DNA of 28,176 nucleotides, from IMG/VR virus record IMGVR_UViG_3300031521_000298, positions 1 through 28,176 of that record, one strand, 5' to 3'. The number at the start of each line of letters is the position of its first letter. Positions within the stretch are counted from its first letter, which is position 1. The notes beneath the pieces are model-generated. The model ran no database searches. It was not told where the DNA came from and saw nothing but the letters and a program-made list of their open reading frames with translations. Source of the stretch: a virus. A program made the position numbers and the translations under genes. This document shows positions 1 through 28,176 of this stretch, piece after piece.

Positions 1-44
1 AACTTTACGATTGCTGTCACTACTAGTCCGATGATTACTTCCAT
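1..44 (-). CDS. N-terminus of a small membrane protein, holin candidate (runs off window)
   Basis: The ATG at 44-42 on the minus strand opens a frame that stays open to the window edge. The visible residues are MEVIIGLVVTAIVK. Apart from one acidic residue this is a continuous hydrophobic stretch that looks like the start of a membrane helix. A TAAGGAG ribosome site sits a few bases upstream and overlaps the amidase stop codon at 54-56, so translation is probably coupled to the amidase. A short membrane protein directly after an endolysin is a usual place for a holin, but only 14 residues are visible and the role is inferred from position. Confidence 0.5.
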   Translation of the reverse strand, partial: MEVIIGLVVTAIVK

Positions 45-53
45 ATGTTCTCC

Positions 54-1016
54 TTACTTATTAAATATTTTGTTAAACACGCTCTCAAGGAACGCTGCTA
101 TTTTACCAACCAGCGCTTCAAGAGCCGAAATTCGTGCGTCCTGTGACGTATCGTAACTAGTGGCGGGCGGAGTGGTGCTTGGTACGGTTGGGTCTGGGTT
201 TACCACTGGTGGCGGTACTGTGCCTGGGTCTTTGTCTGTAAGCTCATAAGCATCAAAGCCGTTCCACTTACCGTGTTCAATACTCCACTTGGTCATGTAG
301 TATTTGTTTCCACCAACAACGGTATCACCGAGAATCTCGAATGACTGTCCTGTGCGGTAGTTAGTAATAACATCTGCTAGAGCGTTAAAGCCTCGGAGTG
401 GTGTGATATTATCAATAGCATACATGAGCTTGACGGCTCCATACTTGACAAAGTTCTTCTCCCATTCTGGACGGGAGTCTACTGGAATTGCTGGGGCTGG
501 GTTCGTTGACGTGCCGAACTCATCACCGGCTACCTTGTTACGGGCTTCTCGGTCTAAACGTCCGAGGTCATAGTTACCAGGGCAAGCTGTAGACATATAC
601 TGACGGTGAGGGACTAGCGGTAAGTCACCATACTGTTTACGGAGTTCTGCTATCAGTTCTGCCACAACGTCATAGTCTTCATTACGGCAACGTGGGTCAC
701 ACTCGATTGAGAACGTGAATGGGTTGGCTGGGCCGGTAGCCCATGAAGCGTCCGGTGTGTTCACAAGACAAGCAACTCGTCGTCCTGTTCCCGTAGCTAC
801 GAAGTGGGCCGAAGCCTGTCGAGCCGGGTTACATAGTGTTGATATAACACCCTCTAGTGATGGGTTAGTGTTCGGGTCGCCCCACCAGTGAATGGCAATC
901 TTTGCACCCTCAGAAGCGTATAGCTTACGAGAGACACCCCAAGTAGCAACACACTGTGATGCAGGGGTAAAGTTCGGTGAGTCGTACTGTGTTAGGAATT
1001 GGTATCCTGGATTCAT
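54..1016 (-). CDS. Endolysin: N-acetylmuramoyl-L-alanine amidase (Amidase_2/PGRP type)
   Basis: The 320-residue protein cuts the amide bond between N-acetylmuramic acid and the stem peptide of peptidoglycan at lysis. Residues about 35-160 form the Amidase_2/PGRP fold. The probable zinc ligands are H43 in AIHWWGD, H137 in LVPHRQY and C145 in TACPG; IECDPR around 104-109 is also typical. Residues about 182-262 form a second compact module that may bind the cell wall. A Pro/Thr-rich linker (265-288) leads to a final helix (291-320) with regular hydrophobic spacing, possibly a coiled coil or membrane-surface helix. There is no signal peptide, so export would need a holin. The start has an AAAGGAG ribosome site. 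The stop of the preceding gene lies one base upstream of the ATG. The enzyme class is clear from the sequence; the wall-binding role of the second module is inferred. Confidence 0.93.
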   Translation of the reverse strand: MNPGYQFLTQYDSPNFTPASQCVATWGVSRKLYASEGAKIAIHWWGDPNTNPSLEGVISTLCNPARQASAHFVATGTGRRVACLVNTPDASWATGPANPFTFSIECDPRCRNEDYDVVAELIAELRKQYGDLPLVPHRQYMSTACPGNYDLGRLDREARNKVAGDEFGTSTNPAPAIPVDSRPEWEKNFVKYGAVKLMYAIDNITPLRGFNALADVITNYRTGQSFEILGDTVVGGNKYYMTKWSIEHGKWNGFDAYELTDKDPGTVPPPVVNPDPTVPSTTPPATSYDTSQDARISALEALVGKIAAFLESVFNKIFNK

Positions 1017-1017
1017 T

Positions 1018-1392
1018 CTATTCTCCTTTTATGTACTCATGTAATTCTTTTGGTACTGCCGGTATTACCGGAGTTGGCTTAACACCGTTAAGTGTCATTC
1101 TCAAACTCTCTATGTAATCCACTAGCATACCAATTATTCGTTCTTTTATTTTCAGAGATGTCTCAAGGTCTATAATCCTATTCTCTAACGTAGTAACTTT
1201 ATTAGATAATACGAGCAGTTCTGCCCTTGCCTTATCAACCTCATCTTTCGCTATACCTCTAATCTGTTCGGTAAAGTCTAGGTCGTCGTGCATAGCATCC
1301 CTTCTGTCTTTCCGGAACGCCACATATCCAGTTATTAGTCCTCCACCGGTCACTACCGTTACGATAGCTGTTACTGTAGGCCAATCTATCAT
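1018..1392 (-). CDS. Membrane-anchored coiled-coil protein in the lysis cassette
   Basis: This 124-residue protein has one N-terminal membrane helix (about residues 5-27, with a GGGLITGY glycine patch) followed by a basic RKDRRD stop-transfer segment. A long charged helix with heptad-like hydrophobic spacing follows (about 40-100), and the tail is Pro-rich. The layout resembles small phage membrane proteins encoded beside endolysins, which are variously called holin, antiholin or Rz-like. No outer-membrane partner is visible, so a true spanin is unlikely. It overlaps the upstream membrane-protein gene by four bases (ATGA) and is followed one base later by the amidase, so the three are co-translated. 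The lysis role is inferred from context. Confidence 0.7.
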   Translation of the reverse strand: MIDWPTVTAIVTVVTGGGLITGYVAFRKDRRDAMHDDLDFTEQIRGIAKDEVDKARAELLVLSNKVTTLENRIIDLETSLKIKERIIGMLVDYIESLRMTLNGVKPTPVIPAVPKELHEYIKGE

Positions 1393-1793
1393 TTTCCTAG
1401 CCTCCCTCTCCTGGACCTATATGCGGCAAGGGCGGCGAGTGGTAGTATAGCTGCTAGTCCCTCAGCCAGTGGGCGCTGTTTGAACACATCCATGAAGAAG
1501 TCTATGATTGATTTATTGTTAGCTATATCAGAGTATGGCATGAGTAGGAACGCCCTCGCTCCCAATAACAGACCATATGTTACAATCATGACACCCTCTA
1601 GTCTCTTCAACTTGAAGAGTACGGCTATGAAGCCTATAACACCAACAATCATAGATGCTATACTATATGATATTCCCGGTAGCCCTGCGGTGAATGATGT
1701 GCCAAGGATGAACATATACAAGAAGTATACCATCATCGCTGCGTCCCTCCAGGTGTAATATCTACCCGCTGGAGATTTTTTTGTTTCTTCCAT
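1389..1793 (-). CDS. Multi-spanning membrane protein, holin candidate
   Basis: The 134-residue product has about four hydrophobic helices (roughly residues 17-38, 41-61, 66-85 and 108-126), a short polar N-terminus and a basic C-terminus ending RSRRGRLGK. Size, topology and position immediately before a membrane coiled-coil protein and an amidase make it the best holin candidate in the window. It starts 9 bases after the stop of the 1391-residue virion gene and overlaps the next gene by four bases. I do not recognise a named holin family in the sequence. Confidence 0.65.
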   Translation of the reverse strand: MEETKKSPAGRYYTWRDAAMMVYFLYMFILGTSFTAGLPGISYSIASMIVGVIGFIAVLFKLKRLEGVMIVTYGLLLGARAFLLMPYSDIANNKSIIDFFMDVFKQRPLAEGLAAILPLAALAAYRSRRGRLGK

Positions 1794-1802
1794 AACTAGT
1801 CC

Positions 1803-4800
1803 TTAAAGCCCAAGCATATCGCGTAGGGACTGATTTTTCTTTTGTAATGTTGTGAGTGATGGGGTATTATCAGCATTTTGTATCTGGTCTACCGCATCAA
1901 TCTTTAGTTCGTTGGTAATCTTCTCCCGTAGGCTCACTGGCATGGTACTATTACGCTTGTAGTATTCTTCCATCTGCTTATCAACCTGTGCGTTGAACTC
2001 ACTAGCGGTTCTCATAGCCATTGCTGGACTAGATAGCGCTTGTTCCTTAACAGTCTCCACGGCCTTATCTCTGCCCTCAGTACCCTTTTTAGCGTTTAGA
2101 TAGAAGTCATAATACTTCTGCCTATTCTCTTTTGGCATACTAAGTATCTCATCAGATTGTTTCTGTGATAGAGTCGGCATACCCTGGGCTACCCAGTCCT
2201 GTCCGCCCTTATTAGCATACTTACCGAATAGAAGTGCTTGTAAATCTGTACCGGGAGACTTATCGGCCATGAACTGTACTTTACCGGAATCATTAGTAGA
2301 CAGACCTTTATCAAGCATATCCATGCCGCCAGTAGTTTTCTTAATCTGAGCACCAGCCGGAACAATCCCAGACCAGTTATCATCCCAGAATCTCTGAGCG
2401 GCTTCTGCCGGTGTTAAGTCTCGGCTCTTTCCGGTAACTTCATCAGTAATCTTCTCTCTCCAGATTAGGCTATTTAGCCCAACCTTACCCTTATCACCTA
2501 TGAGTAGGCGTAGCATTGGAGATACATACCCGTTACCCTCAGCAATATTCTGCGAGAACGGTAGCCACTCTGATGGCTGGAATCCTATCATTGGAGATAG
2601 AACGGCCGTCATGCCAAACCCAACCGTAGCGGCCTGTAGGAGTCGTCCCATATCTTGTGCAGCTAGTCGATAGTTTCCAGATTTAGCATCTTTGATAGGT
2701 TTGAATCCTGCCTGAATAAGAAACTCTACCTGTTTAGCACCGAACGTAGCAAACTGTGCTAATGAACGTACCATTGGTCCATTAAGGGCTTTGGGCATAT
2801 CCATTCGTGAAGTGTTAAACTGCGTATTGTGGGTTACGTCAAGTGCGTGGTTCGTAAGCTCATCACCCTTCAAACCCTTCTGAGCACCATCTAGTAATCC
2901 AGCATAAAACGCCTGGCCTCGGTTGAATTGGTCAGAGTATTTAACTCCAGCCAGTAGTACGTCAACAGGCTTTCTCATCGCCGAACCAACACCTGAGCGT
3001 CCACCGGTAATTCGAGTGAGTTCGTCCCCAATACTTGCCATAGCAGATTGGTCTAACTCGCCAGATTTCATAAGTAATTCCATCTCTGGAGAAAAGTTGC
3101 CAGTACGTACGTGTTCCGCTATAGCTTGCATGAAGTGTACTGCACCCCTGGCCGTATTCAATGCTCCAACCTCTACTACCGTATTGGTAGACTGAGTGAG
3201 CTGTCTGGCTATGGTAGAAAAACTACCACCCATTCCAGCTACGGCGCTAAGAACACGCTGTGCTCCGAAGAACCTTCTGTATTCATTTCCGCCACTCTTA
3301 CCCTTAGTAACTGATTGGAAGAAGTTATTTACAGATGCTTCAAGCGCACTAGTTTTCATGTTACGTACTTGTCCGATATAGTCTTCTACTACACCCTTTT
3401 CGGTAGCATCTAGCTTCTCAATAAATTTAGGATTATCGAGTACCTTTAGTGCTGGCTCAAGATAGAACTTCTTATTGAATCCAGTTATATAAGCTGACAT
3501 AACCTTGATTACGTCATGGCTATACTGGACCCCATCACCTTCTCGCTGTTTCAAAGAACCGAAATTTATGGTCGAAGATGCTTTACCGTCATTAGCTGCC
3601 GGAAGCATACGGGCTGATTCAGGGTCTAACTTCATGTGGCTAAAGTAGTTATCCATAGTAGACTTCTCAGCCTTGGCGCGAGCCTTAACTTCTATGTCTG
3701 CGTTGGATAGTTTCTTATCATCTTTCAGCTTTACATTCCTATCAGTTAATCGAGCGACCTCATCAAGATATGCCTTCTGTTGTATCTGAGTAGCTTTAAC
3801 ATCCAGTAGGTCACGTAGACCGGCAACACTATCAGGTAGGTCTGCAATCTTTGTCCTATCCTGTAGGGCATTAACAATCTCTCCTGGGGTGACCTGGTTA
3901 TCTTTAATAGATTTACCAACTTCGATAAGAATCTTGAAGTCTGCCTTCGTCTGGTCGATAACCTTCTGTTCTGCCTTAACTATATCACGATATACATTAC
4001 GTACACCCATAGCATCGAATGTTCTACTGTAAGAAGATACAGCAAGGAAGACCCGACGGATAGGACTGAGGCTCTTTGGTACTAGGTCTGCCGTATCCAT
4101 AGCCAGTTTTGCTTGATAAGCGTCAGCAACCTGTGGGTCTGATTTAATCTTTTCCGGTAGGTCGGCTGAATTATTCTCAAGGATAGTATTGGTATCAGAG
4201 AAATGTTTTGCGTTATCCAGCTCTGCCTGTAGGTCATTCATTCTCTGGTCAACTAACTTGCTATCCGGTACCCTAAAACTATCACCGGCAACTATGAATC
4301 CTGAGTTCACGCTATCAACCAGCTCTGCCTCTTTAGAAGCGAGGTGGTCAACGATAGCCTGGTACTGTTCCGCCATAGGAGCGTCCTGAGTAACCTTATC
4401 GTCGAGCGCCTGTAGGTCCTGAGTATACTTATCGTCAAGTTTGGCTTGCTCTATCTGTTGGCGTGGCCCTGGCATAGCGTCAATAAGTTTAGCTTGGTCT
4501 GCATATGCCTGGTCCATCTGTGCATGAGCTATTTCTGCCTTTGCTTTACTCATTAAACCGTCAAGGACCTGGGTAGCCTTACCCTTATCGTCAAGAATAG
4601 TCTGAGCAGTATTTTGTACGTGTTCAGGTAAAGTTGTGTCGTGGAATATATCAGCAGCACTTGTAACCGGTTCGTGCGATATAGTAAGGTCTTGTGGAAT
4701 CTCACCCCTGGACATTTTATCAATATCGGCCTGTATTTCGGCAGGAGTACGCCCTGTCTGTTGGTATTCAATAGACTTAGCGTGTTCTAATTCTGCCTGT

Positions 4801-5978
4801 AAGTTCTTGAAGTTATCGGCAACCTTAGCTGAGTCTATAACGCTAGATGAACCTCCGGACACAGTTGCCGCAGAGTCTACTGTTTTCTGTAGTTCTGCGT
4901 TCTTCTGTTGTAGGGTATTTATCTCTTCTACTGCCCTAGCTTTTCCGGCAACATCTGTAGTAGCCAGTGGGTCCCCAACGGGATTACCATTCGCGTCTAC
5001 TGTACCGGTTGATGTATCGAGCTGTCTCTGTAGGTCAGCTATCTTACGCTCATTAGTAGCAATATCCTTATTGACAGAGTTTATATCAACAGTTTGTCCG
5101 TCAGGAGTAGTAACTTTATTATCTTTCCATACATTATCTTCTGGAGTAAAATCACCATTCTGATATCGTTGTAGGTCTGTCTGTACATCTACTGGTTTGC
5201 GTACACCAGAACCAAGAGCAAGTTGCCCTTCTGGTGGCGTAGCATCTGTAGCCTTGGCGGTATCGGTAGCAACAGTAGTTTTGCCGCCGCCCTTTACTGC
5301 ACCGACTACTTCACGAGCACCACGAACAACACCACCGATGATACCACCAACGGCAGCATCTTTAGCGGTCTTACCAAGGTCAACACCACCAGTCTTTGCG
5401 TACTGGTCTGCTGCACTTGCTGCTCCAGTGGTAGCGGCATTGATACCGACTTCTGATGCAATTTTAGCGGCAGTAGAGCCAATATTTAGCTCTGGCTGTA
5501 CAAGCGTTGCAACATCTGCTCCAGCTTTAGTAAACTCAGCAGCAAATTGCGCGGGGTTAGACTTCCCCTCTATTGAATCCTGTGATATGAATGATTGCTT
5601 TTGCCCATCTATTGAGTCTGCGTTTGACCAATCCTCTGCTCGTTTGACCCACTCAGCGGCCTTCTTCTTATCACCAGCTATTAGGTTAGCACCAGCAAAG
5701 GCAGCGTCTACGCCCTGCGATACAGTACCCGCGATTCTCTGTCCGAATCCGGCTAGACCCTTGCCTATGTCAGTAGCTGTAGTACCTACTCCGCCCCAGA
5801 ATTTATCCCAACCGCTCTTCTTAGACTCAGCATCTGCTGCTGCATTAGCCTTGACGGTTTCTTCCATATTAGCGTTCTCTTGTGCCAGTCGTGTCTCTTC
5901 GGCCTTCTTTGAGATGGCCTTTTGATTAGAGGCGAACCCCTTCGTTAAACTATTAAGTGATTTTCTACTTAGTGCCAT
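1803..5978 (-). CDS. Giant internal virion/DNA-ejection protein (polyvalent-type)
   Basis: This 1391-residue protein is the largest product in the window. Residues 1-55 are charged and helical. Residues 60-100 and 198-232 are Gly/Ala-rich with glycine-zipper spacing. About 300-370 and 380-600 are long Gln/Ala/Asp-rich coiled coils. About residue 640 onward is a large helical region, with hydrophobic stretches near 903-950 (RRFFGAQRVLSAV) and 1086-1130 (LLQAATVGFGMTAVL). The C-terminal third looks like the 'large polyvalent protein-associated' helical domains (LPD38-like) found in giant phage proteins, recalled from memory. No lytic transglycosylase or protease motif was seen. Position next to the lysis genes and behind its own late promoter matches the slot of T7 gp15/gp16-type ejection proteins. 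A TAGGAGT ribosome site precedes the ATG. The ejection role is inferred. Confidence 0.8.
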   Translation of the reverse strand: MALSRKSLNSLTKGFASNQKAISKKAEETRLAQENANMEETVKANAAADAESKKSGWDKFWGGVGTTATDIGKGLAGFGQRIAGTVSQGVDAAFAGANLIAGDKKKAAEWVKRAEDWSNADSIDGQKQSFISQDSIEGKSNPAQFAAEFTKAGADVATLVQPELNIGSTAAKIASEVGINAATTGAASAADQYAKTGGVDLGKTAKDAAVGGIIGGVVRGAREVVGAVKGGGKTTVATDTAKATDATPPEGQLALGSGVRKPVDVQTDLQRYQNGDFTPEDNVWKDNKVTTPDGQTVDINSVNKDIATNERKIADLQRQLDTSTGTVDANGNPVGDPLATTDVAGKARAVEEINTLQQKNAELQKTVDSAATVSGGSSSVIDSAKVADNFKNLQAELEHAKSIEYQQTGRTPAEIQADIDKMSRGEIPQDLTISHEPVTSAADIFHDTTLPEHVQNTAQTILDDKGKATQVLDGLMSKAKAEIAHAQMDQAYADQAKLIDAMPGPRQQIEQAKLDDKYTQDLQALDDKVTQDAPMAEQYQAIVDHLASKEAELVDSVNSGFIVAGDSFRVPDSKLVDQRMNDLQAELDNAKHFSDTNTILENNSADLPEKIKSDPQVADAYQAKLAMDTADLVPKSLSPIRRVFLAVSSYSRTFDAMGVRNVYRDIVKAEQKVIDQTKADFKILIEVGKSIKDNQVTPGEIVNALQDRTKIADLPDSVAGLRDLLDVKATQIQQKAYLDEVARLTDRNVKLKDDKKLSNADIEVKARAKAEKSTMDNYFSHMKLDPESARMLPAANDGKASSTINFGSLKQREGDGVQYSHDVIKVMSAYITGFNKKFYLEPALKVLDNPKFIEKLDATEKGVVEDYIGQVRNMKTSALEASVNNFFQSVTKGKSGGNEYRRFFGAQRVLSAVAGMGGSFSTIARQLTQSTNTVVEVGALNTARGAVHFMQAIAEHVRTGNFSPEMELLMKSGELDQSAMASIGDELTRITGGRSGVGSAMRKPVDVLLAGVKYSDQFNRGQAFYAGLLDGAQKGLKGDELTNHALDVTHNTQFNTSRMDMPKALNGPMVRSLAQFATFGAKQVEFLIQAGFKPIKDAKSGNYRLAAQDMGRLLQAATVGFGMTAVLSPMIGFQPSEWLPFSQNIAEGNGYVSPMLRLLIGDKGKVGLNSLIWREKITDEVTGKSRDLTPAEAAQRFWDDNWSGIVPAGAQIKKTTGGMDMLDKGLSTNDSGKVQFMADKSPGTDLQALLFGKYANKGGQDWVAQGMPTLSQKQSDEILSMPKENRQKYYDFYLNAKKGTEGRDKAVETVKEQALSSPAMAMRTASEFNAQVDKQMEEYYKRNSTMPVSLREKITNELKIDAVDQIQNADNTPSLTTLQKKNQSLRDMLGL

Positions 5979-5986
5979 ATCAACTC

Positions 5987-6655
5987 CTATCCATGATAAT
6001 ATGCGTCTATATTGCCCTGATTTTTCTGTCCAGTACTTGCTCCAGTATACTTCCAGAACTCTTTTGCGAACGTACTAGTATCACCACCGGCAAGTTTATA
6101 AGCATCTCTTGCAAGCTGGAATGTTGAAGGAGATACGAATCCATCAGAGCCAAGTCCTTGACTGATAAAGCTGAGTGCAGCTTCCTGTGGAGATACGACA
6201 TCGCTCTGCCTACTTTGTGCATTTTGTCCTGCCGTAAAGCTCTGTTCTGCAAGCATCTTCTCCCAATCATTAGCTGTAGCTTTTTGACTTTGATTGATAG
6301 ATACGGCCTTATCAGCTATACCCGAAGTAACAGCGTTCTTTTCCTGTTGTACTGATAATGTCTCTGCATTTTGCTGATAGTCAGCAGCTTGCATACCCGG
6401 TAGATACTTCTCTGCTAGATAGTTAGCCATCTCATTGCCAGGCATACCGCTAAAGGACATTCCTCTGCCCGTCATGCTATCATTTATCTGATTAAACCCT
6501 GCTGTCTTAGCGCCCTCAAGTCCTGCTTTTTGTGCAGCAAACTTTGTGGGTATTAACGCTGCCCTAGCATCTATGTTTTGAAGGGTTGGTTGAGCAGCCG
6601 GAGCTAACTCTGCCATAATGTCCGCTACTGATTGTACCTGTTGTGGAGCTGCCAT
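5987..6655 (-). CDS. Putative internal virion protein, small partner of the giant protein
   Basis: This 222-residue protein is predicted to be mostly helical and rich in Ala and Gln, with no membrane segment. A Gly/Met-rich hinge (GRGMSFSGMPGNEMANYLAEK, split around residues 63-83) separates two helical blocks. It is the first gene after the promoter at 6686-6714, with an AAAGGAAAC ribosome site, and lies 8 bases before the 1391-residue gene. Pairs of a small Ala/Gln-rich protein and a giant helical protein are typical of podovirus core or ejection proteins. No specific family is recognised. Confidence 0.6.
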   Translation of the reverse strand: MAAPQQVQSVADIMAELAPAAQPTLQNIDARAALIPTKFAAQKAGLEGAKTAGFNQINDSMTGRGMSFSGMPGNEMANYLAEKYLPGMQAADYQQNAETLSVQQEKNAVTSGIADKAVSINQSQKATANDWEKMLAEQSFTAGQNAQSRQSDVVSPQEAALSFISQGLGSDGFVSPSTFQLARDAYKLAGGDTSTFAKEFWKYTGASTGQKNQGNIDAYYHG

Positions 6656-6685
6656 CTTTAGTTTCCTTTATTGTTTTCTGTTACT

Positions 6686-6714
6686 ACTATATCACACTAC
6701 TGATTATTTGTCAA
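6686..6714 (-). promoter_or_regulatory. Sigma-70 promoter for the ejection/lysis operon
   Basis: On the minus strand TTGACA (6714-6709) is followed by a 17-base spacer and TATAGT (6691-6686). A TG one base before the -10 box adds an extended -10 element. The predicted start near 6679 leaves a leader of about 24 bases with an AAAGGAAAC ribosome site before the ATG at 6655. The preceding tail gene stops only four bases before the -35 box. The decamer GGTATTGACA is shared with the terminase promoter at 24155-24164. Confidence 0.8.
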
Positions 6715-6717
6715 TAC

Positions 6718-7077
6718 CTAAGGTACACAAATAAATAATGTATAGTTAAATGTAGTTGATGGAACCGCGTCTCCAGCGGACGAAGCTCTTGCAACTATAT
6801 ATATATTTGTTGAATCATGTCTACAGAAGAATGAATATCTCCCGTCTGGAGTTGAGTATGGTGCATATAGGTATCGACCATTATTTGACCATAGTGCTGT
6901 GCATACCGGTATAACGCTGTCGTTTCCTAACCCGTGGGCTATCGTAGCAACTGCCTCACCACCTGTTCCCGGAGCTTGGTATGGGGATGTAAGTGTTCCG
7001 GTTATAGGTTCGCTGACTACTTTTAACGTAGAGCGAGCTGACGTAAACTGTACTCCATCATTATCATTAAGTGCCAT
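6718..7077 (-). CDS. Small appendage protein, third of a tandem family
   Basis: The 119-residue product is probably all beta, with no signal peptide. The core pattern is a beta-rich stretch (AVATIAHGLGNDSVIPV), a middle NNGRYLYAP turn, then STNIYIVARAS and a final TFNYTLFICVP strand. The STNIYI segment matches the neighbour at 7067-7420, so the genes look like diverged copies. It overlaps that neighbour by 11 bases. It lies at the end of the tail-gene block, consistent with a tail-tip or fibre component; this role is inferred. The N-terminus lacks the FYSGF motif of the other two copies. Confidence 0.6.
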   Translation of the reverse strand: MALNDNDGVQFTSARSTLKVVSEPITGTLTSPYQAPGTGGEAVATIAHGLGNDSVIPVCTALWSNNGRYLYAPYSTPDGRYSFFCRHDSTNIYIVARASSAGDAVPSTTFNYTLFICVP

Positions 7078-7420
7078 TTGCTGCCCTATCTTGTATTATT
7101 AAGTGAACCTTAAATACTTCCGAGAAACTTGGACCGTTGTTGTTGAATCCATCGACGTATATATTTGTGCTATTGAACCCAACAGCTATTCCGTCACCGA
7201 CTGATTGAGCATGGAGCTTTCCGTCATACTCTATGTAGTATCTTACTACCGGGGGCCTTGATACTACTTCTGCCGGTATGGTTATTACCGTTCCATCTAC
7301 TGTCTGCGAACCGAATCCTGAGTTATGGGACGTAACCGTTATGGTTGCGCCAACCTGTCGCAAGTATGAGAATCCGGAGTAAAAGGCAATCCTGTTGTAC
7401 TTTGTTCTATCTATTCCCAT
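7067..7420 (-). CDS. Small appendage protein, second of a tandem family
   Basis: The 117-residue protein begins MGIDRTKYNRIAFYSGFSY, which aligns with MALDTTKLNQIQFYSGFRY of the next gene (7422-7736). Its centre (RYYIEYDGKLHAQ) and STNIYVDGF segment align with the third copy (6718-7077). It is beta-rich with no membrane segment. A TAATATG junction separates it from the upstream gene. Probably a small structural or fibre-associated protein that arose by duplication; the function is not recognised. Confidence 0.62.
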   Translation of the reverse strand: MGIDRTKYNRIAFYSGFSYLRQVGATITVTSHNSGFGSQTVDGTVITIPAEVVSRPPVVRYYIEYDGKLHAQSVGDGIAVGFNSTNIYVDGFNNNGPSFSEVFKVHLIIQDRAANGT

Positions 7421-7421
7421 A

Positions 7422-7736
7422 TTAACTCACAATCGGTAGGTTATATATCCAGTATCGTATATGTAAGGATGAACCAGATATTTGCGTTAAGTATAAACCA
7501 GTAGCAGTTACGGAGGCTATCGCGGCCTCTCCTATTGGTAGCCACTGACCACCATACAAGAACTGTACATCAAACTGTGGCGCTGTACCAAATGGGGTAG
7601 TAAATGACGCTACTAGTTGTGCTGTCGGCCATGTGGACGTAAGCGTAACATCTATCTCGTCTTGTTTCAGCACCTGTGCATATCTGAATCCAGAATAGAA
7701 CTGTATTTGGTTTAATTTAGTAGTATCAAGTGCCAT
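7422..7736 (-). CDS. Small appendage protein, first of a tandem family
   Basis: This 104-residue beta-rich protein carries the TKLNQIQFYSGFRY N-terminal signature shared with the following gene. It also has a FLYGGQWLPIGE turn in the position of the YDGKLHAQ and NNGRYLYAP turns of its relatives. Its ATG shares a base with the stop of the gene at 7736-7954 (TAATG). It is probably a structural tail component by context. No catalytic motif is visible. Confidence 0.62.
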   Translation of the reverse strand: MALDTTKLNQIQFYSGFRYAQVLKQDEIDVTLTSTWPTAQLVASFTTPFGTAPQFDVQFLYGGQWLPIGEAAIASVTATGLYLTQISGSSLHIRYWIYNLPIVS

Positions 7737-7954
7737 TACGTTGTAAACACATCCTGGTAGTTGTAGCCCGGCTTCATTATAATCAAGTTATAAGTTCCGT
7801 CGGGCATCCTACCGTTAGCCTCGAAATAGTTACCGTTCTCATCTTTCTTTACATCCGTCCGGTCATTCGCCGCAATCTGATATACCAGGTCATTATATAC
7901 CGTGGCGATTTGTTCCGGAGTTTCCTGTCCTGTTAATTGAAGCGGATTTATCAT
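7736..7954 (-). CDS. Small protein of the tail-gene block
   Basis: This is a 72-residue soluble protein. An N-terminal helix (about residues 10-30, ETPEQIATVYNDLVYQIAAN) is followed by a beta-hairpin-like half with GNYFEANGRMPDGTYNLIIM. It begins one base after the preceding stop (TAATATG), with AGAAGG upstream. Packing between fibre-like genes suggests a virion part or fibre adaptor. I do not recognise the family. Confidence 0.55.
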   Translation of the reverse strand: MINPLQLTGQETPEQIATVYNDLVYQIAANDRTDVKKDENGNYFEANGRMPDGTYNLIIMKPGYNYQDVFTT

Positions 7955-7955
7955 A

Positions 7956-8465
7956 TTATACCTTCTGTATAACCATCCAGTAGGCGGTATAGTTTACATA
8001 CTCATCTGGTCCAACATTCCAAGCCATTGTCGCAAGAGTTGTTGTATCTTTCCAATATGGTTTCATTATGAATTGGATACCCGTCGTGTGAGTACAACCC
8101 ATCCAAAATGTAGCTGCCTGATTTACTCCAATAGGCATAACCTGTGGGCCGATTTCATACCTGTAGGTATTGGAGCCTAATCTTCCGGAAGCAGTAGAAT
8201 CAACTACCTGTGATTTTACAAAATACTTATAATTTCCGAGAGAGTAATAACTCCATCCATTATCATCTACCCCAGACTGGAGGGACAGTTTAGCGCTAGT
8301 TACGGCACCATCCTGGATTTTAGCCGTAGTAACTGCGCCATTTGCAAGGTTCGTACTATCTAGTTTACCATTCATCTCATCGGTAACTATACCGAATCTT
8401 GCGTTTATATCATTAGCTGAGGCTAGTGAGTTCGCTGCTATATTTGCTATACTTATTTGGCCCAT
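7956..8465 (-). CDS. Tail fibre/spike-like protein
   Basis: The 169-residue product starts with a helical segment. Two short fibre-shaft repeats of the NGAVTTAKIQDGAVTSAKL type follow at about residues 42-60, a pattern common in phage and bacterial fibre stalks. The remaining 100 residues are Tyr/Trp-rich and beta, ending YWMVIQKV, like a small fibre head domain. It follows the nozzle gene by 9 bases, so it is a candidate receptor-binding fibre attached to the tail. The role is inferred from the repeats and position. Confidence 0.65.
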   Translation of the reverse strand: MGQISIANIAANSLASANDINARFGIVTDEMNGKLDSTNLANGAVTTAKIQDGAVTSAKLSLQSGVDDNGWSYYSLGNYKYFVKSQVVDSTASGRLGSNTYRYEIGPQVMPIGVNQAATFWMGCTHTTGIQFIMKPYWKDTTTLATMAWNVGPDEYVNYTAYWMVIQKV

Positions 8466-8474
8466 ATAAGCCTC

Positions 8475-10883
8475 CTATACTTTCTTAATTCTATATTTAT
8501 ACTCAGAACCCATGAACGCTACTCGGTTATTGACGCCCTTACGCTTAACCCTTAACTGCCAGTAGTAAGCATTTCCACCGAATGACATACGGTACATCTT
8601 GAAGGTTGTATCTCCACCGTATCTCGTACCATCATCCCAGTAGAAATTATCCCACGTAGCGCCATTTGTCAGCAGTAGTAGTTTCTTAAATAGTGGCGCG
8701 TCTTGGAAGTCTTTATCCATACCGACATCTATCTTAAATGTACTCTCTACTCCCTGGAACAGCGGGAAGTATCTTTTGATACGTTTCTTCTGCGCTGGAT
8801 ATCCATTGCTTTCATACTTTAGGTCGTATTCAAAGTCTATTGGAGCACCGAGGGAGTGGGCGTTTTGTTCTGCTTTATATAGAGCTGGAACATAAGAGCT
8901 TACCTCTATTAACTCACCGTTATCATTTGCATCGTTATAGTAGATTGCTCGACTGACTCCGGTGCGAGTATCATACATCCAGTCACCAGTCTCCTTATCA
9001 TATATCAAACATGAATCATTTACCGATGAACCAGATGATGCCATATAGAACCTTACTTGGTTCTTCCAGACTACTGGAGTAATCATGTACTTGTTGGCAC
9101 AAGCATCGAATAACGGGTCCACTGGTCCTGATATCTTTTTATCAGACGAACCGTTAAACTCGTAGTTTCCATTATCGCTAACAAAGAATACTGAGTTGTT
9201 ATCAACTACTAGTCCGCGCTGGCTTATGCAGCCCTTATGTCCAGTAGCCTGTCTTTCGCTAAATGTACCCCTATCATATCCAGAGATAACGTAGTGATTA
9301 TCTTGTGTCCATACGTGTAGGCTATCCTGGAAGGACGCCATTCTAGTAACCGGTGAACCGTTAAATGGCCTCGGTGTATATATGAACGATAGGCTTAACC
9401 AAGCGTGGTACCACTGTAGGGTAGATGCCACATTGCTAGGATTGCCAGGAGCTTCACAGAATACCAACTTATTATTATCCGCTGCTGTCTTACCCCAGAT
9501 TCGGTCTTTGTGCATTAGAATCTCCGATAGGATTGGTAACTCAGGGTCTATGATATACTCAATACCAGTATCAACAAGTGATACATCATCGAGTAAGAAG
9601 TTTACCGCTGTAGACTGAATATCAAACGAAGTTGAGTCTGCTGTAGCTGTGTAGTAGAATGAGTATTGCGCCCATGCTGCCGTTATCGCAGTAACTGTCG
9701 CTGCCACTGGGGTCGTGTTGAAACAGAACTGGATATTGCCGGATGCTGATGCACCCTTAGCCCAGAAGGAAATCTTATATCTATGGTTAAGAAGCATACC
9801 TGCCGTAGCATATCTAGCTGAACGAGTACCACTTGTAGCAGTAATATTCAATGATGCCGGAGTAGTATGAAAATCAGATGTGTACCTTGCTATTGCGTTT
9901 CCGGTTCCGCCCCCAGTGGCCGCCCAACCTGTAGTATCGGTAGTAAATCCACCGTTAGTTACTATATTGGTGTTCGTTGCTTCGTATGTGCCGTTCCACG
10001 CAGTCATTAAATCATACCCATTCACCCAGAATACTTTGCCGTCACCATCGGTAAAGCTGTACTCCGTAGCGCTGGAAGATAGTCCCGTGATTAATGGAGT
10101 GAGTACGTGATTCGTCTCGTCTATGGTATACATTGTGGTACCATATGGAGCCATCGTGACGTTTACGCCATTTTCTTTATTAAACCTATATTGTCCCTTA
10201 TCATGCGAAACGGGGGTTATATACGTTTTATAATTCACGGCGTAAGATTGCTGTACTATTTGCGTAAGAGTCGAGTCTGTCTTGTAGGCATGAGGTGTAG
10301 CTGTAGCAGTAGATAGTGTATATGTATCTGTGTCGGCACCATCATCTTGTATGATAGTACCTACCCAAAAAGACACTCCCGATGTGGCAATGTATGGGGT
10401 GATAAATTGTGCAGAACAGTATGTCGCCGTACCGGATACGTCTTCCGAGACTATAGAACTCTCAGCGAGTACGTTACCAACAATACCAGTATTATTCTGA
10501 TATACAGTGACCATCAGCGGTACTTTTCCGCCACCAACGTCGCTCATCTTAATATCTATCTTAGTTAGAGCACCAGACGCACCTGGAGTTACTAGCCATA
10601 AATGCTGGCCGGCCAGAGTCCCAACGCTAGCTGTAGCAGCACCAGTAGTAGATACATTCTGCGTATCGAGCGTCTCTCCTAGTGGTGAAACGTATTCTCC
10701 CGGACCGAACCGACTGCTAACAGCAACCTTACGGTCATTCTCTTGTTTAGCGTACAACCGGAAGTCATGTGCTGATGGTGTGCTGCCCTCTTGCATCATA
10801 TCAGGAGGGTTCACCAAATCAAGCCCTCTAAGGACTAGATTCTTTCCGATTGCATCTGCTGTTTTTAATCCTATTGATGCCAT
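8475..10883 (-). CDS. Tail nozzle/tail-hub protein with inserted carbohydrate-binding-like domains
   Basis: This 802-residue protein follows the connector gene by two bases, the arrangement of T7 gp11-gp12. Residues 1-70 and about 225-300 and 450-802 look like the all-beta nozzle scaffold (for example HDKGQYRFNKENG, FSDNGNYEFNG-type turns and the KKRIKRYFPLFQG region). Two extra modules appear inserted. Residues about 80-222 resemble a jelly-roll 'choice-of-anchor' domain. Residues about 305-437 have the layout of a CBM_4_9 domain, running from NIVTNGGFTTDTTGW through YKISFWAKG to FLLDDVSLVD. The protein probably forms the distal short tail, and the insertions could bind surface glycans. Nozzle assignment is by size, order and fold pattern; domain assignments are from memory. 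Confidence 0.75.
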   Translation of the reverse strand: MASIGLKTADAIGKNLVLRGLDLVNPPDMMQEGSTPSAHDFRLYAKQENDRKVAVSSRFGPGEYVSPLGETLDTQNVSTTGAATASVGTLAGQHLWLVTPGASGALTKIDIKMSDVGGGKVPLMVTVYQNNTGIVGNVLAESSIVSEDVSGTATYCSAQFITPYIATSGVSFWVGTIIQDDGADTDTYTLSTATATPHAYKTDSTLTQIVQQSYAVNYKTYITPVSHDKGQYRFNKENGVNVTMAPYGTTMYTIDETNHVLTPLITGLSSSATEYSFTDGDGKVFWVNGYDLMTAWNGTYEATNTNIVTNGGFTTDTTGWAATGGGTGNAIARYTSDFHTTPASLNITATSGTRSARYATAGMLLNHRYKISFWAKGASASGNIQFCFNTTPVAATVTAITAAWAQYSFYYTATADSTSFDIQSTAVNFLLDDVSLVDTGIEYIIDPELPILSEILMHKDRIWGKTAADNNKLVFCEAPGNPSNVASTLQWYHAWLSLSFIYTPRPFNGSPVTRMASFQDSLHVWTQDNHYVISGYDRGTFSERQATGHKGCISQRGLVVDNNSVFFVSDNGNYEFNGSSDKKISGPVDPLFDACANKYMITPVVWKNQVRFYMASSGSSVNDSCLIYDKETGDWMYDTRTGVSRAIYYNDANDNGELIEVSSYVPALYKAEQNAHSLGAPIDFEYDLKYESNGYPAQKKRIKRYFPLFQGVESTFKIDVGMDKDFQDAPLFKKLLLLTNGATWDNFYWDDGTRYGGDTTFKMYRMSFGGNAYYWQLRVKRKGVNNRVAFMGSEYKYRIKKV

Positions 10884-10885
10884 AA

Positions 10886-11527
10886 TTACCGCCTATTGCT
10901 AGTGAAAGCATTATCTACGTACATTGGGCCGATTATCGAACGCTCGCCGTACTTCTCGATAACATCAAATAGTTGTTCTGTAAATCTAGCTCGTGTACCC
11001 TGTGCTTCGGCTAGGTCGCCATCACGTTCTTGTACTCGTGCATATGCGCCAAGTAGTAATACTTCTGCGAATTCCTGTGGAGTTGCCGGTACTGATGTAC
11101 CTTCTGTGAGCGTTGGAGCTTTCTTTATATAAAACATATTCATTGTGTAGGCCTTATCTGTTGGCCGTGAGAATATGATGTTATCACCAAATAGTGTCCA
11201 CGCTACTGGTTCCCCGGCAGTATCTGTATCTGCATCAGGGAACTTAGCGAAGAAGTCTCTCCACTCCATTTTCATTCTATGGAATCCAGGGACTCCAGTA
11301 ATAGAACAATGTTCAAGGTTTGCTAGGTCAGCAGGTAGCTGGAACATATTAGAGTTGACTGGTACATCACCCTTAAATATCTTCTCCTGAAAACTAAGCC
11401 GTAATTTATTAAAAACTTCACTATGGGCATCATTGATGAAATTATCAACAACAGTAGTATCATAGTCTGGGTCGTCCAGTTTGTCTGTTAGGATGCGGTT
11501 CCTAAGTCCAGCTAAAGTAAAATCCAT
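10886..11527 (-). CDS. Head-tail connector (tail tubular protein A/gp11-like adaptor)
   Basis: The 213-residue product begins TLAGLRNRILTDKLDD, followed by a helical FINDAHSEVFNKLR segment. It then has a beta-domain with LPADLANLEHC, WTLFGDNIIFSRP and MFYIKKAP, and ends in helices that include EVLLLGAYARVQERDGD. This order is typical of podoviral adaptor proteins that dock under the portal and accept the nozzle. It lies immediately before the nozzle gene. It has about the length usual for T7 gp11-like adaptors. Confidence 0.8.
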   Translation of the reverse strand: MDFTLAGLRNRILTDKLDDPDYDTTVVDNFINDAHSEVFNKLRLSFQEKIFKGDVPVNSNMFQLPADLANLEHCSITGVPGFHRMKMEWRDFFAKFPDADTDTAGEPVAWTLFGDNIIFSRPTDKAYTMNMFYIKKAPTLTEGTSVPATPQEFAEVLLLGAYARVQERDGDLAEAQGTRARFTEQLFDVIEKYGERSIIGPMYVDNAFTSNRR

Positions 11528-11545
11528 GTGTATTCCTTTTATAAA

Positions 11546-13174
11546 TTATAGTTTTCCGTTATCAGGTGATGATTGCTTGTATATACCGCTTTCGTCTGCT
11601 TGTACAGATTCGAGAGTATCATTGCTAGCACCAGTTTGTTTGTATATTCCAGAGCCATCAATATCGGCAGTATTGATTGTCCCATTCTCCTCAGAATCTT
11701 GTTTATAGATTCCACTGGAGATAGTCTTGTTAAATACCCTTATTCTTCCAAAAACGTCAGAGGTCGTTTGCAGAACTACGAACAGTTTACCTATAAGTGG
11801 TCTATCTACCGTCTTTTTAATTCGGAGGGTGCCATTTATCGACTTAACAGAGAGGGCATGAACACGTAGCTTACCGGTCTGGTCTGCTGTCGATATCTTA
11901 CCGATTCTGAGTAAACCGGAGATAGTCTGTGTGACTACCTTACTGACCCGTAACTTACCTAGTTGGCTGAGGTCAAGAACCTTCTTGATTCTCAATTTAC
12001 CAGTTTGGTCGTATAGGTGAGTACCTATCATCCTGATTTTACCAGTTATGGTATTATCAAGTGTTTTCGATACCCGTAAGAGTCCTAGCTGGTCTTTAGT
12101 GTTTAATCTATAGACGAACAGTTTTCCTACTTGGTCTGCATCGAGTGTCTTAGATACTCGCAGTTTACCCTGTATTGACCTAATTGGCTCTGAGGATATG
12201 TATACCTTACCAGTAGTTGTCTTGTCAGTAGTCTGTTTAACGCGTACCGTACCGAGCTGTGTCCTTGACGTTATCTGACCAACTCTTAACTTGCCTGTCT
12301 GAGTAGTGTCGAGGATTCCCTTGATTCTCACGACACCGGTAACAGTTTTATCTAGTATACCCTTGACGCGGAGTTTACCCGTCTGGGTTCTATCATAAGT
12401 AATCTTAACTCGTAACCTACCCGTCTGGGTAGTATCGAGAGTCTTCTCAACCCTTAACTTTCCGGCCTGGTCTTTTGTACTAGTAAGATTAACGAACAAT
12501 TTACCAGTTTGGGTTACATCAGTAGTCGTACTAACGGCATTAACTGCTTCACCAAATCCGGTTGCACCAAGCCCAGTAATACCACCGTAACCTGCCGACA
12601 TACCAGATGGAGCTGTAGTTGGAACGGATGTTCCGTATATATTCACCTTGCCAGTTTGCGCCTTATCTGTGACAGAATAGGCGTTACCGGTAATTACATA
12701 CGCTATATCATTAACGGTATCTGCTGTAAATCCTCCTAAATAGTAGGCTGAGTTCCTGGTACTATCAGAAGACCCGTTCTTCGTACCAGCACCGACAGAG
12801 TTGTTGGTATCGCCACCAGAGTATGATAGTGATAACATATAGTTGCCAGGCGCTAGGTCTAATCCACTAAAGTTTAGAGTTATCGGTGTGGCATTTGATG
12901 TCGGAGGAAATGTCGGAAGAGTAGCAGCGTTACCAGCAGATGAGGTAGCTAATACCGTATTCGGTATTGCGGTAGAACCCGGCGTACCAGTTATACTAGA
13001 TATTTTATAATAATAGTTACCGGTAGGAGAGCCAAACTTTGTCAGATACATAGTAGCTGAGGTAACTGTATACGTAGAAGACGTTACGGCGAATGTCTCT
13101 GCTATGTCAAATATGCCATACGCTTGCCATGTAACATTTATGTTTGAACTTGCGTATGTGTCAATCGTCGCCAT
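11546..13174 (-). CDS. Fibre-like protein with 19 exact 14-residue beta repeats
   Basis: The 542-residue protein has three parts. Residues 1-165 form a jelly-roll-like domain of the 'choice-of-anchor' kind (TSATMYLTKFGSPTGNYYY, then DLAPGNYMLSLSYSGG). Residues about 218-483 contain 19 tandem units with a glycine at every 14th position (G224 to G476 without a break) and a consensus near TQTGKLRVxKxLDx. Residues 487-534 contain three SGIYKQ units at 21-residue spacing. There is no signal peptide or catalytic motif. An AAAGGGGG ribosome site precedes the ATG. It sits between fibre genes and the connector gene, so a long repetitive shaft or whisker is likely. A virion surface role is inferred. 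Confidence 0.75.
   Translation of the reverse strand: MATIDTYASSNINVTWQAYGIFDIAETFAVTSSTYTVTSATMYLTKFGSPTGNYYYKISSITGTPGSTAIPNTVLATSSAGNAATLPTFPPTSNATPITLNFSGLDLAPGNYMLSLSYSGGDTNNSVGAGTKNGSSDSTRNSAYYLGGFTADTVNDIAYVITGNAYSVTDKAQTGKVNIYGTSVPTTAPSGMSAGYGGITGLGATGFGEAVNAVSTTTDVTQTGKLFVNLTSTKDQAGKLRVEKTLDTTQTGRLRVKITYDRTQTGKLRVKGILDKTVTGVVRIKGILDTTQTGKLRVGQITSRTQLGTVRVKQTTDKTTTGKVYISSEPIRSIQGKLRVSKTLDADQVGKLFVYRLNTKDQLGLLRVSKTLDNTITGKIRMIGTHLYDQTGKLRIKKVLDLSQLGKLRVSKVVTQTISGLLRIGKISTADQTGKLRVHALSVKSINGTLRIKKTVDRPLIGKLFVVLQTTSDVFGRIRVFNKTISSGIYKQDSEENGTINTADIDGSGIYKQTGASNDTLESVQADESGIYKQSSPDNGKL
11573..11716 (-). repeat. Three SGIYKQ repeats, 21-residue period (coding)
   Basis: The C-terminus of the 542-residue protein repeats SGIYKQ at residues 487, 508 and 529, with 15 variable, Asp/Glu/Ser/Thr-rich residues between. 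The spacing is exactly 21 residues (63 bases). This is a different repeat system from the 14-residue array just upstream in the protein. Confidence 0.85.
11726..12523 (-). repeat. Array of 19 coding repeats, 42-base (14-residue) period
   Basis: Within the 542-residue protein a glycine occurs at 224, 238, 252 and every 14 residues to 476. It is usually followed by K/L-L-R/F-V/I and preceded by Gln or Thr. The protein pattern is strict in spacing. The DNA is diverged between units, so the array is old and selected for structure rather than a recent slippage product. Confidence 0.9.
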
Positions 13175-13200
13175 TGTATTGGCCCCCTTTCTTTATTGTA

Positions 13201-13689
13201 TTAGGATATTTTTGTTGCTATAATACTTGCGCCAGCAGCTATTGTAATAGATGGTGTTGTGCCAGCAGCAGTAGCCTGTAACTGTAACGTACCAGCATTT
13301 GCACCATTTACGATTGTTCCCTCTATAGTATGATGTGTATTTGCAACGGCGGTGCTAGCACCCATCGTAGTAAACGAAGTAATAACTGATGTAGTTATTG
13401 CTGATGCAGAGGTCATTTGAGTCCTGCGTAGACTTACTAGTGTAGGAGAAGCTGGGCCAGTGAACCCTAAGTTTAGTGTGGGAGATGTTCCTGACACTGC
13501 GCTGATTGGGATGTTTAGTTCTATCCTATAAGTCGTCGAGGCCGCCAAAGATACTGCTAAATCAGTTACATTGCCAGCAGCTCCTGTAATTGCCTGAGCA
13601 GATGTTTTATTAGCTACTGTCACCCTTGGGTCATTACGGGTAGCAGGGGATGGGTCAAGCTCGTTATTTGTAATTTTAGTTTCTGCCAT
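13201..13689 (-). CDS. Beta-sandwich structural protein, fibre head or decoration candidate
   Basis: The 162-residue product is rich in Ala, Thr and Ser. After about 35 residues of linker it has a jelly-roll-like pattern: LAASTTYRIELNIP, LNLGFTGP, HHTIEGTIVNGANAGTLQLQA and SITIAAGASIIATKI. Such domains are common at the ends of phage fibres. It begins after a TAATATG junction with the 117-residue gene and is followed by the repeat-fibre gene. A fibre or accessory virion role is inferred. Confidence 0.6.
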   Translation of the reverse strand: MAETKITNNELDPSPATRNDPRVTVANKTSAQAITGAAGNVTDLAVSLAASTTYRIELNIPISAVSGTSPTLNLGFTGPASPTLVSLRRTQMTSASAITTSVITSFTTMGASTAVANTHHTIEGTIVNGANAGTLQLQATAAGTTPSITIAAGASIIATKIS

Positions 13690-13690
13690 A

Positions 13691-14044
13691 TTATATTCCT
13701 ATTGCTATCCACGATACATACTGTGTTGTTATAGCAGTACCAGAGTCATTGATGAATGATACCGATGCTGCCGACGCGGTTGTGCTATTCACTCGTAAAA
13801 ATCCGTTAGCACTTATGTTTCCCATCTGATTACCTACTAATATGGGGGGATTTGTAAATGTCTCTGGAAATGTAATAGTGAATGGGTCGGCAGTTATCTG
13901 TACCCTACCTACCTGTATTTTTACTGGAGAGGAAGATACGTCGTAGCTGGTTGTCCCTGCGGCGCTCCAGTCCGTAGCACTAGAACCTTGACGCTTCTTA
14001 ACGATTCCGTTTAATAATTGTGATGAATTTATTTTTTGTGCCAT
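13691..14044 (-). CDS. Small tail-fibre-type protein with lectin-like C-terminal domain
   Basis: The 117-residue product starts with a MAQKINSSQLLNGIVKKRQG linker, then VGRVQ, ITFPETFTNPPILVG and a final VSWIAIGI. The F-P-x-x-F-x-x-P-P and terminal W-I-A-I-G pattern is familiar from C-terminal receptor-binding modules of phage fibres (H-lectin or gp53-like), recalled from memory. It sits between two other fibre-type genes with TAATATG before it. It may be a separately encoded fibre tip. Confidence 0.6.
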   Translation of the reverse strand: MAQKINSSQLLNGIVKKRQGSSATDWSAAGTTSYDVSSSPVKIQVGRVQITADPFTITFPETFTNPPILVGNQMGNISANGFLRVNSTTASAASVSFINDSGTAITTQYVSWIAIGI

Positions 14045-14045
14045 A

Positions 14046-15341
14046 TTATGCCTTGCTCACCAGGAAGCCATTAAAGAATGTGTTAGCAGCGCCAGCAACG
14101 ATGTCGCGTGTACCCGTTGTCTGAATGATTACCTCTATATAGTCTCCAGCAGTTAGTTGTATCAGGCTATGTATCTGTGGTTTAAGCAATCTATACGCGT
14201 CGCCAGAACCATTCATCCACATGCTCTCTGGCATACCAGTCCCTGAGCTGTTCTTATATAATCTAATCACGCAGTTTTCAGTAGGACCAGTACCAGCAGG
14301 GCCCCACCATACTTGGGCATTTACTTGGTAGTATCCAGAAACAGGAGCAGTATAACGGCTTGAAGCGAAGTTACTGTTTGGGTCGAATAACTCAGTCTGA
14401 AAATCAACAGCAACAGAAGTCGTGTTCGCCGCCTTGCCAGTGCTACAGTATGCACTAAACATATATGGGTTAGTTATAACAGATGCGTCCATCCTTGCGT
14501 TCGCGTCCAGTGGGAGTATTTGGTTTGCCGTAGCTGTCGCGCTAGCATGGTAGCTGTCTACTGTATCTGCGTTGCCGCTAACAGATAGAACATATTGATA
14601 TCCTACCTCTACGTTATCGCCAGTAAGAGGGGCCGTATCTAATGCAAATGTACCGGTTGTCGGAGAAGTCTCAGTGACGTTAGCAATACCTTGCCTTAGT
14701 CCGTTGATGTATAGCTGTAGGCTACCGGCAATATAAGAACCTTTTGATACTGAGAATGATGTGTTTGAGCCATTTACTGTACCGACAGCGGCTTCTTTAG
14801 TGATTAGGCTATTAGAGCCAGTAATCATTAACTGTGAGCCAAGTATATAGTTAGCAAGAAGAACTGCTCCCGTTGCCGGTGCAGTTGTGAATGTTATTGT
14901 TTGTCCAGACGTAGTATAGTCATTACCAGCTCCACCACGTAAACGTACACCGTTCTTAAATACTTCTATCAAAGTAAATGCGCTAGCTGTAGTGAAGGCA
15001 GTTAGTACACCGTTTGGGGTACCAGTAAGAACCTCACCCATTGTCATGGATGAAGTCAAAAGGTCATCAGTATAGATACTGTTTACTGCAATCCAGCCAC
15101 TCACCACCGTTTTAGATGTAGTGTCACCTTGTGCTCGTGTACACTCGAACACCTCAGCGCTAGTCTTAGATGTAACCAAAACCTTTTCTGAGTTTCCAAG
15201 TGTGGTAAGTTGTCCGGGTGGGGACAAAGTGAGGTAGAATGGTGGTGTAGGCATTGTCTGCCCATAACCAGTCTGGAAAGTAAGAGTAGTACCAGAAAGG
15301 CTAGATACCACGCCTGTTGCAAAGTCTTTTTTATTTGCCAT
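14046..15341 (-). CDS. Tail fibre protein with two repeat modules and a C1q-like tip
   Basis: This 431-residue protein has an N-terminal domain (1-95). Two related modules follow at about 106-168 and 187-250; both begin with G-T-x-N-G and continue with an F-K-N-G or Y-I-N-G hairpin and a GxxxxxxY end. A short linker (255-290) leads to a C-terminal C1q/TNF-like jelly roll (about 293-430) with FQTELFDPNSNF, YTAPVSGYYQVNAQVWW, IRLYKNSSG, LTAGDYIEV and FNGFLVSKA. C1q-like tips trimerise and bind receptors in known systems. It overlaps the upstream gene by 11 bases. It is probably a trimeric receptor-binding fibre. Confidence 0.75.
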   Translation of the reverse strand: MANKKDFATGVVSSLSGTTLTFQTGYGQTMPTPPFYLTLSPPGQLTTLGNSEKVLVTSKTSAEVFECTRAQGDTTSKTVVSGWIAVNSIYTDDLLTSSMTMGEVLTGTPNGVLTAFTTASAFTLIEVFKNGVRLRGGAGNDYTTSGQTITFTTAPATGAVLLANYILGSQLMITGSNSLITKEAAVGTVNGSNTSFSVSKGSYIAGSLQLYINGLRQGIANVTETSPTTGTFALDTAPLTGDNVEVGYQYVLSVSGNADTVDSYHASATATANQILPLDANARMDASVITNPYMFSAYCSTGKAANTTSVAVDFQTELFDPNSNFASSRYTAPVSGYYQVNAQVWWGPAGTGPTENCVIRLYKNSSGTGMPESMWMNGSGDAYRLLKPQIHSLIQLTAGDYIEVIIQTTGTRDIVAGAANTFFNGFLVSKA

Positions 15342-15765
15342 CTAGTGTTATTATCCTCTTTACGGTTTTACCCTTATTATTTTTGTATTCGTATCCGAAG
15401 TTGTATGATACTACTCGTGGCTCTTGCCAAACGCCGTCGATGTTATCCCTGTCCATGTTCCTGAAATAAATCAGTTTACGTGGGGACTCGGCATCATCAA
15501 GTCGGAATGTCTTGCTATCTATTGAGAACTCTCCAGTACTAAGGTCCACACTATATATCCCATTCATTTTTGTCTGGTCTAATAGGTGAAAGAACTTAAT
15601 TGGTGATTTCTCTTCGTAATCAAGTATATCTCGGAAGGCTGATGGGTTCCATTCAGCAGTATCATCATGCTTGCTATATCTGTCATCCTCTGATTGGTCT
15701 ATAATGTGACCATCTTCAAAGTAGACAGACCATAGCATCGTAAGCGGTTTTGTTGTTGTACTCAT
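15331..15765 (-). CDS. Uncharacterised phage protein in the structural block
   Basis: The 144-residue product is acidic and soluble. It has LWSVYFEDGHIIDQSEDD near the start, a Ser/Asp-rich middle, and an internal beta-repeat-like stretch (GIYSVDLSTGEFSIDSKTFRL). I recall similar 'WxVxFxDGxxI-Q-x-DDRY' proteins near capsid genes of other phages but cannot name a role. The ribosome site is weak (AGAGAG). It overlaps the fibre gene by 11 bases and is co-transcribed with it. Confidence 0.6.
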   Translation of the reverse strand: MSTTTKPLTMLWSVYFEDGHIIDQSEDDRYSKHDDTAEWNPSAFRDILDYEEKSPIKFFHLLDQTKMNGIYSVDLSTGEFSIDSKTFRLDDAESPRKLIYFRNMDRDNIDGVWQEPRVVSYNFGYEYKNNKGKTVKRIITLDGK

Positions 15766-15792
15766 ATTGTATTATGACTCTTTCTCTCTCTG

Positions 15793-16317
15793 TTAATTCT
15801 CAGAATAGCGTAAAGTTAAGGTCATCGTAGCTGAATCGCCAGTTGATGCAGAACCAGTAGTACGAGCCTGTGTAACCAAGTATTGTGTGTATCCTGCTGC
15901 TGCAAGTGTAGCTGTAGGTGTTGCACCTTCTGGACCAGTTGTATGGAACAGAACTGTCGCACCTGATGCAATAGCTGTAACTGCTGAAATATCACTCAAT
16001 CCTGCTGTTGCTGATTGTGATGGGGTAGCGTAGGTAGAAGTAACTGCTCCGTAGAGAGTCAAGCCCGTACCAAACGTACCTGCCGTGTGCGCCCATAGGC
16101 CAGCGCTAATCTGGTTGAAAGTGCCAGTAAACTTACCGAATTGATACTTTGGGAAACTGTTATCACCAGCGTTTACTGATGCGGCTGTGTATGCCGTAGC
16201 GACATCATCTACTGATTTCCAGTTGACCTGAGTGACGGCAGTATTGCGGGTAGTACCCTTAGCCGGAGAACCGGTTGCAGCACCGTTGTCTTCATTGAAC
16301 TCAAAAGTTGCGGCCAT
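15793..16317 (-). CDS. Probable capsid decoration or minor head protein
   Basis: The 174-residue protein is rich in Ala, Thr, Gly and Ser and predicted all-beta, with no signal peptide. It begins MAATFEFNEDNGAATGSPAKG and includes KYQFGKFTGTFNQISAGLW and a closing ATMTLTLRYSEN strand. It lies just after the capsid/glycosyltransferase genes, a usual place for decoration or head-fibre proteins, and its many Ser/Thr residues would suit glycosylation by the neighbouring enzyme. The assignment rests on composition and context only. Confidence 0.5.
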   Translation of the reverse strand: MAATFEFNEDNGAATGSPAKGTTRNTAVTQVNWKSVDDVATAYTAASVNAGDNSFPKYQFGKFTGTFNQISAGLWAHTAGTFGTGLTLYGAVTSTYATPSQSATAGLSDISAVTAIASGATVLFHTTGPEGATPTATLAAAGYTQYLVTQARTTGSASTGDSATMTLTLRYSEN

Positions 16318-16327
16318 TTAATTATCC

Positions 16328-17374
16328 TTATCTTATTATCTTAACGTATTTTTCTTTTACTAACATATCTGTTCTAGGGGAGTCCTTTACGAACATAAAG
16401 TCACCCTCCCTAAGTGTCTGTTTTTCTTCCATATAGGTAGTCATACCGCGAAGGTTCTGTACGAGTAGCATATCATTACGATATTTGCTCTTCTCTTTTT
16501 TGCCTAGAATACTTTTGTAATTGTCATCAGGCGGTGTATACTCTATAGTATCATCTTTCCTGCTGATTATGGCATCTACGTATGTGTCATAATTTGTTTC
16601 TTCTAGGTCAATAATAACCCCGTACTTGTCTGTTACGCCGAGTTCTTTTAGGACTGGTATATCAGTAGCTATAACCTTTGTGCCGAGCGATAGAGCTTCT
16701 ACTACTGAGTAACAGTAGCTTTCTGTATCACTTAGCTGTACCAGATAGTCTGCTGTCTTTATGTCTCCAGCTATATCTAGCTTTGGTTTTCTAAAGGTAA
16801 CATTTGGGCTATCAATCTCTCCGGGCTGATTAGTGAATATATCCCACTGGTAAGACACTCCCTTATTATCAAGAACTCTCGCTAGCTCTCTCATTCTTTC
16901 AAGACCCTTTTCTATCGTAAGCCTTGTAGCGCTCACTAACTTAATGGGTTTTTCGGTATCAGTAATATCTACTGGGTTATATAAAAGCTCGCACTTCATT
17001 CCAAATTTCTTAGTAAAACTGGAACAGGCTAGTTTACTAACTCCAAATATTCTGTTTATCTTATTCGGAATAGTTGGTCGTAGGTTTATCTTATCGTAGT
17101 CTGCATGAACTATATGTAGGTACTCGTTGGCTTCTGTGGTTTCTATGCCCATAAAATCATAACAATATATGGCCTTATCACACTTAACCGTTTGTCCGTT
17201 GTATTTTATACACTTGACGTACTTGCTTAATCTTGAGATTTGCCGTACATCAGCATCATCATAGTATACTTGTATATCGTAGTCATCGTGATACTTCTTA
17301 GCTATATAGTATAACCAAGACTCTATCCCGCCGACAGTAAATATCTGGCTTCTGAATATAGTTATCATTATCAA
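16328..17374 (-). CDS. GT4-type glycosyltransferase fused to a small C-terminal module
   Basis: The 348-residue protein has the GT-B, family-4 layout. There is an N-terminal FTVGGIESWLYYIAKKY loop (12-28), VSK and LLYNPVD near the domain hinge, and SATRLTIEKG (148-157) with R151 and K156 in the phosphate-binding positions. An EX7E motif (E218-E226) is followed by EALSLGTKVIATDIP. It should move a sugar from a nucleotide donor; the acceptor is unknown. Residues about 304-348 (VQNLRG to YVKII) look like a separate small beta module with GDFMFVKDSPRTDMLV. The gene has a TAGGAGT ribosome site and sits between the capsid terminator and decoration-type genes, suggesting that a virion protein is the acceptor. 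Confidence 0.85.
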   Translation of the reverse strand: MIMITIFRSQIFTVGGIESWLYYIAKKYHDDYDIQVYYDDADVRQISRLSKYVKCIKYNGQTVKCDKAIYCYDFMGIETTEANEYLHIVHADYDKINLRPTIPNKINRIFGVSKLACSSFTKKFGMKCELLYNPVDITDTEKPIKLVSATRLTIEKGLERMRELARVLDNKGVSYQWDIFTNQPGEIDSPNVTFRKPKLDIAGDIKTADYLVQLSDTESYCYSVVEALSLGTKVIATDIPVLKELGVTDKYGVIIDLEETNYDTYVDAIISRKDDTIEYTPPDDNYKSILGKKEKSKYRNDMLLVQNLRGMTTYMEEKQTLREGDFMFVKDSPRTDMLVKEKYVKIIR

Positions 17375-17390
17375 CTCCTATTCTTATTCA

Positions 17391-17437
17391 TAAAAGAAAT
17401 CCCTCCACCCCCTTTTATTTAATTGGAGGAGGAGGGA
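17391..17437 (-). terminator. Strong hairpin terminator after the major capsid gene
   Basis: Read on the minus strand, TCCCTCCTCCTCC (17437-17425) pairs with GGGGGTGGAGGGA (17412-17400) across a 12-base A/T loop, with one mismatch and one G-U pair. TTTCTTTTA follows. It begins 11 bases after the capsid stop codon. The G-U pair forms only in minus-strand RNA, so it acts on the late transcript. It would give more capsid than downstream mRNA, or protect the 3' end of capsid mRNA. Confidence 0.8.
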
Positions 17438-17447
17438 AATCAATGCC

Positions 17448-18359
17448 CTAGATAGAGCTGGCGTTGGCCGTTCGCTTGATGAGAACACCGTGGTCAGGTC
17501 GCAAAACCTTAACACCGAATAGTTCACCTGCGATTAGGTCATCTTGGCCCTTGAGAGCGTCACGGTAGAACTCAACCTTTGGTACGTCTTGCGTTGCACC
17601 TATGATTGCGCTCTTGTGGAACATCAAGAACTGGTACTTGCTAGAAGCTACAGTAACTGCGTTGGTAACGTATACCGGCATATTGTAGATTTCTCCAACA
17701 AATCCGTTAGAACCCTTGACAAGTCCTGATTCACCAGTCTCTTTGTAAGCGGTAAATTCTGGAATCTTGCGTAGGTCACCACGACCCTGGCTGTTGACTA
17801 CTAGGTAGCGGTCGCCTTCTGGGACGTTAGCCTTATCAAGCTGGGTAGCTGCATCAACGATGTCTGCAAATGTCAGTACACCGGCGGTACCTGATGCTGT
17901 GATTGCGGTGTTAACCGTAAAGCCAGCAACAGCTTTTCGCATAACTTCCTCGTCCTTAGCGCGGTCCAAGAACCGAGCGAGAACACCCTCTTGTGTAGAA
18001 CGAAGTGCATATGCGCTTTGTGCTTTGAGGGCATCTTGAACACCAATACCATGTCGGATGTAGCGGTCAATTAAGAGGTCAGTTTGTGAGATATCAAGAG
18101 CTGTGATTGTTGCATCACTTCCAACTGTAAAGTTGGCAGTTGTAGCGTCATCAATTTCAGCGGCGAAGTCAATATGGAGTGTATCACCCATAGCAGAAAT
18201 TTCGCTGTCGAAACGTCCGTCGATAAGAGGCCACATAACCAAGTTATTAACACGCTCTGATTCAAGCTCTTTTGCCCATAGTTCCGGGACTAAGAGTTTT
18301 GAATGTGCAGCATCATCTACTGCTCCGGTGCCAACGGTTGGCTGAATGTAATTTGGCAT
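17448..18359 (-). CDS. Major capsid protein (HK97 fold)
   Basis: The 303-residue product has the order of an HK97-fold coat protein. The N-arm contains PELWAKELESERVNNLVMWPLID, a beta/E-loop region with GDTLHIDF follows, then a spine helix region (ALRSTQEGVLARFLDRAKDEEV). The P and A domains include FADIVDAATQLDKANVPEGDRYLVVNS and NMPVYVTNAV. The end is FGVKVLRPDHGVLIK. The RPDHGV ending is common in this coat family. It follows the scaffold gene and precedes a strong terminator, the usual arrangement for the most abundant virion protein. The ribosome site is AGGAA about ten bases upstream of the ATG. Confidence 0.88.
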   Translation of the reverse strand: MPNYIQPTVGTGAVDDAAHSKLLVPELWAKELESERVNNLVMWPLIDGRFDSEISAMGDTLHIDFAAEIDDATTANFTVGSDATITALDISQTDLLIDRYIRHGIGVQDALKAQSAYALRSTQEGVLARFLDRAKDEEVMRKAVAGFTVNTAITASGTAGVLTFADIVDAATQLDKANVPEGDRYLVVNSQGRGDLRKIPEFTAYKETGESGLVKGSNGFVGEIYNMPVYVTNAVTVASSKYQFLMFHKSAIIGATQDVPKVEFYRDALKGQDDLIAGELFGVKVLRPDHGVLIKRTANASSI

Positions 18360-18399
18360 AATTTTATATTTCCTATTTGTTATTATTTAATCTGTTTGT

Positions 18400-19203
18400 T
18401 TAGTGTCCGAAATACGCATCAACAAGTTTTTTGTGCTCCGGGTTCTTCGGGTCATAAGTAGTTTTAATCCACTCTTCCGAAACTATCGGTGCTCCTGCTG
18501 TTGGTTGTACTGCATCCGAATCGGGTGCTGAGGCACTAAGCTGTCGATTGATAGAATCCCTCTCTTCACGGCGACCCTGCTCTACTGCTGTTTTTGTATC
18601 AAGTTTTCCTGATTCCAGTTGTGCTAGTTTATATACAGTTGGTAGGTCAGCTCCGAAGACGGTAATATACTGTCTAGCAAACTCTTCACCACTCTCTGCC
18701 TTAACTTGCTCGAATTTATCTTTGATTATTTGAGTCATTGACGGCTCAAGTGACCTGTCGATATCTTCTTGGTTAAAGAAATCATTACTGGCATCTTTGT
18801 ATTTAAGTTTGCGAACTTCGAGTTCAAGACCATCACCGGCAAGTAAATTGCTAGTATCTGATACTTTCTCTTTGCTCATTTTTGTGCGCTGCTCTACGAC
18901 ATTGCCGCGAGCTAATTTCAACGCTGCTAACTCTTTCTGAGTAGCATTACTTAAATCTTCTTCTGACCAGCCTTGACCTTTCGCAAATTTTGCTAGGTCC
19001 TTATCTACAACACCGCCTGTTTCGTTTTCAGTGTTTGTTTCTGTTTGTTTAGCGGTGTCGTCTGAGGCACCCGCAGTTGATTGCTCATCTACGGTTACGT
19101 CCTGTGTTACATCCGCCGTGTTGGAAGTGTCTTCTCCAGTAGGGGCTTCTACGCCGCTGGTTTCAGTTGATACACTTTCAGTTCCGGTAAGGGATTCTGA
19201 CAT
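18400..19203 (-). CDS. Capsid scaffolding protein
   Basis: The 267-residue product begins with about 75 acidic, Thr/Ser/Glu-rich residues without hydrophobic core (ESVSTETSGVEAPTGED). Helical segments follow (LAKFAKGQGWSEEDL, MTQIIKDKFEQVKAESGEEFARQY). The C-terminus contains EEWIKTTYDPKNPEHKKLVDAYFGH. Acidic, low-complexity, helical proteins between portal and coat genes are typical scaffolds that direct coat assembly and then leave the head. An AGGAGT ribosome site precedes the start. No protease domain is visible. Confidence 0.8.
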   Translation of the reverse strand: MSESLTGTESVSTETSGVEAPTGEDTSNTADVTQDVTVDEQSTAGASDDTAKQTETNTENETGGVVDKDLAKFAKGQGWSEEDLSNATQKELAALKLARGNVVEQRTKMSKEKVSDTSNLLAGDGLELEVRKLKYKDASNDFFNQEDIDRSLEPSMTQIIKDKFEQVKAESGEEFARQYITVFGADLPTVYKLAQLESGKLDTKTAVEQGRREERDSINRQLSASAPDSDAVQPTAGAPIVSEEWIKTTYDPKNPEHKKLVDAYFGH

Positions 19204-19233
19204 CTAGGATACTCCTGTTTCTATCAATTATTA

Positions 19234-19527
19234 TTACGCTGATGGTTCTTGTTTTTCGACAAGACTTTCAACGTACATCTTTACTATATCACACCCGACA
19301 CTTCTTTGCAAGAGGTAAGCGAACTTTTCTGGCTCGAATTGTACTAATTCTTCACTCTTACTGCCTAATGTATCTACATCAAGTGGACCCTGGGCCATGA
19401 TAGCCCAGCGTTCCTTTTCCATCTTAATGAAGCCCATCAGGTCTTCGTATGCTAGTGTGTGCGAGAAGGCAGACCAATCATTGCGTATCTGCCGTTCTTT
19501 CTTTTCATCGTCTGTTAGTTTAACCAT
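19234..19527 (-). CDS. Uncharacterised small protein between portal and scaffold
   Basis: The 97-residue product is charged and mostly helical. It starts VKLTDDEKKERQIRNDW and has a central MGFIKMEKERWAIMAQGPL helix. It begins after an AAGGAG ribosome site, 8 bases past the portal stop, and is followed by the scaffold gene after 30 bases. A head-assembly role is plausible from position. No family is recognised. Confidence 0.6.
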   Translation of the reverse strand: MVKLTDDEKKERQIRNDWSAFSHTLAYEDLMGFIKMEKERWAIMAQGPLDVDTLGSKSEELVQFEPEKFAYLLQRSVGCDIVKMYVESLVEKQEPSA

Positions 19528-19535
19528 ATAACTCC

Positions 19536-21476
19536 TTATCGTGTCTTAGTTGTTGCTGTCATCTTTGTACTTGGCTGTGTTGCGCGGGTACGTCGTATGT
19601 TGTTCACTCCGGAGTCAGCACCGCCACCACCTTGCGTACCAGTCTGTGTGGCCTTACCTCTAGCTGTTGCTCCTGTTGCTTTTGGGTCTACAGGTACCTC
19701 ACCCTTCATCATAGCCGCTGCGCCTGGTGTCATCAAAGCATTGCTCTGTTGCATACCGGCATCCATCGGTTGACCATCTGGGCCGACGATTGGTGTATCT
19801 ACTGTGAATAGTTCTTTCAGGTCATCCTTCGGTACTCGACTGAGTAATCTCTCCCCGGCCAATTCACGAAGTTTCTTCTGGTTAGTAAGTGGGTCATTCA
19901 TAAAGAACTGTAGCATGACTTGCATCTCTTGTGCGTCCATTGCAGCCTCTGCGTTTGCAGTAGACTCAAGAACTACACGAGGCTCAAACTCATCATTATA
20001 CTTACCTGGCGTATAGGTTGCCCATTCGACACCCTTATCACCCATAACACGTACTGCCTTAACTTCATCTAAGAAGATTCTAGCTTCTTTGTGGATAATC
20101 ATAGCTACTTGGCCGAAGAACTCATCTTCAATGTTCTGTAGCTTACTTGTACCGCGAGAACCCGTCTGCGTCAACTGTGCTTGAATCTCAGTAGCAGTCG
20201 TGCGCCCCTTTGGCTGTGTTAGACCCTGGGCAGCAGCATCAGCAGCAGCAGCGCTACGCATTTGCTGTGTCTGTCGCGCAATCTCATTGTCAGCATCAGG
20301 CCCGATGTTCTCTTTTGGTAGTGGTTCGTAGGCACCCTTTGGAAGTGGAATAACTACACCGGGAGCATTTTTAATCTGTTCCTTCATGTACTTGAATCGT
20401 GGGTCGATACGAGACATATTGTTATTAGCATGAGCTAAGTTGTCTCGCTTCTGGCTACCGGTATCATTGAGAGCTTCCCATGTATCAAGGATAACTTCGA
20501 TGTCACCCATTGCGTATAGCAAGCTATCGTCTACGTAGTTGCGAGCCATGGCGTATGGCAAGAATCCACGCACTTCCGGAATCGTAACCTTAGCCGTAAT
20601 TGGCTGTCCGTTGATAACAGTAGTCTTTTCAACTACTTCTGAGTTCTTATGGTATGGAGTCTCTTCGTTAAGAATAACTACTGAACGATTAGCAATCATA
20701 ATATGACGGCGCTGGGTGTAATAGTCAATAACCTCTGTCTGCATTTTAAGTGCATCTTTACCCAGGGTAGAGCCAATAAGAGCTTCCTTGCGGGCCTTAT
20801 CCATCTCGTCAGTATTAGCTGCACCATTAGTTACAAGGTCAAGATTCTTATACTTAGCGACCAACTCACCGGTTTCAACATCAACAATCTTTTCTGCCTT
20901 TAGACTATCAAGACTAGATAGGAACCTATGCCCCATATAGCGTGGGTATCCTGGGTCGTCTGGAGTATTTAGCTGGAACGCAGTAGGGTCAACGAATACA
21001 TCTGGCAGGGCAACTCTCTGTATTTGAGTAAAACCCTTTCTTGCACTCCACGGCATGAACAGGAATCCATTACCGTAGTCAACAAAGTCACCGATAACGC
21101 CAAGTGTCTTACGTGTCATCTTGTTCTGTGACCATACAAATGCTGCATAGTCATTAAGAACGGTTAGGTTCTGCTCTTGGTCTTCTCTTACTGGAAGATA
21201 CTTAAACTTTGGTTTTGAACCGGCTATATTAGTAACAACCGTCTCACGTATAGAGTGAATCTCCGTATTTGCTTCGTCTGCTGTACCGTTATACGAGCGG
21301 TGGCTTCTCTGTAGGCGTTTTGCCTTAAAGCAAGTATCCCATATCGCTTGGTAATTATTCTTTACATAATCCCTAGCCTTGTTAAAATCGCCCATTACTC
21401 GGTCAAAGATTATATCTTGCTTTGCAGCTAACTCTGAGTCGAGAACTTGTGGCGTTGTATTTTCTGTAGTTGCCAT
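19536..21476 (-). CDS. Portal protein
   Basis: The 646-residue protein follows the terminase large subunit across a TAATATG junction and has the length of P22-type portals. It has an N-terminal region with RDYVKNNYQAIWDTCFKAKRLQRS, a wing with LPVREDQEQNLTVLNDYAAFVWSQNKM and ALPDVFVDPTAFQ, and YAMGDIEVILDTWEALND. The clip/stem region has GRTTATEIQAQLTQTGSRGTS, followed by a long helix (IEDEFFGQVAMIIHKEARIFL). The last 70 residues are low-complexity (Gly, Thr, Ala) and end basic. Twelve copies should form the DNA gate at the head vertex and bind the terminase. Identity rests on gene order plus these motifs. Confidence 0.85.
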   Translation of the reverse strand: MATTENTTPQVLDSELAAKQDIIFDRVMGDFNKARDYVKNNYQAIWDTCFKAKRLQRSHRSYNGTADEANTEIHSIRETVVTNIAGSKPKFKYLPVREDQEQNLTVLNDYAAFVWSQNKMTRKTLGVIGDFVDYGNGFLFMPWSARKGFTQIQRVALPDVFVDPTAFQLNTPDDPGYPRYMGHRFLSSLDSLKAEKIVDVETGELVAKYKNLDLVTNGAANTDEMDKARKEALIGSTLGKDALKMQTEVIDYYTQRRHIMIANRSVVILNEETPYHKNSEVVEKTTVINGQPITAKVTIPEVRGFLPYAMARNYVDDSLLYAMGDIEVILDTWEALNDTGSQKRDNLAHANNNMSRIDPRFKYMKEQIKNAPGVVIPLPKGAYEPLPKENIGPDADNEIARQTQQMRSAAAADAAAQGLTQPKGRTTATEIQAQLTQTGSRGTSKLQNIEDEFFGQVAMIIHKEARIFLDEVKAVRVMGDKGVEWATYTPGKYNDEFEPRVVLESTANAEAAMDAQEMQVMLQFFMNDPLTNQKKLRELAGERLLSRVPKDDLKELFTVDTPIVGPDGQPMDAGMQQSNALMTPGAAAMMKGEVPVDPKATGATARGKATQTGTQGGGGADSGVNNIRRTRATQPSTKMTATTKTR

Positions 21477-21477
21477 A

Positions 21478-23259
21478 TTATTTTATCCTATTTTTATTAA
21501 GTAATTCTGCAACCTCTGGCGGTACATACACGCTGAGGTCTTTAATATCGTTCTCTCCCCAGGCAAATAGCTGATATGCTATAGCCTTTGCCATAATCGT
21601 ATCGTCATGTGCGCCAACCTCTGCGCCACGCCTACCCCGGTCATCTTTCACGAACGAGAACGCCTCATCAATGAAGTCGCCGTCCTTATCCTGGATTATT
21701 CCATCCCTGATAAGTCTGGCAAGGTCATCAGTAGCTATCCTCTTTGTTCTAACATCAGTCTTCCATCCGAGGTTTACTGTTGCTTCCTCGAAGTCCTCGT
21801 CGTAACCCTTCTCACGCTTAAACATATTCGTATAGTAGATGTCTCGTAAGCGCTGGACTGTCGTGAGGCCGTGGTTGTTGACCTCTACGCCGACTAGGGC
21901 ATAGTTGTAGTGGAATCCAAGGGCTGCACATACATCTCCGAACTTATCTGGGTCTATATGGCCCCTCCACCTGGCAACTGTCTGCATAGTACTTACGTCA
22001 ACAACGTCCGCCACTGAGTAGTCACCTACCTTTAGTCCTTCCGCAACGTCCCCGGCCAGAACGTACTCGTGTCCAGGTATTCTTGGGGTGTAAATCTTCA
22101 ATCTACCGTTGGCACCTTCGTTTCCTTCATCGTATCCACGTTGGTCGAATGGTACCGGAGTTAGTGAGTAGTGCTCAAAGTCTCCATCTTCACCACAATC
22201 TATCTCGTAGTGGTCAAGAAGTGACTCATCGTACTTATCATTGTCTAATCTTTCGAGCGCCATGGCATTAAATACCTGTGCGCCGTTAGATAGGAAGGCT
22301 TCTCGTGCTGTAGACGGATATTCCTGGTACATAAGCTCAGGATGGGAACTAAAATCATTAGCTTTGTACCGGTAGAAGCGAATTTTACGCATAAAACTGC
22401 TCTTTGGTATCTTAATGACTTGTCCGCCTACTGCACAGCCCTTCTTGAACAGGTCAATGAGGAACTCTTCGTATTCAGAGAGCTTACCAAGTGGTTCTCC
22501 CTCTCGTTCATACTCTGGGTCCACCCACCAAGGGAAGAAGAACGGTGTATAGTTGTTCTTTCCGGTGACTGCGTTCTCCCATTCGGTATGAAAGTACGTA
22601 CCACGGCCCTTTGCCGTAGACTCTAGGACTACTATTGAGGGAATCTCGCCAGCTTCTATGTCGAATACGACCCTATCTGGGATTGTAGGCATGATACCTG
22701 AGATGATTTCCTCACCATTCTCGTATTCACCTACCTCAGATGCATGTAGACAGTTAATTGTCTCGGCCCTACCGACACCTTCCGCATTAGCAGTTTCAAC
22801 TTGTATATCACTACCGAGGCCAATCTGTCTATCGTCAGCATCATATAGTTCAAATACTAGTTCTTTCTTGTTAGATAGCCGCTTTGAGGGCTTGAAATTA
22901 GGATTGGAGTTGTCGTAGTATCGACGGAACATTCCGAAGAGTGCTCGTGATGACTTCTCCTTATGCCCAAGGATTACTGAATGAAGGTTCTTGTGGGTAA
23001 TTGTCCACCAGTATATGAGTGACTCTACTGCTGTAGACATACCCATCTGGCGAGCCTTGAGTAGAATAGCCTTAACTGGCCGGCCAGCAGCTAGTTCTTT
23101 AAGCGCCCAGTTAAGAAATATAGTCTGCGGTATATTAGGTTCAAATAGAACCAACCGGCCAAACTTATCTCGTATGTATAGGTTCTTCTTAAACCGCCAA
23201 TAATCCTTACGTACTGCGTTAATGTGCTCAAGCTCCTCTTTAGTGAGGATTCTTGCCAT
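21478..23259 (-). CDS. terL: Terminase large subunit (packaging ATPase and nuclease)
   Basis: The 593-residue motor has a Walker-A-like LKARQMGMST (67-76), a Walker-B region NCLHASEVGEY with E175, and coupling motif LESTAKGRG (212-220). The RNase-H-like nuclease has acidic residues at D404 (AGDVAEG), E459 (GVEVNNHG) and D552/D553 (AHDDTIMA). It would pump DNA into the prohead and cut it. The ATG shares a base with the stop of the gene before it (TAATG). Length and motif spacing are normal for the family, and all key residues are present. Confidence 0.95.
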   Translation of the reverse strand: MARILTKEELEHINAVRKDYWRFKKNLYIRDKFGRLVLFEPNIPQTIFLNWALKELAAGRPVKAILLKARQMGMSTAVESLIYWWTITHKNLHSVILGHKEKSSRALFGMFRRYYDNSNPNFKPSKRLSNKKELVFELYDADDRQIGLGSDIQVETANAEGVGRAETINCLHASEVGEYENGEEIISGIMPTIPDRVVFDIEAGEIPSIVVLESTAKGRGTYFHTEWENAVTGKNNYTPFFFPWWVDPEYEREGEPLGKLSEYEEFLIDLFKKGCAVGGQVIKIPKSSFMRKIRFYRYKANDFSSHPELMYQEYPSTAREAFLSNGAQVFNAMALERLDNDKYDESLLDHYEIDCGEDGDFEHYSLTPVPFDQRGYDEGNEGANGRLKIYTPRIPGHEYVLAGDVAEGLKVGDYSVADVVDVSTMQTVARWRGHIDPDKFGDVCAALGFHYNYALVGVEVNNHGLTTVQRLRDIYYTNMFKREKGYDEDFEEATVNLGWKTDVRTKRIATDDLARLIRDGIIQDKDGDFIDEAFSFVKDDRGRRGAEVGAHDDTIMAKAIAYQLFAWGENDIKDLSVYVPPEVAELLNKNRIK

Positions 23260-23465
23260 TATTCTACCGACTTTCGATACTGTTGCATCAGTAGATTTAG
23301 TGTTCTACTTTTGTTCTTTAATCCGTCATACCACTCTTTATTCACATCCCAGAGGTAGATTTGACGTTTGTTCCTTTTTGATACTAAGACAGGTAGTTTA
23401 TCACATTCTGCGCTATCGTCTGTGTTATCAATTCTGACCCCTGTGATTTTTTCCTTATACGTCAT
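23259..23465 (-). CDS. Small protein between the terminase subunits
   Basis: The 68-residue product is basic toward its C-terminus (LLMQQYRKSVE) and contains KRNKRQIYLWDVNKEWYDGLKNKS. It may be a small DNA- or terminase-associated protein, but no motif is recognised. It overlaps the upstream gene by 11 bases and the terminase large subunit gene by one base, so it is co-translated with the packaging genes. Confidence 0.6.
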   Translation of the reverse strand: MTYKEKITGVRIDNTDDSAECDKLPVLVSKRNKRQIYLWDVNKEWYDGLKNKSRTLNLLMQQYRKSVE

Positions 23466-23676
23466 TATTTTGCTCTGCCTCCTCTAAGGAACGCTTTAAC
23501 CGTTCATACATCCTAATTAGCATCTCAATCTCTGATTCGTGTGGGAGTGGCTCGACAACGGTAACCGAGTTGCTGTGTTTTAGCCCATCGACTACGACGG
23601 TTATCTTATACTGTGTGCCACCGAACCCGAACCCCATCGGCTCAAACCCTATCTGTAGACTATTCAATTTACTCAT
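23455..23676 (-). CDS. Small protein between the terminase subunits
   Basis: The 73-residue product has a beta-rich first half (FGGTQYKITVVVDGLKHSN) and an acidic amphipathic helix at the end (about 45-70, EIEMLIRMYERLKRSLEEAE) that could form a coiled coil. It begins one base after the terminase small subunit stop (TAATATG). No family is recognised. Context suggests a packaging accessory. Confidence 0.6.
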   Translation of the reverse strand: MSKLNSLQIGFEPMGFGFGGTQYKITVVVDGLKHSNSVTVVEPLPHESEIEMLIRMYERLKRSLEEAEQNNDV

Positions 23677-23677
23677 A

Positions 23678-24124
23678 TTACATATCCAATACTTCGTTTA
23701 ATGCTTGCTCAACTGCGCTTACTTCTTTCACTCTAATGGTAGACTGGAACATACCCATCTCACCACCGAGCATCTTCATTGCTGTTAGCTGGTCCTTAGT
23801 TTCCTCCATTGGGTCGTTGATAATCTTCTGCAACTTCTGTTGTAAGTGCATTGGGTTAATCCTTTGTATGTCAACTGCCTGTAGGAACCACTCAGTAAGG
23901 GTACCTTTAGAGGATAACTTACTCGCCCAGTTGTCTGAGTACCCTGCCTTGGTCAGTGACTTGAAGGCGTTACCCCATGTCTCTTTCTCTGCTGGGTCCA
24001 TATAATACTTTAAGGCATCTTGTTGTCGCTGACTAGATTGCCACTGATTCTCTTTGACTACCCCGTTCGGCCCAGTAGTGGCGACTTTCCTGGTACCTGG
24101 TGGTTTTCCTTGTTTACTCTTCAT
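23678..24124 (-). CDS. Terminase small subunit (leaderless start)
   Basis: Starting at the ATG at 24124 the product has 148 residues. A basic Gly/Pro-rich N-arm (MKSKQGKPPGTRK) is followed by a helical DNA-binding region (AEKETWGNAFKSLTKAGYSDNWASKLSSKG, around residues 45-75) with the 'AGYS' turn typical of phage small terminases. The C-terminal helices would make the oligomer ring. It marks the packaging site for the large subunit. A longer frame beginning with TTG at 24160 exists, but that TTG is the first half of the -35 box. The ATG lies seven bases after a perfect -10 box, so the mRNA probably starts at the ATG and has no ribosome site. The assignment is by position and pattern. Confidence 0.75.
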   Translation of the reverse strand: MKSKQGKPPGTRKVATTGPNGVVKENQWQSSQRQQDALKYYMDPAEKETWGNAFKSLTKAGYSDNWASKLSSKGTLTEWFLQAVDIQRINPMHLQQKLQKIINDPMEETKDQLTAMKMLGGEMGMFQSTIRVKEVSAVEQALNEVLDM

Positions 24125-24131
24125 GGTATCT

Positions 24132-24160
24132 ATTATAGCATAGGGAGTAGTATATGTCAA
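24132..24160 (-). promoter_or_regulatory. Perfect consensus sigma-70 promoter, leaderless, for the late/packaging operon
   Basis: On the minus strand TTGACA (24160-24155), a 17-base spacer and TATAAT (24137-24132) form an exact consensus promoter. The expected transcription start falls at or within a base of the ATG at 24124. An A/T-rich tract (TTGTAAAAAGG) lies just upstream of the -35 box. The promoter would fire with unmodified host RNA polymerase. Confidence 0.88.
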
Positions 24161-24224
24161 TACCTTTTTACAACATTATGCAAAGGTATGGATAGTCTGA
24201 AAAATTGTTGGGGGATATTCTAAC

Positions 24225-24234
24225 CTTGTACAAG
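24225..24234. promoter_or_regulatory. 10-base perfect palindrome CTTGTACAAG
   Basis: CTTGTACAAG is its own reverse complement and lies 65 bases upstream of the late-operon -35 box. It could be half of a repressor or initiator site. Only the symmetry is seen. Confidence 0.35.
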
Positions 24235-24344
24235 ATACTCCCGACCCCACACAGACCAATGCCGTAGCCTCCACCACCCCACCTGTTGTAATAACTACAT
24301 GATGCACTATATACAACAATTATACATGTGTGCTTATTATAACA

Positions 24345-24358
24345 TATAGTATACTATA
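24345..24358. promoter_or_regulatory. 14-base perfect palindrome TATAGTATACTATA
   Basis: The sequence is fully self-complementary and sits in the most A/T-rich part of the divergent region. It may be an operator or an unwinding or cruciform element. There is no direct evidence beyond symmetry. Confidence 0.35.
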
Positions 24359-24499
24359 GTACATATACATGATATAGCATAGATACACGCTTTGCACTCG
24401 GTGGACCAAAGTGTTTATATAACGCCGTGATTCTGGACACCCTAACAGATACGGGCATGATTGACCTTGTGACGGGTGCTTATTGTATATAATAGGCAG

Positions 24500-24508
24500 T
24501 TATCCACA
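24500..24508 (+). promoter_or_regulatory. DnaA box TTATCCACA
   Basis: This is an exact match to the classical bacterial DnaA box TTATNCACA. It lies in non-coding DNA beside early promoters. A second exact match is at 25485. Both are followed by GGC. Confidence 0.55.
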
Positions 24509-24553
24509 GGCTAACAGGGGTCGATGTGTTATAGTGTGTTGTATTTATTACAC

Positions 24554-24582
24554 TTGCATTGCTATTGCATAACCGTTATAAT
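24554..24582 (+). promoter_or_regulatory. Early promoter P1
   Basis: TTGCAT (24554-24559), a 17-base spacer and TATAAT (24577-24582) lie upstream of the gene at 24619. The leader of about 30 bases contains ACGAAAGAAGGA as ribosome site. An imperfect inverted repeat (GTGTTATA at 24526-24533, TATTACAC at 24546-24553) abuts the -35 box and could be an operator. Confidence 0.75.
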
Positions 24583-24618
24583 AGACAGCGTAAGCAACTA
24601 ATAACGAAAGAAGGATAT

Positions 24619-24813
24619 ATGCAAGAAGCAATCAAGATAGTAACAGAGCAACTAGCTAGCCTAACAGAACAGGAGCACTACTGGTGCGAGCGTCAGTTTG
24701 ATTTGTCAATAACAGCGAAGCAACGCCGAGAAGCAAAGTATTCGTTCGATAAGTGCGTCACTAGGTCATGCGCTGTTGAGACTGTGTTAGAGAAACTAGC
24801 AGGGGTTAAATAA
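24619..24813 (+). CDS. Early small protein, unknown
   Basis: This 64-residue product starts MQEAIKIV at the ATG behind a GAAAGAAGGA ribosome site; an upstream TTG frame overlaps the promoter and is rejected. The protein is helical (EQLASLTEQEHYWCERQFDL, TAKQRREAKYSFDKC), with three Cys, and ends basic. It is the first gene after promoter P1. Two helices separated by a short turn could make a small coiled-coil protein. No family is recognised. Confidence 0.7.
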   Translation: MQEAIKIVTEQLASLTEQEHYWCERQFDLSITAKQRREAKYSFDKCVTRSCAVETVLEKLAGVK

Positions 24814-24814
24814 T

Positions 24815-24946
24815 ATGGAAAAATACGACATTGTAGCAGTTGATAGTTACTTTACTGACGTAACAGAATATACACTGTCAGACGGTAGTCTACTTACAGT
24901 TGATACTGATAATAACACCGTGACCATTCAAAGGATATCAGAGTAA
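24815..24946 (+). CDS. Acidic 43-residue early protein
   Basis: This short frame runs from ATG at 24815 to TAA at 24946. It starts one base after the previous stop (TAATATG), with AGGGG upstream as ribosome site. The product, beginning MEKYDIVAVDSYFTDVTEYT, has about nine acidic and two basic residues and looks like two or three beta strands. The function is unknown. Coupling to flanking genes supports that it is translated. Confidence 0.65.
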   Translation: MEKYDIVAVDSYFTDVTEYTLSDGSLLTVDTDNNTVTIQRISE

Positions 24947-25035
24947 TGAAAGCTGAATATACCCGTGACGCTTGTATAGTAGTCTATATAGTAATTGCTA
25001 TACTTGTGCTTATGCTAATTAGTCTATCAATGTAG
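24946..25035 (+). CDS. 29-residue single-pass membrane peptide
   Basis: ATG at 24946 overlaps the preceding TAA by one base (TAATG). The product MKAEYTRDAC is followed by a continuous hydrophobic stretch (about residues 10-29, IVVYIVIAILVLMLISLSM). A GGATATCAGAG stretch just upstream may serve as ribosome site. Small membrane peptides of this sort can act in early host-membrane takeover or superinfection exclusion; that is speculation. It is the last gene before the terminator at 25067-25094. Confidence 0.6.
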   Translation: MKAEYTRDACIVVYIVIAILVLMLISLSM

Positions 25036-25066
25036 CACAGAGTCTCGCGGATATCTACCTGAGTTT

Positions 25067-25094
25067 ACGCCCCTAGAAATAGGGGTGTTTTCTT
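25067..25094 (+). terminator. Rho-independent terminator of the first early operon
   Basis: ACGCCCCTA pairs with TAGGGGTGT around a GAAA tetraloop, nine pairs including one G-U, followed by TTTTCTT. It lies 32 bases after the stop of the membrane peptide and ends the P1 operon. Confidence 0.88.
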
Positions 25095-25287
25095 ATGGTA
25101 TGCTTATTGTAAATATTGTGCGACGTAGACTTTTCGGGCAATAGTTGAATGTATACCCATCTTTTAGCTATAGTCTCTTATACGTGCTTATACACTGTCT
25201 GGGGATATACAGGCATGGTTTTAAGAGGTAGGCGGATTCTTGCGTATCACAATAGAACAAAATTAGAACTCAGGCTCTCAATTTGAC
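25095..25287. other. Non-coding spacer between convergent genes
   Basis: No supported gene lies here. A weak plus-strand promoter-like pair TTGAAT-18-TATAGT (25145-25174) has no gene close downstream. A 23-codon frame at 25215 lacks a ribosome site. No tRNA or clear structured RNA was found. Confidence 0.4.
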
Positions 25288-25440
25288 TTAATAGAAGTTT
25301 ATGTTATGGTATTGAACGCCGTCGTCGGTGGTGAACTCTGTTATACGAAACAGTGTACCCGCTTTGGTGTAGGCGTTGACTCGCCTTGTAAACGCTAGCT
25401 TGCTAATGAACTCGCCGTTATCTGTATATACATCATTCAT
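25288..25440 (-). CDS. Small minus-strand protein with leaderless start
   Basis: The preferred start is the ATG at 25440, giving 50 residues beginning MNDVYTDNGEFISKLAF and ending FTTDDGVQYHNINFY. The longer frame to 25476 would run through the promoter and is rejected. The ATG lies seven bases after an extended TATAAT box, the same layout as the terminase small subunit. The protein is mixed charge and probably beta-rich. It is the only right-arm gene on this strand, so it may be independently expressed, for example a regulator or lysogeny/early-switch protein; that role is speculative. Confidence 0.6.
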   Translation of the reverse strand: MNDVYTDNGEFISKLAFTRRVNAYTKAGTLFRITEFTTDDGVQYHNINFY

Positions 25441-25447
25441 GCTGTAC

Positions 25448-25476
25448 ATTATAGCACAAGCGCAACGGTGATACAA
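25448..25476 (-). promoter_or_regulatory. Leaderless extended -10 promoter
   Basis: On the minus strand TTGTAT (25476-25471) precedes a 17-base spacer and TATAAT (25453-25448), with TG one base before the -10 box. Exactly seven bases separate the -10 box from the ATG at 25440, so the message should begin at the start codon. Confidence 0.75.
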
Positions 25477-25484
25477 CTCGAAAG

Positions 25485-25493
25485 TTATGCACA
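25485..25493 (+). promoter_or_regulatory. DnaA box TTATGCACA
   Basis: This is an exact match to TTATNCACA, directly upstream of the leaderless promoter at 25448-25476. DnaA bound here could affect that promoter or belong to an origin together with the box at 24500. Confidence 0.5.
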
Positions 25494-25750
25494 GGCGTTA
25501 GCGTTATGACATAATAACCGCCATAATCAAGACTAGGCATAAGTGCAATAGAGAGTACAATAGGTACTGTAAGCGGAAGCAAGTTGCACAGTTGATTCGA
25601 CGGTCAATATATAGCACCTCGACCTGTTGCAAAATGCTTACACTTGCGCAATAGATATATGCCATAGTGATATGGATATAGGTAACAGTGTTTACAATCA
25701 AGAGCTTGGCGGATTTCTCAAGTATAATAATACAATGGGAAAAAAGCGTT
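25494..25750. other. Intergenic region without a supported gene
   Basis: A hydrophobic Cys-rich minus-strand frame (25504-25662 from its ATG) has no ribosome site or promoter and is not accepted. A possible TTGCAC-18-TATATA pair lies near 25583. A TATAAT at 25724-25729 has no matching -35 box and leads only to a 13-codon frame. The region is A/T-rich. Confidence 0.4.
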
Positions 25751-25782
25751 CAATAATTATACAGATAATGTTGTAATTATTG
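25751..25782. repeat. Inverted repeat upstream of promoter P2
   Basis: CAATAATTA (25751-25759) and TAATTATTG (25774-25782) are perfect nine-base inverted arms around 14 bases. The right arm ends ten bases before the P2 -35 box. No T-run follows, so an operator is more likely than a terminator. Confidence 0.55.
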
Positions 25783-25791
25783 CATAAGTGA

Positions 25792-25820
25792 TTGACAAGA
25801 AACAACGCAAGGTATACAAT
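25792..25820 (+). promoter_or_regulatory. Early promoter P2
   Basis: TTGACA (25792-25797), a 17-base spacer and TACAAT (25815-25820) precede the gene at 25882. A TTGCATAA octamer (25780-25787) lies four bases upstream. The leader of about 55 bases includes ACGAAAGGGG as ribosome site. Confidence 0.75.
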
Positions 25821-25881
25821 GTAAGCATACAACCGAACGGCAATAAATGCCCGAGGGGGTATATAACGAAAGGGGTATATT

Positions 25882-26196
25882 GTGAAACTATATACAATAA
25901 ATGCAACGCCTGTTTTATCAGATAATAGCGTTGAAACAAACGACTTTAATTGTCAAGCATACCCGCAACGGGTAGCGGGGATATTGAAAAAGCATGGCAT
26001 TGACGGTTTTACAATCTACCTTGTTACTGGATACTGGCAAGGAGAAGAGGAAACTAGCTTTAAAATTGAAATTGCAACAGAATTAGACTCTGTGGTTATG
26101 TTCAATATATGCAACGAATTGCGGACACGCTTTAATCAAGAGTCTGTAATGCTAACATATCCAAGCGGAAATGTAGAGTTTATTGATGGTAAATAA
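25882..26196 (+). CDS. Early protein of unknown function (GTG start)
   Basis: The 104-residue protein starts at GTG 25882 behind CGAAAGGGG. The pattern is alternating alpha/beta: MKLYTINATPVL, helix RVAGILKKHGIDG, strand FTIYLVTGYWQGEEETSFKIEIAT, helix VVMFNICNELRTRF, strand ESVMLTYPSGNVEFI. This looks like a single ferredoxin-like alpha/beta domain. It is expressed alone from promoter P2 and is followed by promoter P3. No active-site motif is recognised. Confidence 0.75.
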   Translation: MKLYTINATPVLSDNSVETNDFNCQAYPQRVAGILKKHGIDGFTIYLVTGYWQGEEETSFKIEIATELDSVVMFNICNELRTRFNQESVMLTYPSGNVEFIDGK

Positions 26197-26211
26197 TACA
26201 ACAGAATAGCG

Positions 26212-26240
26212 TTGACAATAGCATAATGGCGTGATAATAT
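26212..26240 (+). promoter_or_regulatory. Early promoter P3 with extended -10
   Basis: TTGACA (26212-26217), a 17-base spacer and TAATAT (26235-26240) with an upstream TG form a strong promoter. The leader of about 27 bases holds ACGAAAGGAAAA as ribosome site for the gene at 26268. It drives the run of small genes to the window end. Confidence 0.75.
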
Positions 26241-26267
26241 AAGAGGGTAAACGAAAGGAAAACGGCA

Positions 26268-26501
26268 ATGGTAAAAACATTTAAGGCAACAATAGTATAT
26301 GATTGTAAAGCAGAGCACCCCGACTGTCCTAACGCTAGGAGGCTGAGGTTCGAGGATACATACCGCTTCGATACAAATATATACGGCGGTGACGGGGAAG
26401 ATATGATATCATACATGAAACACGACCTTGCGCTTGTGGCGGGCGGTGGTTATGAGACAAATACTATAAAAAACGTAAGCTATAATATAACAGAGGTATA
26501 A
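26268..26501 (+). CDS. Early small protein, unknown
   Basis: The 77-residue product starts MVKTFKATIVYDC and has a CKAEHPDCPNARR segment (two Cys and a His in eight residues) that could bind a metal. DTYRFDTNIYGGDGEDM and a final NVSYNITEV strand follow. Overall it looks like a small beta-sheet protein. The metal idea is inferred from spacing only. It is the first gene of the P3 operon and has a GAAAGGA ribosome site. Confidence 0.7.
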   Translation: MVKTFKATIVYDCKAEHPDCPNARRLRFEDTYRFDTNIYGGDGEDMISYMKHDLALVAGGGYETNTIKNVSYNITEV

Positions 26502-26502
26502 T

Positions 26503-26574
26503 ATGGAAAAAATGAAACTATCAGAAGCAGAATATATTGCATTAGTATTGACAATACAGGGAAAGAGGTTATAA
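26503..26574 (+). CDS. 23-residue peptide
   Basis: The frame from ATG 26503 to TAA 26574 encodes MEKMKLSEAEYIALVLTIQG and three more residues. It is flanked on both sides by the TAATATG junction, and GAGG lies upstream. It could be a true micro-protein or a translated leader that couples the two larger genes. The second half of the gene overlaps a promoter-like TTGACA-16-TATAAT. Confidence 0.45.
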   Translation: MEKMKLSEAEYIALVLTIQGKRL

Positions 26575-26575
26575 T
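26548..26575 (+). promoter_or_regulatory. Possible internal promoter
   Basis: TTGACA (26548-26553), 16 bases and TATAAT (26570-26575) lie within the 23-residue gene, and the -10 box touches the next ATG at 26576. A transcript from it would start inside that gene, so its use is uncertain. The -10 match may be a by-product of the TAATATG junction. Confidence 0.35.
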
Positions 26576-26758
26576 ATGTCTAAAGATATAAATACAGAAG
26601 TCAGAGAATGGGCAACAAGCTACCACAACAACACAGGGTACTATATGTACAGCATTGTCGGTGAAACGTGGGTCGGTATGTTCTGGTCGTGGGTAGACGA
26701 AATGGCTAGCGGTTATGACCATATAATAAACCTAGAAACAGGGGAGGTTGTAAAATGA
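26576..26758 (+). CDS. Early small protein, Trp/Tyr-rich
   Basis: The 60-residue product begins MSKDINTEVREWATSYHNN. It has an aromatic core GETWVGMFWSWVDEM with three Trp, and ends IINLETGEVVK. It may fold as a small helix-plus-hairpin domain. A GAGG ribosome site lies in the end of the previous gene. The stop overlaps the next start by four bases (ATGA). Function unknown. Confidence 0.68.
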   Translation: MSKDINTEVREWATSYHNNTGYYMYSIVGETWVGMFWSWVDEMASGYDHIINLETGEVVK

Positions 26759-26919
26759 AAACATTAACATTGCATGAGCTAACGGGGTGGTATTTCAGAG
26801 CCTCGGTGGACGGTGGGAACTACTTTGAACTAGGATACTTTGACGTAGAAGACTACATGGAAGAAAATGGTATAGGAAACTTAATCGACGAGAGCGGTGA
26901 TTATGAGGGGGGCATATAA
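26755..26919 (+). CDS. Strongly acidic 54-residue protein
   Basis: ATG at 26755 overlaps the previous stop. The product starts MKTLTLHELTGWYFRASVDG and has about twelve acidic against two basic residues, clustered in FDVEDYMEEN and LIDESGDYE. Such charge in a tiny early protein resembles DNA-mimic or inhibitor proteins, but this is inference. GGGGAGG upstream serves as ribosome site. Confidence 0.65.
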   Translation: MKTLTLHELTGWYFRASVDGGNYFELGYFDVEDYMEENGIGNLIDESGDYEGGI

Positions 26920-26920
26920 T

Positions 26921-27064
26921 ATGAATATCAATGATGATACAGTTACATTTACACTCAACAGTGATACCGACGAATGGGAGTATGACCTCGGGGGAACAAT
27001 ATACAGCTTTGACACATTATTAGAGGCTATGACAAGCTATAATTATGAAAGGTTTGAGGCATAA
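26921..27064 (+). CDS. Strongly acidic 47-residue protein
   Basis: This frame, ATG 26921 to TAA 27064, follows a TAATATG junction with GAGGGGGG as ribosome site. The product MNINDDTVTFTLNSDTDEWE continues with a GGTIYSFDTLLEAM segment and has about eleven acidic residues and one basic. Probably a hairpin followed by a short helix. Function unknown. Confidence 0.62.
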   Translation: MNINDDTVTFTLNSDTDEWEYDLGGTIYSFDTLLEAMTSYNYERFEA

Positions 27065-27068
27065 TATA

Positions 27069-27305
27069 ATGGAACGGGTAAAGTCATTGCACGTATTAGA
27101 AGTTAAGTATAGTATGACAGGGGTAACCATAAAGTCATGGAGGTTTGACAAAAGTAAAAGAATGGGGTTTAGCTATAGTGCGCTTGAGCGACCTGAACAG
27201 GTGCAACAGTTTATTGAAGAGGCGGGGTATACTATTCTAGGAAGAGACGGGTGGAAGCCTTTTGTAGATTATATTATCGTAAATGAATTTGAATGGAAGT
27301 GGTAA
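27069..27305 (+). CDS. Early small protein, unknown
   Basis: The start at 27069 gives 78 residues (MERVKSLHVLEVKYS...). A start at 27045 would overlap the preceding gene by 20 bases and lacks a ribosome site; TTTGAGG lies before 27069. The protein has strands LHVLEVKYSMTGV and IKSWRFD, a helix ERPEQVQQFIEEAGY and a final VDYIIVNEFEWKW strand. This looks like a small basic alpha/beta protein. No family recognised. Confidence 0.65.
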   Translation: MERVKSLHVLEVKYSMTGVTIKSWRFDKSKRMGFSYSALERPEQVQQFIEEAGYTILGRDGWKPFVDYIIVNEFEWKW

Positions 27306-27309
27306 TAAT

Positions 27310-27477
27310 ATGAGCGAAGGACTGGTAGAACATATCGAACAGCTTATATCGTACTACAGACAACACTCGATGAGCGTCTGGGTACATGGTGCTGAGGATA
27401 GGCTAAAGAGTTTTGTGGTGGAGGACTTTACGAAGCTACTGGAAAAGCTGGAGGACGAAATACATGGAACTGAGTAA
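27310..27477 (+). CDS. Small helical protein
   Basis: From ATG 27310 the product has 55 residues, helical throughout (LVEHIEQLISYYRQHS, DRLKSFVVEDFTKLLEKLED). It could dimerise as a coiled coil. It sits four bases after the previous stop and overlaps the next gene by 14 bases. Longer frame starts upstream are not supported by a ribosome site. Confidence 0.62.
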   Translation: MSEGLVEHIEQLISYYRQHSMSVWVHGAEDRLKSFVVEDFTKLLEKLEDEIHGTE

Positions 27478-27991
27478 AAAGCAAGTCGGGGCGTTCTTAA
27501 AGATTATGGGAAACGATAATCTACACCCGCAATACATGGGAGCATACATAGATATACTGGGGAGTGATGTTGTGCTGGTTACAACCAACAGACACTCAAT
27601 AGCAATACTATATACAGAGATTGAACAGGGATATGTCGGTAGGACTATAAGCCGGAAGACCATAGAAACATGGTACAAGCTGGCTAATGGACGGGAGAAG
27701 TTTACATCAGAGGTGGTACAGAAGCTAGCCGACAACGATATCGAGCCTATGGAACATACCATAGATGATATAATCAGGAATAACTGGGGGCAGATTGTAC
27801 CTCTGGGAAAGGGTGATTTGACAGAGTTCCAAGATAATCGTGTAATAAGTTTTAATTCAGAATTGGGGGTGCAACTACAGGTACTTGACAACGTGGGATA
27901 TATGTGCTGGACTATCAACGGGAAGTTAAAACCATTAGTACATAAAAGCGAAAGGGGCATTTATGGGCTTATGCCTATAATTGAAGAATAA
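27464..27991 (+). CDS. Possible sliding-clamp (DnaN)-like protein
   Basis: From ATG 27464, behind GGAGG in the previous gene, the product has 175 residues. The first 70 residues follow the order of a beta-clamp domain: an N-terminal helix, HPQYMGAYIDILGSDVVLVTT, then NRHSIA at the place of the ATDGHRLA motif of DnaN, then a VGRTISRKTIETWYKLANG segment matching the 'vPrKal-el-k-l' strand/helix. The second part (NRVISFNSELGVQLQVLDNVG) may be another clamp-like half. The protein is half the length of a bacterial clamp (about 370 residues). The fold is inferred from pattern only. A role as processivity factor or clamp decoy is speculation. Confidence 0.5.
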   Translation: MELSKKQVGAFLKIMGNDNLHPQYMGAYIDILGSDVVLVTTNRHSIAILYTEIEQGYVGRTISRKTIETWYKLANGREKFTSEVVQKLADNDIEPMEHTIDDIIRNNWGQIVPLGKGDLTEFQDNRVISFNSELGVQLQVLDNVGYMCWTINGKLKPLVHKSERGIYGLMPIIEE

Positions 27992-27992
27992 T

Positions 27993-28176
27993 ATGAAATA
28001 TACAATTTACTGGTTGGAATATCACTCTAAAAAAACAATACCTGACGGTGCAAATGTTACCGCTTCTACTGTCGGTGATGACTGGTGGGAGTGTGAAATG
28101 AAGCGAGATTTTGAGGCGGATAGTATTGAAGAAGCACATAAAAAAGTTGATGAAATACAGGACGAAGAGTTCATGG
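27993..28176 (+). CDS. Early protein, incomplete at the window edge
   Basis: The frame starts at ATG 27993 after a TAATATG junction and is open to the end (61 codons seen). It begins MKYTIYWLEYHSKKTIPDG, then VGDDWWECEMKRDFEADSIEEAHKKVDEIQDEEF. The second half is a charged helix. No family is recognised from this part. Confidence 0.6.
   Translation, partial: MKYTIYWLEYHSKKTIPDGANVTASTVGDDWWECEMKRDFEADSIEEAHKKVDEIQDEEFM

Follow-up and report, generated by a model that had tools for sequence, protein, structure and literature searches.

The window, which is the whole 28,176-base virus record IMGVR_UViG_3300031521_000298, encodes a 542-residue protein, here called REP, in which nineteen 14-residue units follow one another without a gap and whose gene lies in the head module downstream of two small conserved genes, M174 and P144. 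On balance, we favour reading REP as a virion appendage (a head or neck fibre) of a podovirus-like phage, with an oligomeric beta-repeat shaft and with M174 and P144 as anchor or assembly partners; we infer its presence in virions, its attachment to the head or neck, its oligomeric state and its binding.

Architecture of the repeat protein

REP had no match in Pfam (up to E 1), PHROGs or NCBIfam, and neither the protein nor a profile of its repeat matched the sequence of any solved chain in the PDB. Along the minus strand, it divides into the following parts:

11546–13174, minus strand: REP, 542 aa, an open reading frame with no Pfam, PHROGs or NCBIfam match
12659–13174, minus strand: N-terminal non-repeat domain, aa 1–172, similar to that of the L073 REP; beta-sandwich-like by inspection only
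12617–12658, minus strand: isolated 20th repeat unit, aa 173–186, with Gly 175; seen in the sequence and also in the L073 and L075 proteins
12512–12616, minus strand: Gly/aromatic linker, aa 187–221, seen in the sequence; an analogous linker occurs in L073 and L075
11714–12511, minus strand: nineteen 14-aa units, aa 222–487, defined by glycine register, family spacing and codon analysis
11549–11713, minus strand: C-terminal tail with three GIYK motifs, aa 488–542, seen in the sequence

Glycine stands at residues 224, 238 and so on to 476, giving 19 consecutive glycines at a spacing of 14, as in the original prediction, compared with a longest run of 6 among 2,000 shuffles of the protein. With glycine taken as the third residue of the unit, the array occupies 11714–12511; the interval first reported, 11726–12523, has the same length of 798 bases and is offset by four residues. 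Self-identity is 0.35 at a lag of 14 residues and 0.39 at a lag of 28, against 0.04–0.10 at other lags up to 39. The consensus unit is (Q/I)-T-G-K-L-R-V-x-x-T-L-D-x-T, with glycine in 19 of 19 units, arginine at position 6 in 15 of 19 and valine, isoleucine or methionine at position 7 in all 19. The array is basic (53 Lys and Arg, 17 Asp and Glu).

The DNA beneath this regularity has diverged, as originally claimed: mean pairwise identity between units is 42% and Tandem Repeats Finder reported nothing for the DNA of the array. Where two units carry the same residue, they share the codon in 36.7% of cases versus 34.0% expected from codon usage, so synonymous sites between units are saturated. 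Adjacent units are as alike as distant ones (0.357 versus 0.358), which together with the saturation indicates that the pattern is old and has been kept by selection on the amino acids, and is not the product of recent duplication. The same observations bear on the alternative of a Thr-rich linker of low complexity, made by slippage and with no defined fold. The arrays contain 22% Thr against a background of 6%, and disordered chains also yield low pLDDT values such as that reported below for the array. However, with no tandem repeat left in the DNA, synonymous sites saturated, proline rare (0.8%) and the spacing and the hydrophobic residue at position 7 both retained in phages that are very diverged, we regard such a linker as very improbable.

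Three features had been overlooked in the original prediction: the isolated 20th unit (aa 173–186), the Gly/aromatic linker and the three GIYK motifs, which lie at aa 488, 509 and 530 with a spacing of 21 residues. The overall plan of isolated unit, linker and array is common to the syntenic proteins of loci L073 and L075, where the isolated unit likewise precedes the linker. With the syntenic REP of L073, the relationship extends to the N-terminal domain (phmmer E 2e-12).

Gene neighbourhood in the window

The gene order of the window is TerL, portal, scaffold-like gene, major capsid protein (MCP), glycosyltransferase, M174, P144, three variable genes, REP, SU10-type adaptor and nozzle, and it is broadly matched in L073, L075, L103 and L105. 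REP had not been placed in the original prediction; its context is the head module and not a tail-tip module. The neighbouring genes are:

17448–18359, minus strand: MCP (phrog_267, E 3e-41)
16328–17374, minus strand: glycosyltransferase within the head module (PF00534, phrog_2170)
15793–16317, minus strand: M174, conserved cassette partner gene (67 loci; AlphaFold2 pLDDT 94.3; weak pilin-like fold matches only)
15331–15765, minus strand: P144, the other conserved partner gene (a cluster of homologues covers 66 of the 67 M174 loci)
14046–15341, minus strand: 431-aa protein whose C-terminus gave a sub-threshold C1q-like match (Pfam E 9e-4, short of the curated cut-off; homologues in 9 loci)
13691–14044, minus strand: 117-aa protein with a gp53-like tail-fibre C-terminal domain (Pfam PF21882)
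13201–13689, minus strand: 162-aa Thr/Ala-rich protein with no Pfam or PHROGs match
10886–11527, minus strand: head-tail adaptor directly downstream of REP (PF24175 SU10_adaptor, E 8e-18)
8475–10883, minus strand: probable tail nozzle or virion protein (phrog_511; order kept in L073, L075, L103 and L105)

Downstream of the nozzle there is a tail-fibre match at 7956–8465. This fibre-like gene is followed at 6718–7736 by three adjoining small open reading frames (104, 117 and 119 aa), all of which have homologues in L073. The glycosyltransferase lies directly upstream of M174, and sugar enzymes also occur near the cassette in some other loci, for example L113. With threonine at 22% of array residues, the shaft could conceivably be glycosylated.

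Recurrence of the cassette in viral contigs

Direct searches of phages and viral contigs with the whole of REP gave no match. Low-complexity masking in tblastn may hide repeat arrays, which weakens this null result for REP and leaves those for M174 and P144 unaffected; for this reason the two partner genes served as probes in their own right. None of M174, P144 and REP matched any of 50,697 phage records. The MCP of the window, used as a positive control, matched 56 of them, indicating that the collection does hold related capsids. The cassette was not found in the isolate-rich phage collection searched, nor in the Pfam, PHROGs and NCBIfam libraries.

Using a degenerate DNA pattern of three units, we identified 19 viral loci, many with long arrays, in which the units are of the (I/Q)TGKARI type. 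M174 was the neighbour common to these loci, with 51–60% identity to window positions 15793–16317 in the ten that were aligned. A search of viral contigs with an M174 alignment then gave 67 loci, of which 53 carry arrays of 5–49 14-residue units downstream of M174, the alignment having been seeded from repeat-bearing loci. Among those outside the 53, L075 has a diverged 14-residue array in the syntenic reading frame, L131 has 4.1 kb downstream of M174 with no array, and the other array-less loci end within about 3.3 kb. Homologues of P144 were present in 66 of the 67, and the window itself has M174 and P144 adjacent upstream and the 14-residue array downstream. The original prediction had tentatively likened the units to QTGxxR-type repeats of other phage proteins, and these arrays show that such repeats are real. 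It had also described a register without a single slip, which holds for REP in the window but not for the family: spacing is exactly 14 in 1,598 of 1,657 short junctions (96%), and slips to 12, 15, 16 or 17 account for 3.6%.

A link of this repeat to CPR or Patescibacteria proteins, suggested alongside the phage repeats, was not borne out, as the repeat profile was positive in none of 380 sampled Patescibacteria genomes. A distant M174–P144 pair was found in two Patescibacteria genomes (L142 and L143), with a different large protein in the slot after P144; in L142 this protein has strand repeats of 14–17 residues and ends in Amidase_2, a cell-wall enzyme. Both loci are prophage-like regions on long Patescibacteria contigs. 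Separately, short matches to the repeat profile occurred in two Bacteroidota genomes (L145 and L146), and matches to the degenerate pattern in genome contigs were mostly due to chance, with 1 of 51 loci (L039) recognized as a long array by the repeat profile.

Across loci, the commonest matches are to major head, portal and protease families for genes upstream of M174 and to connector families (head-tail adaptor and Neck1) for those downstream of REP. The resulting order of MCP or portal, M174, P144, variable domains, repeat protein and head-tail connectors recurs in siphoviruses and podoviruses, and the upstream capsid matches span at least six Pfam families (Phage_capsid, Phage_capsid_2, Phage_capsid_4, Phage_cap_E, Mu gpT and P22 coat). 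Exceptions to the order are L094, L111 and L136, in which an MCP-like gene follows REP. L083 runs through portal, protease/MCP, M174, P144, REP, adaptor, Neck1, tail terminator, tail protein and tape measure, an order that puts the REP slot within the head module and at a distance from the genes of the tail tip.

The ends of the repeat proteins vary among loci, from a Gly_rich_2 domain or a LamG lectin domain between two arrays to almost nothing, and many relatives have just ~30 residues before the array and 20–80 after it. In L010 (10067–12580), the LamG-type lectin domain sits between two 14-residue repeat blocks of a single protein. In L098 (12635–14031; L005 is the same contig), two repeat-protein reading frames overlap in different frames, possibly through a frameshift or a sequencing error. 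Among the short N-termini, a YFGxxYFG signature occurred in only 4 of 59.

Structure prediction

An AlphaFold2 monomer model of the array, built from 26 in-register aligned rows, was all beta with about two strands per unit (positions 5–11 and 14–2) at a pLDDT of 51. The confidence of this model is poor. Within the unit, covariation at i,i+2 (positions 6–8, 9–11, 11–13, 4–6 and 8–10; z 10–37) supports one extended strand per unit. Between neighbouring units, covariation could not tell parallel packing from antiparallel, and scores at control lags were similar. Taken with the saturated synonymous sites and the family-wide spacing, the i,i+2 covariation and the all-beta low-confidence model uphold the claim of strong selection on a regular strand-type repeat.

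The array might instead be a self-contained monomeric beta-solenoid or beta-roll, with approximately one coil per 14 residues and two short strands per coil, and this would be compatible with either a head or a tail location. The strand positions of the low-confidence model point in this direction, as do the left-handed beta-rolls of trimeric adhesins, which have 14-residue layers and a conserved glycine (PMC9543794). However, pLDDT reached only 51 despite 26 in-register rows, a PDB fold search with that model returned nothing usable (beta-helix matches at a probability of at most 0.08), and no profile match to solved chains or Pfam was found, so that we consider a monomeric coil possible, if doubtful. 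The low pLDDT would fit an obligate oligomer, and would equally fit a misfit model or an unusual fold.

For M174, the AlphaFold2 model was confident (pLDDT 94.3). A fold search with it gave no confident structural homologue, the weak pilin-like matches having a best E of 0.04 and TM below 0.5; a capsid-binding role for M174 is putative.

A proposed virion appendage

In the favoured reading, an oligomeric fibre on the head or neck, the 14-residue units would make up a stiff, strongly basic shaft of beta repeats that is most likely obligately oligomeric and links a variable N-terminal adhesion-type domain to the short C-terminal repeat tail. M174 and P144 would be the conserved partners that anchor or assemble REP on the head or portal region. 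Each unit would have to stack on its neighbours, which would keep the register while leaving surface positions, unit number and end domains free to vary, and the function may be to make the first contact with cells or glycans or to hold the phage close to them. Given the short ends of many relatives, a shaft-plus-tip plan is not universal.

REP is encoded in the head module near the MCP and connectors, in the window between the MCP and the SU10-type adaptor. Gene order is no proof of location, and podovirus tail appendages can be encoded near the adaptor as well. REP could instead be a podovirus tail fibre, with the repeat as its shaft, that attaches to the adaptor or nozzle encoded immediately downstream: its gene is followed by those of the SU10-type adaptor and the nozzle-like protein, and the 117-aa neighbour carries a tail-fibre C-terminal domain. 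We think this unlikely, because siphovirus-type loci such as L083 place REP between the capsid genes and the connectors rather than beyond the tape measure, where the tail-tip genes lie, and because the window has other fibre-like genes downstream of the nozzle (7956–8465).

A broader and tentative proposal, which we hold well below that of the head or neck fibre, is that M174, P144 and the 14-residue-repeat protein form a head-appendage cassette transferable across unrelated capsids, with a basic, Thr-rich beta shaft of a fold unseen in solved structures that is perhaps glycosylated in some phages by a transferase of the same module. 

One putative appendage design, marked by two small conserved genes, recurs in uncultivated phages whose capsids are of podovirus, siphovirus and other lineages. 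Confirmation would supply both name and function for a frequent but unannotated block of environmental phage genomes, for which M174 is an easy marker, and would bring a very regular 14-residue beta-repeat shaft into the set of viral fibre folds already known.

Relation to known fibres and repeat folds

The phage head fibres known so far are trimeric, sit on the head and are thought to interact with hosts (PMC9710869, PMC7602432). The head fibres phi29 gp8.5 and Andhra gp13 and the T4 decoration adhesin Hoc resemble the proposed REP as head appendages encoded among virion genes and thought to aid contact with the host or a surface (PMC7602432, PMC9710869). In contrast, the phi29 and Andhra fibres use helical coiled coils, Andhra also having a beta-prism base, whereas REP has a 14-residue beta-type repeat, and searches of Pfam, PHROGs, NCBIfam and the PDB linked its sequence to no described family of head fibres or decoration proteins.

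Among viral shafts, the adenovirus fibre is a triple beta-spiral with a period of 15. It shares with the proposed REP shaft short beta repeats, a conserved turn residue and a trimeric viral shaft, but the period of REP is 14, as it is in 96% of family junctions, and no match to solved chains was found. The ITKSLKY-type repeats of the prophage-like region L142 in Patescibacteria are like REP in their slot after M174–P144, tandem units and alternating strand pattern, and unlike it in their spacing of 14–17, lack of a conserved glycine and terminal amidase domain.

The closest formal parallel is the left-handed parallel beta-roll head of trimeric autotransporter adhesins such as YadA and BpaC, which is built of 14-residue layers with conserved glycine (PMC9543794) and, like REP, keeps one invariant glycine in register. 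REP differs in having no profile match to these heads (Pfam up to E 1; PDB), in lacking the second conserved glycine of BpaC-like heads and in its phage context. Phage virion appendages as such are already known; what appears to be new here is an undescribed 14-residue beta-repeat shaft carried in a recurrent cassette.
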